Below are positions 1 to 64,000 of a stretch of 64,000 nucleotides of DNA, one piece after another (the stretch's first letter is position 1; the number at the start of each line of letters is the position of its first letter). Source of the stretch: Erysipelotrichaceae bacterium (GTDB lineage: Bacteria; Bacillota_I; Bacilli_A; Erysipelotrichales; Erysipelotrichaceae); assembly GCA_017473335.1 (NCBI GenBank), contig JAFULN010000026.1, positions 1-64,000 on the forward strand. Direction: 5' to 3'. Made by a program: the position numbers and the translations under genes. The notes under the pieces are model-generated. The model had not been told where the DNA came from. It worked only from the letters and a program-made list of their open reading frames with translations, and did not search any database.

Positions 1-579
1 ATTATGGATGAAGATGATGAAATTGAAATTCCTGTTGTTGGTGGTAAAATGATTACTAAAAACTATGTGGGTGCAAATTTTGAAAATTATGATTCCATGT
101 TAGTTCTTTCTCATTTTAAAGGTCATCCTATGGGAGGTTATGGAGGAGCACTCAAGAACATTTCAATTGGGATTGCCTCAAGTTATGGTAAAGCTTATAT
201 TCATGGTGTAGGAGACCCTGAAAAAATTTGGTCTGCAGATCATGATTCATTTTTGAGATCTATGGCTGATGCTGCAAAGTCTGTTGTTGACTATAAACAA
301 GGAAAGATTTTGTATGTCAATGTGATGTGCAATATGTCTGTTGACTGTGACTGCTGTGCAAAAGCTGAAGATCCTAAGATTCGCGATATTGGTATTCTTT
401 CTTCGTTGGACCCTGTTGCATTGGATCAGGCTTGTGTTGATTTGGTATATGCATGTGAAGATCCTGGAAAAAAAGATCTTATCAAGCGTATTGAAAGCAG
501 AAATGGTACATTAACGATTGATGCAGCCTATGAAATTGGTGTAGGAAACAAAGAGTACGAATTGATAGAAGTTGACTAA
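1..579 (+). CDS. DUF362 domain protein, 3' part
   Basis: The frame is already open at base 1, so the N-terminus lies upstream of the window; about 192 residues are visible. The visible part resembles the C-terminal half of DUF362 proteins, a family often associated with Fe-S domains whose reaction is not settled. Recognisable stretches are SHFKGHPMGGYGGALKN (about residues 37-53), a cysteine-rich stretch containing CDCC, and SSLDPVALDQACVDLVY. The cysteines could bind a metal or cluster, but that is inference. The stop codon lies in the 5' arm of the terminator that follows, so this is the last gene of its transcript. The family assignment is fairly safe; the function is not. Confidence 0.75.
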   Translation: MMDEDDEIEIPVVGGKMITKNYVGANFENYDSMLVLSHFKGHPMGGYGGALKNISIGIASSYGKAYIHGVGDPEKIWSADHDSFLRSMADAAKSVVDYKQGKILYVNVMCNMSVDCDCCAKAEDPKIRDIGILSSLDPVALDQACVDLVYACEDPGKKDLIKRIESRNGTLTIDAAYEIGVGNKEYELIEVD

Positions 580-606
580 TCCTGACATTTGTCAGGATTT
601 TTCTTT
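578..606 (+). terminator. intrinsic terminator after the DUF362 gene
   Basis: The stem AATCCTGAC (578-586) pairs with GTCAGGATT (591-599) around a four-base loop and is followed by TTTTCTTTT. The stop codon sits in the 5' arm. Confidence 0.85.
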
Positions 607-687
607 TATTGATGAGTATTAGGAACTTTTGTCGAATCTTTCAAATTAATATCTTGTTTATGCTACACTACCACTAAGGTGATAAAG

Positions 688-1536
688 ATGAACTTGATGG
701 TGGAATATACGGATGAACATTATGCATCAAAACAGGAAGTAGCTGATTCATTAGGGAAACATCTGGCAGAACCAATATGGAATCAGCTTTTAGAATATCG
801 CAGGGAATATATGGTTAAAACAGATTCTGTCGAATTTTGTCTTTGCCCGGGAATATTAAAGAAGACAATGAGATTTTATGAACTGTTGATTCAAATAGAA
901 CCAAAGAATGAGAATACAATGGAATCATTGTTTGGGTCTGCTGACGCTTTATGGATGTTTCAGCATTATCTGAAGACATCAGGTCATTTGATCAACAGGT
1001 TACATGATATTTCCCTGATGTATGGAAATGAGTATGAGCATTCAATTCTTGAACTTGTGAACAATACGGATGTGCCAAATGTTGTGAAAATTGCTGGAAT
1101 TATCATGTTGCTTCAACAAAATGAGAAGTGTGGATTAGTGGTAGGAGCCATGCTGAATCAGTTTGGATTGAAAAAATTATGTTCTGTGATACAAGTAGAA
1201 GATTTAAACCAGAAATATCAAAAAGATGGTACTTATGTACTGGAAACTTTATTATTAGTATGGTCTAGACGAATGAAGATTGAGATTGAACAGATGAAAA
1301 TGAAATCAGTGAAATCTTTGAATCATTTGAGTTTTCAGTATCCACAGTTAAAAAAATATCAGATACAGTTCTATATCAATCATCATGAACCTGGTTATTA
1401 TTATACGATTGAACAGTTTATTGAATGCAGTGGTGTATGTTATGAAACGGGAAGATGCGCGTTAAAACAGATGGTTGATTTAGGATTCTACCAAATGTTT
1501 AAACAGGGGAAGAAATATGTGTATACTGCACGATAA
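688..1536 (+). CDS. unrecognised protein with possible C-terminal winged helix
   Basis: A 282-residue soluble protein I do not recognise. The start is ATG 688, because AAGGTGAT at 676-683 sits correctly for it; the in-frame GTG at 679 lies inside that site. The last ~60 residues (starting near YYTIEQFIECSGV and ending GKKYVYTAR) look like a winged helix: a helix, a VCYETGRCALKQM recognition-helix-like stretch, then a short strand and wing. Similar modules end some Fic-family proteins, but no HPFxxGNGR Fic motif is present. The middle is helical and rich in Leu and Met. It stands alone between a terminator and hemW. A transcription-factor role is possible but unproven. Confidence 0.6.
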   Translation: MNLMVEYTDEHYASKQEVADSLGKHLAEPIWNQLLEYRREYMVKTDSVEFCLCPGILKKTMRFYELLIQIEPKNENTMESLFGSADALWMFQHYLKTSGHLINRLHDISLMYGNEYEHSILELVNNTDVPNVVKIAGIIMLLQQNEKCGLVVGAMLNQFGLKKLCSVIQVEDLNQKYQKDGTYVLETLLLVWSRRMKIEIEQMKMKSVKSLNHLSFQYPQLKKYQIQFYINHHEPGYYYTIEQFIECSGVCYETGRCALKQMVDLGFYQMFKQGKKYVYTAR

Positions 1537-1575
1537 AATGATTCTGTGTTAAAATAGAGTGCAGGAGGGATGATG

Positions 1576-2664
1576 ATGGCTGAATATTGTTATGTGCATG
1601 TTCCTTTTTGCAGAAGTATATGTGGCTACTGCGACTTTCAGCGTGCTGGATATTCTGAAATTTTGGCTGATAAATGGTTAGATGCACTAGAAATAGAAAT
1701 TCAGAATCGAGAAATATCCGATCATTTAAAGACAATTTATCTTGGCGGAGGGACTCCTAGCTGTTTAAAAATGTCTCAGCTAAAACGATTATTACAGCTT
1801 TTAGAGCCTTATTCAAAACATGTGATTGAATACACGATGGAAATGAATCCAGAAAGCTGCAATGATGATGTTGTTAGATTGGCATCTGAATTTGGTGTAA
1901 ATCGTGTGTCTTTAGGTGTACAGACTTTTGATGATGAACTTTTGAAGATGATGAATCGACGTCATACTTCACAAATGATCAAAGAAGCGATTCATACTTT
2001 AAATCTTTATGGAATTACTAATATTTCTGTTGATGCAATGTATTCACTCCCTACACAAACGATGGAACAATGGCTAAATACGCTAAAACAGTGTACAGAG
2101 CTTCCTGTTACACATCTTTCTATGTATTCGCTGACAATTGAGCCTGGAAGTGCGTTTGCACGTCAGCATTTGGAAGCATTGGATAGTGAAACTGAAGCAG
2201 ATATGTATGAAGCGGCTATTGAATATTTAGAATCTCAGGGATTTGAACAGTATGAAATCAGCAGTTTTTCTAAATCTGGATTTCAGTCACTTCACAACAA
2301 AGCATACTGGCATTATGAAGATTTTATTGGACTGGGATTAGGGGCTAGTGGTAAGGAAAATCATCAGCGTTATGATCATGTGAGAGGATTTCATCATTAT
2401 TTAGATAATCCTTTAAAATTAGAACTGATTTCATTAACTGAAGAGGATGAAATGTTTGAAATGCTGATGATGGGACTTCGTCTTAAAGAGGGGATGTCTT
2501 TAGAACTTTTTTATAAACGATTTCATCATAAATTTGAAGAAGTTTATGCAGTTCCTTTAAAAAAATGCTTAGATAGAAAATGGATAGTCATTGATCAGGG
2601 CAAAATAAAAGCCACGAATCGTGGCTTTGAAATCCTCAATACTGTACTTGAAGAATTTATTTAA
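1576..2664 (+). CDS. hemW: radical SAM protein HemW
   Basis: A 362-residue radical SAM protein of the HemW family (HemN-like), which handles heme and is often misannotated as coproporphyrinogen III dehydrogenase. The cluster motif is CRSICGYC (Cys12, Cys16, Cys19) followed by DF; HemW has Phe where true HemN has another Cys. LGGGTPS is the usual SAM-side glycine motif, and the C-terminus has the HemN-type winged-helix region. Three in-frame ATGs (1570, 1573, 1576) follow AGGAGG at 1563-1568; I chose 1576 for spacing. Its last codons overlap the convergent dehydrogenase gene by 8 bases and contain that gene's terminator. Confidence 0.9.
   Translation: MAEYCYVHVPFCRSICGYCDFQRAGYSEILADKWLDALEIEIQNREISDHLKTIYLGGGTPSCLKMSQLKRLLQLLEPYSKHVIEYTMEMNPESCNDDVVRLASEFGVNRVSLGVQTFDDELLKMMNRRHTSQMIKEAIHTLNLYGITNISVDAMYSLPTQTMEQWLNTLKQCTELPVTHLSMYSLTIEPGSAFARQHLEALDSETEADMYEAAIEYLESQGFEQYEISSFSKSGFQSLHNKAYWHYEDFIGLGLGASGKENHQRYDHVRGFHHYLDNPLKLELISLTEEDEMFEMLMMGLRLKEGMSLELFYKRFHHKFEEVYAVPLKKCLDRKWIVIDQGKIKATNRGFEILNTVLEEFI
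2597..2628 (-). terminator. terminator of the dehydrogenase gene, inside hemW
   Basis: The plus-strand bases AAAGCCACG (2608-2616) and CGTGGCTTT (2620-2628) form a 9-bp stem with a 3-base loop. Read on the minus strand the hairpin is followed by TTTTATTTTG, a good U-tract; on the plus strand it is followed by GAAATCC. It therefore serves the minus-strand gene while encoding residues of HemW. Confidence 0.75.
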
Positions 2665-3505
2665 AGTGTCTGTAGATAGACTGTGTACCAAAGTCATCAC
2701 AGCCTTCAGCAGAAAGTTCTTCATAGATTTTTAATACTTCATCTAAAACTTCAAGCTTCAGACCTCTGTCTGAGGCTTCTTTTTGTGCTAAGCGCATGTC
2801 TTTGATGAAATGTTTAATAAAGAAGCCTGCCGAATCATCTTTCTTGAGCATCTTTGGTCCATTGTTGGACATTTGCCAGCTTCCTGCAGCACCTGCACTG
2901 ATTGCTGAAAGAACTTTGTCTGGATCAAGATCAGCAGCTTTTGAGTAAGTAAGAGCTTCATTAACAGCTGCAATAGTACCTGCAATAGCTACCTGATTGG
3001 CCATCTTTGTGTGCTGGCCTGAGCCTGCTTTGCCCATGTAAACAATATTTTTACCCATGCATTCAAAAAGAGGGTAAACTTTATCATACGCATCTTTATT
3101 TCCACCTACCATAATAGAAAGTGTAGCATTGCGTGCACCAGTATCTCCGCCAGAAACAGGTGCATCAAGTACATGTATACCATGTTTAAGACCTTCTTCA
3201 GCAAGTTTAACTGCAAGTGAAGGGGCAGAAGTTGTCATATCAACGGCAATTGTACCTTCTGGACATGTTTCAAAAATAACGTTATAGACCTCTTCAACAT
3301 CTTTTGGATATCCAACGATGGTAAATACTGCTTCAACACCCTGAAGGGCATCTTTTAAATTTTCAAATGCTTTAGCACCAAACTCTTCACAGGCTTTAGC
3401 CTTAGAAAAAGTACGGTTATAGACTTGGACTTCATGTCCATGTGCGATACAGTTTTTTGCCATGGAAGCTCCCATTACACCTGTACCAATCCAACAAATT
3501 TTCAT
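2657..3505 (-). CDS. NAD(P)-dependent beta-hydroxyacid dehydrogenase (3-hydroxyisobutyrate dehydrogenase family)
   Basis: A 282-residue enzyme of the 6-phosphogluconate/3-hydroxyisobutyrate dehydrogenase superfamily (GarR/MmsB/YkwC-like). The N-terminal Rossmann motif IGTGVMGASMA is followed by the family's VYNRT stretch; DAPVSGGDTGA is the substrate-loop signature and GSGQHTKMANQ carries the catalytic Lys and nearby Asn. Substrate (tartronate semialdehyde, 3-hydroxyisobutyrate, succinic semialdehyde) cannot be told from sequence. The start is ATG 3505 with AAGGAG upstream; a TTG at 3511 is too close to that site. Monocistronic, convergent with hemW. Confidence 0.85.
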   Translation of the reverse strand: MKICWIGTGVMGASMAKNCIAHGHEVQVYNRTFSKAKACEEFGAKAFENLKDALQGVEAVFTIVGYPKDVEEVYNVIFETCPEGTIAVDMTTSAPSLAVKLAEEGLKHGIHVLDAPVSGGDTGARNATLSIMVGGNKDAYDKVYPLFECMGKNIVYMGKAGSGQHTKMANQVAIAGTIAAVNEALTYSKAADLDPDKVLSAISAGAAGSWQMSNNGPKMLKKDDSAGFFIKHFIKDMRLAQKEASDRGLKLEVLDEVLKIYEELSAEGCDDFGTQSIYRHFK

Positions 3506-3562
3506 ATTCAATCACTCCTTGATTCAAGGATATCACAAAGTATAAAAAAACTCAAAAAAAGA

Positions 3563-3591
3563 TTGTGTTTATGAAAGGTGTGTGGTATCAT
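3563..3591 (+). promoter_or_regulatory. putative rpsO promoter
   Basis: TTGTGT (3563-3568), 17 bases, then TATCAT (3586-3591). The predicted start of transcription near 3598 gives a leader of about 75 bases. Confidence 0.5.
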
Positions 3592-3597
3592 AATAAA

Positions 3598-3672
3598 GCT
3601 TTTGGACTGGGATATATGGCTTCCTCGCCGATACCGCGGTTCATTAGGTCATAACAATAGGAGGAAATTAAA
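3598..3672 (+). promoter_or_regulatory. rpsO 5' leader with possible SD-sequestering pseudoknot
   Basis: A short hairpin GGC-TTCCTC-GCC (3618-3629) displays TTCCTC in its loop, the exact complement of the Shine-Dalgarno bases GAGGAA (3661-3666). Pairing the two would form a pseudoknot that hides the ribosome site. Ribosomal protein S15 is known to regulate its own mRNA in several bacteria, sometimes through a pseudoknot. That this leader does so is inference from the complementarity. Confidence 0.45.
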
Positions 3673-3939
3673 ATGTTGACTAAAGCTGAAAAGAATGCCA
3701 TCATGACTAAGTATGCTCGTACAGAAGGCGATACTGGTTCTATCGAAGTACAGGTTGCTGTACTGACTGCGGAAATTAACCGTTTGACTGATCACCTGAA
3801 GGAACACAAGAAGGACTATCATTCAACACGTGGTTTGATGATGAAGGTTGGACGCAGAAGAAAGTTCCTGGCTTATCTGAAGAACACTGACATCAATCGT
3901 TATCGTGAACTGGTTCAGAGCCTGGGTCTGAGAAAGTAG
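3673..3939 (+). CDS. rpsO: 30S ribosomal protein S15
   Basis: An 88-residue protein matching S15 end to end, including [13 protein letters not shown], the [14 protein letters not shown] helix and [11 protein letters not shown]15 binds the 16S rRNA three-way junction early in 30S assembly. It has its own promoter and leader, an AGGAGG ribosome site 9 bases before ATG, and its own terminator. In many bacteria pnp follows directly; here pnp starts about 5 kb later, after an inserted transporter operon. Confidence 0.97.
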
Positions 3940-3955
3940 TTAAAACAAAAAAGAG

Positions 3956-3984
3956 ACAGATTGGAATTTCCAATCTGTTTTTTT
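3956..3984 (+). terminator. rpsO terminator
   Basis: ACAGATTGGA (3956-3965) pairs with TCCAATCTGT (3969-3978) around ATT, followed by a run of T. Confidence 0.92.
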
Positions 3985-4015
3985 ACATTTTGTAATAATT
4001 GTTAGTTAAGTAGAA

Positions 4016-4044
4016 TTGATTTCAAACGTGAACGGCTGTATACT
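4016..4044 (+). promoter_or_regulatory. promoter of the TetR-ABC-FtsX operon
   Basis: TTGATT (4016-4021), 17 bases, TATACT (4039-4044). The spacer holds a short inverted repeat TTCA-AACG-TGAA that could be part of a repressor site; that part is weak. Confidence 0.6.
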
Positions 4045-4074
4045 TTTAATGAATAAATGAACGGAGGTTTATTT

Positions 4075-4725
4075 ATGGCACAAGTTTTAAAAGAAGAATT
4101 AAGAAACAGGATTTTAACATCTGCAAAAAAAGAACTGCTTGAAAAAGGAGTGCGAGATGCTTCAATGCGTAGCATTGCCTTTCACAGTGGTATGACTGTT
4201 GGAAATCTTTATCGTTATTTTAAAAGCAAGGATGAGCTGATTATGTTTATTGTTTCTCCTGCATTGGAAAGACTCAATGACATGATTCAAAATAAAACTC
4301 ATGATCGTTTAAGCTTGTTTCATCAAGCATCTTCATTAGGTCTTTCTAAACAGGAAATGACATTGATCTTGGACTCTTTGGCAGATGATTTATCACTGCT
4401 CTATCAAGATTTTAAGGATGAGATGAGAATCTTGTTTATGGATTCTGAAGTTCAGACACAGATTTCAGCGTGGTTTACTCAGCTTGTTGGAACGATGATC
4501 TCAGAAATTTTTAATGATTTTAAAGATCAGGTGTATGAGATTCAGTTGTTTTCCAGAATGCTGGCAGTTTCTATTTTTAGTGGTCTTCAGGAATGTTTGC
4601 TTCGCCTTGAAGAACTGAACTTTGATGAAAAGAAAGCAGGTTTTATGATTCGTTTATATTTAAGACTTTATTTATCAATGCTTGATTTTGATATGAATCG
4701 TTATCTTCAGGAGGTACAGGCATGA
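4075..4725 (+). CDS. TetR/AcrR-family transcriptional regulator
   Basis: A 216-residue regulator. The first ~60 residues are a TetR helix-turn-helix: ILTSAKKELLEKG, then SMRSIAFHSGMTVGNLYRYF, and the KSKDEL stretch that typically follows. The C-terminal ligand domain is helical and not diagnostic. The start is ATG 4075 after GGAGG; the upstream in-frame ATG (4057) has no ribosome site. Its stop overlaps the ATPase start (ATGA), so it is the first gene of a three-gene operon and probably represses it. The ligand is unknown. Confidence 0.88.
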   Translation: MAQVLKEELRNRILTSAKKELLEKGVRDASMRSIAFHSGMTVGNLYRYFKSKDELIMFIVSPALERLNDMIQNKTHDRLSLFHQASSLGLSKQEMTLILDSLADDLSLLYQDFKDEMRILFMDSEVQTQISAWFTQLVGTMISEIFNDFKDQVYEIQLFSRMLAVSIFSGLQECLLRLEELNFDEKKAGFMIRLYLRLYLSMLDFDMNRYLQEVQA

Positions 4726-5426
4726 GTGCATTTATTGAATTTAAAGATGTAAAAAAGATTTACCAGATGGGTGAAGTGAAGATTGAAGCACTTGCTGGTG
4801 TGAATTTTGAGATTCAGCAAGGTGAATTTGTCGTGATTGCCGGAGCATCGGGTGCAGGGAAAAGTACGATCCTGAATCTATTAGGTGGTATGGATACTTC
4901 TACAAGTGGAGAAATCATTGTGGATGGGGAAGAAGTTAGTTCATTTAATGACAAGCAGTTATGCGATTATCGTCGTTATGATATTGGTTTTGTCTTCCAG
5001 TTTTATAATCTTGTTCAGAATTTAACGGCAAAAGAAAATATTGAACTGGCAACTCAAATTTGTAAAAACCCACTAAATATTGATGCAACTATTGAAGCAG
5101 TAGGACTGAAAGATCGTAAAAATAACTTTCCTTCACAGCTTTCTGGTGGAGAACAGCAGCGTGTAGCGATTGCACGTGCACTCGCTAAAAATCCGAAACT
5201 TCTTTTGTGTGATGAACCTACAGGAGCGCTGGACTATAAGACGGGGAAAGCTATTTTGAAACTGCTTCAGGATACTTGTCGAACTCATCATATGACAGTG
5301 ATTGTTATTACACATAATCTTGCGCTTTGTCCTATGGGAGATAAAGTCCTTCACGTTAAAAGCGGAAAGATTGAAAAAATGATCATCAATGAAAACCCTG
5401 TCGATGTGGAGACAATTGAATGGTAA
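4722..5426 (+). CDS. ABC transporter ATPase (MacB/LolD type)
   Basis: A 234-residue ATPase of the MacB/LolD/FtsE group. It shows Walker [10 protein letters not shown] (near residue 41), the Q-loop in VFQFYNLV, the signature LSGGEQQR, Walker [13 protein letters not shown] and the switch His in ITHN. Such ATPases drive mechanotransmission through FtsX-like permeases rather than classical import. The gene overlaps its regulator by four bases and the permease by seven, which indicates tight co-expression. Confidence 0.93.
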
Positions 5427-8400
5427 AACTGAAGCATTCTATTTTAAAGGATACATTTAGAGAAATCTGGAAGACTAAAAGCCGATTTTTCTCTATTTTT
5501 GGCATTGCTGCAATTGGGGTGGCATTTTTTGCAGGAGTTTGTGCCTCAGCTCCAACGATGGCTTACAATGCGGATTTATATTATGATGAACACCATTTGA
5601 TGGATATTCGTGTTTTGTCCAATTTTGGTATCACTGCTGAAGATATTGATGAGATAGAAAAGATTGAAGTTCTTGATGGAGTGATGCCTGCTTATAGTGC
5701 AGATGTACTGGTCAATGATGGGCAGAGTTTAAATGTCATGCGTGTTCATTCCTTAAATAAGGAACAGATAGACTCTCAAGGATCCGATTATCTGAATCGG
5801 CTGATTTTGGTAGAAGGAAGACTTCCTGAAAAAACAGGTGAAATTGTCGTTGAAAAAACACAGATGCTGGAAAATTCCTTTCAGATTGGGAAAAGCATTT
5901 TATTGCGTCCTGCAGAAGGAGATTTGAAAGATACATTTGATGTGACTCGTTATAAGATTGTTGGGATTGTACAGACACCTTATTATTTGTCGTTTCAAAA
6001 AGGACCTTCTAATGTTGGAAGTGGTACGCTAGGATTTTATGGTTATGTTCTTGAAGATAACTTCAACATGGATGTTTATACAGAAGTATTTCTATCTGTA
6101 AAAGGTGCAGATGCCTTTAACAGCTATGAGGATGAATATTTTGACTATCTGGAAGATGTCATGGATGAACTTGAGAATCTGGGGTTTAAACGTTCTAAGA
6201 TTCGTCGAGATGAAATCATGAGTGATGCTCTTGATCAGTATGATGAGGGTGTGAAAGCCTATGAAGAAGGAAAACTTCTATTTGAAAAAGAGATTGAAGC
6301 TGCTGAGCAAAAAATAAAAGATGCAGAAATGCAGCTGGTTCGAGGACAGGCAGAATTGGACTCTCAGAAGATGCTTGCTCAGCTTCAAATGAATGATGCT
6401 CAAAAAGAAATTGATGAAGGTAAAGCTCAAATAGAAGAATATACAAAACTTCTGGAAATGGCTGAAAAGACATATTATGAAATGAATGCAGACTCGATCC
6501 AGTCAAGAAATGAAACTCAGGCTAAGCTGGATGAAGTGAATGCAGAACTTGAAGTGCTTCAAACAGAATTGAATGAAGTGAATCAAAGAATTGATGAAAT
6601 AGATAAAGCTAACAGTGAATTTGCAGAAGCACAATCACGTGTCATACAGCTTCAAAGTGAAATTAGCATGTCAAAAGCGTCGATTCAATCACTTGAACTT
6701 TCTTTATCTTCACCTTTGTTAGATGAAGAGCAGAAAGCAGAAATTCAGGCTGAACTTGATGCAGAAAAACAGAATCTAGTTTCTTTAGAGGCTGAATTAA
6801 AAGAAAAAGAAGAATATATTGAATCAAATCAGTCAAATTCTTCTGATGAGAGAAATGAGCTTTTGAGTCAACAAAGTGAATTAAACAGTAGAATTTTGAG
6901 TTTACAAAGTCAGGCTGAAGCTTATAAAACTGCATTAAATGTTTTGAATCAAAGTCTTGAACCATTTGAAGCTTTGATTGAAGAATTTAAAACTTATTTA
7001 AAAGATGGACAGCGACAAGTTGAAGAAGGACAGAAACAGCTGAATGATGCAAAAGCACTCGCTGAAAAAGAACTGCTTGCTGCTCAGAAAAAAATAGATG
7101 CAGGTTATGTGGAACTTGAAGAAGGAAAGAAACAGCTCTCTGAAGAAAAATTAAAAGGTGAAGAACAGCTTCGTGAAGGTTATGAAGATCTTGTACGCGC
7201 AAAAGATGAAATTGACCGTATTGATAAAGCACAATGGTATATCCTGGATAGAAATTCTCATTACAGCTATGTTGATTATCAAGGGGCAATTGAAAGAATG
7301 GACGCTATTGCGGTAATTTTTCCAGTTTTCTTCTTTCTGGTTGCAGCTTTAGTGTGTCTGACAACGATGACACGTATGGTGGATGAACAGCGTACTCAGA
7401 TTGGTACAATGAAAGCACTGGGATATTCTAATAAGGACATTGCGTTTAAGTATGTGTTCTATGCAGCATTTGCTTCTTTAAGCGGCTGTGCAATAGGACT
7501 TGCATTTGGTTTAACAGTGTTTCCAGGAGTGATTTATACTGCATGGAACATGATGTATATTTTGCCAGTGATTCGTTTTACAACACATATTTCGCTGATG
7601 ATTATTTCAACCGTTTTGATTTGTTCAGTAACAACACTAGCAGCAGTGGGAGCATGCTACTCGGAACTCATTGAAACTCCAGCTCTTTTGATGCGTCCTA
7701 AAGCACCAAAACTAGGAAAAAAGATTCTTCTTGAAAGAATTAGCTGGCTGTGGAATCGTTTCTCATTTACATCGAAAGTGACTGCTAGAAACATTTTTAG
7801 ATATAAAAAACGTTTCTTTATGACGGTCATTGGGATTTCAGGGTGTACTGCACTTTTGATTGCGGGCTTTGGGGTTAAAGACTCGATTAACGCTATTGTT
7901 GATCAGCAGTTTGGTGCTGTCTTTGAATACATAGGTACTGCAACACTGAATGATGATATAGATGATGAAAGAATTGATCAGATTGTCATTGAAGCAAAGG
8001 AATCTGAAATTTTAGATGATGTGATGGCAGTTCATTGTGCATCCAGTGTGCTTGATTTTGAATCAGAAAGTATTGATATGACCTTGATGGTAGTAGAGAA
8101 TGTGAATCAGTTTAAAAATTTTGTCTCGCTTCATGAAAGAAAGACAGGAAATGAAATTGAACTTGATTCTGATGGAGTCATCTTGACAGAGCATATGTGC
8201 AATCAGCTGAATATCTCTGTGGGAGATAAGGTAAATCTTTCTAATGAAGATGGCATGGTTCGTTCTTTTGAGGTAATTGGTATTACGGAAAACTATGTAA
8301 ATCATTTTGCCTATATGTCAGAAAGCTGTTATCAGAAAGCTTTTGATTTAAGAGCGAAAGATAATACATTGCTGCTTGTTACTAATCAGCAAGATCAGCC

Positions 8401-8905
8401 AGATGATGGAGAGGTTGCATCATTGTTGACAGCTTATGATGAAGTACAGTCTGTCTCTTTCTACACTAGTATTCGAGATAACTTTTCTTCCATGATTCAG
8501 AGTTTGGATTTGATTGTAGTTGTTATTATTGTATCTGCAGGTGCATTGGCATTTGTTGTCTTGTTCAATTTGACCAATGTCAATATCAGTGAACGTGTAC
8601 GAGAAATTGCAACACTGAAAGTTCTTGGATTCCATCATAAAGAAGTCAATGATTATGTATATAATGAAAACATTGTCTTGTCTTCTATTGGAGCACTAGC
8701 TGGACTAGTTTTAGGCAAGTATCTGCATTTAGCAATTATGATTATGGTTGAACTTGATAATGTCATGTTTGGACGTTTAGTTAAACCACAAAGCTATTTT
8801 ATGGCTTTTGTTGTGACTTTAATCTTTACTGTTATTGTAAATTTCGTTATGAAGAAAAGACTGCGTGAAATTCCGATGGTTGAAAGTTTGAAATCTGTAG
8901 AATAA
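5420..8905 (+). CDS. giant FtsX-like ABC permease with a long coiled-coil domain
   Basis: 1161 residues. A first membrane segment (about residues 22-42) is followed by an extracytoplasmic domain. A coiled coil of about 340 residues (roughly 272-610), rich in Glu, Gln, Lys and Leu, comes next. Then follow an FtsX core starting with VIFPVFFFLVAALVCL (about 634-649), a further segment near FFMTVIGISGCTALLIAGF, a second external domain and a final FtsX core. FtsX-family permeases transmit ATP hydrolysis to the cell surface rather than form a simple channel. The coiled coil could reach through the wall or bind a surface partner; both are inference. Possible roles are peptide-antibiotic resistance or wall-hydrolase control. 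Confidence 0.85.
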   Translation: MVKLKHSILKDTFREIWKTKSRFFSIFGIAAIGVAFFAGVCASAPTMAYNADLYYDEHHLMDIRVLSNFGITAEDIDEIEKIEVLDGVMPAYSADVLVNDGQSLNVMRVHSLNKEQIDSQGSDYLNRLILVEGRLPEKTGEIVVEKTQMLENSFQIGKSILLRPAEGDLKDTFDVTRYKIVGIVQTPYYLSFQKGPSNVGSGTLGFYGYVLEDNFNMDVYTEVFLSVKGADAFNSYEDEYFDYLEDVMDELENLGFKRSKIRRDEIMSDALDQYDEGVKAYEEGKLLFEKEIEAAEQKIKDAEMQLVRGQAELDSQKMLAQLQMNDAQKEIDEGKAQIEEYTKLLEMAEKTYYEMNADSIQSRNETQAKLDEVNAELEVLQTELNEVNQRIDEIDKANSEFAEAQSRVIQLQSEISMSKASIQSLELSLSSPLLDEEQKAEIQAELDAEKQNLVSLEAELKEKEEYIESNQSNSSDERNELLSQQSELNSRILSLQSQAEAYKTALNVLNQSLEPFEALIEEFKTYLKDGQRQVEEGQKQLNDAKALAEKELLAAQKKIDAGYVELEEGKKQLSEEKLKGEEQLREGYEDLVRAKDEIDRIDKAQWYILDRNSHYSYVDYQGAIERMDAIAVIFPVFFFLVAALVCLTTMTRMVDEQRTQIGTMKALGYSNKDIAFKYVFYAAFASLSGCAIGLAFGLTVFPGVIYTAWNMMYILPVIRFTTHISLMIISTVLICSVTTLAAVGACYSELIETPALLMRPKAPKLGKKILLERISWLWNRFSFTSKVTARNIFRYKKRFFMTVIGISGCTALLIAGFGVKDSINAIVDQQFGAVFEYIGTATLNDDIDDERIDQIVIEAKESEILDDVMAVHCASSVLDFESESIDMTLMVVENVNQFKNFVSLHERKTGNEIELDSDGVILTEHMCNQLNISVGDKVNLSNEDGMVRSFEVIGITENYVNHFAYMSESCYQKAFDLRAKDNTLLLVTNQQDQPDDGEVASLLTAYDEVQSVSFYTSIRDNFSSMIQSLDLIVVVIIVSAGALAFVVLFNLTNVNISERVREIATLKVLGFHHKEVNDYVYNENIVLSSIGALAGLVLGKYLHLAIMIMVELDNVMFGRLVKPQSYFMAFVVTLIFTVIVNFVMKKRLREIPMVESLKSVE

Positions 8906-8910
8906 ACCTA

Positions 8911-8938
8911 AAAACTGGAGAGAAATCTCCAGTTTTAT
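8911..8938 (+). terminator. terminator of the TetR-ABC-FtsX operon
   Basis: AAAACTGGAGA (8911-8921) pairs with TCTCCAGTTTT (8926-8936) around a GAAA tetraloop. The U-tract is made mostly by the 3' arm. Confidence 0.8.
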
Positions 8939-8992
8939 AATGTAACTTTTATTGAAAAAAACGCTTTTTCTTCTGGCTTTTCTTTAAATCTG

Positions 8993-9001
8993 TGCTAATA
9001 T
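8993..9001 (+). promoter_or_regulatory. candidate extended -10 promoter for pnp
   Basis: TGC followed by TAATAT (8996-9001); no convincing -35 hexamer. Confidence 0.35.
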
Positions 9002-9031
9002 TATGTAGTTAGAGAAAAATGAGGTGAAAAG

Positions 9032-11209
9032 ATGGCAAAACAAGTATTTAATTTTGATTTTTGTGGAAGAAACTTGACAATTGAAACCGGCGAAATTGCA
9101 AAACAGGCCGGTGGTTCCGTAATCGTACGTTATGAAGATACAGTCGTTCTGTCGACTGCTACTGCTAGCCATGTGGCTAAAGATACTGACTTTTTCCCTC
9201 TGACAGTGAGTTTTGAAGAAAAGCTGTATTCAGTAGGGAAGATCCCTGGGGGATTTTTAAGAAGAGAAGGAAGACCAAGCGAACATGCAACTTTGACTGC
9301 TCGTATGATCGACCGTCCTATTCGTCCTTTGTTTGCGGAAGGATTCCGTAATGAAGTACAGGTAGTGAATACTGTACTGTCTGTAGATCCAGACTGTTCA
9401 CCAGAAATGGCTGCTATGTTTGGGGCAAGCTGCGCACTGTGCGTATCTGATATCCCATTCAATGGTCCTATTGCTGGGGTAATTGTTGGTCGTGTTGATG
9501 GCGAATATGTAATTAACCCAACAAATGAAATGATGGAACGTTCTGACATCAACCTGACTGTTGCAGGTACAAAGGATGCAATCAACATGGTTGAAGCAGG
9601 TGCTAAGGAAGTTAGCGAAGAAGCTATGCTGGGTGCACTGCTGTTTGGTCATGAATACATTAAAATGCTTTGTGCATTCCAGGAAGAAATAATTGCGAAA
9701 TGTGCAAAGGAAAAGATGGAAGTTGTCCTTTATGAAATCAAGCCTGAAATCAAAGAATTCGTTGATGCAAACGGTAAGGCTCGCTTAGAAGAAGCTGTTT
9801 CTATTAAACAGAAGCTGGAACGTTATGGAAAGATTGATGAAATCACTGATGAAATGGCAGCTGCTGTTGAAGCTATGGAATTTGAAAATGACAAGGCGAA
9901 AGACAAGGCAGTGAAGATGACTCGTGAATACTGTACTGAAATTGTTGCAGGAGAAGTTCGTCGCTTGATTTCTGTTGAAAAAATTCGTCCTGATGGACGT
10001 GAAGTAGATGAAATTCGTCCTTTGGATTCACAGGTTGACATGCTGCCTCGTGCACATGGTTCAGCAATGTTCACTCGTGGAGAAACACAGGTAATGAGCG
10101 TATGTACACTTGGTGCAATGGGTGATAATCAGATTATTGATGACTTGACTGAAGTTGAATCTAAGCGTTTCATTCATCACTATAACTTCCCTCCATATTC
10201 AGTAGGTGAAGTTGGACGTATGGGTTCTCCAGGACGTCGTGAAATTGGACATGGTGCACTGGTTGAACGTTCACTATTGCAGGTTATTCCTTCAGAAGAA
10301 GAATTCCCATATACAATTCGTCTGGTTGCTGAAGTTCTGGAATCAAATGGTTCAAGTTCACAGGCTTCAACATGTGCTGGTACTATGGCTTTGATGGCTG
10401 CAGGTGTTCCAATCAAGCGTCCAGTTGCTGGTATTGCAATGGGTCTGGTAACTTGGGGTGATCATTATACAGTATTAACTGATATCCAGGGTATGGAAGA
10501 CCATTATGGAGATATGGACTTTAAGGTAGCTGGTACAACTGAAGGTATTACTGGACTTCAGATGGATATTAAGATTGAAGGTATCAACCGTGATATCCTG
10601 ACAGAAGCTTTGGCGCAGGCTCGTAAGGGTCGTATGGAAATTTTGGAAAACATGACTGCTGCAATTGAAGCACCACGTGATCATGTTTCTAAGTATGCTC
10701 CTAAGATGGTCAATATGACAATTCCTGTAGATAAGATTCGTGAAGTTATTGGTACAGGCGGTAAGGTTATCAATCAGATTATTGATGAATGCGGACAGTG
10801 CAAGATTGATATCGAAGATGATGGACGCTGTGTCATTTACCACAATGATCAGGAAATGCTTGACAAGGCTAAAGCATGGATTGAAAACATTATCCGTGAA
10901 GCTAAAGTTGGAGATATTTACGAAGGTAAAGTCGTACGTATTGAAAAGTTCGGTGCATTTGTTAACCTGTTTGGTTCAACAGATGGATTGCTGCATGTTT
11001 CTAAGATTGCTTGGGAACGTGTAGAAAAACCTGAAGATAAGCTGAAGATGGGTGACATTGTTAAGGTTATCGTAACAGAAATTGATGAAAAGGGTCGTGT
11101 GAACGTATCTGCAAGAGATCTTCTTGAAAAGCCAGAAGGCTATGAAGAAAAGCCTAAGCAGGATCGTCCACGTGGAGAAAAAAGAGTTTTCAAAAAGAAG
11201 GCTGACTAA
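9032..11209 (+). CDS. pnp: polyribonucleotide nucleotidyltransferase (PNPase)
   Basis: 725 residues, close to the usual ~700. PNPase degrades RNA 3'-to-5' by phosphorolysis and takes part in mRNA decay. Visible in order: a first RNase PH domain ([14 protein letters not shown]), the helical linker, the catalytic second RNase PH domain ([13 protein letters not shown], then FTRGETQ), a KH domain ([16 protein letters not shown]) and an S1 domain ([18 protein letters not shown]), then a short basic tail. The GAGGTG ribosome site precedes ATG 9032. It has its own terminator. Confidence 0.97.
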
Positions 11210-11236
11210 GCAGATGCAATAGCATCTGCTTTTTTC
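11209..11236 (+). terminator. pnp terminator
   Basis: AGCAGATGC (11209-11217) and GCATCTGCT (11222-11230) form a 9-bp stem with loop AATA, followed by TTTTT. The stem begins on the last base of the pnp stop codon. Confidence 0.93.
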
Positions 11237-11256
11237 ATAAAATATTCTGAAAAAGT

Positions 11257-11285
11257 TTCAAAGAAACCTCGAATTATGGTATTAT
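11257..11285 (+). promoter_or_regulatory. promoter of the trmB-lipoprotein-murC operon
   Basis: TTCAAA (11257-11262), 17 bases, TATTAT (11280-11285) with an extended TGG just before the -10. Confidence 0.55.
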
Positions 11286-11305
11286 ATGATAGTGAGGTAA
11301 TAGAT

Positions 11306-11947
11306 ATGAGAATGCGAAAGAAAAGCTGGGCTGAACCATTTCTAACTGAACATGATGATGTTGTGATTGCATCTCCAGATTCTTTGAAAGGATACTGGAA
11401 AAACAGATTAAACAAACAGAATCTGCATGTTGAAATTGGAAGCGGCAAAGGTGACTATTTTACATTAATGGCTGAATTGTACCCTGAAGCTGGATGGGTT
11501 GGAATAGAAAAGAATACAAATGTAGCTGCAATTGCGGCAAAAAAAGCAGTAGAATCTGAACATGATAATCAGCTTCTGATTGCGCAGGATGCAGAAAAGA
11601 TTTCTGAATGGTTTGCGGATGGTGAAATTGATGTCATACATTTGAATTTCAGTGATCCATGGCCTAAAACTGGCTATAAGAAGCGTCGTTTATCTCATCG
11701 CAGATTTCTTGAAGTATATGAGAAACTGCTTTGTGAAAATGGACAGATTATCATGAAAACAGATAATCGTAAATTGTTTGAGTTTTCATTGCTGGAATTT
11801 GCACAGTGTCATTTTATTTTAAGTGATGTAAATGTTGACTTCCGTGCTGAAGATCATCCTGAAGATGTGATGACTGAATACGAAAGGAAATTTGTGGATT
11901 TGAATCAGCCGATATATCGTGCTGTCTGGACCAAACTGTCAAAGTAA
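11306..11947 (+). CDS. trmB: tRNA (guanine46-N7)-methyltransferase
   Basis: A 213-residue SAM-dependent methyltransferase that makes m7G46 in tRNA variable loops. It shows the family N-terminus MRMRKKSWAEPFL, the SAM motif EIGSGKGDYF, the downstream GIEKN motif and the diagnostic FSDPWPKTGYKKRRL. The start is ATG 11306 after GAGGT; an in-frame ATG at 11276 has no ribosome site and is not part of the family. The next gene begins 9 bases after its stop. Confidence 0.95.
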   Translation: MRMRKKSWAEPFLTEHDDVVIASPDSLKGYWKNRLNKQNLHVEIGSGKGDYFTLMAELYPEAGWVGIEKNTNVAAIAAKKAVESEHDNQLLIAQDAEKISEWFADGEIDVIHLNFSDPWPKTGYKKRRLSHRRFLEVYEKLLCENGQIIMKTDNRKLFEFSLLEFAQCHFILSDVNVDFRAEDHPEDVMTEYERKFVDLNQPIYRAVWTKLSK

Positions 11948-11956
11948 GGAGGACTC

Positions 11957-12694
11957 ATGAAAAGAATCTTGATTGTACTGTTGATTCTGATGGTGTGCTG
12001 TGGATGTTCTGCAAATCCTGCTGATCTTGAAAAGAATCTGCAGCGTCAGATAGATGATTTGCTTGCACAGGAAGCAGCTTGTCTGGCAGATAATCACAAG
12101 ACATTGTTTAGTTACTATACAGAACCAAATGTTGGAAGAAAAACATCAACAATGACTTCTAATGTATTGGTGTTTAATGGTGTCAAGATTGTGATGAACC
12201 TTGATATTTCTACTGTCATGAATTCTAAATATTATCCAGATGTACCTGTTTTAAGAAAACCTACAGGAAATGAACTGGTATATCTTTCAGGGAAATATGA
12301 AGATTGTACTAAGACTGGCTATGAATATGCATTATCGGTTTATCTGCTTGACAGTGGAAAGTATTATGTTGATTTGCAGACGCATGCTGTGAATTTTTAT
12401 TCAACATTGGATTATGTCATGATTGATGATGTTGTGCTGCAGATGCTGAAAATATCTCGTACTGTAGAAGTCAATGAAGCAGAAATTATTAGTTATTATT
12501 CATCCAAGCCTGCTGATGAACACCAGCGAGAAAAAGTTGATTTGTTTAAGGAAGAATTTGCAGAGAATGGTCGTTTGGATGAACTGATTGGAATTACGGA
12601 ATCTGGTGAATTTACAGATGAAGAGCCTGAAATCGATGAGCCTGTCGAAAAATTGCCTGAAGTCTGGACAGATGAACTGGTCCCTGAAGAATAG
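11957..12694 (+). CDS. predicted lipoprotein of unknown function
   Basis: A 245-residue protein with a lipoprotein signal: a basic MKR start, a hydrophobic stretch ILIVLLILMV, then CCGCS with Cys17 as the likely lipidated residue (Gly at -1). The mature part has no family I recognise; it looks alternately beta and helical and ends in a strongly acidic tail. It sits between trmB and an acidic ISPI-motif protein, upstream of murC, so an envelope role is plausible. It probably shares the trmB transcript. Confidence 0.7.
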   Translation: MKRILIVLLILMVCCGCSANPADLEKNLQRQIDDLLAQEAACLADNHKTLFSYYTEPNVGRKTSTMTSNVLVFNGVKIVMNLDISTVMNSKYYPDVPVLRKPTGNELVYLSGKYEDCTKTGYEYALSVYLLDSGKYYVDLQTHAVNFYSTLDYVMIDDVVLQMLKISRTVEVNEAEIISYYSSKPADEHQREKVDLFKEEFAENGRLDELIGITESGEFTDEEPEIDEPVEKLPEVWTDELVPEE

Positions 12695-12705
12695 GAGGAA
12701 AAACA

Positions 12706-13419
12706 ATGTTTAAGAAATTGGTCAATCTTTTATTTGAAGAAGAAGAAATTGAAGATTTTGAAAGTGAGTATGAAGAAAGTGAACCTGTAATTGATGTACA
12801 GCCTAAAAAGCAGGAACCTGAGCTGCCAAAAAAGGCAGAGCCTGTAACACTGAAAGAAGAAAAAAAGACTGAGGATGTACAGGAAGAAAAGGAAGAAACT
12901 GTGGTTGAAAAGCCTGCAGAATCTAAGGGGATTATGATTGATCTTGATCCAGTAAAGGAGACAAAAGTCAATGTTCCTAAATTCACTCAGAAACGTGAAA
13001 CTGAATATGAATTTTCACAGGTGATTTCACCGATTTTTGGTGTGCTTGAAGATGAAAAGAAAACAGTGAGTGAACTTTCATCACCAGCTGCACCTAAACG
13101 TAAAGTTGTACATAATAATTCTTTGCTGGGAACAGTAATTTCACCAATTTATGGTGTTACAAAGGATGCAAAGAATCCTGTGTCTTCAAGTCGTGTAGTG
13201 AAGGAAGATGAAGTTGATAATGTCTCTTTGGATGACCTTCTTTCAAAACCTGAACATACTTATGAAGAAGAGTGGTTTGCGAATGAAAATATGGTTCGTG
13301 AAGAAGATCCAAATGATTTAGATTCACTGATTCGTTCTTTAAGTGAAAATGAACCAGAGAAGCCTGCTCAGCATAAGATAGTAGAAAGTCAGCTGAATTT
13401 GTTTTGCGACGAAGAATAG
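12706..13419 (+). CDS. acidic low-complexity protein with two ISPI(F/Y)G motifs
   Basis: 237 residues. It begins MFKKLVNLLF, which could be a membrane-targeting amphipathic helix. A highly acidic, Pro/Lys-rich stretch of about 80 residues follows. The motif VISPIFGV (about residues 105-112) recurs as VISPIYGV (about 144-151), each flanked by charged residues. The C-terminus (SLDDLLSKP, DLDSLIRSLSENE) is acidic again. There is no transmembrane segment and no catalytic signature. The repeated hydrophobic motif in an otherwise disordered chain looks like a binding element for a shared partner. It lies 4 bases before murC, so a link to wall synthesis or division is inferred. I do not recognise the family. 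Confidence 0.7.
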   Translation: MFKKLVNLLFEEEEIEDFESEYEESEPVIDVQPKKQEPELPKKAEPVTLKEEKKTEDVQEEKEETVVEKPAESKGIMIDLDPVKETKVNVPKFTQKRETEYEFSQVISPIFGVLEDEKKTVSELSSPAAPKRKVVHNNSLLGTVISPIYGVTKDAKNPVSSSRVVKEDEVDNVSLDDLLSKPEHTYEEEWFANENMVREEDPNDLDSLIRSLSENEPEKPAQHKIVESQLNLFCDEE

Positions 13420-13423
13420 AGGG

Positions 13424-14740
13424 ATGAACTTGTTCTATTTTATTGGTATTAAAGGAACTGGCATGGCTGCATTGGCATGCATGCTTCATGATTTAGGACA
13501 TGAGGTAATGGGGTCTGATTTACAGAAGCATTTCTTTACAGAAGATCCGCTTAGAGAAAGGGGAATCGTGATTCTTTCTTTTGATGCGAAAAATATACCG
13601 GATCACAGTACTGTAATTATTGGAAATGCATTTCTTGAAGATTTTGAAGAAGTGAAGGCTGCACGTAATAATCCTACAGTTACTTGTTTTAGATATCATG
13701 AATATCTTGGAGAACTGATGAAAGGATATCATTCTGTATGTGTTGCAGGCAGTCATGGTAAAACAACGACAACTGGCATGTTAAGCTGCATGCTGAATCA
13801 TTGGATGCCAACTGGGTATTTAATTGGTGATGGAACTGGGAAAATTCATTCAGATAGCGAAAACATTGTTGTTGAAGCATGTGAATTCCGTCGTCATTTT
13901 TTAGCATATTCACCAGATTATGCCATTATTACAAATGTAGAAATTGATCATGTTGATTATTTCACTTCTGAAGAAGATTATTCACTAGCTTATGAACAGT
14001 TTGCGGAAAATGTAAAAAAGGCACTAGTTGTTTTTGGGGATGATCTAAAAGCTCGTTCGCTTGATTTAAAGGGGAAGAAGTGCTGGTATTATGGTGAAGG
14101 CAAAGAAAATGATGTTGTTGCCGAAAACATTGTTGAAACAAGTACTGGCATGTCATTTGATGTTCTGATTCATAATCAATTGTTTGGTCACTTTGATCTT
14201 CCATTTGTTGGACATCATCTGTTATGGAATTCTTTAGGTGTCATTACTGTGGGATACCTGATGGGACTTAATGCAAAACAGATTGAAGAAAGTTTAAGCT
14301 TGTTTACAGGTGCTAAACGCCGTTTCAGTGTTGAAGTACATGGAGAAAATATCTTTGTGGATGACTATGCACATCATCCTACAGAAGTATCTGTAACAGT
14401 GGATACTGCTAGAAAGCGTTTCCCTGATAAAAAGCTTGTTGCAATTTTTAAACCTCATCGTGCTTCACGTGTACTGTATTTTGCCGAGCAGTTTGCATCT
14501 GCGCTGCGTAAAGCTGATGTTGTCTATTTGTGTGATTTTACAAGTATAGATGATAAACAAGATGGTACAGATATTGATATTACGTACTTGTCGAAAATGA
14601 TTGAAGGGTCTTTCATCTTATCTGAGGATGATGAGGGCGCAAAGATTTTAGCAAAAGAAGAACCATGCGTTTATCTTTTCATGTCAAGTAAAGATATTTA
14701 TGAACTTGCTGAAAAGGTAAAACGCTTTCAAAACTATTGA
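13424..14740 (+). CDS. murC: UDP-N-acetylmuramate--L-alanine ligase
   Basis: 438 residues. MurC adds L-alanine to UDP-MurNAc, the first step of the stem peptide. The N-terminal nucleotide-sugar motif is GIKGTGMAAL, the ATP P-loop is GSHGKTTTTGM (residues 109-119), and the C-terminal Mur domain has DDYAHHPTE. The start is ambiguous: GAGGG touches ATG 13424 (about 1-base spacing) but sits ideally for TTG 13430, which would give MFYFIGIKG. Either preserves the fold. It follows the ISPI-motif gene directly. Confidence 0.95.
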   Translation: MNLFYFIGIKGTGMAALACMLHDLGHEVMGSDLQKHFFTEDPLRERGIVILSFDAKNIPDHSTVIIGNAFLEDFEEVKAARNNPTVTCFRYHEYLGELMKGYHSVCVAGSHGKTTTTGMLSCMLNHWMPTGYLIGDGTGKIHSDSENIVVEACEFRRHFLAYSPDYAIITNVEIDHVDYFTSEEDYSLAYEQFAENVKKALVVFGDDLKARSLDLKGKKCWYYGEGKENDVVAENIVETSTGMSFDVLIHNQLFGHFDLPFVGHHLLWNSLGVITVGYLMGLNAKQIEESLSLFTGAKRRFSVEVHGENIFVDDYAHHPTEVSVTVDTARKRFPDKKLVAIFKPHRASRVLYFAEQFASALRKADVVYLCDFTSIDDKQDGTDIDITYLSKMIEGSFILSEDDEGAKILAKEEPCVYLFMSSKDIYELAEKVKRFQNY

Positions 14741-14764
14741 AAATATTTTCATTTCTGGTAAAAT
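14737..14764 (+). promoter_or_regulatory. promoter after murC
   Basis: TTGAAA (14737-14742, overlapping the murC stop), 16 bases, TAAAAT (14759-14764) with an extended TGG. It drives the two helical-protein genes and probably the LacI-family gene. Confidence 0.6.
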
Positions 14765-14782
14765 AGAGAAGAGGTGATTAGA

Positions 14783-15184
14783 ATGAGTCCAGTCGATGAA
14801 CTGCTTGAAGCGCTGAGAGTCTTCTCAAATCTTGTGCTGCCTACATTAGGAGCGATTGCATTGATTGCGCTGATTGTATTGCTTGTTCGTTTGAGTACAC
14901 TTGTCAAAGAAGCAACAGAGCGTATAAAAGAACTTAAGCCTACACTTGAAAGTGTTGATCAAAGTATTGAAAAAATCCAGGCTCCATTGGATACTGTTGT
15001 TAATTTGTCACATTCTGTTGATAGAGCACAGGAAAGTGCTGAAAAGGCAATGGCTCAGGCAAAGGATTACATTTCTACTCAGCTTGATTCATTGAAAAGC
15101 AACCTTCAGACCATGAAGGAAGAAAGAACTGCAGCAAACACTGCAGAAAACACAATTCAGGAAGGAGATAACAATCATGAGTGA
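14783..15184 (+). CDS. small membrane-anchored helical protein (DUF948-like)
   Basis: 133 residues. One N-terminal membrane segment (about residues 17-40, LPTLGAIALIALIVLLVRL) is followed by a long amphipathic, coiled-coil-like region. This resembles DUF948 / YtxG-type proteins of Bacillota, whose function is unclear. The start is ATG 14783 after GAGGTGAT. It overlaps the next gene by 8 bases, so the pair is translationally coupled and the products may interact. Confidence 0.7.
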   Translation: MSPVDELLEALRVFSNLVLPTLGAIALIALIVLLVRLSTLVKEATERIKELKPTLESVDQSIEKIQAPLDTVVNLSHSVDRAQESAEKAMAQAKDYISTQLDSLKSNLQTMKEERTAANTAENTIQEGDNNHE

Positions 15185-15830
15185 AAACACAAACCATGAA
15201 AATATGACTGTTGAAGAAACTGTTGAAGAGCTGAAGAAACAGATTCAGGATATTTCGGACGATACTGATGAAGTGATTCGTGAAGATGAAAATGTACGTG
15301 CTGAAGCTGAACAGCTGAAAGAAAATGCAGTTGAATTCATGAATAAGTGCATTGATGCGATTAAAAATACTACAAGCGAAATGCTAAATAATGAACAGTT
15401 GCAGGATACTGTGAATTTAATTAGTGAAAAGTCTAAGGCAATTGCTGAAGATACAAAAAATCGTCTTCATCAGTTGAAAAATGATCCTGAATTGAAACAG
15501 AAGGTAGAAGATGCGAAACTATTCTGTGCTGAAACATATGACAAGATCGCAGAGAGCCTAAAAGAAAATGTAGAAAAGATTCAGGAAAATGAAGAATTTA
15601 TGGCAAAGTTTAATGCATTTAAGTACAAAGCTGAAGAAGTGACTTCAAATGCAGTTGAATTTGTTTCGAAACATGTTGATGAATTTACATCTAAACCAGA
15701 AGTCAATGAAAAGATTGAGAAGGCAAAAGATGTAACTCTCGATGTTGCTGAAAAAGCTGTGGATGCATTAAGAAAATGGCTGCGTCCGGAAGAAAAAACT
15801 GAAGAATCAGAAAATACTGAGCAGGAATAA
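15177..15830 (+). CDS. acidic all-helical protein of unknown function
   Basis: 217 residues, almost entirely amphipathic helix, rich in Glu, Lys, Ala and Asn, with no signal peptide or membrane segment. Weakly repeated units (AVEFMNKCIDAIKN, AVEFVSKHVDEFTS, KVEDAK / KIEKAK) resemble LEA-like or apolipophorin-like helices, also seen in YtxH-type stress proteins. It overlaps the membrane-anchored gene upstream, like the B. subtilis ytxG-ytxH pair. A role at the membrane surface is inference. Confidence 0.65.
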   Translation: MSENTNHENMTVEETVEELKKQIQDISDDTDEVIREDENVRAEAEQLKENAVEFMNKCIDAIKNTTSEMLNNEQLQDTVNLISEKSKAIAEDTKNRLHQLKNDPELKQKVEDAKLFCAETYDKIAESLKENVEKIQENEEFMAKFNAFKYKAEEVTSNAVEFVSKHVDEFTSKPEVNEKIEKAKDVTLDVAEKAVDALRKWLRPEEKTEESENTEQE

Positions 15831-15852
15831 TAAGGGAAAGAGGTGTGTCTGA

Positions 15853-16839
15853 ATGAAACGTGTTACGATCTATGATGTCGCTCATGAAGCAGGTGTTTCA
15901 CTGGCAACTGTTTCTCGAGTGATTAACGGCAGTGATGTCGTAAAAGGCAATACTCGTCAGCGAGTAGAAGAAGCGATTGAAAAATTAGGTTACAAACCAA
16001 ATGCGATTGCACAGGGTCTGGCACTTTCTAAGACCACAACAATTGCACTGGTCATTCCAGAAGCAAGCTTTACTTATACTGGTCAGATTATCAATGGTCT
16101 TTTGGATGTATCAAAGATTGATAAATACAATGTCATGCTTCATACAACTACTGAAGGGATCAATGAAATCAGTGATATTATTGAAAACATTATTAAGTCA
16201 CGTGTTGATGGTGTCATCATTTATAATGACCGTCTGACTGATGCAGAATTAGATCAGCTGACTAAATACAATATTCCTATTGTGATTGTAGGGAATAAAA
16301 TGTCTGGAAAGTCTATCAGTTCTGTGTATGTAGATATTGAAAAGGCAGTATTTGAACTTGTTACAAAATATCTGGAACAAAACTGTAAAGATATTGCGAT
16401 TATTCAGGATAGAAAAAATAACAATTCTATTGATTCTATGGTCAAAGGTGCTGAAAAAGCATATGCTGCAAAGGGACTTGTCTTTGATCAGTTTATTCCG
16501 ATTCCTGTTGAATATCGTACATCATATGATTTCTTATCTCGTTATTTCAAAGAACATCGTCATGGATTGATTATCGCTAATCGTGATTCTCAGGCTTTGG
16601 CTATTTTGAATGCAGCAAGAGAAAATGGAATTCGAGTACCTGAAGATATGGAAGTTGTATGTGTTATTGATACAAAATACAATTCCATGGTACGTCCTCA
16701 GGTATCTAGTTTTGCGATTCCTTCTTATGATTTAGGGTCTGTATCTATGCGTGTCATGACAAAGATGCTCAATCATGCACAGGAAGGCAAGGCAATTGAA
16801 CTGAGTTATTTGTTTACTCCTCGTCAAACTACAAAATAA
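15853..16839 (+). CDS. LacI-family regulator, CcpA-like
   Basis: 328 residues. Residues 1-~58 are a LacI DNA-binding domain (TIYDVAHEAGVSLATVSRVINGSDVVKGNTRQRV, with the hinge helix near KLGYKPNAIAQGLA), followed by a periplasmic-binding-protein-like core (TTIALVIPEASF, IENIIKSRVDGVIIYND). In Bacillota such a regulator at this size is often CcpA, the catabolite-control protein partnered with Hpr-Ser-P. I see no residue that proves CcpA over another LacI member. It begins 23 bases after the helical-protein gene, and the tyrS promoter starts directly after its stop codon. Confidence 0.8.
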   Translation: MKRVTIYDVAHEAGVSLATVSRVINGSDVVKGNTRQRVEEAIEKLGYKPNAIAQGLALSKTTTIALVIPEASFTYTGQIINGLLDVSKIDKYNVMLHTTTEGINEISDIIENIIKSRVDGVIIYNDRLTDAELDQLTKYNIPIVIVGNKMSGKSISSVYVDIEKAVFELVTKYLEQNCKDIAIIQDRKNNNSIDSMVKGAEKAYAAKGLVFDQFIPIPVEYRTSYDFLSRYFKEHRHGLIIANRDSQALAILNAARENGIRVPEDMEVVCVIDTKYNSMVRPQVSSFAIPSYDLGSVSMRVMTKMLNHAQEGKAIELSYLFTPRQTTK

Positions 16840-16868
16840 TTGACATTCTGAGGTGTGAACGTTATAAT
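16840..16868 (+). promoter_or_regulatory. promoter of the tyrS T-box transcript
   Basis: A perfect consensus: TTGACA (16840-16845), 17 bases, TATAAT (16863-16868). The -35 begins on the base after the upstream stop codon. Confidence 0.92.
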
Positions 16869-16869
16869 C

Positions 16870-17080
16870 TCACATGTAAAGCGTTGAAAAGAAGAGACTG
16901 TATGAGGTTCTTTAGAGAGGCTGTGGATGGTGCAAACAGCTGAATAGAATGCAGGTATACATCTTGGAGCTTCTTTATGAAAAGTAAAGACGTGTTATCT
17001 GCGTTAAAGATTTGAGAGTCGAAAGACTGAATTAAGGTGGTACCACGCAAAAGCGTCCTTATTGGACGCTTTTTTGTTAT
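16870..17080 (+). promoter_or_regulatory. T-box leader, tyrosine specifier
   Basis: A T-box riboswitch that senses uncharged tRNA-Tyr. Visible parts are the AGAGAGG motif at 16914, the GGTGCAAAC-type stem I loop, and a specifier loop in which TAC (16958-16960, Tyr codon) lies in GGTATACATC. The T-box bulge AAGGTGGTACCACGC is at 17034-17048. The UGGU of that bulge would pair with an ACCA tRNA end, which fits tRNA-Tyr. The terminator it competes with follows. Confidence 0.95.
17049..17075 (+). terminator. T-box-controlled terminator
   Basis: AAAAGCGTCC (17049-17058) pairs with GGACGCTTTT (17064-17073) around TTATT. Uncharged tRNA-Tyr would favour the antiterminator and let tyrS be transcribed. 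Confidence 0.93.
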
Positions 17081-17096
17081 TAAGGGAGGAAAAAAT

Positions 17097-18320
17097 ATGG
17101 GTATTTATGAAGAACTTGAGTGGCGCGGTTTATTGAAAGACTGTAGCTCTCCAGAATTAAAGGAAAAACTAAATGCAGGTGGAATGACATTTTATATTGG
17201 AACTGACCCAACAGGTGATTCGCTGCATATTGGTCACTTTTCATCTTTTTTGATTAGTAAGCGTTTGAAGGATGCTGGTCATACACCAATCCTTTTAGTT
17301 GGTGGAGGGACTGGTTTGATTGGTGATCCAAAACCAGATAGTGAACGTCCTATGATTACTAAAGAAGAAGTTGATCATAACTTTAATTGTTTGAAGTCAC
17401 AGGTAGAAAAACTGTTTGGTTTCGAAGTAGTCAATAACTATGACTGGTACAAAGACATTGATTTGGTTTCTTTTTTAAGAGACTATGGTAAATATTTTAA
17501 TATCGGATATATGCTGAACAAAGACATCGTAAGAAGACGTCTTGAAACAGGAATTACATATACTGAATTTTCTTATATGATTTTGCAGGCATTGGACTTT
17601 TTGCATCTTTATGAAAACAAGAATGTTACAATGCAGGTAGCTGGTCAGGACCAGTGGGGCAATATTACTGCTGGGATTGATTTGATTCGCAGAAAGACAG
17701 GCAAAGAAGCATATGCCTTCACAATGCCTCTTCTGACGAAAGCAGATGGTTCAAAGTTTGGGAAGACAAATGGTCATGCGGTATGGCTTGATATCAATAA
17801 GACTTCTGCTTATGAAATGTATCAGTTCTTTATTAACTCTGAAGATGCTAAGGTTATTGATTATCTGAAATTTTTGACATTCATAAGCAGAGAAGAAATT
17901 GAAGCTCTTGAAGAAAAGAATAAAACTCAGCCTCATCTGCGTGAAGCCCATAAGGCACTGGCAAAAGAAGTAATTACATTTATTCATGGTGAAGAAGCAT
18001 ACGAAAGTGCAGTTAAGATTGCCCAGACTTTCTTTGGCGGAGATATTCGCAATTTAACAGTGGATGAACTGAAACAGGGTGTAAAAGATTTCCCTACTAC
18101 AAAGATTGAAGATGGAACTAATCTGGTTGATGCACTGATTAATGCAAAGATTGCATCAAGTAAGCGTGAAGCACGTGAACTGATCAATGGAAATTCAATT
18201 ATGGTCAATGGAGAAAAGGTAAAAGATTTGGCATTTGAATTGAAGAAGTCAGATGCATTCAACAATGAATTAACAGTTCTGAAAAAAGGGAAAAAGAACT
18301 GGTATGTTCTCACTTTCTAA
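17097..18320 (+). CDS. tyrS: tyrosyl-tRNA synthetase
   Basis: 407 residues. A class I synthetase that charges tRNA-Tyr. The HIGH motif is LHIGHFSS, the KMSKS-loop equivalent is KFGKT, and the S4-like RNA-binding domain occupies the C-terminus (SSKREARELINGNSIMVNG). The start is ATG 17097 after GGGAGGA; earlier in-frame codons lie inside the terminator. It is controlled by the upstream Tyr T-box. Confidence 0.97.
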   Translation: MGIYEELEWRGLLKDCSSPELKEKLNAGGMTFYIGTDPTGDSLHIGHFSSFLISKRLKDAGHTPILLVGGGTGLIGDPKPDSERPMITKEEVDHNFNCLKSQVEKLFGFEVVNNYDWYKDIDLVSFLRDYGKYFNIGYMLNKDIVRRRLETGITYTEFSYMILQALDFLHLYENKNVTMQVAGQDQWGNITAGIDLIRRKTGKEAYAFTMPLLTKADGSKFGKTNGHAVWLDINKTSAYEMYQFFINSEDAKVIDYLKFLTFISREEIEALEEKNKTQPHLREAHKALAKEVITFIHGEEAYESAVKIAQTFFGGDIRNLTVDELKQGVKDFPTTKIEDGTNLVDALINAKIASSKREARELINGNSIMVNGEKVKDLAFELKKSDAFNNELTVLKKGKKNWYVLTF

Positions 18321-18324
18321 ATAG

Positions 18325-18353
18325 AAGACAAGGATTCATTCCTTGTCTTTTTT
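18325..18353 (+). terminator. tyrS terminator
   Basis: AAGACAAGGA (18325-18334) pairs with TCCTTGTCTT (18340-18349), loop TTCAT, followed by TTTT. Confidence 0.92.
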
Positions 18354-18380
18354 CATATTTAAAAAAATACTGCATAGTCT
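18353..18380 (+). promoter_or_regulatory. possible mother-cell sigma promoter of the dpaA operon
   Basis: TCATATT (18353-18359) matches the sigma-E -35 consensus KMATATT, 13 bases before CATAGTCT (18373-18380). The -10 shares only CATA and the final T with the consensus, and the leader would be very short, so this is tentative. Sigma-E and sigma-K promoters share the CATA core. Confidence 0.35.
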
Positions 18381-18393
18381 TTAGAGAGGTGAT

Positions 18394-19191
18394 GTGGTGA
18401 AAATAGGGGTTTTTATATCAGATGATAGAATGAAGATTGTCGCAGAAATCCTGCAAAATCATTTTGAAGTATTTGAAATGGATGAAAACGAATCACAAAG
18501 ACACTTAAAAAAACTGGCACCATTATTGGATGCAGTACTTTTGCCTGCCTGGTCTGTTGAACCTGATGGATTTATTCAAATGCAATCAAGAGGTTTATAT
18601 ATTGCAGAGTTTTTAGAAAGTTTATCAGATGAATGTATTCTTTTTGCAGGAAAAGATTCAAGCTTTCTTCATCATCTTTCCTTGCAAAAACGCTTTTGGC
18701 TAAAGGATGAAACGCTATTATTGAGAAATGCAGAATTAACTGCTGAGGGTTTACTTGCGCGAATCATTACAGTAAGTGAAAAATCACTTGATGAAATTAC
18801 AATTGATGTAATTGGAAGCGGACGATGCGCAAGTGCAGTCATTGAATTATTAAGTAATTTGAATTGTCATTATCGTATGATTACCAGAAATCCTGAAAGA
18901 TTTGATACCTCTAGCGATTTGGTTGAATTGTCACAATGGAAAAAGGATGATCCATCAGAAATCATTGTCAATACTGCTCCTGTATGTGTCATAGATTGTA
19001 GTACAGTTTCAAATTGGAAAGATATTAAACATGTTTTTGATATTTCGACTGGATTTGTGGGGATGGATGAAAAATGCAGAAATCATCCTTTTGTTAGATT
19101 ATATAAAGAAAATGCTCTGCCTTCACGTTTTTCGAAAAGAAGTGCTGCTTTGCTGATTGTGAATTATGTTCGAAAGGAGTTGATGATTTGA
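18394..19191 (+). CDS. dpaA: dipicolinate synthase subunit A (SpoVFA family)
   Basis: 265 residues, slightly shorter than the usual ~290-300. With DpaB it makes dipicolinic acid, the spore-core solute, in the mother cell. The NAD(P)-binding Rossmann motif is VIGSGRCASAVIELL, preceded by the typical AELTAEGLL stretch; the N-terminal half (LPAWSVE, FAGKDS) also fits. Two GTG starts (18394, 18397) follow AGAGGTGAT; either is possible. Its stop overlaps dpaB. The family call rests on overall pattern and on the dpaB-dapA partners. Confidence 0.82.
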   Translation: MVKIGVFISDDRMKIVAEILQNHFEVFEMDENESQRHLKKLAPLLDAVLLPAWSVEPDGFIQMQSRGLYIAEFLESLSDECILFAGKDSSFLHHLSLQKRFWLKDETLLLRNAELTAEGLLARIITVSEKSLDEITIDVIGSGRCASAVIELLSNLNCHYRMITRNPERFDTSSDLVELSQWKKDDPSEIIVNTAPVCVIDCSTVSNWKDIKHVFDISTGFVGMDEKCRNHPFVRLYKENALPSRFSKRSAALLIVNYVRKELMI

Positions 19192-19775
19192 AATTGCTTT
19201 GGGGCATATGTGGTTCATTCTGCAATCATCCAACTATTCTTCAGCTTCTAAAAAAACTGACTTCAGAATATGATTTGGATTTACAGTTTGTGATTAGTGA
19301 AAAGTGCGTACAATGTGATACTCGTTTTGGTACTTCTGAACAATTGATTCAATCACTTGAATTGATTAGTCATAAAAAAGTATTTACTTCTATTGTACAG
19401 GCAGAAACGGTTGGTCCTTATTCGGATTTTGATGCATTTGTCATAGCACCATGTACAGCTTCTTGTTTAAGCAGACTTGCACATGGTCTGTATGATCATT
19501 CTGTTGCACTGTGTGCAAAGGCAATGCTGAGAAATCAAAAGCCTGTTATTTTGGCGATTGCTTCTAATGATATCTTATCGACATCAAGTGTTAATTTGTT
19601 TCAATTGTTTCAGCATAAAGATATTTATGTAGTACCTTTTTATCAGGATGATCCAATACGTAAACCAAATAGCTGTATTTCAGATTTTTCATTAATTTAT
19701 GACACTCTATATAAAGCGATTGAAGGACAGCAGATACAGCCAATATTGATTCAGAAAGGAAAAAAAGATGAATAA
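19188..19775 (+). CDS. dpaB: dipicolinate synthase subunit B (flavoprotein)
   Basis: 195 residues, the normal size. A flavoprotein of the phosphopantothenoylcysteine-decarboxylase-like fold. The diagnostic stretch is FVIAPCTASCLSRLAHGLYD followed by AKAMLRNQKPVILAIASNDIL. The start is TTG 19188, 8 bases after AAAGGAG and overlapping the dpaA stop. It overlaps dapA by 8 bases at the other end, so the three products are translationally coupled. Confidence 0.9.
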   Translation: MKLLWGICGSFCNHPTILQLLKKLTSEYDLDLQFVISEKCVQCDTRFGTSEQLIQSLELISHKKVFTSIVQAETVGPYSDFDAFVIAPCTASCLSRLAHGLYDHSVALCAKAMLRNQKPVILAIASNDILSTSSVNLFQLFQHKDIYVVPFYQDDPIRKPNSCISDFSLIYDTLYKAIEGQQIQPILIQKGKKDE

Positions 19776-20634
19776 TAAAAAAGTTATGATAGCAATGGTA
19801 ACACCATTTACATCTAATCATGAGATTGATGATGAGTCTGTTGTTCGCTTGTGCCATCATTTTCTTTCAATGAATATAGATGGAATTGTTGTGTGTGGAA
19901 CAACAGGTGAGGTGAGTTCTTTAACTTTTGAAGAACGTGAGCATCTGTTCACTCTTGTGAAGAAAACAGTTTGTAGTAAGTGTGAGTTATGGATCGGATG
20001 TGGAACAAATAATACAGATACGACTTTAAAATATTGCTGGCAGGCAGAAGAATTAGGTGCTGATGGAGTTATGCTGATAACACCTTATTATGTTCGTCCA
20101 TCTCAAACAGGATTACTGATGCATTTTTCAGAGGTTGCCTCTAGAGTAAAGCTTCCGATTATGCTTTATAATGTTCCTAAACGCACTGGAGTGAATCTTG
20201 AAGTCAAAACAATCATTGAATTAGTAAACAGACATTCAAATATTATCGCTCTGAAACAGGCTTATTTTGATTCTGAGTGCATCAATCGTTTGTTGTCAGA
20301 AACATCATTAGAAGTATACTGTGGCGATGATGGCTGGTATGATAAAGCATTGGAGTTAGGCATGGATGGTATTGTCAGTGTTGCTGGACATCTTAGCGTA
20401 CAGCCATTAAGAAAGATGGCAGAGTATCATGCATTGGGTATCCATTCAAATAAACTGATAGAAAAATGGAAAAATCTTTCTCGTATGTGTTTTCTTGTGA
20501 GCTCTCCTTGTGATATCAAAACGATGTTAAATATGAAAGGATTATGTAGTGATGAGGTTCGTTTACCTTTGGTTAAGCTGAATCAGGAAGAACGTCAAAG
20601 AATCATAGATTATATGAAGAAAGAAAACTTATGA
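19768..20634 (+). CDS. dapA: 4-hydroxy-tetrahydrodipicolinate synthase
   Basis: 288 residues, class I aldolase fold. DapA condenses pyruvate with aspartate semialdehyde. The key residues are present: CGTTGE (Thr pair), the Tyr of LITPYYV, YNVPKRTG (Tyr and Arg) and the Schiff-base Lys in IALKQA. Directly after dpaAB, it would supply the very intermediate that DpaAB oxidises, so it is probably a sporulation-dedicated copy. Whether the genome has another dapA for lysine and wall synthesis cannot be seen here. It overlaps the next gene by four bases. Confidence 0.93.
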   Translation: MNNKKVMIAMVTPFTSNHEIDDESVVRLCHHFLSMNIDGIVVCGTTGEVSSLTFEEREHLFTLVKKTVCSKCELWIGCGTNNTDTTLKYCWQAEELGADGVMLITPYYVRPSQTGLLMHFSEVASRVKLPIMLYNVPKRTGVNLEVKTIIELVNRHSNIIALKQAYFDSECINRLLSETSLEVYCGDDGWYDKALELGMDGIVSVAGHLSVQPLRKMAEYHALGIHSNKLIEKWKNLSRMCFLVSSPCDIKTMLNMKGLCSDEVRLPLVKLNQEERQRIIDYMKKENL

Positions 20635-20846
20635 TTTGTATTAAATGTTTTGAAGAAAGTCACGAATCTGATTTGGAAGATGAAATCAATGATTTTTTGA
20701 GTAAGCTCAATGATGATCAGCTAATGGACTTAAAGTATTCTACTTCTCATTTCTATGATGGTGAAAATCAAATCTATAGTTTTTCGGCATGTGTAATTTA
20801 TAGAATAAATGTGCAGAAAAAGGGAAAGATATCATCAGGGAGGTAA
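20631..20846 (+). CDS. Cse60-like sporulation protein
   Basis: 71 residues. The pattern CFEESHESDLEDEINDFL ... QIYSFSACVIYR matches the Cse60 (DUF2758) family as I recall it; B. subtilis Cse60 is made under sigma-E. Function unknown. It starts inside the dapA stop (ATGA), so it belongs to the dipicolinate operon, which supports the sporulation reading. The last ~15 residues (VQKKGKISSGR) extend beyond the family core. Confidence 0.68.
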   Translation: MICIKCFEESHESDLEDEINDFLSKLNDDQLMDLKYSTSHFYDGENQIYSFSACVIYRINVQKKGKISSGR

Positions 20847-20850
20847 GACA

Positions 20851-21009
20851 ATGAACAATGTAATTCGCTGCAATGTAGAAAGCTGTCTGCATAACGTCAA
20901 TTGTTCGTGCAGTGCTCCTTATGTAGAGGTAGCATGTGACAATTGTGCACGTGCTGTCTGCGATCATGAAACACTGTGCAAAACATTCCGTAAAAAAGGA
21001 AATGACTGA
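20851..21009 (+). CDS. DUF1540 cysteine-rich small protein
   Basis: 52 residues. Six or more cysteines arranged as IRCNVESCLHNVNCSCSAPYVEVACDN... CKTF, the DUF1540 pattern common in spore-forming Bacillota. It probably binds metal, but no function is established. The start is ATG 20851 after GGGAGGT; the four bases between it and the preceding stop place it in the same operon. The terminator begins at the last base of its stop. Confidence 0.82.
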   Translation: MNNVIRCNVESCLHNVNCSCSAPYVEVACDNCARAVCDHETLCKTFRKKGND

Positions 21010-21035
21010 AAAAGAGAGCTATGCTCTCTTTTTCC
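21009..21035 (+). terminator. terminator of the dipicolinate operon
   Basis: AAAAAGAGAGC (21009-21019) pairs with GCTCTCTTTTT (21023-21033) around TAT. Confidence 0.92.
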
Positions 21036-21055
21036 TTTTTGTCAGTCTTGTTTTA

Positions 21056-21064
21056 TGATAAAAT
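21056..21064 (+). promoter_or_regulatory. candidate extended -10 promoter for the lipoprotein-murJ-rsuA operon
   Basis: TGA followed by TAAAAT (21059-21064). TTGTCA at 21039-21044 lies only 14 bases upstream, so the -35 is doubtful. Confidence 0.4.
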
Positions 21065-21085
21065 AATAAAAGAAGGTGATTGAAC

Positions 21086-21691
21086 ATGAAAAAACTAATC
21101 AGTTTTGTGATGGTTATTTTGTTGCTTTGCGGATGCAGCAAACAGAATGAAAATGAAATCTCACAGGATAAACTGGCGAAATATGCTTCTTATTATCAAA
21201 CGGTCCTTGAAAATGAGAATTTTGAATATGCTTCACGTTATTTTGATATTTATGCTGAATTTCCAGAGACTTCAGATGGCACTGTGATTTATTATGTGTA
21301 CATTGATAATGCACAGATTGCAATGTATGATGTGGAAGTGATTGTTGTAGAAAACATGCAGCCTTATCAGGAAACTGAAATGATGCCGACAAAGGGTATC
21401 TTTGAAAATCAGAAATTTAGTATGATTCCATATCAGTACAATGTAAATTCTGGATTTGTGAAAGGATTTGCGATAAGCGGAGATGCAGAAACTGAAGATG
21501 TTCAGCTGAACATTATGGTCACATGGAAAGATAGTACACGTTTAAATACAAGCAGAGCTTTTTTTGAGTTTAACAATCTTGAAGCTGGAGCTATGGGATC
21601 GCATGAAGGAGAAGATAATGTTCAGACAGGACAGATTGTGAATCCGGATGAAGTGGATGAGGATGGCAATCTGGTAAATCCTGAACAGTAA
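21086..21691 (+). CDS. predicted lipoprotein of unknown function
   Basis: 201 residues with a good lipobox: MKKLISFVMVILLLCGCS, lipidated Cys after LCG. The mature part is mostly beta-strand-like and ends in an acidic, Asn/Pro-rich tail. I recognise no family. The start is ATG 21086 after AAGGTGAT. It precedes murJ by 9 bases and is probably co-transcribed with it, suggesting an envelope role. Confidence 0.68.
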   Translation: MKKLISFVMVILLLCGCSKQNENEISQDKLAKYASYYQTVLENENFEYASRYFDIYAEFPETSDGTVIYYVYIDNAQIAMYDVEVIVVENMQPYQETEMMPTKGIFENQKFSMIPYQYNVNSGFVKGFAISGDAETEDVQLNIMVTWKDSTRLNTSRAFFEFNNLEAGAMGSHEGEDNVQTGQIVNPDEVDEDGNLVNPEQ

Positions 21692-21700
21692 GTGGAGAAT

Positions 21701-23335
21701 ATGAGTAAGAAAAGAAGAGTGAAACAGTCTTTTATTGCAGGAGCTTTAACATCATCTGCTGGTGTGTTTATCTCAAAGTTTTTAGGACTGTTCTATATCG
21801 TGCCGTTTACCGCAATGGCAACACAGCCCAATATGCATTATTATGGGGCGGCATACAGTTTGTATGATACGATGCTGATGATTTGTTCAGCTGGGATTCC
21901 ATTTGCGGTAAGTGCAATGGTAGCAAAATATACAAGTCGTGAAGATTATAAGACGGCACTTTTAGTGCGTAAGCTTTCTATGAGCATCATGCTATGTTCT
22001 GGCTTTTTGATGGCTATTGTACTGGTGATGTTTTCGGGTCCTTTTGCAGAATTTTCAAGTTCTCAGACAGCAAGTGAAGAAAATATACGTACACTTCAGA
22101 ATGTGATTTGTTATTTATCACTGTCTTTGTTTCTAGTGCCGTTTTTGTCAGCTTACAGAGGCTTTTATCAGGGACTGAAGGATTTTGTCTCTTATGGTTT
22201 TTCACAGACTCTGGAACAGCTTGTACGCATTTTGATGTTATTGGGACTGGGTGCAGTTTGTGTTTATGTATTAAAACTGGATAATATCTGGGCAGTACGA
22301 ATGGCTGTGTTCTCAACAGGTCTGGCAGCGTTAGTTACAATTTTGTATTTTGTGATGCATGACCGTTATGGATACAGGGAAATCAAAGAACTTGCAAGTG
22401 TTCAGGAAAGTGAGCCAGCTGATAAAAAAGATTTGATCAAAGAAATGATTGCCTTTGGTCTTCCGTATATGATGATGAGTATTCTTGGAAATTCCATGAA
22501 TATTGTCAATACTTTGTTTATGCAGCGTGAACTGACAGAAGTGTCTGCAGAAATGGCTCAGCTATACTATAGTATTGTTCAAACCAACTGCAATAAACTG
22601 ACGTCAATTCCACAGGTGTTAGCCATTGGATTTAGTACTGGGATTGTACCTCATCTTACAACCAATCTTGAACAAAAAGATTATGTTCAGCTGAAGCGAA
22701 ATGTACTTGCTGCATTGAATACTGTTTGTTATATTGGACTTCCTTTAAGTTTCTGTCTGTTTGCTCTTGCTCGTCCGATTTATTCACTGATGTATGGTTC
22801 TACATATCTTGAAATCGGAACAGAAGCATTGATGTATAGTTCTTTGCTTGCAGTTACCGGTACTATTTCTCCAATTACTACCAGTATGATGATGTCATTG
22901 CGCTATCGCAGAAGATGTCTGGAGTTTTTAGCCATTGGATTTGTGATGAAGTTTATTACATTCTTTTTCCTGATTGACTGGTTTGGCTATACTGGAGCAA
23001 TTACGTCAAGTGCAGTTACTGGTTTTGTGATTATTGTACTGAATTTGTCTTACATACAAAAGAAACATCAAATTTCTTATAAGAGTTTTTATCGCAATTT
23101 AATTGTTATTGCAATTGGTCTTATTTCCATGAATGGTGCTTTTGTTGTACTGAGATGGATAGGGATTGATGGGATGGGTTCATCAAAAGTGATGGATATT
23201 GTTCAGTTGGGAATTATTGGTATCCTGGGTGTTGCAGTTTACTTTTTCACAACGGCTTTCTTCCAGCTGCCTCAGCGTATCTTTAAGATGTCACTTACAA
23301 AAATGGCAGGGAAACTGAAAAGAGGTAAGAAATGA
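21701..23335 (+). CDS. murJ: MurJ/SpoVB-family lipid II flippase
   Basis: 544 residues with about 14 membrane segments, starting KQSFIAGALTSSAGVFISKFLGLFYIVPF, the typical first helix of the YtgP/MurJ-SpoVB group of the MOP superfamily. MurJ flips lipid II to the outer face of the membrane. SpoVB is the sporulation paralogue and cannot be excluded by sequence alone; the adjacency to an RsuA-type synthase mirrors B. subtilis ytgP, which favours MurJ. Start ATG 21701, after a short-spaced GGAG. It overlaps the next gene by four bases. Confidence 0.82.
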   Translation: MSKKRRVKQSFIAGALTSSAGVFISKFLGLFYIVPFTAMATQPNMHYYGAAYSLYDTMLMICSAGIPFAVSAMVAKYTSREDYKTALLVRKLSMSIMLCSGFLMAIVLVMFSGPFAEFSSSQTASEENIRTLQNVICYLSLSLFLVPFLSAYRGFYQGLKDFVSYGFSQTLEQLVRILMLLGLGAVCVYVLKLDNIWAVRMAVFSTGLAALVTILYFVMHDRYGYREIKELASVQESEPADKKDLIKEMIAFGLPYMMMSILGNSMNIVNTLFMQRELTEVSAEMAQLYYSIVQTNCNKLTSIPQVLAIGFSTGIVPHLTTNLEQKDYVQLKRNVLAALNTVCYIGLPLSFCLFALARPIYSLMYGSTYLEIGTEALMYSSLLAVTGTISPITTSMMMSLRYRRRCLEFLAIGFVMKFITFFFLIDWFGYTGAITSSAVTGFVIIVLNLSYIQKKHQISYKSFYRNLIVIAIGLISMNGAFVVLRWIGIDGMGSSKVMDIVQLGIIGILGVAVYFFTTAFFQLPQRIFKMSLTKMAGKLKRGKK

Positions 23336-24030
23336 TTCGTTTAGATAAATTACTTTGTCACAGTGGCTATGGTACTCGCAAAGAAGTCAAAAAACTAATT
23401 CGTTCTAAATTGGTAACTGTAAATCATATCCTTGCCAAAAGCGATGATATGAAGGTGGATGAAGTAAATGACTGGATTGAAGTTGATGGTGAAAGAGTCA
23501 TATACAGTGAATTTGTTTACTATATGCTGAATAAGCCTCAGGGAGTGATTTCATCCACAGAAGAAGGTCCTACAAAAACAGTGCTGGATTTACTGGATAT
23601 ACCGTATCAAAATTGTTTTCCTGTAGGTCGTCTTGATAAAGATACAGAAGGTTTTTTATTGATTACCAATGATGGAGCACTGGCTCATCAGCTTCTAGCA
23701 CCTCGTCATCATGTGGATAAAGTGTATGAAGTTCATCTTTCAAATCCAATTTCATCAAAACATATTAAGATGCTTGAAGAGGGGATCATGATTGATGGAA
23801 ATGAACTTTGTAAGCCTGCGAAAGTTCAAGTTATCAATGATCGCTTAATACACTTAACGATTACTGAAGGTAAATTTCATCAGGTAAAACGCATGATGAT
23901 TGCCTGTGATTCAGAAGTTACTTTCTTAAAACGCTTATCTATGGGACCTTTATCACTGGATCCTAATCTAAAGACAGCAGATTATCGTCCCTTAACCGAA
24001 GAAGAAATTCAATTATTAAAAAATGCATAG
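23332..24030 (+). CDS. pseudouridine synthase, RsuA family
   Basis: 232 residues. An N-terminal S4 domain (RLDKLLCHSGYGTRKEVKKLI) is followed by the RsuA/RluB catalytic core with the Asp of GRLDKDTEG. It modifies rRNA, most likely U516 of 16S if it is RsuA; RluB (23S U2605) is the alternative. Start ATG 23332 overlaps the murJ stop (ATGA). Its stop codon lies in the hairpin that separates it from ispH. Confidence 0.9.
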   Translation: MIRLDKLLCHSGYGTRKEVKKLIRSKLVTVNHILAKSDDMKVDEVNDWIEVDGERVIYSEFVYYMLNKPQGVISSTEEGPTKTVLDLLDIPYQNCFPVGRLDKDTEGFLLITNDGALAHQLLAPRHHVDKVYEVHLSNPISSKHIKMLEEGIMIDGNELCKPAKVQVINDRLIHLTITEGKFHQVKRMMIACDSEVTFLKRLSMGPLSLDPNLKTADYRPLTEEEIQLLKNA

Positions 24031-24046
24031 CTTTGGCTATGCATTT
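24021..24046. terminator. bidirectional terminator between rsuA-type gene and ispH
   Basis: AAATGCATAGC (24021-24031) pairs with GCTATGCATTT (24036-24046) around TTTG. The plus gene's TAG lies in one arm and the last bases of the minus gene's TAA in the other. U-tracts are short, so strength is uncertain. Confidence 0.7.
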
Positions 24047-24953
24047 ATAGTATTTTAGGGGATTTTTCAGGCAGAACAAATTCTTTAGTTTGTGAATAAT
24101 GCTGAAGAACATCAATGACTTGAGCAGTCAAAGCAGTAGGTGTAGAAGCACCTGAAGTTACAGCAATTTTCTGATGATTCATAATATTTTGTTCAGTGAG
24201 GTCCTGTACTGTTTCGATCATAAGAACATCTTGAATACCGCTTTGTGTTCCAAGAACCTTTAATTTTGTTGAATTGTTGGAAGAGGGATCACCAACTACA
24301 ATCAGCAAATCAACATTGAGATTCTTTAAGTTTAACACTGCTTTCTGACGGATAGAAGTTGCATTACAGATTTCACGCATGATTTGTGCATGAGGCCATC
24401 TTCTTACAATTTCATCAATAATTTTCTCAATCTCTAATAGACTCATGGTTGTCTGATTAGTGACAAAGATATTGCCTGACAAATCATCTGGCAAATCACT
24501 GATTTGTGTAATCAGATGAACATCTGGACTGATGGATAGTACAGCTTCTGCTTCAGGATGATTCTTTTTTCCAATATATAAGACTGAAGCTTTTTCTTTA
24601 CATTTTTCTTTGACTAGATTTTGTGTTTCAATGACATCTGTACATGAAGCATCCACACAGATTAGTCCTTTTTCAAGGGCTTTTTGTTTGACCTGATCAG
24701 AAATGCCATGGGCAGTAAAAATAACTACTCCTTCATCGATTTGATCTAAAAGCTCAAGACGTGTTTTCTTTTTATCTTCTACAGTATGAATGTTCAATTC
24801 TTTAAGGGCATCAACAACGTACTGGTTATGTACAATCATGCCTAATACAGTAATCTTTTTATCAGGATATTCTTTTGCGCATTTTTTTGCAATTTCAATG
24901 GCACGAACAACACCTTTGCAATAACCACGCGGTACAACAGGAATAATTTCCAT
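24045..24953 (-). CDS. ispH: 4-hydroxy-3-methylbut-2-enyl diphosphate reductase
   Basis: 302 residues. IspH is the last MEP-pathway enzyme, an Fe-S protein that makes IPP and DMAPP. The three cluster cysteines are in PRGYCKGV (near residue 12), VDASCTDV (near 104) and EICNATS; the conserved TAHG and NQTT stretches are also present. ispG, the preceding step, lies about 4 kb away on the same strand. On the minus strand a TATGAT lies upstream, divergent from the helicase promoter. Confidence 0.96.
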   Translation of the reverse strand: MEIIPVVPRGYCKGVVRAIEIAKKCAKEYPDKKITVLGMIVHNQYVVDALKELNIHTVEDKKKTRLELLDQIDEGVVIFTAHGISDQVKQKALEKGLICVDASCTDVIETQNLVKEKCKEKASVLYIGKKNHPEAEAVLSISPDVHLITQISDLPDDLSGNIFVTNQTTMSLLEIEKIIDEIVRRWPHAQIMREICNATSIRQKAVLNLKNLNVDLLIVVGDPSSNNSTKLKVLGTQSGIQDVLMIETVQDLTEQNIMNHQKIAVTSGASTPTALTAQVIDVLQHYSQTKEFVLPEKSPKIL

Positions 24954-24985
24954 AGACTCACCTCGTAAACATCATAACATATGTT

Positions 24986-25013
24986 TTGTGTTTTTTGAAA
25001 AATTTAGTATAAT
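24986..25013 (+). promoter_or_regulatory. promoter of the helicase-nfo operon
   Basis: TTGTGT (24986-24991), 16 bases, TATAAT (25008-25013). Confidence 0.68.
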
Positions 25014-25030
25014 AACTGCGGGTGATCGAA

Positions 25031-26404
25031 ATGAATAAATATCAGGATTATCAATTTAAATCCACAACCAGAGAGTTTCTTAAGCTGAATCATTTCACTG
25101 TACCAACTCCGATACAGAAGGCAGTTATTCCAGATGCCTGCAAAGGAAAAGATCTGATTGCGATTTCAGATACAGGGACAGGGAAGACACATGCTTTTCT
25201 TATTCCGCTTATGGAAAAAATAAACACGGACAATCCAAATGTTCAGGCGGTAATTACTGCACCAACCAGAGAACTGGCTCAGCAATTGTATAACCGTGCC
25301 AAAACAATGATGGAAGCTGATCCTTTACTGCGTGTACGTTTAGTGATTGGCGGCCAGGAAAAAACGCGTTCTATTGAATCATTAAATACACAGCCTCATT
25401 TAGTTATTGGAACTCCAGGAAGAATCAAAGATTTGTTTGTTGATGAAGGTGTACTTCGTTTGGAAAATGTATCAATGATGATTGTTGATGAAGCTGATAT
25501 GACGCTTGAATTTGGCTTTTTGGATGATGTTGATGCAATTGCAGGCAGAATGCCTTCAAATCTTCAAATGATGGCTTTTAGTGCAACAATTCCACAGGGA
25601 CTCCGTCCATTCTTAAAGAAATATATGAAAAATCCACAGACAATTCAAATTAAGTCTGAAACAACAGTTTCTCCTAAAATTGAACATGTACTTGTACCAT
25701 GTAAACATATGTCTTATGAAGAAACATGTCTGCAGGTTGTCGATGGATTTATACCATATGTATGTCTTGTTTTTGCCAATACACGTGAAGAAGCTGCAAG
25801 CTGTGCTGCCGCACTTCGTTCAAAAGGGATTTCGGTTGTTGAACTTCATGGTGGACTTGAACCTCGTCAACGTCGTCAGGCTCATCGTCAGCTTGAAAAT
25901 CTCGAACAGTCCTTTGTGGTTGCGACTGATATTGCCGCAAGAGGGATTGATGTTGATGGTGTAACTCATGTAATTTCACTGGGATTCCCAGCTGAAAAGG
26001 ATTTCTTTATTCATCGTGCAGGACGTACTGGTCGTGCTGGAAGAGAAGGTACATGTTTTGTACTCTATAAAGAATCTGATATGAATACGATTCAGTATTT
26101 TAAGGAACGTGGGATTCACTTTGAACATCGTCAGTTTAAAAATGGTCAGTGGCAGGAATTGAAACCTCTTGCACAGACAAAAAAGATGACGAAAGGTCAG
26201 CAGATGGAAAAGGAAATTGCGAAATCTCTAATGCGTAAAAAAGAAAAAGTAAAACCTGGCTATAAGAAGAAACGCAATGAAGAAATACAGCGTATTAAAC
26301 GTAAGCAGAAACGTGCAATGATTGATGCTGAAATTCAGGCCATTCGTAAAGAGAAGTATAAGCAGATGCAGCGTGCTAAACGTGAGGGAAATACTGAATG
26401 GTAA
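25031..26404 (+). CDS. DEAD-box RNA helicase, CshB-like
   Basis: 457 residues. RecA-like core with the Q motif (PTPIQKAV), Walker A SDTGTGKT, PTREL, DEAD in VDEADMTLEF, SAT in FSATIPQ, and HRAGRTGRAG. A basic Lys/Arg-rich tail of ~80 residues would bind RNA. CshB of B. subtilis has the same place before nfo and helps unwind RNA in the cold. The start is ATG 25031 after GGGTGAT; the GTG at 25022 overlaps that site. It overlaps nfo by 7 bases. Confidence 0.9.
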   Translation: MNKYQDYQFKSTTREFLKLNHFTVPTPIQKAVIPDACKGKDLIAISDTGTGKTHAFLIPLMEKINTDNPNVQAVITAPTRELAQQLYNRAKTMMEADPLLRVRLVIGGQEKTRSIESLNTQPHLVIGTPGRIKDLFVDEGVLRLENVSMMIVDEADMTLEFGFLDDVDAIAGRMPSNLQMMAFSATIPQGLRPFLKKYMKNPQTIQIKSETTVSPKIEHVLVPCKHMSYEETCLQVVDGFIPYVCLVFANTREEAASCAAALRSKGISVVELHGGLEPRQRRQAHRQLENLEQSFVVATDIAARGIDVDGVTHVISLGFPAEKDFFIHRAGRTGRAGREGTCFVLYKESDMNTIQYFKERGIHFEHRQFKNGQWQELKPLAQTKKMTKGQQMEKEIAKSLMRKKEKVKPGYKKKRNEEIQRIKRKQKRAMIDAEIQAIRKEKYKQMQRAKREGNTEW

Positions 26405-27291
26405 TACTTGGTTCACATTGTTCCATGAAAGCTCCGGATTATCTTGCTGGCTCCGTTAAAGAGGCTCTAAGCTATGGTGCCAATGCTTTGATGATTTATA
26501 CGGGTCCACCTCAAAATACACTTAGAAAGCCTGTAAATGCGCTAAAAATTGAGGAAGCAAAGAGGTTGCTTCATGAACATCAGATACCTGTAGAACATAT
26601 GATAGTACACGCTCCATATATCATTAATTTAGGAAATATTGTACGTAAGGAAACTTATGAATTAGCTGTAGAGTTTTTGAGAAAAGAAATTGATCGTGTT
26701 GAAGCTATTGGAGCTAAATATCTTATTTTGCATCCTGGCTCATACACAACTTCAACACTTGAAGAAGGCATGCGTCAGATTGTTATGGGACTCAATGAAG
26801 TCTTAACACAAGAAGACCAGGTCATTGTATGTCTTGAAACCATGGCTGGAAAGGGCAGCGAAATTGGTTTTGAGTTTGAACAAATCAATGAATTAATTCA
26901 TCAATGTACATATTCTGATAAGCTTGGTGTTTGTCTAGATACATGTCATATTCATGATGCAGGGTATGATGTCTCTGATTTTGATCATATTTTAAATGAA
27001 TTTGATCGTATTATTGGTCTTGAACGTTTAAAAGTTATACATATCAATGATTCTAAGAACATTAAAGGAGCACGTAAAGATAGACATGCGAATCTTGGTG
27101 AAGGGCATATTGGTTTTGAATCTTTAGCTAAAGTTGTACATCATCCTAAACTGTCTCACGTTATTAAGATTTTAGAAACACCATGGATTGGGAATCATGC
27201 ACCTTACCAGATTGAAATTCAAATGTTAAGAAACAATAACTATGATCCACATGCATTAGATGTGCTTAAAGATGAAAAGACGAATTCGTAA
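26398..27291 (+). CDS. nfo: deoxyribonuclease IV (AP endonuclease)
   Basis: 297 residues, TIM-barrel with three zinc ions, cutting DNA at abasic sites in base-excision repair. Metal ligands are visible in HAPYIINLGN, LHPGSYT, CLETMAGKGSE, DTCHIHDAGYD, HINDSKN and the ILETPW end motif. The start ATG overlaps the helicase stop. The gene ends in a strong terminator whose loop contains its stop codon. Confidence 0.95.
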   Translation: MVILGSHCSMKAPDYLAGSVKEALSYGANALMIYTGPPQNTLRKPVNALKIEEAKRLLHEHQIPVEHMIVHAPYIINLGNIVRKETYELAVEFLRKEIDRVEAIGAKYLILHPGSYTTSTLEEGMRQIVMGLNEVLTQEDQVIVCLETMAGKGSEIGFEFEQINELIHQCTYSDKLGVCLDTCHIHDAGYDVSDFDHILNEFDRIIGLERLKVIHINDSKNIKGARKDRHANLGEGHIGFESLAKVVHHPKLSHVIKILETPWIGNHAPYQIEIQMLRNNNYDPHALDVLKDEKTNS

Positions 27292-27305
27292 TGAATTCGT
27301 CTTTT
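27275..27305. terminator. terminator between nfo and the PfkB-type kinase
   Basis: AAAAGACGAATTC (27275-27287) pairs with GAATTCGTCTTTT (27293-27305), a 13-bp stem. The loop contains the nfo stop and the 3' arm touches the convergent kinase's stop. On the plus strand the T-rich stretch ATTTTTT follows. Confidence 0.88.
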
Positions 27306-28188
27306 ATTTTTTATCGATTGGATATGGAAGAGTTTGAAAGTCAGTATCATTTGTACCATATGATTCAGTTGCTCGTGCACCTAGCCAGCAGGCATTGTGA
27401 AGTGCTTTATCTTCTGACAGGCCAGACAAGATTGAAGCAATAAAACTGCCACAGAAGTGATCTCCAGCCCCTGTAGTATCAATAACTCGTGCAGGATAGG
27501 CATCTATATGAATCTTTCTATCTTTTCGATATAAAGCTGCACCATCTGAACCAAGTTTAATAATGACTGTATTTGCACCGTGAGCAAATAATACATTGGC
27601 TATTTCATCAGGATTAGTTTTTCCTGTTAAAGCAGCAGCTTCATCATAAGAAGGCATAAAATAATCAATGTAGGGCAAAAACTCTTTCACTTTATTTAAT
27701 CCCTTGTGATATCTGTCTGTGGATGTATCAGAAAAAGTGATGCATTGATGTGCTTTTGCCATTTGGAATATTTCAAGAAGTCCATCTTCTTCCAGCAAAT
27801 GAAGAGTAAACATAGAACCTAATGAGACTGCTCGACATGTTGGAATCAGCTGAAATGGAAAATGTGTTTTATCGAGAAGACGATGTGCTCCACCAGTAAC
27901 TGTAAAACTTCTTTCTTTTCTATGATCAAGATGAATCAGTGAATGTGTTGTTGTCCAAGAAGGATTATCAATTAGAAAATCTGTTGAAATATTATGGAGT
28001 TGAAGTATATCTCTAATTGTTTTTCCTGCTTTGTCTTGACCCATTGCTGCACATAAAACAGGTTGTAATCCAAGGCGTTTTATGATTAATGATTGATTTG
28101 CGGCATCACCGCCTAGTGTGCATGTTTCTGTATTTTCTCTTTGATCTATTACACAAGCACCAAAGCATAAAACATCATAGCTTTTCAT
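27304..28188 (-). CDS. PfkB-family carbohydrate kinase
   Basis: 294 residues of the ribokinase/PfkB family. It shows the glycine-rich GGDAANQSL near the N-terminus and the C-terminal signature DTTGAGDHFCGSF with the catalytic Asp. The substrate (ribose, fructose, adenosine or another sugar) is not decidable from sequence. The start is ATG at 28188, after GGTGAT; a longer frame from 28260 would begin inside the ispG terminator. It is 55 bases after ispG, but a terminator lies between them, so co-transcription is partial at best. Confidence 0.85.
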   Translation of the reverse strand: MKSYDVLCFGACVIDQRENTETCTLGGDAANQSLIIKRLGLQPVLCAAMGQDKAGKTIRDILQLHNISTDFLIDNPSWTTTHSLIHLDHRKERSFTVTGGAHRLLDKTHFPFQLIPTCRAVSLGSMFTLHLLEEDGLLEIFQMAKAHQCITFSDTSTDRYHKGLNKVKEFLPYIDYFMPSYDEAAALTGKTNPDEIANVLFAHGANTVIIKLGSDGAALYRKDRKIHIDAYPARVIDTTGAGDHFCGSFIASILSGLSEDKALHNACWLGARATESYGTNDTDFQTLPYPIDKK

Positions 28189-28227
28189 TCTATCACCGGT
28201 TTTATTATTGATGATTTTCATTGAAAA

Positions 28228-28258
28228 GACAAGAAAAAACAGGTTATTCACCTGTTTC
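28228..28258 (-). terminator. ispG terminator
   Basis: On the minus strand AACAGGT-GAATA-ACCTGTT followed by TTTT. Its loop contains the ispG stop codon (28244-28246). Confidence 0.8.
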
Positions 28259-29311
28259 AATCATTTTAAGTATTTCTTCTTTTAATACCTCTAAAATTTG
28301 ATCCTGTGGTACGGAACGAATCATTTTACCTTTTTTGAAAAGAAGACCTGTTTCTTTTCCGCCAGCAATTCCAATATCTGCGCGTGATGCTTCTTGAGGG
28401 CCATTGACTGGACAGCCCATCACTGCAACATGAATGTCTGCCTGAATTGTATTTAAGAATTTTTCTACTTCAAGTACAATTGGAATCATATTGTACTGAA
28501 TTCTTCCACAAGTAGGGCAGCTTACCAAGTTTGGTACATTTTTAATCAGATTAAAACATTTTAGAAGCTGTTTACAGACAATGATTTCTTCCACTGGATC
28601 TGCACTTATTGACACACGAATTGTATCTCCAATGCCTTGTGATAGCAGTGTTCCCAATGCTGAAGAAGATTTAATAGATGAGGAAGTAAATGTACCTGCT
28701 TCTGTTACGCCAAGATGCAAAGGATATGGGAATACTTCAGAAGCTTTCTGATATGCTTCAATTGTCAGCATGACATCACTGGATTTAAAGGATAAAACAA
28801 TATCATAAAATCCGCATTCTTCCAAAATATCAACATGTTTGCGCGCACTTTCAATCATAGCATCAGCGCAAGGTTCACCATATTTTTCAAGAAGTTCTTT
28901 TTCTAATGAACCACTGTTGATACCGATTCGAATAGGTATCTTTTTTTCCTGGCACTTTTCAACAACAGCTTGTACATTTGACTTTGACCCAATGTTTCCA
29001 GGATTGATTCTGATTTTATCAATACCGCCTTCAATCGCAATGAGTGCAAGACGATGATTGAAATGAATATCAGCAACAAGAGGAACGTGAACTCTTGGTT
29101 TGATTTGTGCTATTGCGCGTGCATCGGCTTCATCCAATACTGCCATGCGCACAATTTCACATCCTGCTTTTTCAAGCTCTAGAATTTGACGAACTGTTGC
29201 GTCGACATCATGTGTTTTTGTGTTGGTCATGGATTGGATCAATACTTTGTTTTGTCCGCCCATTTGAAGATTGCCAACTGTCACTGGGCGAGTCATTTCT
29301 CTTTTTTTCAT
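28244..29311 (-). CDS. ispG: (E)-4-hydroxy-3-methylbut-2-enyl-diphosphate synthase
   Basis: 355 residues. IspG converts MEcPP to HMBPP with an Fe-S cluster. The N-terminus ([24 protein letters not shown]), [10 protein letters not shown] and the C-terminal [10 protein letters not shown] with [11 protein letters not shown] (cluster cysteines and a conserved Glu) are diagnostic. ATG 29311 follows a GGTGAT site. With ispH it supplies isoprenoid and undecaprenyl precursors. Confidence 0.96.
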
Positions 29312-29327
29312 ATTTATCACCGTTCAC

Positions 29328-29336
29328 ATTATAACA
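29328..29336 (-). promoter_or_regulatory. extended -10 promoter of ispG
   Basis: On the minus strand TGT followed by TATAAT. No clear -35; the predicted leader is only about 10 bases. Confidence 0.5.
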
Positions 29337-29489
29337 TAATTATAAAAAACATGGTTTATTTCTATCTATATTTGTCTAAAATCAGTATATATACAATGTT
29401 GTCATCCTTTTAGCAGAGCTCTTTTTGTCAGTGATGCTAATAGGTGATAGTTTAATAAAATTTTACAATACGTTAATAAAAAAGGGATT

Positions 29490-31328
29490 ATGATACAAAA
29501 AATAAGACATAGAAAAGAAATTACGAAATATCGATTTAATAAGATTGTCAGACAGAGACAAATTTGCTGTATAGCTATTGCCTGTTTATGCACAGGTATT
29601 CTATTATTAAGACTTATTGAGCTTCAGCTGTTTAAAAAGCAGGAAATGACTGACAAACTTGCAGTTTTTCAACAGCATAGAATCCTTTTGCAGATGCCTA
29701 GAGGGAAGATTAAAGATTGTAATGGGAATATCATTGTTCAAAATCAAAAAATCTATCATCTTGTTTATAAAAAGAATACATCATATTCTATGGATGAATT
29801 GAAAGCTTCTTTAGAATCAATTGCAGAAGATGTCCTAAAAATAAAAGATGATGATTTTGTAGATGATATGTTCAAAAAGATAAATTACGCAAATCAAGAT
29901 TCAGTTGTGTTGTATAAGAACTTGGATTTGGATTCTGTTTCACGTTTTTATGAATTGAAAGATTCGTATATGCAGTTTGATATTAAAACTGATTTTATCC
30001 GAGTGAATTTATCTAGTGTTTTTGAATCAGTGATAGGTCATGTTTCATCAGGACTTCCAGCTGAATCGAAAAATTACTTAAGTGCATTGGGATATTCATT
30101 GAATTCGAATACTGGAAAGACAGGATTAGAAAAAGAATATGAATCTTTATTGAAGGGAGAGTTTAGTACTTATCAAAAAGATAAAGATTCTTATCTTTTG
30201 ATAAAAGAAGGTGCTTCTGGTGCTGATTTGATATTGAGCATAGATGTTAATCTTCAAAAAGAAATCGAAAACTTATTGTTAGACACATTAAAAAGTGTGA
30301 AACATGATCCTCTTAGAAAAACTATGGATCGAATATTGCTTGTCATGAGTAATCCTTCAACTGGAGATATTTTGGCAGGTACTATGATGATTAGAAAAGA
30401 TGAAGATGGTTTTATTTCAGATCCATCAGGATTATTTGTGAATGCATATGTACCTGGAAGCATTGTAAAGGGTGCAGCTTTATATGCAGGTTTAAGTGAA
30501 CAGGCTATTTCAGAAGGACAAAAGATGCTGGATGAACCTATATATGTGAAAGGAACACCAGAGAAATCTTCATGGAAAAATCTTGGATGGATCAATGATA
30601 TTGAAGCACTCGCATTTTCCAGTAATGTGTATCTGATGAAAACTGCGATTTTGATGGGACATGGATGTTACCAACAGCATCACTCACTTGATTTAGATGA
30701 AGATTTGTTTGAGCGATTAAGAAATACTTTTAGTGCATTTGGATTAGGTGTTCAAACAGGGATAGATGTACCAAATGAAAAACTTGGCTATTTAGGAGAT
30801 ACAAAGCTTTTAGGGAATGTTCTTGATTATGTGATTGGACAATATGATACTTACACAATGATACAACTGATGCAGTATATCAATACGGTTGCAAATGGTG
30901 GAAACAAAATCACGCCAAGACTTGTCTTGGGTGCTCAAACTGCACAAGGTGAAGTTTTGTTTAGAAATGATGTGAAAATTCTTCATCGATTAGAAGATTT
31001 AGATGCATTAAATCGTGTAAGGGAAGGGTTTGAATTATGTGTAAAACATCCCAATGGCTTATGTAAAGCAATAAAGAGTAAGAATATCGAAATAGCCGCT
31101 AAAACTGGTACTGCACAAACCATTGCAGTTATTAGAAAAGATAATGGACAAACAGCGAATATTCCATCAGTTAATAATGCAGTGATTGCATATGCTCCTG
31201 CCAACAATCCAAAAGTTTCTGTAGCCTGTATGATTCCTAATGCATGGATTGGTTCTGTTTCCCAAAAGAATCTTTGTTTATCTATTTCTAAAAAATGTAT
31301 AGAAATTTTTATGGAAATGAATTTCTAA
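29490..31328 (+). CDS. class B penicillin-binding protein (PBP2-type transpeptidase)
   Basis: 612 residues. A single N-terminal membrane anchor (QICCIAIACLCTGILLLRLIEL), a dimerisation region, then a transpeptidase domain with all three motifs: SxxK as S324-IVK, SSN, and KTGTA. It cross-links peptidoglycan; class B enzymes work with a SEDS glycosyltransferase (RodA or FtsW) not seen here. The start ATG 29490 has only a weak AAAGGG site. It could be the elongasome PBP2 or a divisome/sporulation-specific relative. rpmG follows under its own promoter. Confidence 0.88.
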   Translation: MIQKIRHRKEITKYRFNKIVRQRQICCIAIACLCTGILLLRLIELQLFKKQEMTDKLAVFQQHRILLQMPRGKIKDCNGNIIVQNQKIYHLVYKKNTSYSMDELKASLESIAEDVLKIKDDDFVDDMFKKINYANQDSVVLYKNLDLDSVSRFYELKDSYMQFDIKTDFIRVNLSSVFESVIGHVSSGLPAESKNYLSALGYSLNSNTGKTGLEKEYESLLKGEFSTYQKDKDSYLLIKEGASGADLILSIDVNLQKEIENLLLDTLKSVKHDPLRKTMDRILLVMSNPSTGDILAGTMMIRKDEDGFISDPSGLFVNAYVPGSIVKGAALYAGLSEQAISEGQKMLDEPIYVKGTPEKSSWKNLGWINDIEALAFSSNVYLMKTAILMGHGCYQQHHSLDLDEDLFERLRNTFSAFGLGVQTGIDVPNEKLGYLGDTKLLGNVLDYVIGQYDTYTMIQLMQYINTVANGGNKITPRLVLGAQTAQGEVLFRNDVKILHRLEDLDALNRVREGFELCVKHPNGLCKAIKSKNIEIAAKTGTAQTIAVIRKDNGQTANIPSVNNAVIAYAPANNPKVSVACMIPNAWIGSVSQKNLCLSISKKCIEIFMEMNF

Positions 31329-31335
31329 TAAGGTA

Positions 31336-31364
31336 TAGAAATTTAAAAATAAGTATGCTATAAT
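31336..31364 (+). promoter_or_regulatory. rpmG promoter
   Basis: TAGAAA (31336-31341), 17 bases, TATAAT (31359-31364) with an extended TGC. Confidence 0.72.
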
Positions 31365-31397
31365 GCTAAAGCATATAAATTGAGGAGGACAGAAATC

Positions 31398-31556
31398 ATG
31401 GCATCTGGTAGAGAAGCATTGACATTCAAATGTACTGAATGCGGCGAAGAAAACTACATCGGTACTCGTAATAAAAGAAAACATCCTGAAAAAATGGAAA
31501 TCAAGAAGTACTGCCCACGCTGCAATAAGAAGACAACTCATAAGGAGAAAAAATAA
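31398..31556 (+). CDS. rpmG: 50S ribosomal protein L33
   Basis: 52 residues: a small basic L33 of the zinc-binding type, with FKCTEC near the N-terminus and YCPRCNKKT near the C-terminus (two CxxC pairs). Bacillota often carry several L33 copies, zinc-dependent and zinc-free, so this could be one of more than one. The start ATG follows GAGGAGG. Promoter before it and terminator after it are its own. Confidence 0.95.
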
Positions 31557-31558
31557 GA

Positions 31559-31582
31559 AAAGTCCATTTTTGGGCTTTTTTT
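31559..31582 (+). terminator. rpmG terminator
   Basis: AAAGTCCA (31559-31566) pairs with TGGGCTTT (31571-31578, one G-U pair), loop TTTT, followed by T's. Confidence 0.85.
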
Positions 31583-31593
31583 ATCATTAGTGT

Positions 31594-32199
31594 ATGGAAA
31601 AAGTATTTCGTTTAGTGTTGAGTATGATGCAGACTAATTGTTATCTTTTGAAAGAAGATGGACATGTATTGATTATTGATCCTGCATCAAGTACAAACCG
31701 TATTATGTCTTTTTTGGAGGAAAATGAAGAGGTGGATGGTATTTTGCTGACACATGGACATTTTGATCATATTGGTGCAGCAGATATGCTTAGAAAGAAG
31801 CTTCATTGTCCTATCTATATTCATTCTTTTGATAAACGTCTTGCAACGGATGTTTCTATTGATCGTTTTGGAACAGATATTGTAGTGAAAAGTCCATTGA
31901 ATGAATATCAGTGTGGAAAGATGAAGATTGGTTCATTTGAACTTGAAATTCTTCATACTCCAGGACATACTGATGGTTCTGTTTGCATTGGGTATAAGAA
32001 TCATTTGTTTACTGGAGATACATTGTTTCAGTGTTCTGTAGGCAGATGTGATTTATATTCAGGTTCTGACAGCAAGTTGAAACAATCTCTTCGTCTTCTG
32101 GCACAAAAACATCCAGATACATTGATTTATCCAGGTCATGGAGAAACAACAATTCTTCATGATGAACTGTTGATGAATCCATATTTCAATCAGTTATAG
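31594..32199 (+). CDS. MBL-fold hydrolase, glyoxalase II-like (YqgX type)
   Basis: 201 residues. Metallo-beta-lactamase fold with the metal motif THGHFDH, the downstream HTPGHTDGS and FTGDTLF, and PGHGETT. It most resembles the YqgX group, proposed to be a glyoxalase II-like thioesterase. No Shine-Dalgarno is visible before ATG 31594, and the rpmG terminator ends 11 bases upstream, so initiation may be leaderless or weak. It lies before the comG operon, as in B. subtilis. Confidence 0.88.
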   Translation: MEKVFRLVLSMMQTNCYLLKEDGHVLIIDPASSTNRIMSFLEENEEVDGILLTHGHFDHIGAADMLRKKLHCPIYIHSFDKRLATDVSIDRFGTDIVVKSPLNEYQCGKMKIGSFELEILHTPGHTDGSVCIGYKNHLFTGDTLFQCSVGRCDLYSGSDSKLKQSLRLLAQKHPDTLIYPGHGETTILHDELLMNPYFNQL

Positions 32200-32200
32200 T

Positions 32201-32232
32201 AAAAAGATGACAAAATTTGTCATTTTTTTTAT
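32201..32232 (+). terminator. terminator after the MBL hydrolase
   Basis: ATGACAA (32207-32213) pairs with TTGTCAT (32217-32223), extended by flanking A's and T's. Confidence 0.88.
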
Positions 32233-32289
32233 TTTTTTTGAGGTTTTGGCATTTTTTTGAGAATAACTTAAGTGAAGGGAGGAGTAGAT

Positions 32290-33264
32290 ATGGAACAGCA
32301 GTTAGAACGGTTGATTGATTATGCACTTCATCATCATGTAACTGACCTTCATTTTCAATGCAGAGAAGATTCGGTTCGGATGCAGATGAGAAAAAATGGA
32401 AGCTTGCTAGACTGTGATGATTTTGTGTGTGATTATCGTTTGTTTCGTTATTTGCAGTATCGCAGCAACATGGAGCTCTCAGCTGTAAGTACACCTCAGA
32501 CAGGCAGATTTGAGTTTTGTGTTCGTGACAAAAGACTGTCTTTACGATTTGCGGTGATTCAGAGCTTTCAGATGATCAGTGGTGTTCTTCGTATTTTAAA
32601 TGCAGAAAATCAATTAACTATGGAATCTCTTTTTCATTATCCAATGCATTACAAAATGATGAAAAATGCGCTTAAAAGAGAAAATGGATTAATTTTAGTT
32701 TCTGGTCCTACAGGTTCAGGAAAGACGACCACTCTTTATACTTGTCTAAGATCAATCAATGAACGAAGTATTTTTACTGTTGAGGATCCTATTGAAATTT
32801 ATGATGAGAACTTTGTACAGCTTCAAGTAAATGAAGCTCAAAATCTTAGTTATGAACAATCTATCAAGCAGCTGATGCGTCATGATCCAGATATTTTAAT
32901 GATTGGTGAAATACGTGATATAAAAGCTGCAAAAGGGGCAATTCAATCTGCATTGACTGGACATCTTGTTGTAGCAACCATTCATGCATCTAGCTGTGTG
33001 ATGGCGATTGAACGTATGAAAGATTTAGGAGTAAGTGAGATGTTATTAAAAGATGTTCTTTGTCTTGTGACATCTCAGCGCTTGCTTAACACTATTAGAA
33101 AGGAGAAAGCTGGTGCATATGAAATGATGGATCAAAATGATTTAGTTTACTACTTTAGACATCATACTGTACCAGAAAATTTTCATGACCTTAAGACAAA
33201 TATTCGCTGGATGGAAAAACAACGTATTGTTTCGACTTTCGAAACCGAAGACATGTTCATTTGA
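32290..33264 (+). CDS. comGA: competence ATPase ComGA (GspE family)
   Basis: 324 residues. A traffic ATPase that powers assembly of the competence pseudopilus. Walker A GPTGSGKTTT, an Asp box (DPIEIYDENF), Walker B with GEIRD, and the His box (ATIHASS). It is compact, with a shortened N-terminal domain typical of ComGA. ATG 32290 follows GGGAGGAG; the in-frame GTG (32272) precedes that site. First gene of a seven-gene operon; comGB overlaps its 3' end by about 80 bases. Confidence 0.93.
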   Translation: MEQQLERLIDYALHHHVTDLHFQCREDSVRMQMRKNGSLLDCDDFVCDYRLFRYLQYRSNMELSAVSTPQTGRFEFCVRDKRLSLRFAVIQSFQMISGVLRILNAENQLTMESLFHYPMHYKMMKNALKRENGLILVSGPTGSGKTTTLYTCLRSINERSIFTVEDPIEIYDENFVQLQVNEAQNLSYEQSIKQLMRHDPDILMIGEIRDIKAAKGAIQSALTGHLVVATIHASSCVMAIERMKDLGVSEMLLKDVLCLVTSQRLLNTIRKEKAGAYEMMDQNDLVYYFRHHTVPENFHDLKTNIRWMEKQRIVSTFETEDMFI

Positions 33265-34225
33265 AGAAACACGTTTTTTTATGATTTTGATGCAATCTGG
33301 ATACAGTTTTCAGATGTGTATGCAGTATCTGCAAACTAGAGAGAATCAAGCTGTTTTTGAACGAATGCGTTTTCATCTTCAAAATGGAGATACATATGAA
33401 AACTGGCTTCCTGATTGTTTCTATCCAAAAATTGCGAATCATTTAAAATCCTTTATGAAGTTTTTAAGGGTACAGGACGCTTTGTCTTTATCCATTCAGA
33501 TTTATCAGCAGCAGATTGATTCTTATCAGCAATTACTGAAAATGGCAGTATTTCCTATGGTAATGTTTTGTGTTTGTCTTTTATCAGTTCAGCTTTTTTG
33601 TGCATTCTGTATGCCTGTACTTATTTCAATGATGAAAGGATTTCAGGTTTCGACATTAGGTATTGAAATTGTATTTCATCTTTTAATGACTCTATCTGCA
33701 GTTCTTCTTGTATTGATGATCATTACAGGGATAGGTGTAGTTTGGTTTACACGTAAAAAGCGTATTGTTTTAGCAGCAGTCTTTCTTTATCAAATGAAAT
33801 TAGGAAAATTGATTGAAAAAGAACTGTCTTTAGATTTTGCAAGAATGTTATTTCAATGTATTCGATTAGGAATACCCACTAAAAAGGCATTAGAGATGTT
33901 AAAACAGTGTACTCATCAGCCTTTGATTGTTTTTCTATCGTGGCATGTTGAACAAGTGTTAATGAAGGGAGGGAATCTTGAAGAGGCATTGTCAATACGT
34001 TATCTTGATCCAGCGCTGCAAAGAATCATGAAAACTGCAATATTAAGTGGAAATGTTCTTGAACTATTGGAAGGTTATTTGATTGTTGCACAGCAGAAAA
34101 GAAAGAAAAATTTAGAGTTAACTGCAAAAATAATACAATCAACATCTTATGTATTAATTGCGATGATGATTGTTCTTGTATATCAGGTTTTATTTTTACC
34201 GTTATCGATGTTAGAAAGGATGTAA
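33185..34225 (+). CDS. comGB: competence membrane protein ComGB (GspF family)
   Basis: Up to 346 residues. The polytopic platform protein of the pseudopilus. Membrane segments are seen near residues 118-145 and 158-185 and at the C-terminus (SYVLIAMMIVLVYQVLFLPLSML), with the GspF repeats FFMILMQSGYSFQMCMQYL and LDFARMLFQCIRLGIP. The start is uncertain: ATG 33185 has no ribosome site and would overlap comGA by 80 bases, while TTG 33227 or a later codon would align better with other ComGBs. Confidence 0.85.
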   Translation: MTLRQIFAGWKNNVLFRLSKPKTCSFEETRFFMILMQSGYSFQMCMQYLQTRENQAVFERMRFHLQNGDTYENWLPDCFYPKIANHLKSFMKFLRVQDALSLSIQIYQQQIDSYQQLLKMAVFPMVMFCVCLLSVQLFCAFCMPVLISMMKGFQVSTLGIEIVFHLLMTLSAVLLVLMIITGIGVVWFTRKKRIVLAAVFLYQMKLGKLIEKELSLDFARMLFQCIRLGIPTKKALEMLKQCTHQPLIVFLSWHVEQVLMKGGNLEEALSIRYLDPALQRIMKTAILSGNVLELLEGYLIVAQQKRKKNLELTAKIIQSTSYVLIAMMIVLVYQVLFLPLSMLERM

Positions 34226-34227
34226 AT

Positions 34228-34524
34228 ATGAATAAAAAGGGTTTTACTTTATTGGAAATGATTCTTGTTGTAAGTGTGTTGTCAATTTTGTTTCTATTAA
34301 CTGTTCCAAGCATACAGAAAGTACTTGAAGTTGTGGATCGTAAAGGGTGTGAGGCTCTTGTAAAGGTTGTTGATGCAGCTATAGTACAGTATCGTCTTGA
34401 AGTTGGGACTACACCGACAGATGTATATGATTTGATTAGTGCAGGATATTTAGATGAATCACAGATAGAATGTACAAACGGAAAGAGCATTGTGATTACA
34501 GCAGGTGAAGCGGATGCAAGGTAA
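34228..34524 (+). CDS. comGC: competence pseudopilin ComGC
   Basis: 98 residues. A class III prepilin: short leader MNKKG, cleavage before FTLLEMILVVSVLSILFLL with Glu at +5, then a globular domain. It is the major pseudopilin, expected to bind or transfer DNA across the wall after processing by the prepilin peptidase ComC, which is not in the window. Starts 3 bases after comGB. Confidence 0.93.
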   Translation: MNKKGFTLLEMILVVSVLSILFLLTVPSIQKVLEVVDRKGCEALVKVVDAAIVQYRLEVGTTPTDVYDLISAGYLDESQIECTNGKSIVITAGEADAR

Positions 34525-34816
34525 ACAAGGATTTACGATGCTGGAACTGTTAATCTGTATGTATATAGTCTGTAGCTTGTCCGTATTGATGATTCCATGG
34601 ATTCATCGACCTGATTTTAGTGATAAATATTTTGTTTTAGAGGCTTTATCCTTACAAAGTAAAGCAATGAGTACACAAGAAGGACAAAGTTTGTGGATGG
34701 ATGGTTTTGAACTCAGCTACAATGCTTCAGGGAATATATCACAAGCACATACTTTTATCTTTGACAAAAATGAAATTGACATACAGCTTGGGTGGGGAAG
34801 ACTTGTTGAAAAATAA
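34514..34816 (+). CDS. comGD: competence pseudopilin ComGD
   Basis: 100 residues. Prepilin signal MQGKQGFTMLELLICMYIV, Glu at +5. A minor pseudopilin. ATG 34514 overlaps comGC by 11 bases; a GTG at 34505 would also be in frame but lies too near the upstream purine-rich site. Assignment to ComGD rests on operon position and the motif. Confidence 0.82.
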   Translation: MQGKQGFTMLELLICMYIVCSLSVLMIPWIHRPDFSDKYFVLEALSLQSKAMSTQEGQSLWMDGFELSYNASGNISQAHTFIFDKNEIDIQLGWGRLVEK

Positions 34817-35027
34817 GTATGGATTTTTTCTGGCAGAGGCTGTTTTATGTGCTGCATTATCTAGCGTGATGTGTCTTTGGGGTTTATCGGTTTTACAACT
34901 TGCAGTCAAAAAGGAGGAAATTATGGACCATATTGAGGAGGAAATTAATCAGTCATGGGAAGAAATCTTTATGAGTTTAAAAGAATGTTCAGCATGTTTA
35001 ATGATAGAAGAAAAGCAGGAGGAGTAA
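34803..35027 (+). CDS. comGE: minor pseudopilin ComGE-like
   Basis: 74 residues. The start is TTG 34803 or 34806, preceded by GTGGGGA and overlapping comGD by about 14 bases. The N-terminus KYGFFLAEAVLCAALSSVM is a prepilin motif with Glu at +5. The rest is short and acidic (EEINQSWEEIFM). The name comes from position and motif only. The final base overlaps the next start. Confidence 0.65.
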   Translation: MLKNKYGFFLAEAVLCAALSSVMCLWGLSVLQLAVKKEEIMDHIEEEINQSWEEIFMSLKECSACLMIEEKQEE

Positions 35028-35392
35028 TGCTTCAGCTTTTGATGGCTGTGCTTGTCATTTGTATGTTTTTTCCATTAATGTTAAGGATGACACAAAGTTT
35101 AATATCAATTCAGCGTTTCCCATCAGAAGTTCAGGATCAGATTGGTTTAGCACAGTTAAGACGTTTTTTGAACTGCTGTAAGGTACAAAGTATCTCTATA
35201 GATGAATTAATATGTGTGAATGACAAACAATGGCATTTGCGCTGTTCAGAAAAGAATTTGTTTTTATCTCCAGGTACCATTATTGTATTAGAAGGTATTG
35301 AGGAAGTATTCTTTGATCAAAGAGACAATCAGATTTGGATGTTGTATCTTAGAAATAATCAATGGAAGGAGGCCTTGATTACAAATGGTTAA
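35027..35392 (+). CDS. comGF: minor pseudopilin ComGF-like
   Basis: 121 residues from ATG 35027, just after AGGAGGAG. MLQLLMAVLVICMFFPLML is the hydrophobic N-terminus, then a ComGF-type domain (SEVQDQIGLAQLRRFL, PGTIIVLEG). The frame is open further upstream (KAGGVMLQLL), and an earlier start would make GGVMLQ look like a degenerate prepilin cleavage site with Gln at +5; I cannot decide. Overlaps the next gene by 8 bases. Confidence 0.72.
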   Translation: MLQLLMAVLVICMFFPLMLRMTQSLISIQRFPSEVQDQIGLAQLRRFLNCCKVQSISIDELICVNDKQWHLRCSEKNLFLSPGTIIVLEGIEEVFFDQRDNQIWMLYLRNNQWKEALITNG

Positions 35393-35723
35393 ACATGGTT
35401 TTATTTCTTTGCCATTTTTAATCATCTTTAGTTTTTCTATGGCACTGTGTTCTTATTTGACATATAAGACAAAAACTGAATTAGAAATTTTAGAATCTAT
35501 GAAAGAAGTGAATCAACAAATTCAAAAAGAAAGACTGATTATTGAATCAGTAAATTGTCTTATTCAGTGTGACAAGCCTAATTATCAGCTCATTTCTATA
35601 GAAGATGAACAGGCCTGGGTTGAGTGTATGGATGCATGTTGTGAAGTAAGTACATCGTTTGGAAAGATGTTTCTTTACTATGATGAACTAGAAAGAAGAA
35701 TTTATCATGTAGAAATACAGTAA
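35385..35723 (+). CDS. comGG: ComGG-like competence protein
   Basis: 112 residues. N-terminal hydrophobic segment GFISLPFLIIFSFSMALC, reminiscent of a pseudopilin but without Glu at +5, then a helical and beta part. It is the last gene of the competence operon and overlaps comGF. The name is by position; the sequence alone does not prove it. No clear terminator follows, but efp has its own promoter. Confidence 0.55.
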   Translation: MVKHGFISLPFLIIFSFSMALCSYLTYKTKTELEILESMKEVNQQIQKERLIIESVNCLIQCDKPNYQLISIEDEQAWVECMDACCEVSTSFGKMFLYYDELERRIYHVEIQ

Positions 35724-35757
35724 AAGTAGAGTTTTCTTTGTAGATTTCATGTTTTCA

Positions 35758-35785
35758 TTGACTTTTTGTTAATCTTCTATAAAAT
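35758..35785 (+). promoter_or_regulatory. efp promoter
   Basis: TTGACT (35758-35763), 16 bases, TAAAAT (35780-35785). Confidence 0.7.
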
Positions 35786-35816
35786 ATTCTTGGATAATAT
35801 TTTGGAGGAAAAGAAA

Positions 35817-36380
35817 ATGGCAGAAAAAATTGAATGTACAGCACTTAAACCAGGTATGTATTTCTTGGATGGAGCAGATCTTCTGAAGTGTATTTCAGCA
35901 GACCGCAACAAAACAGCTATGAGAAAGATGGTTGTTATCGTAAAGTGCCGTAATATGAGAACTGGCGCTGTAAAGGAAATGACTTTCAGTGGTGAAACAA
36001 TTGAAACAGCTTATATCGAAAAGAAGAATGTAAGCTATTCATGGAATGATGGAGAAACTTATTACTTCTATTCTGAAGATGGTAATGAATTCTCTATCCC
36101 AGCAGATCGTCTTGAAGATGAAAAACTGTATCTGGTTGATGGCCTTGAACTGTCTCTTCAGATTTATGATGATTCAGAAATTCTGGGCGTCATCCTTCCA
36201 GATAAAGTAGAAATGGAATTGGTTGAATGTGAAGAAGCTGTAAAGGGAAACACTGCTACTTCAGCTGAAAAGAATGCAGTTACTGAAACAGGTCTGAATG
36301 TACGTGTTCCAATGTTCATCAAAAATGGTGAAAGAATCATCATTTCTACTGAAACTGGCAAATATTCAAGCCGCGCTTAA
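35817..36380 (+). CDS. efp: elongation factor P with a divergent tip loop
   Basis: 187 residues, normal EF-P length. EF-P relieves ribosome stalling at proline stretches. The N-terminal KOW-like domain begins ALKPGMYF, the middle has MRTGAVKEMTF and YIEKKN, and domain III ends VKGNTATSAEKNAVTETG and the classic STETGKYSSRA. Aligned without gaps to B. subtilis EF-P, the usual K-P-G-K-G loop is K32-T33-A34-M35-R36, so the lysine normally modified (Lys32 in B. subtilis) is Met35. The start is ATG 35817 after GGAGG. Either an EF-P that works without that lysine, or one using Arg36 or Lys37. Confidence 0.9.
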   Translation: MAEKIECTALKPGMYFLDGADLLKCISADRNKTAMRKMVVIVKCRNMRTGAVKEMTFSGETIETAYIEKKNVSYSWNDGETYYFYSEDGNEFSIPADRLEDEKLYLVDGLELSLQIYDDSEILGVILPDKVEMELVECEEAVKGNTATSAEKNAVTETGLNVRVPMFIKNGERIIISTETGKYSSRA

Positions 36381-36389
36381 TCAACAAAG

Positions 36390-36417
36390 ACAGGGATGCT
36401 AAAGCATCTCTGTTTTT
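36390..36417 (+). terminator. efp terminator
   Basis: ACAGGGATGC (36390-36399) pairs with GCATCTCTGT (36404-36413, one G-U), loop TAAA, followed by TTTT. Confidence 0.88.
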
Positions 36418-36494
36418 ATGCACTAATGAAATTTGAAATAGAACTTGGGTTTCATCAGTGAGTTTGATATAATATATCTGTTTAGGAGGTTTTA

Positions 36495-37286
36495 ATGATG
36501 GAAAAACTATCAAGAACTAAAAAATATCAGGAATTGCGTGATCGCCTGCAGAATGATGCAGAATCTCAAGTTGTCAGCAAAGACCTTTCTCAGTTTCAGA
36601 ATCGCTTGAATCGTCTGGATGTCATGCATTTTGATACTGCTAGTGATACAGAAGAACATGATCCTATTCATGCAAGAAGAAACACTGCTTTTGAAGAACC
36701 TGCTGTTACAGTTCAGAATGATATGGAGAAAACAGCACAGTATACATTTAATAATGAATATCTGGATGAATATATCAATGAAGTAAAGCAGTACAATAAA
36801 AATAAAGGTCTTTTGAAAGAAGAAGACACTGCAATGAATATTCTTGAAGGATTAAAGCGTAAAGATGATGCTGTTGAAACTGAACCAGCTAAAGAAGAAA
36901 TTGAATGTGACTATACAAATGAAATGGAAGCAACAATTCCATTTGTGTTTAATCGTGAAAAAACTGTGAGTGAAGTTTCAGAAGAAGTAAAGAACTTAGT
37001 GAATGATGTACCTTCTGTTGAAGAGGTAGAAGAAAAGTCAGCAATGGCTAAGGCAGTTGAAGAAGAACTGGCTAATGAAAAGGCGCTTCGTGAACAACTG
37101 CAGCAGCACAACAAAGTGATTGAAGAAAAGATTGAAGATGTTGAAGAAGACTTGGAAGACATGGAAGAATCAATGGGAACTGCCAATAAGATTTTAAATG
37201 TTGTTCTTGTCCTTTTGATTATTGCGCTTCTAATTGTTTTAGGCGTAGTTGTTTATTGGACGTTATTGAATAGAGGTATTATCTAA
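36495..37286 (+). CDS. tail-anchored coiled-coil protein of unknown function
   Basis: 263 residues. A long acidic, partly disordered cytoplasmic region is followed by a coiled coil (about residues 180-225, VEEELANEKALREQLQQH onward) and one C-terminal membrane segment (about 235-257, LNVVLVLLIIALLIVLGVVV), leaving a short external tail. The family is not recognised. ATG 36495 or 36498 follows AGGAGGT. Its last base overlaps the cmk start, so it heads the cmk-der-gpsA operon. The topology suits a scaffold or membrane tether; no enzymatic signature is seen. Confidence 0.65.
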   Translation: MMEKLSRTKKYQELRDRLQNDAESQVVSKDLSQFQNRLNRLDVMHFDTASDTEEHDPIHARRNTAFEEPAVTVQNDMEKTAQYTFNNEYLDEYINEVKQYNKNKGLLKEEDTAMNILEGLKRKDDAVETEPAKEEIECDYTNEMEATIPFVFNREKTVSEVSEEVKNLVNDVPSVEEVEEKSAMAKAVEEELANEKALREQLQQHNKVIEEKIEDVEEDLEDMEESMGTANKILNVVLVLLIIALLIVLGVVVYWTLLNRGII

Positions 37287-37936
37287 TGGCTATAAACATA
37301 GCTTTGGATGGTCCAAGTGCAGCTGGTAAATCAACAATTGCTAAGCTTTTAGCGAAAAAGCTGAATTATGTACATCTGGACACTGGCGCAATGTATCGAT
37401 GCGTTGCCTACAAAGCAATTCACAATGGAATTGATTTAGGTGATGAAGATTTAGTCTGTGAGATGATTTTGAAGACAGAAATTGATATGAAGAGTGATGG
37501 CTCTATTTATCTTGATGGAGTTCGTATTACAAATGAAATTCGTACTGATGAAATTTCTATGGGGGCTTCAAAAGTTTCTGCTCATAAGCGTGTAAGAGAG
37601 CTTTTGGTGGCCCAGCAGCAGAAGATGGCACTTCAGAAAGGCTATATCATGGATGGGCGAGATATTGGTACTGTAGTACTTCCAGATGCAGAATTGAAGA
37701 TTTATATGACTGCTAGTGCTGTAGCGCGTGCAAAACGACGTCATTTGGAAAATCTTTCTAAAGGATTTGACAGTGATTTAAATCAGATTATTCAAGAAAT
37801 TGAACAGAGAGATTATCAGGATACACACCGTGAGCATTCTCCGCTGAAAAAAGCAGATGATGCAGTGGTTCTTGATACATCTGATTTGACAATTGATGAG
37901 GTTGTCACAAAAATTGAAGAGCTTTTGCCTCTTTAG
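37286..37936 (+). CDS. cmk: cytidylate kinase
   Basis: 216 residues. Phosphorylates CMP and dCMP. P-loop GPSAAGKSTI at the N-terminus, YVHLDTGAMYRC (CMP-binding), DGRDIGTVVLPDAELKIYM, and the lid-region REHSPLKKADDAVVLDT. Its start overlaps the preceding stop by one base, and der follows in 15 bases. Confidence 0.95.
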   Translation: MAINIALDGPSAAGKSTIAKLLAKKLNYVHLDTGAMYRCVAYKAIHNGIDLGDEDLVCEMILKTEIDMKSDGSIYLDGVRITNEIRTDEISMGASKVSAHKRVRELLVAQQQKMALQKGYIMDGRDIGTVVLPDAELKIYMTASAVARAKRRHLENLSKGFDSDLNQIIQEIEQRDYQDTHREHSPLKKADDAVVLDTSDLTIDEVVTKIEELLPL

Positions 37937-37951
37937 AAAAGGAGATGAAAC

Positions 37952-39262
37952 ATGAACGATGGAGTGATTGCGATTGTCGGCAGACCTAATGTCGGTAAAT
38001 CGACCATTTTTAATCGAATTATCCAGGAGCGTCTTTCCATCGTGGAAGACACTCCAGGAGTAACACGTGACAGAATCTATGCGAAAGGAAATTGGCTCAC
38101 TCGTGAATTCCGTGTTATTGATACGGGTGGAATTCAGATTGAAGATCAGCCATTTCAGGTTGAAATCAAAGCGCAGGTAGATATTGCGATTGAAGAAGCC
38201 GATGTGATTTTGTTTGTTGTGAATGGACGTGAAGGATGTACGAATGATGACATGTTTATTGCTCGTATGCTGCAGCGTTCTGGCAAGCCGATTTTAATGC
38301 TTGTCAATAAAATTGATGATATCAATTTAGTGGATAACATTTATGAGTTCTATCAGTTAGGATTGGATTGTGATCCGATTGCGGTATCAGGTATTCATGG
38401 AATTGGTATGGGAGATGTTTTGGACATGTGTGTTCAGATGTTTCCTGACAAAAAAGTGGATGAATATGAAGGGGCAACACGTTTTGCACTTATTGGGCGT
38501 CCAAATGTAGGGAAATCTTCCCTTGTTAATGCTATCTTAAATGAAGAACGTGTCATTGTTAGCGATATTGAAGGTACAACACGAGATGCCATTGATACAC
38601 CTTTTACTCATGATGGCAAAGATTATGTTGTGATTGATACTGCAGGTATTAGAAAACGCGGTAAAGTGTATGAGAGCGTTGAAAAGTATTCAGTTCTTCG
38701 TGCGATGAGCGCAATTGAGCGTTCTGATGTTGTTTTGTTTGTTCTGGATGGAGAAAGTGGAATTCGAGAACAGGATAAGCATGTTGCTGGCTATGCGCAT
38801 GAAGCTGGCAAGCCAATTATTATTGTTTACAACAAATGGGACACTGTTGAAAAAGATGACAAGACAATGTATGAAGTGACAGATCGTATCCGTAAGGAAT
38901 TTGTTTATCTGAGTTATGCGCCAATTATCTTTGTCTCTGCGAAAACACATCAGCGTGTTCATACTTTATTTGATAAGATTGATGAAGTTTATAACTATTC
39001 AAAACTGAGAATTGCGACTAGTGTGCTGAATGAAGTGGTGCTTGATGCTCAGATTGCTACACCAGCACCAACACATAACGGTAAACGCTGTAAAATACTG
39101 TATGCATCTCAGGTTGCATCAGCACCTCCTACATTTGTGCTGTTTGTGAATGATCCTGAACTGCTTCATTTCAGTTATCAGCGTTATATTGAAAATAAAC
39201 TTCGTGAAGCGTTTGGCTTTGATGGATCGCCAATTCGTATTCTCGCTCGTAAGAAAGATTAG
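37952..39262 (+). CDS. der: GTPase Der (EngA), 50S assembly
   Basis: 436 residues. Two GTPase domains in tandem plus a C-terminal KH-like domain, the hallmark of Der. G1 of domain 1 is [12 protein letters not shown], of domain 2 [16 protein letters not shown] and DTAG mark G3; NKID and NKWD mark G4. Der assists late 50S ribosome maturation. Starts with AAGGAGATG upstream, and gpsA follows after 8 bases. Confidence 0.97.
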
Positions 39263-39270
39263 GTGATCAA

Positions 39271-40263
39271 ATGAAAATCAGTGTACTTGGAAGCGGAAGC
39301 TGGGGATGTGCATTAGCTCAGATTCTTGTTAAAAATGGGCATGACGTGGTGTTGTGGGGGATTGATGAAACTGAAGTAAATGATATCAACCAGAATCATA
39401 TGAATTCACGTTATTTTCATGATGTAAAACTTGATTCACGCTTAAAAGCTACGATGGACATGTCTGAAGTAGCTGGCAGTGAGGCTCTTCTTCTTGCGGT
39501 TCCGTCCATTGCGATTGAAGATGTTATTCAGAAAGCAGAAAAGTATTGTGATGAACCATTCTATGTCATTAATGTTGCGAAAGGCTTTCATCCTGTAACC
39601 CACGAACGTATGAGCGTTGTCATTGAAAGAGCAGTTGATTCTCAGAAACTACGTGATGTTGTTTCTTTGATTGGACCTTCTCATGCAGAAGAGGTTGTTG
39701 TTGGATTGATGACTTGTGTTAATGCAGTCTGTGAAAATGAAGAATCCGCAAAAGTGATTCAAGAGGTTTTCTCGAATGACTATTTCCGTGTTTATAGAAA
39801 TACAGATGTCGTCGGTGCAGAAATTGGTGTTGCCTTAAAGAATGTTATGGCAATTGCTTCTGGTGTTCTTACTGGACTTGGACAGGGGGACAATGCCCGT
39901 GCAGCAATGATGACAAGAGGGCTTGCAGAAATTGCCCGTTATGGAATTGCCTTTGGCGGAAAACCTGAGACATACTTAGGGTTAGATGGAGTGGGTGATT
40001 TGATTGTTACATGTACATCCTATCATTCTCGAAATTTTACTGCAGGTCTTGCGATTGGTAAGGCAGACTGTGCAGTTGAATTTTTGAAAAACAATACAAA
40101 GACAGTTGAAGGAATTCGCTGTGCTAAAGTTGTCTATGAAGAATCAAAGCGTATGGGAATTACTATGCCGATTACTGATCAGGTATATAAAGTGCTTTAT
40201 GAAGGAAAACAGCCTTCTGTGGCAATGAATGAATTAATGAGTCGTGAATTAAAAGCTGAATAA
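39271..40263 (+). CDS. gpsA: glycerol-3-phosphate dehydrogenase [NAD(P)+]
   Basis: 330 residues. Reduces dihydroxyacetone phosphate to sn-glycerol-3-phosphate for phospholipid synthesis. N-terminal GSGSWGCALAQ, the LIGPSHAEEV stretch, catalytic Lys in VALKNVMAIASG, and LGLDGVGDLIVTCTSYHSRN. Last gene of the tail-anchored protein-cmk-der-gpsA operon, closed by a very strong terminator. Confidence 0.97.
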   Translation: MKISVLGSGSWGCALAQILVKNGHDVVLWGIDETEVNDINQNHMNSRYFHDVKLDSRLKATMDMSEVAGSEALLLAVPSIAIEDVIQKAEKYCDEPFYVINVAKGFHPVTHERMSVVIERAVDSQKLRDVVSLIGPSHAEEVVVGLMTCVNAVCENEESAKVIQEVFSNDYFRVYRNTDVVGAEIGVALKNVMAIASGVLTGLGQGDNARAAMMTRGLAEIARYGIAFGGKPETYLGLDGVGDLIVTCTSYHSRNFTAGLAIGKADCAVEFLKNNTKTVEGIRCAKVVYEESKRMGITMPITDQVYKVLYEGKQPSVAMNELMSRELKAE

Positions 40264-40267
40264 AAAT

Positions 40268-40308
40268 AAGTCAACTTTTCATCATATGATGAAAAGTTGA
40301 CTTTTTTC
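40268..40308 (+). terminator. strong gpsA terminator
   Basis: AAGTCAACTTTTCATCAT (40268-40285) is perfectly complementary to the next 18 bases (40286-40303), followed by TTTT. The two arms meet at an ATCATATGAT centre. Confidence 0.96.
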
Positions 40309-40342
40309 TTGCATGTTATTTATTAGTTTGTTAATCTATTTG

Positions 40343-40360
40343 TTGTTGACTAATCAACAA
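40343..40360 (+). promoter_or_regulatory. inverted repeat just before degV
   Basis: TTGTTGA (40343-40349) and TCAACAA (40354-40360), 7-bp arms with 4 bases between, immediately before the ribosome site AAGGAG (40361-40366). It could be a repressor operator or a small hairpin that hides the SD. Confidence 0.5.
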
Positions 40361-40376
40361 AAGGAGTTGAAATTAT

Positions 40377-41213
40377 ATGATTCGTTTAGTAATGGATTCT
40401 ACTTGTGATTTTTCACAAGACTTCGCAAAAAAACATAACATAGATATTGTACCTCTTTCAGTTGTCTTTGGTACTGATGTATATAAAGAAAATATTGATT
40501 TAAGTGTTGATGATTTTTATCAAAAAATGTCAGCATCTACTGAGTTGCCTAAAACTTCACAGCCAGCACCTCAACTATTTTTAGAAGTGTTTGAAAAGGC
40601 TCGTGAAAACAAAGATCAAGTGATTGTTATGACAATTTCATCAGGAATTAGTGGTACATATCAAAGTGCCTGTATGGCGGCTAACATGTGTGCTGATTTA
40701 CAGATTGAAGTGATTGATACAAAAAATGTTACACTTGGTGCTCAAGTTCAAGCTCTTGAAGTTCTTCGTATGATTGAAAGTGGAATGGATTATCAGAGTA
40801 TTGTTAATAAAGCACGTGAGAATGTATCAAAAGTACGTTTGATTGCTTTGATCAACACACTTGAAAATCTAGTGAAGGGTGGACGTCTTTCAAAAGTTGA
40901 AGGTATGGTTGGATCTTTGATTTCTATCAAACCATTTATTACAATGGATGCTGAAGGAAAGATTGAAACTTTAGGAAAATCAAGAGGTACTCGTAAAGGG
41001 ATTGCAACAATGATTGATACAATGAAAAATGATGAGCTGGATTGTTCAAAACCAATGGTTGTTGGATATACTGGAATAAGTGATACCATGGATCAGTTTA
41101 TGTCTTCATGCAATGATGAGCGTTTTCAGCCTGAACTTGTTTCTAAAATTGGTGCTGTAATTGGTACACATGCGGGTTCTAATGCAGCAGCTGCGGCTTA
41201 TTTTATTAAATAA
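40377..41213 (+). CDS. DegV family fatty-acid-binding protein
   Basis: 278 residues. DegV/FakB proteins bind a fatty acid and present it to the kinase FakA for activation. N-terminal MDSTCDFSQDFAK and IDIVPLSVVFG, the central SSGISGTYQSA loop and the C-terminal GTHAGSNAAAAAYF are typical. It lies between gpsA and spoIVA; the gpsA link to phospholipid synthesis is suggestive. Which fatty acid it prefers cannot be told. Confidence 0.92.
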   Translation: MIRLVMDSTCDFSQDFAKKHNIDIVPLSVVFGTDVYKENIDLSVDDFYQKMSASTELPKTSQPAPQLFLEVFEKARENKDQVIVMTISSGISGTYQSACMAANMCADLQIEVIDTKNVTLGAQVQALEVLRMIESGMDYQSIVNKARENVSKVRLIALINTLENLVKGGRLSKVEGMVGSLISIKPFITMDAEGKIETLGKSRGTRKGIATMIDTMKNDELDCSKPMVVGYTGISDTMDQFMSSCNDERFQPELVSKIGAVIGTHAGSNAAAAAYFIK

Positions 41214-41216
41214 GCA

Positions 41217-41245
41217 GAATAATCATAATGGTGGCAGCATACACT
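41217..41245 (+). promoter_or_regulatory. sigma-E-type promoter of spoIVA
   Basis: GAATAAT (41217-41223), 14 bases, CATACACT (41238-41245). This matches the mother-cell sigma-E consensus (KMATATT-N14-CATACAMT) in six of seven -35 positions and all -10 positions. Transcription would start near 41252, just before the AAGGAGG ribosome site. Confidence 0.75.
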
Positions 41246-41266
41246 TGAATCAGCAAGGAGGATGCT

Positions 41267-42742
41267 ATGAACACCAACGATATTTTAAAAAACATTGGAC
41301 AGCGCTGTGGTGGAGATATCTATTTGGGAGTGGTTGGTCCTGTTAGAACTGGTAAATCAACTTTTATTAAACAATTCATGGAAAAAGCAGTTATTCCGTC
41401 AGTCAATGATCCTAATGAAAAGATGCGAATGACGGATGAACTTCCTCAAAGTGCAGAAGGAAAAACCATTATGACCATGGAACCTAAGTTTGTTCCGAAT
41501 TCTGCAGCCACTATTCAATTTGATGATGGATTAACAGTTAAAGTTCGTCTGATTGATTGTGTTGGATACATCATTGATGAAGCGAAGGGTGCAAACGATG
41601 AAAATGGATTACGTAAGGTCATCACTCCATGGCTGACTGAAAGTATTCCGTTTGATGAAGCTGCAAAGCTTGGTACTCAGAAAGTGATTCAAGATCATTC
41701 AACGATTGGTATTGTAGTAACAACAGATGGTACGATTGCAGATCTTCCTAGAAGAAGTTATGCTGCAGCAGAAAAAGAAGTAATCGATGAGCTTGTACGT
41801 CTTCATAAGCCATTTGTAATTCTTGTGAATTCCAAAGAGCCGTTAAGTAGTACATGTTCATCTGTTGTCAAAGAACTAGAAAACTATACAGATGTTCCAG
41901 TGATTCCACTGGCATGTGACAAACTGAATGAAACAGATATTCATTCAATATTAAGAAGTGCATTGTATGAGTTTCCTGTATCTTCCATTGAAATCGAAAT
42001 GCCTAAATGGGTAAGTGTACTTCATGATGATCATTGGCTGAAAGCCTCATTGAATGATACGATTCAGCATAGTATGGTTCAAATTGAGAAACTGAAAGAA
42101 ATAGAAAAGATTGTAAGTTTGATGAAGGAAAACGAATATATTGAACATGTAAATCTTTCTTCAGTTGAACCTTCAACAGGAATTGCAACAGTTCAGCTTA
42201 CTGTTCTTTCTGGGTTGTATAATGATGTGATTAAAGAGATTATTGGCACTGAAATCACAGAGAAAGCACAATTGATTGAAGTACTGCAAGACTTTTCTAT
42301 CGCTAAAAAAGAATATGATTCGATTGCCAGTGCATTGAAAATGGTTAAAAGTACGGGTTATGGATTTGCGTCAGCTCAGCTAAACGATATTCAGTTGTCA
42401 GAGCCTGAACTGATTAAGCAGCAATCTCGATATGGTGTCAAGATTAAAGCTGTTGCACCATCTATTCATATGATTAAGGTAGATGTTGAAAGTACCTTTG
42501 AACCAATTATAGGATCAAAAATTCAAAGTGAAGAACTTATAGATTATTTGAATCGTGATCCAGAACATCCTGAAGTCATCTGGGAGTCTGATATTTTTGG
42601 AAGAAAACTCTCTGATTTAATACGAGATGGAATGAATTCAAAGTTAAGCATGATTCCAGATACAGCACGACTAAGACTTCAAAATGTATTGACTAAACTT
42701 GTTAATAAAGGCAAAGGAAATGTCATTGCAATTGTTTTATAG
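41267..42742 (+). CDS. spoIVA: stage IV sporulation protein A, spore-coat ATPase
   Basis: 491 residues, the family's full length. SpoIVA hydrolyses ATP to polymerise on the forespore and form the coat base layer. Walker A GPVRTGKST (residues 24-32), the family stretches LIDCVGYIIDEAKG and TTDGTIADLPRRSY, and a conserved C-terminal region ending GKGNVIAIVL. ATG 41267 follows AAGGAGG. It follows gpsA and degV, as in other spore-formers, and has a sigma-E-type promoter. The frame is intact, so sporulation is probably functional at this step. Confidence 0.95.
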   Translation: MNTNDILKNIGQRCGGDIYLGVVGPVRTGKSTFIKQFMEKAVIPSVNDPNEKMRMTDELPQSAEGKTIMTMEPKFVPNSAATIQFDDGLTVKVRLIDCVGYIIDEAKGANDENGLRKVITPWLTESIPFDEAAKLGTQKVIQDHSTIGIVVTTDGTIADLPRRSYAAAEKEVIDELVRLHKPFVILVNSKEPLSSTCSSVVKELENYTDVPVIPLACDKLNETDIHSILRSALYEFPVSSIEIEMPKWVSVLHDDHWLKASLNDTIQHSMVQIEKLKEIEKIVSLMKENEYIEHVNLSSVEPSTGIATVQLTVLSGLYNDVIKEIIGTEITEKAQLIEVLQDFSIAKKEYDSIASALKMVKSTGYGFASAQLNDIQLSEPELIKQQSRYGVKIKAVAPSIHMIKVDVESTFEPIIGSKIQSEELIDYLNRDPEHPEVIWESDIFGRKLSDLIRDGMNSKLSMIPDTARLRLQNVLTKLVNKGKGNVIAIVL

Positions 42743-42775
42743 CACAGGAATATAATTCCTGTGTTGTTTTATTTT
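42743..42775 (+). terminator. spoIVA terminator
   Basis: CACAGGAAT (42743-42751) pairs with ATTCCTGTG (42755-42763), loop ATA, followed by TTGTTTTATTTT. Confidence 0.88.
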
Positions 42776-42791
42776 GATTTCTACTGATGAA

Positions 42792-42819
42792 TTGACATTC
42801 ATTTCAGGTGTGATATAGT
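42792..42819 (+). promoter_or_regulatory. promoter of the C39-like protein gene
   Basis: TTGACA (42792-42797), 16 bases, TATAGT (42814-42819). Confidence 0.78.
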
Positions 42820-42856
42820 GATTTTAATGAATTTTATTCATAAAGGAGTAACTCTT

Positions 42857-43432
42857 ATGGAAAAGTGTAGACATTTTTATTGTCAGCTGGACTATCGACA
42901 TATACCATATCCTTCATTGACTAGTCCAAATGGAAACATTGCGGATAATGGCTGTGGTGTTTGTTGCGGGTCTATGGTCATTGAACATTTTACTCAAACT
43001 GATTTTCCTCCTGAATTATGTGCTGTCTTTGCAAAACAAAGTGGTGCACGCGAAGGTTTTGGAACTGATATGAGTATTTTTGCACCTGCAATATCTCAAA
43101 GATTTCATCTTAATGTTGTAAAAACGACGGATGAATCACAGGTTCTGAAATTTCTGCAAGAAAAAAAGGGCTGGGTGATTGCTAATACTGCTGGTGATCG
43201 TGAAGGATGGATAGGTGTTTTTTCTGATTCAAGACACTATGTTGTATTAACGGATGCAAAACAACATGAAGTAGAGGTATTAGATCCACTGTTGCAGGAT
43301 GGAAGATATGAACTTCCTGGACGAAAAGGTAAAGTTCAATTAAAAGGTTTTTATGCATATGCTGATTTTGATGTCATTGTCAATGACTGCAATGGACGTC
43401 CTTATTATATGTTTTCAAAAGAAAAGCAGTAA
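42857..43432 (+). CDS. C39-like papain-fold protein
   Basis: 191 residues. A peptidase C39-like fold: catalytic-Cys region IADNGCGVCCGSMVIEH (Cys follows Gly-Asn-Ile... as in papain-like enzymes), then the His in SRHYVVLTD and the Asp in EVLDPLL. No signal peptide or membrane segment, so it would act in the cytoplasm unless exported another way. Bacillota use the fold for peptide processing or as inactive binding domains; the substrate is unknown. ATG 42857 follows AAAGGAG. It is convergent with the class A PBP gene. Confidence 0.75.
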   Translation: MEKCRHFYCQLDYRHIPYPSLTSPNGNIADNGCGVCCGSMVIEHFTQTDFPPELCAVFAKQSGAREGFGTDMSIFAPAISQRFHLNVVKTTDESQVLKFLQEKKGWVIANTAGDREGWIGVFSDSRHYVVLTDAKQHEVEVLDPLLQDGRYELPGRKGKVQLKGFYAYADFDVIVNDCNGRPYYMFSKEKQ

Positions 43433-43456
43433 GCGATTTGCTTACTGCTTTATTAT
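43422..43456. terminator. shared terminator between the C39-like gene and the class A PBP
   Basis: AAGCAGTAAGC (43424-43434) pairs with GCTTACTGCTT (43440-43450). The minus strand has the better U-tract (TTTTCTTTT), so it mainly stops the PBP transcript. The plus gene's stop lies in the stem. Confidence 0.82.
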
Positions 43457-45975
43457 TGATTGCAGGCTTCGTTGCTTCTAGCTCCGTTTGGATATCTAAA
43501 ATATCCACAGGCTTTAACATTACTTCCTTCAGGAAGATAGAGCCAATAGTTAGGATACTCTGTGGATATTTCTTGATAGAATTGTCCATTTACATAAACT
43601 TTAGCGACATAAGTCGGATTTCCTAAAATCCATGTATAACTAAACAGTTGAGTTCCCCAAGCTTCTACATAAATATCATCTACAGAAAGAGAAATGTTTT
43701 TTAATCCCTGTTCATTGGTAGCTCCAAAACCATCTGCATTCCATAATAAATGTGTTGTGCCCCATTCATCAGTGTAAACGGTCATGGAATTCATTTTTAA
43801 ATCTGGAATTGTGCTGTGAACATCAACGAGTTTGTTGTGCTTTTCAAGTATTAATCCTGTTGTCGCCAAATATTCGTAACCTGAAGTTGATGCATATGGG
43901 AAAGTACCTAATATATGAGTGATTTCTGTTACATCATCAGGCTGACTCAAAGGTTTTGGATAATTCTCTGGATCATCATGAATTGTATTAAGCAGTTCAC
44001 GCATGATTTTTCCTGGATAATTTTGGCGATTGAATGATGATGGAAACCAAGTTTGTCCTTCAGATTTGTTGACAGCTTTATCAAATCCCAGCCATAAAGT
44101 TGTGGTGTATTGTGACGTTGAAGCGATCATCCATTTGTCTTTTACCGCCCCAGTAGGAATACCATAAGGCTCACCATCAGTACCCCAGTCAGTTGTACCT
44201 GTTTTTGCATACACTTCATATTTAGATTTTAATATCTGCATATAGTTGACATAAGGACCGGTAACATCATTCTCCATCAGCTGAGAGGCTAGGTAAGCAG
44301 CTCCTTCGTCAAGAACTTGTTTTTGTTCAGATTCGCTTTGATATACATTTCCATCTGCAAATACAATTTTGTCTACAGTATGTGGTGTGTTGTAACGACC
44401 ATAATTAATCATAGTTGCATGTGCAGCAGTCATCTGTACAGGTGTAGCAGTATAAGATGAACCACCAATAGCGTACCCTAGGTCAAAGTTATTTGTATTA
44501 ACTTGTGTAAAACCTAAATCATTCATGTATTCAATGACTTCAGAACGGCCAATTTCATCAATGACATCCTGTAGTGTTTGAAGTGCAGGGGTATTCATTG
44601 AAGTTCCTACTGCATCCCATAATGTCATATCACCACGATATCTTCCATCAAAGTTTTTCACAACTTTTGTAGTTCCGCGATATAAGAAAGGTCTATCAGT
44701 CACAATGTGACTTGTTGCCCAGCCAAGACGATCAAAGGCAAGGGCATAGGATAAGAATGGTTTAACACTTGATCCAGGCTGCTGGAACATCGAAGTAGCA
44801 CGATTAAACAAACGTTCTCCTTCTGTATAATTTCTTCCACCACTTAAAGCAACGATGTGACCATTGGAATTATCCATGCAAACCATTGACATTTGAAGCA
44901 ATTCATTATCAAAGTCAATAAATTCATCATTGGAGATTGAATCCATTTTTGACTGAATTTTTGTATCAAGAAAAGTATAGATGGTCATTGGAGTTGTGGC
45001 AGGATCTTTTCCGGTTAGCTGGATGACTTCCTCAATGACTGCATCAATATAGCTTTGATAAGCATGATCAGTATCTCTAACTTCCATTGCCTTTTCACCA
45101 ACCAGCTGATCTTCAATATTGATAGATTTCGCAAGACTTGCTTCTTCTTTTGTAATATAACCATGATATTCCATCATATCAAGAACTGTATTACGTCTTT
45201 CTGTTGCTTCCTGAAGTTTATTGTAAGGATTAAATCCATTAGGTTTATTGATAATTCCGGCAATTAATGCGGATTCAGACAGACTTAACTCAGAAACATG
45301 TTTACCAAAATAATATTCACTGGCTTTCTGTACGCCTCGAATATTACCGCCAAAATTTAATTTGTTCAGATAAAGTTCAAGAATATCTTCCTTTGAAATC
45401 TGCTGTTCAAGCTGAATTGCCAGATAGATTTCCTGGATTTTTCGGTCAATGGATTTTTCAGCGATTGTTGAATTATCACCTGCATCTACAGAGAAATAGG
45501 TGTTTTTTACAAGCTGCATAGTGGTTGTTGAACCACCTTGAGAAAATACCAGCTTGCCTGTTGTAAGGAGGTCTTTTGCGATTTCCATGGCAGCTTTTGT
45601 AAAGCGAGGCAAGTCAAATCCATTATGAATAAAGAAACGGCTATCTTCAATACTGATGACTGCGTCAACAAGACTTTGAGGAAGATCTTCATAAGTGATA
45701 TTTTCTCTTAAATATAATCCTATTTCATCGACAACATTGCCATCTTTATCCAAAATTTTACTTGATTCAGCACTTTGAAAATCTTCGATTGTCATCTCAG
45801 GTGCATTTGCAATGACATTTGCTGCATATTCGTAAAATTTATATCCAACAATTCCAGCGGCAATAAAACCAAGAATCATACAGGATGCAAAGATGATTCT
45901 AAATATTTTCCATCCTGAATATTTCTTTTTAGGCTGTGTTTCATGTGAGTTTGATTCTTTCAATTTTTTCTTCAT
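43453..45975 (-). CDS. class A penicillin-binding protein (transglycosylase/transpeptidase)
   Basis: 840 residues. One N-terminal membrane anchor (about 25-50, FRIIFASCMILGFIAAGIVG), a GT51 transglycosylase domain (EDSRFFIHNGFD, GGSTTTMQLVKN), then a transpeptidase with SSVK (S402-K405), SMN and KTGTT. It polymerises and cross-links peptidoglycan. After the transpeptidase a region of ~180 residues, rich in beta-strand and aromatic residues, ends the chain; such tails are common in Bacillota PBP1 proteins, but its role is not clear. ATG 45975 follows AAGGATG. Confidence 0.93.
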   Translation of the reverse strand: MKKKLKESNSHETQPKKKYSGWKIFRIIFASCMILGFIAAGIVGYKFYEYAANVIANAPEMTIEDFQSAESSKILDKDGNVVDEIGLYLRENITYEDLPQSLVDAVISIEDSRFFIHNGFDLPRFTKAAMEIAKDLLTTGKLVFSQGGSTTTMQLVKNTYFSVDAGDNSTIAEKSIDRKIQEIYLAIQLEQQISKEDILELYLNKLNFGGNIRGVQKASEYYFGKHVSELSLSESALIAGIINKPNGFNPYNKLQEATERRNTVLDMMEYHGYITKEEASLAKSINIEDQLVGEKAMEVRDTDHAYQSYIDAVIEEVIQLTGKDPATTPMTIYTFLDTKIQSKMDSISNDEFIDFDNELLQMSMVCMDNSNGHIVALSGGRNYTEGERLFNRATSMFQQPGSSVKPFLSYALAFDRLGWATSHIVTDRPFLYRGTTKVVKNFDGRYRGDMTLWDAVGTSMNTPALQTLQDVIDEIGRSEVIEYMNDLGFTQVNTNNFDLGYAIGGSSYTATPVQMTAAHATMINYGRYNTPHTVDKIVFADGNVYQSESEQKQVLDEGAAYLASQLMENDVTGPYVNYMQILKSKYEVYAKTGTTDWGTDGEPYGIPTGAVKDKWMIASTSQYTTTLWLGFDKAVNKSEGQTWFPSSFNRQNYPGKIMRELLNTIHDDPENYPKPLSQPDDVTEITHILGTFPYASTSGYEYLATTGLILEKHNKLVDVHSTIPDLKMNSMTVYTDEWGTTHLLWNADGFGATNEQGLKNISLSVDDIYVEAWGTQLFSYTWILGNPTYVAKVYVNGQFYQEISTEYPNYWLYLPEGSNVKACGYFRYPNGARSNEACNQ

Positions 45976-46001
45976 AAGTTCACATCCTTCATAAGGCTTT
46001 T

Positions 46002-46010
46002 ATTATAACA
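46002..46010 (-). promoter_or_regulatory. extended -10 promoter of the class A PBP gene
   Basis: On the minus strand TGT followed by TATAAT. The -35 is weak. Confidence 0.5.
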
Positions 46011-46145
46011 TGAAAATCCTAAGAATTTATGTGAAATGTATGTTAGACTGTATAATTTGCATCATTTCTCTAAAAAGTCATAAACTATTCCTTATCTTAT
46101 GTTTTATACAGTTCTCTTAGATAAATCTTTACATACGCAAAAGAT

Positions 46146-46176
46146 TTGACAATCTACTGTTATTCTATGGTAAACT
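46146..46176 (+). promoter_or_regulatory. candidate dnaE promoter
   Basis: TTGACA (46146-46151) and TAAACT (46171-46176) with an extended TGG. The 19-base spacer is long, so this is tentative. The 224-base gap to the divergent PBP holds no other feature I can support. Confidence 0.45.
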
Positions 46177-46199
46177 AAAACAAGAAAGGGTGTGATTCT

Positions 46200-49100
46200 A
46201 TGACAGTTCATTTGCACACAAGAAGTGCATATTCACTTTTAGATAGTACAATGTCTGTTGCACAGATTGTAAAACGCGCCCGATCTTTAGGGTACCGTTC
46301 TATTGCCTTGACAGATGAAAACTGCATGCATGGAGCAATGGAATTTTATCATCTATGTCAAAAAGAAGGGATGCATCCTATTTTTGGGTTGGAATGTGCT
46401 TTTGTGTGGCATCAGCAGAAAGTGAACTGTGTTTTGATTGCTCAAAATGAAGAGGGTTACCATAACTGTATTAAAGCAAGTTCTATTTTGATGTGTTCTA
46501 ACGAAAAAGTATTGACCTTTGAACAATTCCTTCTTTTAAAAAAGAATTGCTTTGTTATTTTGTTTGCGGAAGGCGGTATTTTTGAGAATGCATTAAATCT
46601 GAATGATGAAAGTCAGATTTTAGTGATGATTGATGAATTAAAACATGATTTATCAGACTTTAGAATTGGTCTTTCTTATCAGGATTTTCCATACTGGAAA
46701 GTACGTAATCAGATGATCAAACGCTGTGCTCAGCAGCTACATATTCGTACAGTAGCATTGAGCAAGGTATATTATGCAGAAAAAAGTGATGAATCGCTTT
46801 ATCGTGTTGTACGCGGTATTCGCCTTCAGAAGACTCTAAATGATACGACATTAACAACTCATTTAGGCAGATATATGAGATCACCTTCGGAAATGGAAGA
46901 ACTCTATGATCCTGATGATTTGATGGAAACTGAGAAGATTGCTTCTCAATGTCATGTAAATATAACATCTTTAAAAGCATCCTTACCAGTTTATCCATGT
47001 CCACAAAATCTTAGTTCTAAGGACTATTTGACATCTTTGTGTGTTGCGGGATTAAAGAAAAGATTTGCGTTGAAACGTGTTCCTCAGGAATATGTGAAAC
47101 GTCTTCGATATGAATTGGATGTTATTTTATCGATGAAGTTTGAAGATTATTTTCTGATTGTTTGGGATTTCATTCGATTCGCAAGAAAACAGGGAATCTA
47201 TGTAGGGCCAGGGCGTGGTTCTGCAGCTGGATCACTTGTTGCATATTCATTAGGGATTACGCATATTGATCCAATACAGCATGATTTACTGTTTGAAAGA
47301 TTCTTGAACCCAGAAAGAGTATCTATGCCTGATATAGATACTGATTTTCCAGATGATCGTCGTGATGAAGTGATTGACTATGTTATTTCTAAATATGGTC
47401 AAGATCATGTGGCGCATATCTGTACTTTTGGAACATTAGGTGCAAAACAGGTGCTTCGTGATGTAGGAAGAGTCATGGATATTCCTGTAAGAGAAATAGA
47501 TATTCTTACCAAGGCGGTACCGAATGCATTAAAGATGACTTTAGAGCGTGCAATGAAAGAGTCTAGTCGCTTTTCTGCTATTGTTCATTCTGAACCAAAA
47601 TTCATGAAACTTTATGAAGTAGCGTGTCGTTTAGAAGGTCTTCCTCGTCATGTTAGTACTCATGCAGCAGGAGTAGTGCTTTCCTCTTTGCCGCTTTCTG
47701 AAATTATTCCAACCATGTCTTTAGAAGAAGGTGTTGTTTCAACACAGTACACGATGGAATATATGGAAGAATTAGGTTTGATAAAAATGGACTTTTTAGG
47801 TCTTAGAAATTTGACGATTATTGATGAAATTGTTCAGCAGTTAAAAAAACATCGTCCTGATTTTGATATTATGAAAATTCCTTTGGATGATGCTAGAACA
47901 TTTGACTGTATTAAGAATGTAGATACAATGGGGGTATTTCAGCTTGAATCGGATGGAATGAAAAGTCTAGTCAAGAAAATGCAGCCTAGCTGTTTTGATG
48001 ATATTGTGGCTACAATTGCATTGTTTCGACCTGGACCAATGGACAATATTCCACTTTATTTAGAGAATAAGAATCATCCTGAAAAGATACAGATGCTTCA
48101 TCCTGTTTTGCAGCCAATATTAAAGTCAACGTATGGAGTCATGATCTATCAGGAACAAATTATGAGTGCTGCTCAGGTGATGGCTGGATTTTCACTTGGC
48201 AAAGCAGATATACTACGCAAAGCAATGTCAAAAAAGAAGATGGCAGAGCTAGAAGGACTTAAGAATGATTTTATTCAAGGATGTCTTCAGAATGGATATG
48301 ATTATCAATTATCTCATGATGTTTATGAATTGATTTTGAAATTTGCGAATTATGGATTTAATAAGGCACATAGCGTTGCCTATGGATTGATTGCTTATCA
48401 GATGGCTTATTTGAAAGCGAATGCTCCACTTGAATTCTTTACAAGCTTATTGAATAGTGTAATTGGTTCTGAAAATAAGACTGCTCAATACATTGATGAA
48501 TGCCGCAGAAGACATGTCACTATTTTAGGGCCATCTATCAATCATTCTTCATCCAGATATTTAATGGAGCAGGATGCAATTCGTTTTCCGCTTTCTGCCA
48601 TAAATGGAATTGGTTCAGTTGGAGTTCGTGAGATTTTAGAAGCACGCTATCAAAATGGGCGGTTTGAAGATTTCTATGACTGCATTGCGAAATTGAGCAC
48701 TCGCAAAGTGAATCGTAAAATGATAGAAGCTTTGATCGATTCCGGTGCAATGGATGAGTTTAGAATGAATAGAAAAAGTATGAAAGCATCCCTTGAAGAA
48801 GCATTGAATTATGCCAATCTTGTGAAGGTTGAATTGGGAGATCAGGTTCATATCAATTTAAATCTTGTCTCTAAGCCAGTTCCTACTTCTTTATCTGAAA
48901 ATATGCTGGAAAAGGCAGAAGCTGAACGTAATGTACTTGGTTTTTATCTTTCATCACATCCAATCTTGATGGTGAAAAACGCGAAGCAGATTCGCTGCGA
49001 GAATTTGGCAATTCTTGCACAGAAAATGGGTTTAATCAATGGGTTTGCGGTAATTAGCCGTGTGCGTCAGCATAAAACAAAAAAAGGTGAAGTCATGGCC

Positions 49101-49268
49101 TTTGTGACATTGACTGATGAATCGGCATCGTTGGATATGGCTGTGATGCCTAGACAGTTTGCTCGTTATCAGGATTTGCTGGTGAAAAACAATTATTTGT
49201 TGTTTGAGGCAAAAAAGGATCGTCCTGATTCATGTATTTTGCAAAGCTGTCGAAAAATTGAAATGTAA
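46200..49268 (+). CDS. dnaE: DNA polymerase III alpha subunit DnaE
   Basis: 1022 residues, short for the family. N-terminal PHP domain (VHLHTRSAYSLLDS), palm with the catalytic aspartates in PDIDTDFPDDRRDEVIDY, GPGRGSAAGSLVAYSLGI, HAAGVVLS, the FRPGPMDNIP loop, and the OB fold near the C-terminus. In low-GC Gram-positives DnaE extends RNA primers and hands over to PolC; polC begins at 61586. The adjacent terminator is not clear; the next promoter lies 27 bases after its stop. Confidence 0.95.
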   Translation: MTVHLHTRSAYSLLDSTMSVAQIVKRARSLGYRSIALTDENCMHGAMEFYHLCQKEGMHPIFGLECAFVWHQQKVNCVLIAQNEEGYHNCIKASSILMCSNEKVLTFEQFLLLKKNCFVILFAEGGIFENALNLNDESQILVMIDELKHDLSDFRIGLSYQDFPYWKVRNQMIKRCAQQLHIRTVALSKVYYAEKSDESLYRVVRGIRLQKTLNDTTLTTHLGRYMRSPSEMEELYDPDDLMETEKIASQCHVNITSLKASLPVYPCPQNLSSKDYLTSLCVAGLKKRFALKRVPQEYVKRLRYELDVILSMKFEDYFLIVWDFIRFARKQGIYVGPGRGSAAGSLVAYSLGITHIDPIQHDLLFERFLNPERVSMPDIDTDFPDDRRDEVIDYVISKYGQDHVAHICTFGTLGAKQVLRDVGRVMDIPVREIDILTKAVPNALKMTLERAMKESSRFSAIVHSEPKFMKLYEVACRLEGLPRHVSTHAAGVVLSSLPLSEIIPTMSLEEGVVSTQYTMEYMEELGLIKMDFLGLRNLTIIDEIVQQLKKHRPDFDIMKIPLDDARTFDCIKNVDTMGVFQLESDGMKSLVKKMQPSCFDDIVATIALFRPGPMDNIPLYLENKNHPEKIQMLHPVLQPILKSTYGVMIYQEQIMSAAQVMAGFSLGKADILRKAMSKKKMAELEGLKNDFIQGCLQNGYDYQLSHDVYELILKFANYGFNKAHSVAYGLIAYQMAYLKANAPLEFFTSLLNSVIGSENKTAQYIDECRRRHVTILGPSINHSSSRYLMEQDAIRFPLSAINGIGSVGVREILEARYQNGRFEDFYDCIAKLSTRKVNRKMIEALIDSGAMDEFRMNRKSMKASLEEALNYANLVKVELGDQVHINLNLVSKPVPTSLSENMLEKAEAERNVLGFYLSSHPILMVKNAKQIRCENLAILAQKMGLINGFAVISRVRQHKTKKGEVMAFVTLTDESASLDMAVMPRQFARYQDLLVKNNYLLFEAKKDRPDSCILQSCRKIEM

Positions 49269-49300
49269 TTCACGCATCATTCACATGAATGCGTTATACT
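49269..49300 (+). promoter_or_regulatory. promoter and candidate direct-repeat operator of the two-component operon
   Basis: TTCAC (49269-49273) and TTCAC (49280-49284) repeat with an 11-bp period just upstream of a TATACT -10 (49295-49300). An 11-bp direct repeat is the geometry OmpR-family regulators bind. Autoregulation is inference. Confidence 0.5.
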
Positions 49301-49319
49301 AGAAATAGGTGGTGAAACT

Positions 49320-49982
49320 ATGGCGAAATTATTAATTGTTGATGATGAAGTGGGTATTCGTGAGGTTGTTAAAGAATATGCACTTATCAGCGGATATGAG
49401 GTAAAAGAAGCTAATGATGGTCTTGAAGCTATTGAATTAATTTCTAAAGAGGATTTTGATTGTGTTATTTTAGATATTATGATGCCTCGTTTGGATGGTT
49501 TTTCAGCATGCAAACAGATTCGTAAGATGAAAAATGTACCGATTATTATGCTTTCTGCACGTCAGGAAGAATATGATAAACTGTTTGGTTTTGAACTTGG
49601 TGTAGATGATTATGTTGTTAAGCCGTTTTCACCGAAAGAACTGATGGCACGTGTAAAAGCCGTGATTGATCGTATGCGCGGAAAAGAGAATGAAGTATTC
49701 CGTCTTCGTGGTCTTGAAATTGATTTTGAAGGTCGTCAGGTGCTTGTGGATGGAGAAAAAGCTGCATTAACTCCAAAGGAAATTGATTTACTGCTATATA
49801 TGGTCAAAAATAAAAATATTGCATTATCCAGAGAAAAACTTCTTGAAGAAGTATGGGATTATGATTATTTTGGCGATGACAGAACCGTGGATACACATAT
49901 TAAGATGCTGCGTCATAATTTAAAGAATTATCGTGATCATATTGTCACGATTCGAGGAATGGGGTATAAGTTTGAAGCTTGA
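49320..49982 (+). CDS. OmpR-family response regulator
   Basis: 220 residues. Receiver domain with the acidic pair DDE at 9-11, the phospho-acceptor Asp in CVILDIMMPRLDG, and the Lys in VVKPFSPKEL. A winged-helix DNA-binding domain follows (LTPKEIDLLLYMVKNK, VWDYDYFGDDRTVDTHIKMLRHNL). The partner kinase starts within its last codons. Signal unknown; the operon includes the trmN6 gene. Confidence 0.95.
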   Translation: MAKLLIVDDEVGIREVVKEYALISGYEVKEANDGLEAIELISKEDFDCVILDIMMPRLDGFSACKQIRKMKNVPIIMLSARQEEYDKLFGFELGVDDYVVKPFSPKELMARVKAVIDRMRGKENEVFRLRGLEIDFEGRQVLVDGEKAALTPKEIDLLLYMVKNKNIALSREKLLEEVWDYDYFGDDRTVDTHIKMLRHNLKNYRDHIVTIRGMGYKFEA

Positions 49983-51426
49983 TTTCAAAGGCATACGCTT
50001 TCATATCTGGCTGTATTTCGTATTATTTGCGCTGGGAATCCTGGCGCTTTTCGGCATTCTGCAGAATGTACTGATTGAGCCGTATTATCGAGATACAAAG
50101 ATTTCTGCAATTCAGGAAGTTGCAGATTTAATTCAGCTGAATATGATTGATTCGAATGTTGTGGATCAGGCGATGAACGATGAAATCTTTCGAATAAGTG
50201 TCAACAACAATGTTTGTGCACTTATTTACAACGATAAAGGAAATATTGTTTTTTCTACAGATGCTTTAGGGTCAAGCTGTATCTTTAATCAGAGCTTTTC
50301 TATTGGCGGTGAAAGCTTTCGTTCTTTAAACAGTATGAACTCATTGAAGGATGTCATCATTGCAAATGGCAATGAGCTTTCTGAAGTATTTAGAAATACA
50401 AAAAGCAATCAGGAAATGATTTTATATGCGCGCTATATTCGTGCGAATATGGCGAATTATACGCTTTATGTGAATTCCCCTGTAGAACTTTTGGATTCTA
50501 CACTGGAGATTTTTACAACACAGTTTATGATTTTGACTGCAGCATTGCTTGTGCTGTCACTGATTCTTTCAGTATTTTTGTCTAATCGTATTGCATATCC
50601 AATCATATCCATGAGACAGCCTGCCAATGAATTGGCTTCAGGAAATTATGATGTGAATTTCAAGGGCGGACATTTTACAGAACTGGATGATTTGGCTAGT
50701 ACTCTTAATACTGCAACTGAGAAATTGTCTAAGGTGGATGAACTAAGAAAAGACTTGATAGCGAATATGTCACATGATATTAAGACACCTTTAACCATGA
50801 TTAAGGCTTATGCTGAAATGATTCAGGATATTTCTGGAGATAATCCAAAAAAACGTGCTGAGCATTTGGATGTAATTTTAAAAGAAGTTGATTATTTGGA
50901 TCATCTTGTCACAGATATGTCAGAATTATCGAAGATGCAGTCTGGCAACTTTGAAATTAAACTATCATTGTTTGATTTGCGTGAGGTTGCTGAAGAAATT
51001 ATGATTTTGATGCAGGCACTTGCAGAAGAAAAGCAAATTACCATGCATTTACAGTGTCCTGAGAGTGTTTTAGTTTCTGCAGATGAAATTAAAATTAAAC
51101 AAGTGATTTATAACTTTATGTCTAATGCAATCAAACATTCCAATCATGGTACGAATGTTCAGCTTCAAATCACTGATAAGAATGGTATCGTTAAAGTGAT
51201 GGTCATTGATAATGGTCCTGGTATCAAGGAAGAAGAACTTCCGTATATCTGGAATCGTTATTACAAGATTGATAAAGGGTTTAGGCGCTCTGCAAAGAGT
51301 ACTGGTCTTGGACTTGCGATTGCTAAAGCGATTTTGGATACTCATGAAGCAAATTATGGGGTTGTCTCTGAAGAAGGAAAGGGTTCTTGTTTCTGGTTTG
51401 AACTGGTGATAGAAGATGCAGAATAA
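49972..51426 (+). CDS. sensor histidine kinase
   Basis: 484 residues. Two membrane segments (about 11-37 and 177-205) flank an extracellular sensor. A HAMP-like linker follows, then HisKA with His268 in NMSHDIKTPLTM, and HATPase with NAIKH, DNGPG and GLGLAI. The start is taken as TTG 49972 (KLDFKGIRFHIWLYF), overlapping the regulator by 11 bases; the frame is open from 49933, but that part is inside the regulator's coding sequence. It phosphorylates the upstream regulator. Confidence 0.93.
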   Translation: MKLDFKGIRFHIWLYFVLFALGILALFGILQNVLIEPYYRDTKISAIQEVADLIQLNMIDSNVVDQAMNDEIFRISVNNNVCALIYNDKGNIVFSTDALGSSCIFNQSFSIGGESFRSLNSMNSLKDVIIANGNELSEVFRNTKSNQEMILYARYIRANMANYTLYVNSPVELLDSTLEIFTTQFMILTAALLVLSLILSVFLSNRIAYPIISMRQPANELASGNYDVNFKGGHFTELDDLASTLNTATEKLSKVDELRKDLIANMSHDIKTPLTMIKAYAEMIQDISGDNPKKRAEHLDVILKEVDYLDHLVTDMSELSKMQSGNFEIKLSLFDLREVAEEIMILMQALAEEKQITMHLQCPESVLVSADEIKIKQVIYNFMSNAIKHSNHGTNVQLQITDKNGIVKVMVIDNGPGIKEEELPYIWNRYYKIDKGFRRSAKSTGLGLAIAKAILDTHEANYGVVSEEGKGSCFWFELVIEDAE

Positions 51427-52072
51427 AGATTATCTGCCAAATACTGGCATGACAATTGTCCAAAGAGAAGATATGTTTCGAATGAATACAGATACTAAAC
51501 TTCTTGGACAGTTTATGAAAATCAAGCGTTCAGATACCGTTTTGGATTTAGGCTGCAATAATGGGGCGTTGATGCTTTATGCCTCCGTACATCATCCTAG
51601 ATTTATTTATGGTGTTGATTTGTTTGAGGAGGCTTTAAAGCTTGCGAAACAGAATCTTGAATTGAATCAAATTGAAAATTTTGAGCTGATTCATGGTGAT
51701 GCAACTGAAGTTGTACTGCCTAAAGTGGATGTAATTGTATCTAATCCGCCATATTTTAAAACAGTTGATGAGCGTCGAAAAAATGACAACCCATATCGTG
51801 CTGCAGCACGTCATGAAGGCTCATTGACAATAGAACGTCTTTTGAAGGTTTGTGAGAAAACGCTAAGTGATCATGGGCATTTGTTTATGGTGCATCGTCC
51901 ATTAAGAATTACTGAGATCTTTGAGGAAGCTTTAAAAGGTTCACTACGTCCGCGTACAATGTGTCTTGTCTATGATGAAAACAAGGATGAGGCGGTTTCA
52001 GTACTGCTGGAGTTCCATAAAAACTACAAAGGGGATTTACATGTCCTTAAACCGATTACAATTACACGTTAG
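51416..52072 (+). CDS. tRNA1(Val) (adenine37-N6)-methyltransferase, TrmN6/YabB family
   Basis: 218 residues. SAM-dependent methyltransferase: SAM motif VLDLGCNNGALMLY, acidic loop DLFEEA, catalytic NPPYF in VSNPPYFKT. The N6-adenine class NPPY motif and overall length fit the YabB/TrmN6 group; the substrate could be a tRNA or rRNA adenine. Its start overlaps the kinase gene by 11 bases, and it precedes two small unknown genes. Confidence 0.88.
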   Translation: MQNKDYLPNTGMTIVQREDMFRMNTDTKLLGQFMKIKRSDTVLDLGCNNGALMLYASVHHPRFIYGVDLFEEALKLAKQNLELNQIENFELIHGDATEVVLPKVDVIVSNPPYFKTVDERRKNDNPYRAAARHEGSLTIERLLKVCEKTLSDHGHLFMVHRPLRITEIFEEALKGSLRPRTMCLVYDENKDEAVSVLLEFHKNYKGDLHVLKPITITR

Positions 52073-52079
52073 GAGATGA

Positions 52080-52505
52080 ATGACTATGGATTATTATTCT
52101 TATCACTGTGGAGTGATTGATGCATTTAATGAAGTAATTCGAGCTGGTGTGAAGGATTTAGCACTTTCACATCCTGCATCTGCAAAAGAGATTTATGAAC
52201 TGCTTCCTTTTGCAATTAGTATTACTCAGAAATATGGTACATTCTATGAGGTGGAAAATGATCTTTTGATTACGGATTTATTTCCATATTCAGCTAATAA
52301 AGGAAAAACAGTGATTCTGTTCTGGAAAGATCCGGTTGTGATTGAAAAATATCATGAATTAAAGAAATGGAAAGCTTATTCTTTAAAACATGGTACATAC
52401 AATGAAAGTCGAAAAGATATTGCAAGAGAGTTTGGAAAGCTTTTATCCTACAGTGATGAAAAGATTGAGGAGTTCATTGCGACAAATCCTGAGAAAGAAG
52501 CATGA
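52080..52505 (+). CDS. conserved-looking hypothetical protein
   Basis: 141 residues, not recognised. Soluble, mixed helix and strand, starting YYSYHCGVIDAFNEVIRAG and containing the hydrophobic strand KTVILFWKDP. Start ATG 52080 after AGGAG, 7 bases after the trmN6 gene. It shares four bases (ATGA) with the next gene. The consistent codon use and tight spacing make it a real gene. Confidence 0.65.
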   Translation: MTMDYYSYHCGVIDAFNEVIRAGVKDLALSHPASAKEIYELLPFAISITQKYGTFYEVENDLLITDLFPYSANKGKTVILFWKDPVVIEKYHELKKWKAYSLKHGTYNESRKDIAREFGKLLSYSDEKIEEFIATNPEKEA

Positions 52506-52744
52506 TAACTATTTTTAACAGGTGTGAAGTATATTTCAGTCTTTCTGCTGAAAAAGCATCAAAGATGCGTTCTAGAATAATGTCAGGAAATGTGGAGTGT
52601 TTAATGACACATCGTTCTTTTGAGAGTTCAGATAGAAGAGCAAGACGTACAGTTCTATCTAAGCCATTGATAGAATATCGTTTGTATGTACATAAAAAGG
52701 ATGCTGAATTAGCGCAGTTTTTAATGAATCAAAAGGAATTTTAA
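52502..52744 (+). CDS. small hypothetical protein
   Basis: 80 residues, basic, with a Ser/Arg-rich middle (ESSDRRARRTVLSKPLIEY). Not recognised. It starts inside the upstream stop and is the last gene of the two-component operon. The upstream and downstream spacing support translation. Confidence 0.55.
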   Translation: MITIFNRCEVYFSLSAEKASKMRSRIMSGNVECLMTHRSFESSDRRARRTVLSKPLIEYRLYVHKKDAELAQFLMNQKEF

Positions 52745-52826
52745 ACATTAAAATTAGCTGAATATGATGTTATTTTATCGTTTTTTTAACGTATAAGAAA
52801 AAGTGAAAAAATACAAAATAAAGTTC

Positions 52827-52855
52827 TTGACAATTGGTAAAGATGATGGTAAATT
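52827..52855 (+). promoter_or_regulatory. promoter of the rplU-prp-rpmA operon
   Basis: TTGACA (52827-52832), 17 bases, TAAATT (52850-52855). Confidence 0.82.
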
Positions 52856-52861
52856 ACCTGT

Positions 52862-52969
52862 GTTGTATGCCCTCATGACGGGCTTGCAACCGCTCAAAAC
52901 AGGAAAAAGTACCTGAAAGGGTCTCCTGCAAGGCGAGTCTCATGTTCAATTACAAGGAGGTGCAAAGAC
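52862..52969 (+). promoter_or_regulatory. L21 leader RNA
   Basis: A structured 5' leader typical of the L21 leader motif. GCCC (52869-52872) pairs with GGGC (52880-52883), CAGG (52900-52903) with CCTG (52912-52915), and CTTGC (52883-52887) with GCAAG (52928-52932). Such leaders are thought to let L21 regulate its own operon. The motif assignment is by position and fold, not by covariance search. Confidence 0.7.
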
Positions 52970-53281
52970 ATGTACACAGTCATCGAAACAGGCGGAAAGC
53001 AGCTTCGCGTTGAAGAAGGAATGTCAATTTTTGTAGAAAAGCTGGACGTTCAGGCTGGTGAAACAGTTGTATTCGACACAGTTGTAGCTGTATCCGACAA
53101 AACAATGAAGGTTGGTACTCCATATGTTGAAGGAGCCAAAGTGACATGCACTGTTGAAAAGCAGGGCAAGGAAAGAAAGATTGTAATCTTCAAGTACAAA
53201 GCTAAGAACGGTTCATCACACCGTAAGCAGGGTCACAGACAGCCTTATACAAAACTTACTGTAACTAAGATTGAAGCTTAA
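52970..53281 (+). CDS. rplU: 50S ribosomal protein L21
   Basis: 103 residues. [17 protein letters not shown] at the N-terminus and [23 protein letters not shown] at the C-terminus are the L21 signatures. L21 binds domain I of 23S rRNA. AAGGAGG precedes ATG. It is the first gene of the L21-Prp-L27 operon, and Prp begins 2 bases later. Confidence 0.97.
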
Positions 53282-53283
53282 TT

Positions 53284-53604
53284 ATGATTCATGTTTCTAT
53301 TGGAATGTGGGATGGACATATCATATCTATTGAATGTAAAGGACATGCAGGTTATGCAGAGTCTGGTAAAGATCTGGTATGTGCAGGTGTTAGTTCTATT
53401 TTGTTTGGAGCACTGAATGCACTGGATGAAATGGAAAAAGAACACGTAAGACTGAGAGTAACAAATTCTAAAATCAGTATTCGTGTATTGGAAGACAATG
53501 AACACATTCAACTCTTGCTGAAAATGATATTGATTCAGCTGGAGACAGTAAGAGAAAGTTATCAAGAGTATATCGAAATCAAGAAATTGGAGGTGCAACC
53601 ATGA
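53284..53604 (+). CDS. prp: ribosomal-processing cysteine protease Prp
   Basis: 106 residues. Prp removes the N-terminal extension of L27. Catalytic His21 and Cys33 are in [18 protein letters not shown]. The family is always between rplU and rpmA in bacteria whose L27 has the extension, and here the downstream L27 has exactly that extension. It overlaps rpmA by four bases. Confidence 0.95.
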
Positions 53605-53885
53605 AGTTTGTATTAAATATTCAGTTCTTTGCTTCTAAGAAGGGTGTAGGTTCTACTAAGAACGGACGTGATTCACACTCTAAGCGTTTGGGAGCTAAGA
53701 AAGCAGACGGACAGTTCGCAACTGCTGGCTCAATCATCTATCGTCAGCGTGGTACTAAGATTCATCCTGGTACAAACGTTGGACGCGGTGGAGATGATAC
53801 ACTGTTTGCCATGGTCGACGGAATTGTCAAATTTGAACGTCTGGGAAGAGACAAGAAAAAAGTTTCTGTTTATCCTGCAGCGTAA
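53601..53885 (+). CDS. rpmA: 50S ribosomal protein L27, with cleavable extension
   Basis: 94 residues. L27 reaches the peptidyl-transferase centre. The N-terminus is [10 protein letters not shown] followed by ASKKG, the LNxQFF|ASKKG cleavage site that Prp cuts; the mature chain starts at Ala. The rest ([24 protein letters not shown]) is canonical. A hairpin terminator follows before obg. Confidence 0.97.
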
Positions 53886-53888
53886 GTT

Positions 53889-53917
53889 AAATCCCCAGAT
53901 GATGGGGATTTTATTTT
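53889..53917 (+). terminator. rpmA terminator, possibly partial
   Basis: AAATCCCCA (53889-53897) pairs with TGGGGATTT (53103+800 to 53911), loop GATGA, followed by TATTTTG. The imperfect U-tract and the lack of a clear obg promoter suggest read-through. Confidence 0.7.
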
Positions 53918-53937
53918 GAGTGAAGGAGGAGTGATTC

Positions 53938-55227
53938 ATGTTTATTGATCGCGTTAAAATCAAAATGAAAGCTGGTAAGGGGGGCAATGGTTTAGTTGCG
54001 TTCCGTAGAGAAAAATATGTTCCTCTTGGTGGTCCATCAGGTGGAGATGGCGGCAGAGGTGGAGACATTATCTTTGAAGTCGATTCCAACAAATCCACTC
54101 TTCTGGATCTGAGATATTCCAAGATGATCCGTTCAGAAGACGGAGGCGTCGGGAAAACAAAGAAAATGCATGGAGCTGATGGCAAAGATGTCATCATTAA
54201 AGTTCCTGTTGGTACTGTTGTTTATGATGAGGCAACAGGTGCTATGATTGCTGATTTAACTAAGATTGGTCAAAAGTCCATTATTTGTAAAGGTGGAAAA
54301 GGCGGTCGAGGCAACTGGCATTTTGCTTCAGGAAGAAACAGTGCACCTGAATACTGTGAACAGGGTGAACCTGGTGATGAAAAGGAAGTTCGTGTTGAAC
54401 TCAAGCTTCTGGCAGATGCAGGACTTGTAGGGTATCCATCTGTTGGAAAGAGCACGCTGCTTTCTGTTGTATCAAAGGCGAAGCCTGAAATTGCAGATTA
54501 TCATTTTACCACCATTACACCTAACCTGGGTGTTGTACAGGTTCCTGATGGACGTTCTTTTGTCATGGCTGATCTTCCTGGTCTGATTGAAGGGGCTTCA
54601 CAGGGTAAGGGGCTTGGTCATCAGTTTTTACGTCATATTGAACGTTGTCGAGTTATTATTCATGTTGTTGACATGGGTGCACAGGATGGCCGTGATCCAG
54701 TTGAAGATTACCGTATCATCAATGATGAGCTGAAACAGTATCAGATGCGTCTTGCAGAAAGACCACAGGTCGTTGTTGCAAATAAGATGGACTTGGATGA
54801 AGCACAAGATAATCTGAAACGTTTCAAAGAAGTTTATCCAGATGTGGAAGTCTTTGAAGCATGTACAATCATTGCCGAAGGCATGGAGAAAGTTTTATAC
54901 CGTGTTGCGGATTTACTGGCTGTAACTCCAGAATTCCCAATTGTCAATGAAGAAGAAAAAGAAGAAGGCGTACTGTATAAGTTTGAAGCTGAAAAGCCTG
55001 CCTTTGAATTGTTTAATCTTGGAAATGGCAGATGGAAACTGGAAGGTGAACGTTTGTTTAAACTGTTTGAAATGACAGACTTTGAAAATGAGCACATGGT
55101 TTACCGTTTCTCAAATACACTTAGAAAAATGGGTGTTGATGATGCTTTAAGAAATGCAGGGTGCAAAGATGGAGATTTGATTTCCATCAAGGACTATGTA
55201 TTTGAATTTATGGAAGAAGAAATGTAA
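53938..55227 (+). CDS. obg: Obg GTPase (ribosome assembly and stress)
   Basis: 429 residues. Glycine-rich Obg domain (GKGGNGLVAFRREKYVPLG), a GTPase domain with G1 GYPSVGKST, DLPGLIEGAS and NKMD, and a C-terminal OCT domain (ending KDYVFEF). Obg acts in late 50S assembly and stress responses. Preceded by GAAGGAGGAG. Its promoter is not obvious, so it may be partly read from the rplU transcript. Confidence 0.97.
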   Translation: MFIDRVKIKMKAGKGGNGLVAFRREKYVPLGGPSGGDGGRGGDIIFEVDSNKSTLLDLRYSKMIRSEDGGVGKTKKMHGADGKDVIIKVPVGTVVYDEATGAMIADLTKIGQKSIICKGGKGGRGNWHFASGRNSAPEYCEQGEPGDEKEVRVELKLLADAGLVGYPSVGKSTLLSVVSKAKPEIADYHFTTITPNLGVVQVPDGRSFVMADLPGLIEGASQGKGLGHQFLRHIERCRVIIHVVDMGAQDGRDPVEDYRIINDELKQYQMRLAERPQVVVANKMDLDEAQDNLKRFKEVYPDVEVFEACTIIAEGMEKVLYRVADLLAVTPEFPIVNEEEKEEGVLYKFEAEKPAFELFNLGNGRWKLEGERLFKLFEMTDFENEHMVYRFSNTLRKMGVDDALRNAGCKDGDLISIKDYVFEFMEEEM

Positions 55228-55231
55228 GTTG

Positions 55232-55260
55232 AAGACAAATCCTTTTGGGTTTGTCTTTTC
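55232..55260 (+). terminator. obg terminator
   Basis: AAGACAAATCC (55232-55242) pairs with GGGTTTGTCTT (55247-55257), loop TTTT, one G-U pair, T's follow. Confidence 0.88.
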
Positions 55261-55272
55261 TTGTGGTAAAAT
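55245..55272 (+). promoter_or_regulatory. ruvA promoter, overlapping the obg terminator
   Basis: TTGGGT (55245-55250), 16 bases, TAAAAT (55267-55272) with an extended TGG. The -35 lies inside the terminator hairpin. Confidence 0.5.
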
Positions 55273-55287
55273 GATAACGGTGATTTT

Positions 55288-55863
55288 ATGATAGCTTATC
55301 TAAAAGGTAAAGTAGCGATGATTCAAATGGATCATATTGTGATTGAGACATATGGTGTAGGATATCAGGTGAATTTTTCTAGACCGGATAAAGTGCGATT
55401 AAATGAAGAAGTTCAGATATTTACTTATCAGCATATTCGTGAAGATGAAAATACATTGTATGGCTTTTTAAGTGCACAGGAAAAAGAGCTGTTTATTAAA
55501 CTGATTTCTGTAAAAGGGCTAGGGCCAAAAACTGCAATGAATATGTTTGGTGCAATGAATGTTGAAACGATTTTAAATGCGATTGAGACAGGAGATGTAG
55601 CATTGATTAAAAGTCTTCCTGGAATCGGCGCAAAGACTGCTTCACAGATTGTGCTGGATTTAAAAGGAAAACTTGTGCAGGTATCTGCAAATAAAGTTTC
55701 GATTGCACAGGAAGCAAAAGATGCAATTGATGCATTAAAGGCATTGGGGTACAAACCGAATGAGCTTTCTGGAGTTGAAAAGCTGTTTGGTGCGAATCCT
55801 GGTAAAACAACAGATGAATATGTCAAGATGGGATTGAAACATCTGCTTATGCAAGGGAGATAA
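55288..55863 (+). CDS. ruvA: Holliday junction branch-migration protein RuvA
   Basis: 191 residues, a typical length. RuvA holds the junction as a tetramer. Domains I-III are visible: OB fold ([22 protein letters not shown]), the helix-hairpin-helix pair ([30 protein letters not shown]) and a flexible-linked C-terminal domain ([13 protein letters not shown]) that contacts RuvB. The ruvB gene follows after 2 bases. Confidence 0.96.
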
Positions 55864-55865
55864 AC

Positions 55866-56879
55866 ATGGAACGTATCATGTCAAGTGAACTGTTTGAAAA
55901 TGAAGAAGAAATGAGTCTGCGTCCGCAGTCTCTTTCAGAGTATGTAGGACAGGATGATCTTAAAAGTAATCTAAAAGTATTTATTAAAGCTGCAAAGGGA
56001 CGTAATGAAGCATTGGATCATGTGCTTTTGTATGGGCCTCCAGGTCTGGGCAAGACAACCCTTGCCTGTATTATTGCCAATGAAATGCAGGGAAATATTC
56101 GTACTATCAGTGGTCCTGCAATAGAAAGAAGCGGCGATTTAGCGGCCATTTTAACGACATTAGAAGCTGGTGATGTCTTGTTTATTGATGAAATACATCG
56201 CGTTCCTAAACAAGTGGAAGAAGTTCTGTATTCAGCGATGGAAGATTTTTATATTGATGTTGTGATTGGAAAAGATCAGGGGGCTGCACGTACGATTCGT
56301 TTAGATTTGCCTCCATTTACACTGGTGGGTGCAACAACACGCGCTGGTGATTTAACAGCACCTCTTAGAGATCGCTTTGGGATTGTTTCTAAGCTGGAAT
56401 ATTACAACACTGAACAGTTAATGAGTATCATTAAACGATCTTCCCGTGTTTTTGATGTAACTGTAGAAGAAGATGCAGTAACAGAAATTGCGATTCGTTC
56501 AAGAGGAACACCACGTATTGCAAATCGCTTGTTAAAGCGAGTTAGGGACTTTGCCCAGGTGTACAATGATGGACATCTGGATTTAAATGTGACTAAGCAT
56601 GCACTGGATGCATTGAAAGTTGATGCATTGGGTCTTGATGAAGTGGATTTAAGATACCTTAGAGGTATCATTGAACGCTTTAAAGGAGGCCCTGTTGGAT
56701 TAGAATCTTTAGCTAGTGCGATTTCAGAAGAATCTACAACCTTAGAAGATGTTTATGAACCATATTTGATTCAGATTGGATTTGTCAATCGTACACCTCG
56801 TGGCCGTGTTGCAACACCAAAGGCTTATGAACATTTAAAAATTAATTTTAACGGAACGCTTTTTGATGAAAACTTGTAA
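55866..56879 (+). CDS. ruvB: Holliday junction helicase RuvB
   Basis: 337 residues. AAA+ motor for branch migration. Walker [12 protein letters not shown], Walker B LFIDEIHR, sensor [19 protein letters not shown], and a C-terminal winged helix with [13 protein letters not shown]. Its last codons share sequence with the upstream end of the tag gene's possible start region. Confidence 0.97.
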
Positions 56880-56880
56880 T

Positions 56881-57450
56881 ATGAAACGATGTGCATGGGT
56901 TCCTGAAAATGATCAAATCTATACTGTCTATCATGATACTGAATGGGGTGTTCCTGTCATTGATGAACATAAAATCTGTGAGATGTTTTTTCTAGAGACA
57001 TTTCAGGCAGGACTTTCATGGATTACAATTCTGAAAAAAAGAGAGGCGTTTCGCAAAGCATTTGATGATTTTGATCCAAGTAAAATAGCTAAATATGATG
57101 AACAGAAAATACAGGAACTTCTTTTGAATCCCGGTATTATTCGATGTCAAAGAAAAATTCGAGCTGCAGTTAAAAATGCTGCGGTTCTATTAAGTATTCG
57201 TGAAGAAAAAGGAAGCTTCAGTGAGTATCTATGGTCCTTTTCAAATCATCAGCGTATTGTTAATATGTACAATCAGAGTAAAACAACATCAGAGCTGTCT
57301 GATCGAATCAGTGCAGATTTAAAGAAAAGAGGCATGAGCTTTGTGGGAAGTATCACGATTTATTCGTATCTTCAGGCGATTGGTATTGTTAATGACCATC
57401 ATACAGAATGCTTCAGATACAAAGTGATTGAGGGGGCACATAATGATTGA
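56881..57450 (+). CDS. tag: DNA-3-methyladenine glycosylase I
   Basis: 189 residues. Tag removes 3-methyladenine from alkylated DNA. The N-terminus MKRCAWVPENDQIYTVYHDTEWGVP aligns with E. coli Tag, whose Cys4 is a zinc ligand; the ligand pattern His/His near HHTECF at the C-terminus is also present. LETFQAGLSWITIL is the helix-hairpin signature. ATG 56881 is chosen by homology; upstream in-frame codons lie inside ruvB. The next gene starts within its final codons. Confidence 0.92.
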   Translation: MKRCAWVPENDQIYTVYHDTEWGVPVIDEHKICEMFFLETFQAGLSWITILKKREAFRKAFDDFDPSKIAKYDEQKIQELLLNPGIIRCQRKIRAAVKNAAVLLSIREEKGSFSEYLWSFSNHQRIVNMYNQSKTTSELSDRISADLKKRGMSFVGSITIYSYLQAIGIVNDHHTECFRYKVIEGAHND

Positions 57451-58075
57451 AAAAACACTTGCATATTTACAAAAAACATTTGATGAATCAGAAGTCTTTA
57501 AGGGGCATGAAAGTGATAAGAATTATCGAATTGAGCATTCAATTCGTGTAGCGAATTTAGGGAAGCTGATTGCAGAAAAAGAGGGATATGATGTTGAAAA
57601 TGTTGTGATTGCCTGTCTTTTGCATGATATCAGTTATGCATATGGTTTAAGTGAAAAGAATCATAAAAATCATGGACGTTTAAGTGCTCGTTATGTTCGT
57701 CCATTTTTGCAATCGTTAAACCTTGATGAAAGGCGCATAAATTCAATTTGCGGGGCCATTGCGATTCATGTGGATGATGAAGCTGATTTTGAATTTGAGC
57801 GTACTGCTGAAACAGAAGTAGCTGGTGAAGCAGATAATCTAGATCGTTTTGATGTTTATCGGATTTATGAAATCTTAGAATGGAAACAGTTTAGTTCAAT
57901 GACGCTAGCTCAGAAACAGGAATATGTTGAAAATACGATTGAACGTCTTACAAGATATTTAACTGTACCATTTCATTCAAAGACTGCCTCTGAAATCTGG
58001 AAACAGCGTCTTGTATTTCAAATGGCTTTTTTTAAAAAACTTAAAGCTCAAATTGAAATTAGTCAAAATATATAA
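57443..58075 (+). CDS. HD-domain phosphohydrolase
   Basis: 210 residues. HD-domain motif EHSIRVA, then CLLHDISY with the paired His-Asp, a further His in AIAIHVDDEADFE, and a final Asp in GEADNLDRFD. These coordinate metal in HD phosphohydrolases (nucleotide or (p)ppGpp-like substrates), but substrate is unknown. ATG 57443 after GAGGGGG. It overlaps tag by 8 bases. A terminator follows, shared with the convergent HAD gene. Confidence 0.85.
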   Translation: MIEKTLAYLQKTFDESEVFKGHESDKNYRIEHSIRVANLGKLIAEKEGYDVENVVIACLLHDISYAYGLSEKNHKNHGRLSARYVRPFLQSLNLDERRINSICGAIAIHVDDEADFEFERTAETEVAGEADNLDRFDVYRIYEILEWKQFSSMTLAQKQEYVENTIERLTRYLTVPFHSKTASEIWKQRLVFQMAFFKKLKAQIEISQNI

Positions 58076-58101
58076 AAATCGCTTCAGCAATGAAGCGATT
58101 T
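58075..58101. terminator. terminator between the HD and HAD genes
   Basis: AAATCGCTTCA (58076-58086) pairs with TGAAGCGATTT (58091-58101) around a GCAA tetraloop. The minus strand has TTTTTAT after the stem and is the better U-tract. Confidence 0.85.
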
Positions 58102-58786
58102 ATAATTTATCAATGATTTCTTCAAGTTCAATTAAGTTAGATATGACAGCATCTAATTTCATGTGATGCGGAACATCATGATGTTTAGGATTGTACCAGA
58201 TAGATGTTAGATTAGAATTGATGGCTCCCTGCATATCACTAGTTAAAGAATCACCAATCACAATCAGCTGATCAGCATCGGAAATGTTTAATGTTTTTTT
58301 GACATAATCAAAATATGCAGGATTTGGTTTAGAAACACCTATCTGTTCTGAAATAAACAGATGTTTGATGTAAGGTTGAATGACTGAATGATTTAAACGT
58401 GAAACCTGAATACGGGTTATGCCATTGGTTATAATATGGCAGTCATATTTTTTGGATAGATTTCTTAAGGTTTTTTCAGCATTTTCAATTAATTGATTTC
58501 CTTCAGAAAGGCGATCCATAAAGTATTCTGCAAGTTCACTAGCTTGTTTGTTTAGATGCTGTGCTTCAATGAATTCTTCAAAACGCTGTAGTTTTAAACG
58601 CTCCATTGTGACAGTTCCTTCTTCAAGCTTTTTCCAAAGAGCGTGATTAATCTTCTGATAAACATCTAATGCATTTTGTTTCTCTGTGATTTTACAGTAT
58701 TCCATCAGCATATCCAAAGCTCTTTCTTCTGCAGCATCAAAATCAAACAGTGTACCATCTGCATCAAATAAACAAATCTTTCTCAT
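58100..58786 (-). CDS. HAD-superfamily phosphatase, YjjG-like
   Basis: 228 residues. HAD motif I is LFDADGTLFDFD, motif II ITNG, motif III the Lys of SKPNPAYFDY, and motif IV GDSLTSDM. With its helical cap it resembles YjjG, which removes phosphate from non-canonical pyrimidine nucleotides; other HAD substrates are possible. ATG 58786 follows GGGGATT; an upstream in-frame ATG at 58804 lies outside the HAD fold. It faces recG divergently. Confidence 0.85.
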   Translation of the reverse strand: MRKICLFDADGTLFDFDAAEERALDMLMEYCKITEKQNALDVYQKINHALWKKLEEGTVTMERLKLQRFEEFIEAQHLNKQASELAEYFMDRLSEGNQLIENAEKTLRNLSKKYDCHIITNGITRIQVSRLNHSVIQPYIKHLFISEQIGVSKPNPAYFDYVKKTLNISDADQLIVIGDSLTSDMQGAINSNLTSIWYNPKHHDVPHHMKLDAVISNLIELEEIIDKL

Positions 58787-58808
58787 AGTCAATCCCCATT
58801 TCATTTCG

Positions 58809-58817
58809 ATTATACCA
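58809..58817 (-). promoter_or_regulatory. extended -10 promoter of the HAD gene
   Basis: On the minus strand TGG followed by TATAAT. The divergent recG promoter must overlap the same ~70-base gap. Confidence 0.55.
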
Positions 58818-58859
58818 CAAATTTATGAGAAAATATGATACACTTATGAAGGTGATGGA

Positions 58860-60863
58860 ATGCTGACTCTGAAACAATGCGGATGCACAACCAGACAGAT
58901 TGAAATGATGCAAAGGCTGAACTGTGAAACACCCATGGAAGTTCTGTCTTTGTATCCTTTTCGTTATGAGTGTTTAGAGGCTGTACCTTTTAGTGAATGG
59001 AAGATTCATGATAAAGTTTGTTTTGAAGGTGCACTTGTCAATCTGGCTCGTCCAGTACGTTTAAAAGGCGGCAGAACCATGACTCGTTTTCTGGTGGAAA
59101 CAGAAGAAGAAATTTTTGAAGTTACCATTTTTAATCGTCCCTGGGTATCAAATATTCAGGTAGGAAATCGCATCACTGTGATTGGACGCTATGATGGCGC
59201 ATGTAAAGTCACAGCGATACAGTACAACACAAAACCTTTACAGCAGCAGCTAGGCATTACACCAGTCTATCCAATGAAGGAAGGTATGCGTCAAAGCAGT
59301 ATTTACAATGTGATAAAGAAGGTCTTTATGGCTGCATTTTCTCAAGTTGAAGAGGGTATACCCCAAGATTTGAAAGAAAGATATCGTCTTTTAGATAAGA
59401 AAACGGCACTAAGATGCATCCATTTTCCACGTACGATGAATGATGTTACTCAGGCAATTCGTACGTTGAAATACGAAGAATTTCTTCATTTTCATTTAGC
59501 TCTTCTCATGCGAAAACAGACTGGTTATCAAGCTACAGGAACTGGAAAGAAATTTAATCGTCAACGTATAGAACAATGTATGAACAATCTGCCGTTTGAA
59601 TGTACGCCTGATCAGAAAACTACAATCCTTGAAATTCTTGATGATTTACAGAAAGATAAAAATATGGTTCGATTAGTCCAGGGAGATGTAGGATGCGGAA
59701 AGACTGTAGTTGCAGCGATGAGCATGCTGGCAAGTGTAGATGCACATAAGCAGGCGGCTTTGATGGCACCTACAGAAATCTTAGCTAAGCAGCACTACCA
59801 GTCCTTACAATCGCTTTTGAAAGATGAACATGTTCGTATTGCATGTCTTGTTTCTGCAATGAGTGAAAAAGAAAAGCGTCAGATTCTAGAGGATTTGAAA
59901 TCTGGAGCAATTAATATGATTGTTGGTACACATGCATTAATACAAAAAAATGTTGAATTCCACGATCTTGGATTAGTGATTGCGGATGAACAGCATCGCT
60001 TTGGAGTGAATCAAAGGAAGGCTTTAAAAGAAAAGGGGACAAAAGTAGATTTTCTTTTGATGAGTGCTACACCTATTCCTCGTACTTTAGCAAATACTCT
60101 TTATGGCGATATGGATGTTTCAACCATTCATACCTTGCCTAGTGGAAGAAAACCTGTAATGACACAGCTTGTGAAAAAGAATTCTTTGTCATTAATTCTT
60201 GATGAATTAATGGAGGCTTTAGCTGCAAATCAGCAGATTTATGTAATATGTGCAGCCATTGAAGAAAATGAAGCTTATGATGCTCGTAATGTTTTAGATA
60301 TTGCAGATGCACTTTCTAAAGTGTTCTTTGGTGTGGGTCGTGTTGGGGTTTTGCATGGTAAAATGAGTGCAGAAGAGAAAGAAGAAGTGATGAATCAGTT
60401 TCAAAACAATCAGATTCAAATCTTAGTCAGTACAACAGTTGTAGAAGTTGGTGTCAATGTGATCAATGCAACAGTAATGGTCATTTATGATGCACATCGT
60501 TTTGGACTGTCTCAGCTTCATCAGCTTAGAGGACGTGTACAGCGTGGCAGTGTACAGGGAAAGTGTTATCTTTTGACTGACTCAAAAGATTCTGATGCTC
60601 TAAAGCGTCTGGATGTACTTGTAAAGTGTTCTGATGGATTTGAAATCTCTCGTCAGGATTTGATGCTTCGCGGTCCTGGTGATTTGCTGGGGACACGTCA
60701 AAGTGGTCTTCCTGTGCTTCATCTTGGAAATTTATTTGAAGATGAAAAGATGATTGTTTGTGCAAAACTAGATGCTCAAAACATCTTAAAACAACCAGAA
60801 AACATTGAATATCGTACTTTGATTGAACGTTTACAGTATACATATCAAAGTGAATTAGATTAG
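58860..60863 (+). CDS. recG: ATP-dependent DNA helicase RecG
   Basis: 667 residues. RecG remodels stalled forks and Holliday junctions. An N-terminal wedge/OB domain is followed by SF2 helicase motifs: GDVGCGKTVVAAM (Walker A), MAPTEILA, DEQHRFG (DEQH box), SATPIPRTL, TTVVEVGVN and QLRGRVQRG. The start ATG follows GAAGGTGATGG. The next gene begins 13 bases later, after AGGAGG. Confidence 0.97.
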   Translation: MLTLKQCGCTTRQIEMMQRLNCETPMEVLSLYPFRYECLEAVPFSEWKIHDKVCFEGALVNLARPVRLKGGRTMTRFLVETEEEIFEVTIFNRPWVSNIQVGNRITVIGRYDGACKVTAIQYNTKPLQQQLGITPVYPMKEGMRQSSIYNVIKKVFMAAFSQVEEGIPQDLKERYRLLDKKTALRCIHFPRTMNDVTQAIRTLKYEEFLHFHLALLMRKQTGYQATGTGKKFNRQRIEQCMNNLPFECTPDQKTTILEILDDLQKDKNMVRLVQGDVGCGKTVVAAMSMLASVDAHKQAALMAPTEILAKQHYQSLQSLLKDEHVRIACLVSAMSEKEKRQILEDLKSGAINMIVGTHALIQKNVEFHDLGLVIADEQHRFGVNQRKALKEKGTKVDFLLMSATPIPRTLANTLYGDMDVSTIHTLPSGRKPVMTQLVKKNSLSLILDELMEALAANQQIYVICAAIEENEAYDARNVLDIADALSKVFFGVGRVGVLHGKMSAEEKEEVMNQFQNNQIQILVSTTVVEVGVNVINATVMVIYDAHRFGLSQLHQLRGRVQRGSVQGKCYLLTDSKDSDALKRLDVLVKCSDGFEISRQDLMLRGPGDLLGTRQSGLPVLHLGNLFEDEKMIVCAKLDAQNILKQPENIEYRTLIERLQYTYQSELD

Positions 60864-60876
60864 GAGGAACAACCAT

Positions 60877-61557
60877 ATGGAAATACAGGAATGGCTTGAA
60901 CATCGCGGCATAAAATGCAGCGATTATACCTTGATTAATCAGGCTTTTGTGCATTCTAGCTATGTGAATGAACATCGTTTTGAAAAGCATGACAATGAAC
61001 GTCTTGAATTCATGGGGGATGCAGTACTTCAGGTGTGGGTATCTGAACGTATGATGCGTCTTGCACAACCCCTTTCAGAAGGAAAGATGACAACATTGCG
61101 TGCACAGCTGGTTTGTGAACAGTCACTGGCAGAATACACAAGAAAACTGAAACTTGCACAGTTTTTAAAGCTCGGTATGGGTGAAGAAAAAACTGGTGGA
61201 AGAGATCGCGATTCTATTTTGGCAGATATGTTTGAAGCACTTTTGGGTGCACTCTATCTTGAAGCGGGCATGGCACCGATTGATAACATTTTATCGGAAG
61301 TTATTATGCCTCATCTTCAACATCCACTGGATGAAATCATTACAGACTATAAAACAAAGCTGCAGGAATATGTACAGGCTGATTTGAGAAAGTCTGTGAC
61401 TTATCATGTGATTTCTGTATCTGGACCATCTAACTATCCTGAATTTGTGATTCAGGTTATGCTGGATGATATTGTGCTTGGAGTAGGAAAAGGTCACTCT
61501 AAGAAAAAGGCAGAACAGGCTGCAGCACAGGATGCCTTTTCAAAGATGGTAAAATAA
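60877..61557 (+). CDS. rnc: ribonuclease III
   Basis: 226 residues. Cuts double-stranded RNA in rRNA processing and regulation. Catalytic signature ERLEFMGDAVLQVW and the second acidic motif DMFEALLGALYLEAG; a C-terminal double-stranded RNA-binding domain (TDYKTKLQEYVQ to KKKAEQAAAQDAF). It lies between recG and polC. No smc or ftsY follows, as it often does in other Bacillota. Confidence 0.96.
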   Translation: MEIQEWLEHRGIKCSDYTLINQAFVHSSYVNEHRFEKHDNERLEFMGDAVLQVWVSERMMRLAQPLSEGKMTTLRAQLVCEQSLAEYTRKLKLAQFLKLGMGEEKTGGRDRDSILADMFEALLGALYLEAGMAPIDNILSEVIMPHLQHPLDEIITDYKTKLQEYVQADLRKSVTYHVISVSGPSNYPEFVIQVMLDDIVLGVGKGHSKKKAEQAAAQDAFSKMVK

Positions 61558-61585
61558 TCTTTCTCATAGAAAGGAGAGTGAGAAG

Positions 61586-64000
61586 ATGCCAGTGCTTTAT
61601 GTACAGGATCTTTTATCAAAGACACAGTGCAGTACTGATTTTTTAGCAATGTTTGATCAGGCTGAAATTACAGACTGTACTTATTACTCATCTTCAAAAA
61701 CTCTGCATTTAACTATCAGCACAAAAGAAACATTGATTCTTGAAGCTGCATTGCAGCTAAATCAAATGTTAGCTGAATTATTGCCTTGTGAGTTTGTGCT
61801 GGATTTAAGATGCAGAAAAAATACATTGGGAACAGTTGAAATCAACAAGTATTTCAACTATTTCCAGAAGCAGTACCAGTTAAAAGATTTGAATGAACTC
61901 TTTTTGACTGTTAAACAGAATCATGTGGAATGTCTATGTCCAAATGATGATGTGAGAATTGATGCAGAAGGCCATCGTGATCAGCTGATAGACTTTATGC
62001 GTTCTTATGGAATTGATATGGAATTTCAGTTTGTAACACGACAAATTGAACTGGTAGAAAAAACAAAGGCACTTCCACAAATGGAAACAGCTTTAAAAGT
62101 AGAAGTGAAAGAAAACACTGAATTTAAACGTCCTAAGAAACTGAAATATGAAGATTATGAAAAAGTTGTGATTGCACAGCTGAAAGATGAAGCAGATCAG
62201 ATTCAATTTACAGGGACTGTATTTGATATTAATAACATTACTACTAGAAAGGGTACAATGATTCAAACACTTATGGTATTTGATGATACAGACGCTCTTT
62301 CAGTAAAACGATTTGAAGGAAGATATACGTCCAAAGAAGATATTGAATCGATTAAAAAAGGAGATACATGTATTTTCTATGGACGTATGGGATATGACAA
62401 TTTTGCCAAGGAAGTGACATTTACTGCAGAAGCTGTTGTTAAAACAGAAGGCAAAAAGAAAAAGCAGGATACTGCAGATGAAAAGCGTGTAGAACTTCAT
62501 CTTCATTCCAATATGTCTGAAATGGATGGTGTGTGTGAAGTAAAAGATTTGATTACACAGGCTTTTGAATATGGACATCGTGCTGTAGCTGTTACTGATC
62601 ATATGGTTGTACAGGCTTTCCCACAGGCTCAAAGTGCGTGTGGAGCATGTCGCAAGAAAGATCCTGAACGTGATTTTAAGGTGTTGTATGGCGTTGAAAT
62701 GAACATGGTCGATGATCATCTTACTATCTTAAGAAATCCTGTCGATACGAAACTAGATGAAGCAGTGTACTGTGTCTATGACTTAGAAACAACAGGACTT
62801 TCCAACAATTATGACCATACGATTGAATTTGGAGGTGTAAAAGTACGTGGTGGAGAAATTATTGATACCATGCAGACATTTATCAAACCTCCTCGACCAA
62901 TCAACTCATTTATCGCTGAAAAAACCAATATTACCAATGCAGTAGTTGCCAATGCGCCAGCTATTGAAGATGTTATTGATCAGATTTTGGAATTTATTGG
63001 TGATTGTGTGCTTGTTGCCCATAATGCTACGTTTGACTTTGGTTTTATTAATTCAGAACTAGAGAGATTAGGCAGAAAACCACTCACAAATCCAGTCATC
63101 GATACTTTGGATCTGGCACGTGCCATTCATAAAGATAGACGTACTTATCGTTTAGGAAATATCGCTAGACATTATCGTGTTGCCTATGATGAAGATGTAG
63201 CACATCGTGCCGATTATGATGCGAAGGTACTTTCTGATGTGTTTATGCTGATGGTACAGGACTGCAAAAAACGTGGTGCTGTGACTGTTTCTGACTTGGA
63301 TAAACTTCAGTCTGAAGATGCCTATATCAAAGTCATGAAGCGACATATTACTGTTTTAGCTAAAAATAAACCAGGATTAAAGCGTCTGTTTCAGCTGATT
63401 ACTACTTCACATACAAAAACATTAGCACTTTTTGGAAAGGCCAACTCAAAGTCCAACGGTGAAGAATTCATGGCTGAACCTCGTATTTTAAGAACAGAAC
63501 TGATGAAAGACAGAGAGAATCTGTTGTTTGGTACTGCTTGTTATAACGGGGAAATCTTTGAAATTGCCGCAAACCGTTCTCAAAAAGAACTTGAAGAAGC
63601 ACTTTCGTTCTATGATTATGTAGAAATACAGCCACTAGAAAACTATCGTCCTCAAATAGAAGGACACGTTGTTTTTGATGTTGAACGTTTAAAAGATATT
63701 TTAAGAAATATTATTGATACAGCTAAAAAATTAGGAAAGATTGTAGTTGCTACTGGTGATGTTCATTACAATACACCAGATCAAAAAATTTTAAGAGATA
63801 TTTATATTTCTACACAGGGAATTGGCGGTGTACGTCATCCTTTGCATATTTATGATGCAGAACGACGCAGAAAAACAATCAATCCGGATCAGCATTTCCG
63901 TACAACTGATGAAATGCTGGAATGTTTCAGCTGGCTGCCACCTCAGGAAGCTTATGAACTAGTTGTAGAAAATACCAATAAAATCGCCGATATGTGTGAA
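61586..64000 (+). CDS. polC: DNA polymerase III PolC, 5' part
   Basis: At least 805 residues; the frame runs off the window end, about half of the usual ~1440. PolC is the main replicative polymerase of low-GC Gram-positives. Visible: an N-terminal domain, an OB fold (QFTGTVFDINNITTRKGT), the PHP domain (VELHLHSNMSEMDGV) and, inserted in it, a DEDD 3'-5' exonuclease with YDLETTGLS, LVAHNATFDFGF and ADYDAKV. The polymerase palm lies beyond the window. The AAGGAG ribosome site precedes ATG 61586 and sits in a small CTTTCT/AGAAAG hairpin (61559-61573). Confidence 0.95.
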   Translation, partial: MPVLYVQDLLSKTQCSTDFLAMFDQAEITDCTYYSSSKTLHLTISTKETLILEAALQLNQMLAELLPCEFVLDLRCRKNTLGTVEINKYFNYFQKQYQLKDLNELFLTVKQNHVECLCPNDDVRIDAEGHRDQLIDFMRSYGIDMEFQFVTRQIELVEKTKALPQMETALKVEVKENTEFKRPKKLKYEDYEKVVIAQLKDEADQIQFTGTVFDINNITTRKGTMIQTLMVFDDTDALSVKRFEGRYTSKEDIESIKKGDTCIFYGRMGYDNFAKEVTFTAEAVVKTEGKKKKQDTADEKRVELHLHSNMSEMDGVCEVKDLITQAFEYGHRAVAVTDHMVVQAFPQAQSACGACRKKDPERDFKVLYGVEMNMVDDHLTILRNPVDTKLDEAVYCVYDLETTGLSNNYDHTIEFGGVKVRGGEIIDTMQTFIKPPRPINSFIAEKTNITNAVVANAPAIEDVIDQILEFIGDCVLVAHNATFDFGFINSELERLGRKPLTNPVIDTLDLARAIHKDRRTYRLGNIARHYRVAYDEDVAHRADYDAKVLSDVFMLMVQDCKKRGAVTVSDLDKLQSEDAYIKVMKRHITVLAKNKPGLKRLFQLITTSHTKTLALFGKANSKSNGEEFMAEPRILRTELMKDRENLLFGTACYNGEIFEIAANRSQKELEEALSFYDYVEIQPLENYRPQIEGHVVFDVERLKDILRNIIDTAKKLGKIVVATGDVHYNTPDQKILRDIYISTQGIGGVRHPLHIYDAERRRKTINPDQHFRTTDEMLECFSWLPPQEAYELVVENTNKIADMCE

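Follow-up and report, generated by a model that had tools for sequence, protein, structure and literature searches.

EF-P helps ribosomes through proline runs, and in general its activity depends on a modified residue at the tip of the protein. The window, a stretch of 64,000 nucleotides from the genome of a gut-type bacterium of the Erysipelotrichaceae, carries an EF-P gene whose product has methionine at this site and has lost the Pro-Gly-Lys-Gly (PGKG) tip around it. Is this an EF-P that works without the modified lysine, a gene in decay, or a companion to a canonical copy elsewhere in the genome?

The gene is intact as read from the sequence, with an ATG at 35817 and a TAA ending at 36380, and is framed by translation and termination signals and by conserved neighbours:

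32272..35723, plus strand: comG-type competence pilus genes upstream of efp, its conserved left neighbour
35804..35809, plus strand: ribosome-binding site GGAGGA, 7 bases 5' of the efp ATG (read from sequence)
35817..36380, plus strand: efp, encoding an EF-P of 187 aa with an Asn-Lys-Thr-Ala (NKTA) type loop (profile searches, AlphaFold model, Foldseek)
36390..36418, plus strand: probable intrinsic terminator ACAGGGATGC-TAAA-GCATCTCTGT-TTTTAT, 3' of the efp stop (read from sequence)
36495..37286, plus strand: 263-aa protein downstream of efp, with no NCBIfam or Pfam match
37286..40263, plus strand: cmk, der and gpsA, the conserved right neighbours within the family

In every wide locus examined the NKTA-type efp adjoins comG and is followed either by cmk-der-gpsA or by asp23-nusB-xseA-ispA-dxs, the latter matching the B. 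subtilis efp neighbourhood. This likeness to B. subtilis argues that the NKTA copy is the resident gene, still in the place next to comG that efp had ancestrally in Bacilli. The 263-aa protein is also the right neighbour in two of the other Erysipelotrichales NKTA loci read (L242 and L245); judged by eye, it has a hydrophobic segment at its C-terminal end.

The domains PF08207, PF01132 and PF09285 (KOW-like, OB and C-terminal) follow one another in this order, all above the Pfam gathering scores. The AlphaFold2 model has a mean pLDDT of 92.9 and its Foldseek matches are EF-Ps, with TM scores of 0.84-0.88 to 1ueb, 6rk3 and 6enj (0.84 to 1ueb, 0.88 to 6enj, the ribosome-bound E. coli EF-P). Domains, model and fold thus agree with the earlier note, which had named the protein EF-P. 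Against TIGR00038 the window protein scores 160.6 bits, below the curated cut-off of 185.8, which NKTA-type relatives among the matches listed pass with about 213-240 bits; the shortfall is due to the divergence of the window copy. Because this cut-off is missed, the protein is assigned to EF-P by its domains, fold and orthology. Identity with EfpL was considered and rejected, as the protein scores 103.7 bits against a cut-off of 216 for NF003392 and 104.5 against 264 for TIGR02178, and its loop has 7 residues and lacks proline.

The residues that would act on the ribosome lie in two loops:

35910..35930, plus strand: codons of the beta3-beta4 loop, K32 T33 A34 M35 R36 K37 M38, where the canonical loop has K-P-G-K-G-A-A (alignment; bounds from the model)
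35919..35921, plus strand: codon of Met35, the site of the modified lysine (K32 in B. subtilis, K34 in E. coli; alignment and model)
36246..36254, plus strand: Gly-Asn-Thr of domain III loop I, the GDT/GNT motif (alignment)

KTAMRKM aligns with KPGKGAA of B. subtilis EF-P without gaps, and PGKG relatives read from DNA align identically. In the model, beta3 spans residues 21-31 and beta4 residues 39-46, leaving between them a loop of 7 residues with Met35 at its centre. The replacement of PGKG by TAMR, with Met in place of the modified lysine, therefore holds as first proposed. With M35 and T33 the protein falls outside both the lysine type, defined by an apex Lys and a Pro at -2, and the arginine type, defined by an apex Arg. 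In E. coli EF-P, the GDT/GNT motif of this domain III loop makes contact with the codon in the E site (PMC11611912).

The earlier note held that an EF-P working without the lysine would be a real departure, and proposed an alignment with EF-Ps of related genomes. We find that the clade shares the loop: N-K-T-A followed by Met, Arg or Gln occurs in more than 150 distinct relatives from the Erysipelotrichales and neighbouring lineages. Judging by these sequences, the NKTA loop is what this lineage normally has and no individual oddity. N31, K32, T33 and A34 are each conserved at 97-99% in 163 relatives, which excludes chance or sequencing error as the source of the loop; a frameshift is likewise rejected, as the loop is common to relatives and the alignment with a same-genus copy has just two single-residue gaps. 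An error hiding a PGKG tip, raised at the outset as a way in which the finding could fall, is ruled out on the same grounds.

Beyond the conserved core the tip varies. It begins with Met (mainly MRKM, MRQM and MAKM), with Arg (RSAM, RAAA) or, rarely, with Gln (QRQM). Arg35 without a basic residue at 36 or 37 is found in 39 of 154 distinct proteins, and Met35 or Gln35 with Arg or Lys at 36 or 37 in the other 115, with no exceptions, a count over related sequences that is not usable as a probability. At least one of positions 36 and 37 is basic in every Met35 or Gln35 protein, and the suggestion that Arg36 or Lys37 might substitute for the lysine stands as plausible. Trees calculated with the loop columns removed show several switches of the tip between Met and Arg. 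A tree of 131 rows by a quick method places all NKTA proteins and the class proteins with an xGR loop in one clade (support 96); in a more careful tree of 51 rows, moderate support (86/80) unites the NKTA proteins of the Erysipelotrichales type, the deeper order being unsettled. Loops of the S-G-R-G-Q type occur in genomes of the class that we call Spiroplasma/Mycoplasma-like from their small size and in-frame TGA codons, and other families of the class retain PGKG.

Two further loop forms were observed. Three EF-Ps of one family (f9; L194, L195 and L228) have the loop HVKSARSAA, in which PGKG has become SARS (K-S-A-R-S), apparently by a separate change. Loops of the form HVLQNK-VA or HVLQNK-TA, one residue shorter and without PGKG, are found in L208 and L209, both from genome G243, which thus has two copies of this type, and in L225 from G398.

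An efp match was found in 57 of 60 relatives searched, the NKTA-type copy being nearly universal; two of the genomes without a match, G019 and G081, also gave no YebC or ABC-F match, and their apparent lack of efp is discounted for this reason. Among 147 genomes of the family, 142 have an efp match, 86 a single one and 56 two or more, and all single-copy genomes whose loop was read are NKTA-type. A PGKG copy elsewhere in the genome accompanies the NKTA gene in about a third of relatives: of the 20 genomes in which a PGKG loop was read, 19 have both types, and the one that has PGKG alone (G044) belongs to the sister family. In the window genome (94.7% complete, 86 contigs) neither protein search nor the TIGR00038 HMM found a second efp, PGKG-type or other. 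The view of the gene as a paralogue or relic beside a canonical copy thus fails for this genome, although the arrangement that it supposed exists in those relatives. Two same-genus genomes have the NKTA efp as their only efp, and a third gave no match. A 23-bit match on contig C22 was rejected as a second efp; it is an HPr-domain protein (L032, 1489-1974, minus strand) with weak OB-like similarity. The tail of this protein resembles the EF-P OB domain at 18 bits, below the cut-off, and could reflect a chimera or chance.

The PGKG copies branch together as a clade of their own (support 100/99), and in all 20 of those read from the order (L113-L132) GAPS or GAPT replaces the GDT/GNT of domain III, which NKTA copies retain. 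They also travel with other genes. Four loci whose full length was read (L238-L241) have a FabG-like short-chain dehydrogenase (SDR) directly after the PGKG efp and, nearby, a gene of PF06838, the family of B. subtilis YnbB; by coordinates, all three lie within a few kb in 13 of 14 PGKG genomes. The dehydrogenase is present in 12 of 12 PGKG genomes at 68-100% identity and in none of 12 NKTA-only genomes, where the best match reaches at most 42%. Likewise PF06838, in a search with B. subtilis as positive control, was found in 14 of 14 PGKG genomes as against 0 of 23 NKTA-only genomes, including that of the window, where the best matches to the cassette SDR have 28-36% identity. In B. subtilis ymfI, ynbB and gsaB are required for 5-aminopentanol-EF-P (PMC5885033). 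YmfI is a reductase from the same broad family as the cassette dehydrogenase. With the YmfI model, however, this dehydrogenase reaches 153-164 bits, short of the cut-off of 238, and a YmfI-like name thus rests on linkage and the broad family. In other parts of the class, three genomes with PGKG only also lack PF06838, so that a PGKG tip need not imply a YnbB-type pathway. Within the order, the PGKG efp, the SDR and the YnbB-family gene make up a candidate EF-P modification cassette; being physically linked, its genes probably do not represent independent losses where they are missing.

Taken together, we consider it probable that the window gene is a resident, working EF-P free of lysine modification, within a clade-wide variant without P-G-K-G. 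NKTA EF-Ps at large are probably functional and independent of modification rather than broken genes. Such a protein would still enter the ribosomal E site and aid peptide bond formation at proline-containing motifs, and would do so without lysine modification. The complementary placement of basic residues suggests that NKTA loops supply charge either from position 35 or from 36/37; in the window protein, Arg36 or Lys37 may provide the charge that contacts the tRNA, and the GNT of domain III loop I would still read the E-site codon. The order would retain the lysine-dependent system only in the form of a distinct, optional cassette, which the window genome lacks. E. coli EfpL, whose loop is longer, works with an unmodified Arg (PMC11611912), a precedent for an unmodified Arg tip, and unmodified E. 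coli EF-P is partly active (PMC6544042). The same paper reports E. coli EF-P K34M as inactive, which counts against our explanation, although that substitution was made in a PGxG context.

Alternatively, the window EF-P may be losing its function on the way to disappearing, selection on it having been relaxed by a proteome with few proline runs and by other anti-stalling factors. The copy has indeed diverged: its branch measures 1.23 against 0.073 for its sister, and compared with the same-genus copy its dN is 0.35, as against 0.16 for the neighbouring cmk, 0.11 for gpsA and 0.03 for der. About 18 of its residues differ at sites conserved at >85% in relatives, mainly in the OB domain and including Y76W and M85Y, where Tyr and Met are conserved at about 100%:

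36030..36095, plus strand: rewritten OB-domain segment, residues 72-93 (V72, S75, W76, Y85, S86, G89, E91, S93), set against residues near-invariant in 163 relatives

Moreover, in a 413-kb sample of the window genome PP occurs at 0.37 of expectation and PPP not at all against 3.65 expected, and the genome has a YebC-family gene and three ABC-F matches. Yet the reading frame, ribosome-binding site and terminator are intact and the loop core is kept. The overall dN/dS of about 0.26 (with dS at 1.35, near saturation) indicates that selection still acts on the gene, and its dN of 0.44 in domain I and 0.51 in the OB domain falls to just 0.13 in domain III. Depletion of PP cannot serve as proof of a weak EF-P, being common in the class regardless of EF-P type: in samples of 100-400 kb per genome the ratio in relatives is 0.36-0.93 (0.36-0.83 with both EF-Ps, 0.45-0.93 with PGKG only), one genome with both types stands at 0.36, and the window genome lies at the low end. 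The depletion is thus only suggestive, and we regard loss of function under way as a serious rival, if an unlikely one.

Could the NKTA loop instead be activated by a novel modification of R36, K37 or K32? The near-invariance of K32, T33 and A34 is what one would expect of a recognition motif, and more than half of bacteria have no known EF-P modification enzyme (PMC6544042). However, neither the apex nor the basic residue is constant (R35, M35-R36, Q35-R36, M35-A36-K37), unlike a single modified residue; genes of the 5-aminopentanol type (PF06838, a close SDR) are absent, and no EarP match was found in 118 genomes of the order by a search that had no working positive control. We hold such a modification to be quite unlikely. 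That a canonical PGKG efp is present and was missed is highly improbable: the assembly is incomplete and fragmented and many family genomes have more than one efp match, but neither the window genome nor the two same-genus NKTA genomes have the PGKG efp, its SDR or the YnbB gene, and, as noted, single copies read within the family are NKTA-type.

How does the unmodified NKTA EF-P that we favour compare with known systems? It shares with B. subtilis Efp, which carries 5-aminopentanol on K32, the three domains, the fold, the comG-proximal position, the 7-residue loop and the domain III signature; it differs in a tip without P, G, K and G, and in a genome without a YnbB-family gene or closely related SDR. 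The arginine-type EF-P of Pseudomonas (rhamnosylated by EarP, loop NKSGRNA) also starts its loop with N-K, has no Pro at -2 and is alike at the tip to NKTAR relatives, whereas the window tip is Met and no EarP match was found, control genomes being also silent. In the quick tree the window EF-P groups with its class relatives, apart from P. aeruginosa EF-P, the outgroup rows being long branches. E. coli EfpL (YeiP; SPTARGAA, unmodified Arg) has a T-A-R-like tip, as do NKTAR relatives; two extra residues lengthen its loop, a Pro stands three positions ahead of the Arg, it lacks GDT and it co-occurs with a lysine-type EF-P, in contrast to the window EF-P with 7 residues, no Pro, a GNT and no other copy found. 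It is the Erysipelotrichales PGKG paralogues whose GAPS/GAPT resembles the GASA of EfpL. Met-tip EF-Ps, 0.77% of sequences and none with Pro32, are counted by Volkwein et al. 2019 (PMC6544042), the available parts of which give no clade, context or mechanism for them, and are mentioned again in PMC11611912. With a Met tip and no Pro at -2, as here, that set very probably includes the NKTA clade. A mostly open-access literature search found no characterisation of Met-tip EF-Ps and, with subscription papers mostly outside its reach, no joint treatment of EF-P and polyproline with Erysipelotrichia; the searchable literature appears to have no description of the NKTA clade, of the complementary placement of its residues or of the linked cassette.

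A large clade without the tip lysine and the Pro-Gly scaffold, often with a single efp, offers a natural test of the need for modification and of how the loop can be rebuilt. The cassette, whose PGKG efp, SDR and YnbB-family gene are present or absent together in the genomes tested, offers a natural comparison and candidate genes for a 5-aminopentanol-type modification outside Bacillus. A broader proposal, which we put forward tentatively and hold possible though somewhat doubtful, is that the EF-P of the Erysipelotrichales and their neighbours belongs to a self-sufficient class: its catalytic charge would have shifted by one or two residues along the loop (Met or Gln at the apex, with Arg36 or Lys37 after it), so that no modification is needed. 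The lysine-type EF-P would then persist in the order only as an optional cassette that brings its own modification enzymes and reads mRNA with an altered loop (GAPS/GAPT). If this is true, the usual roles of main and accessory EF-P would be reversed in the Erysipelotrichales.
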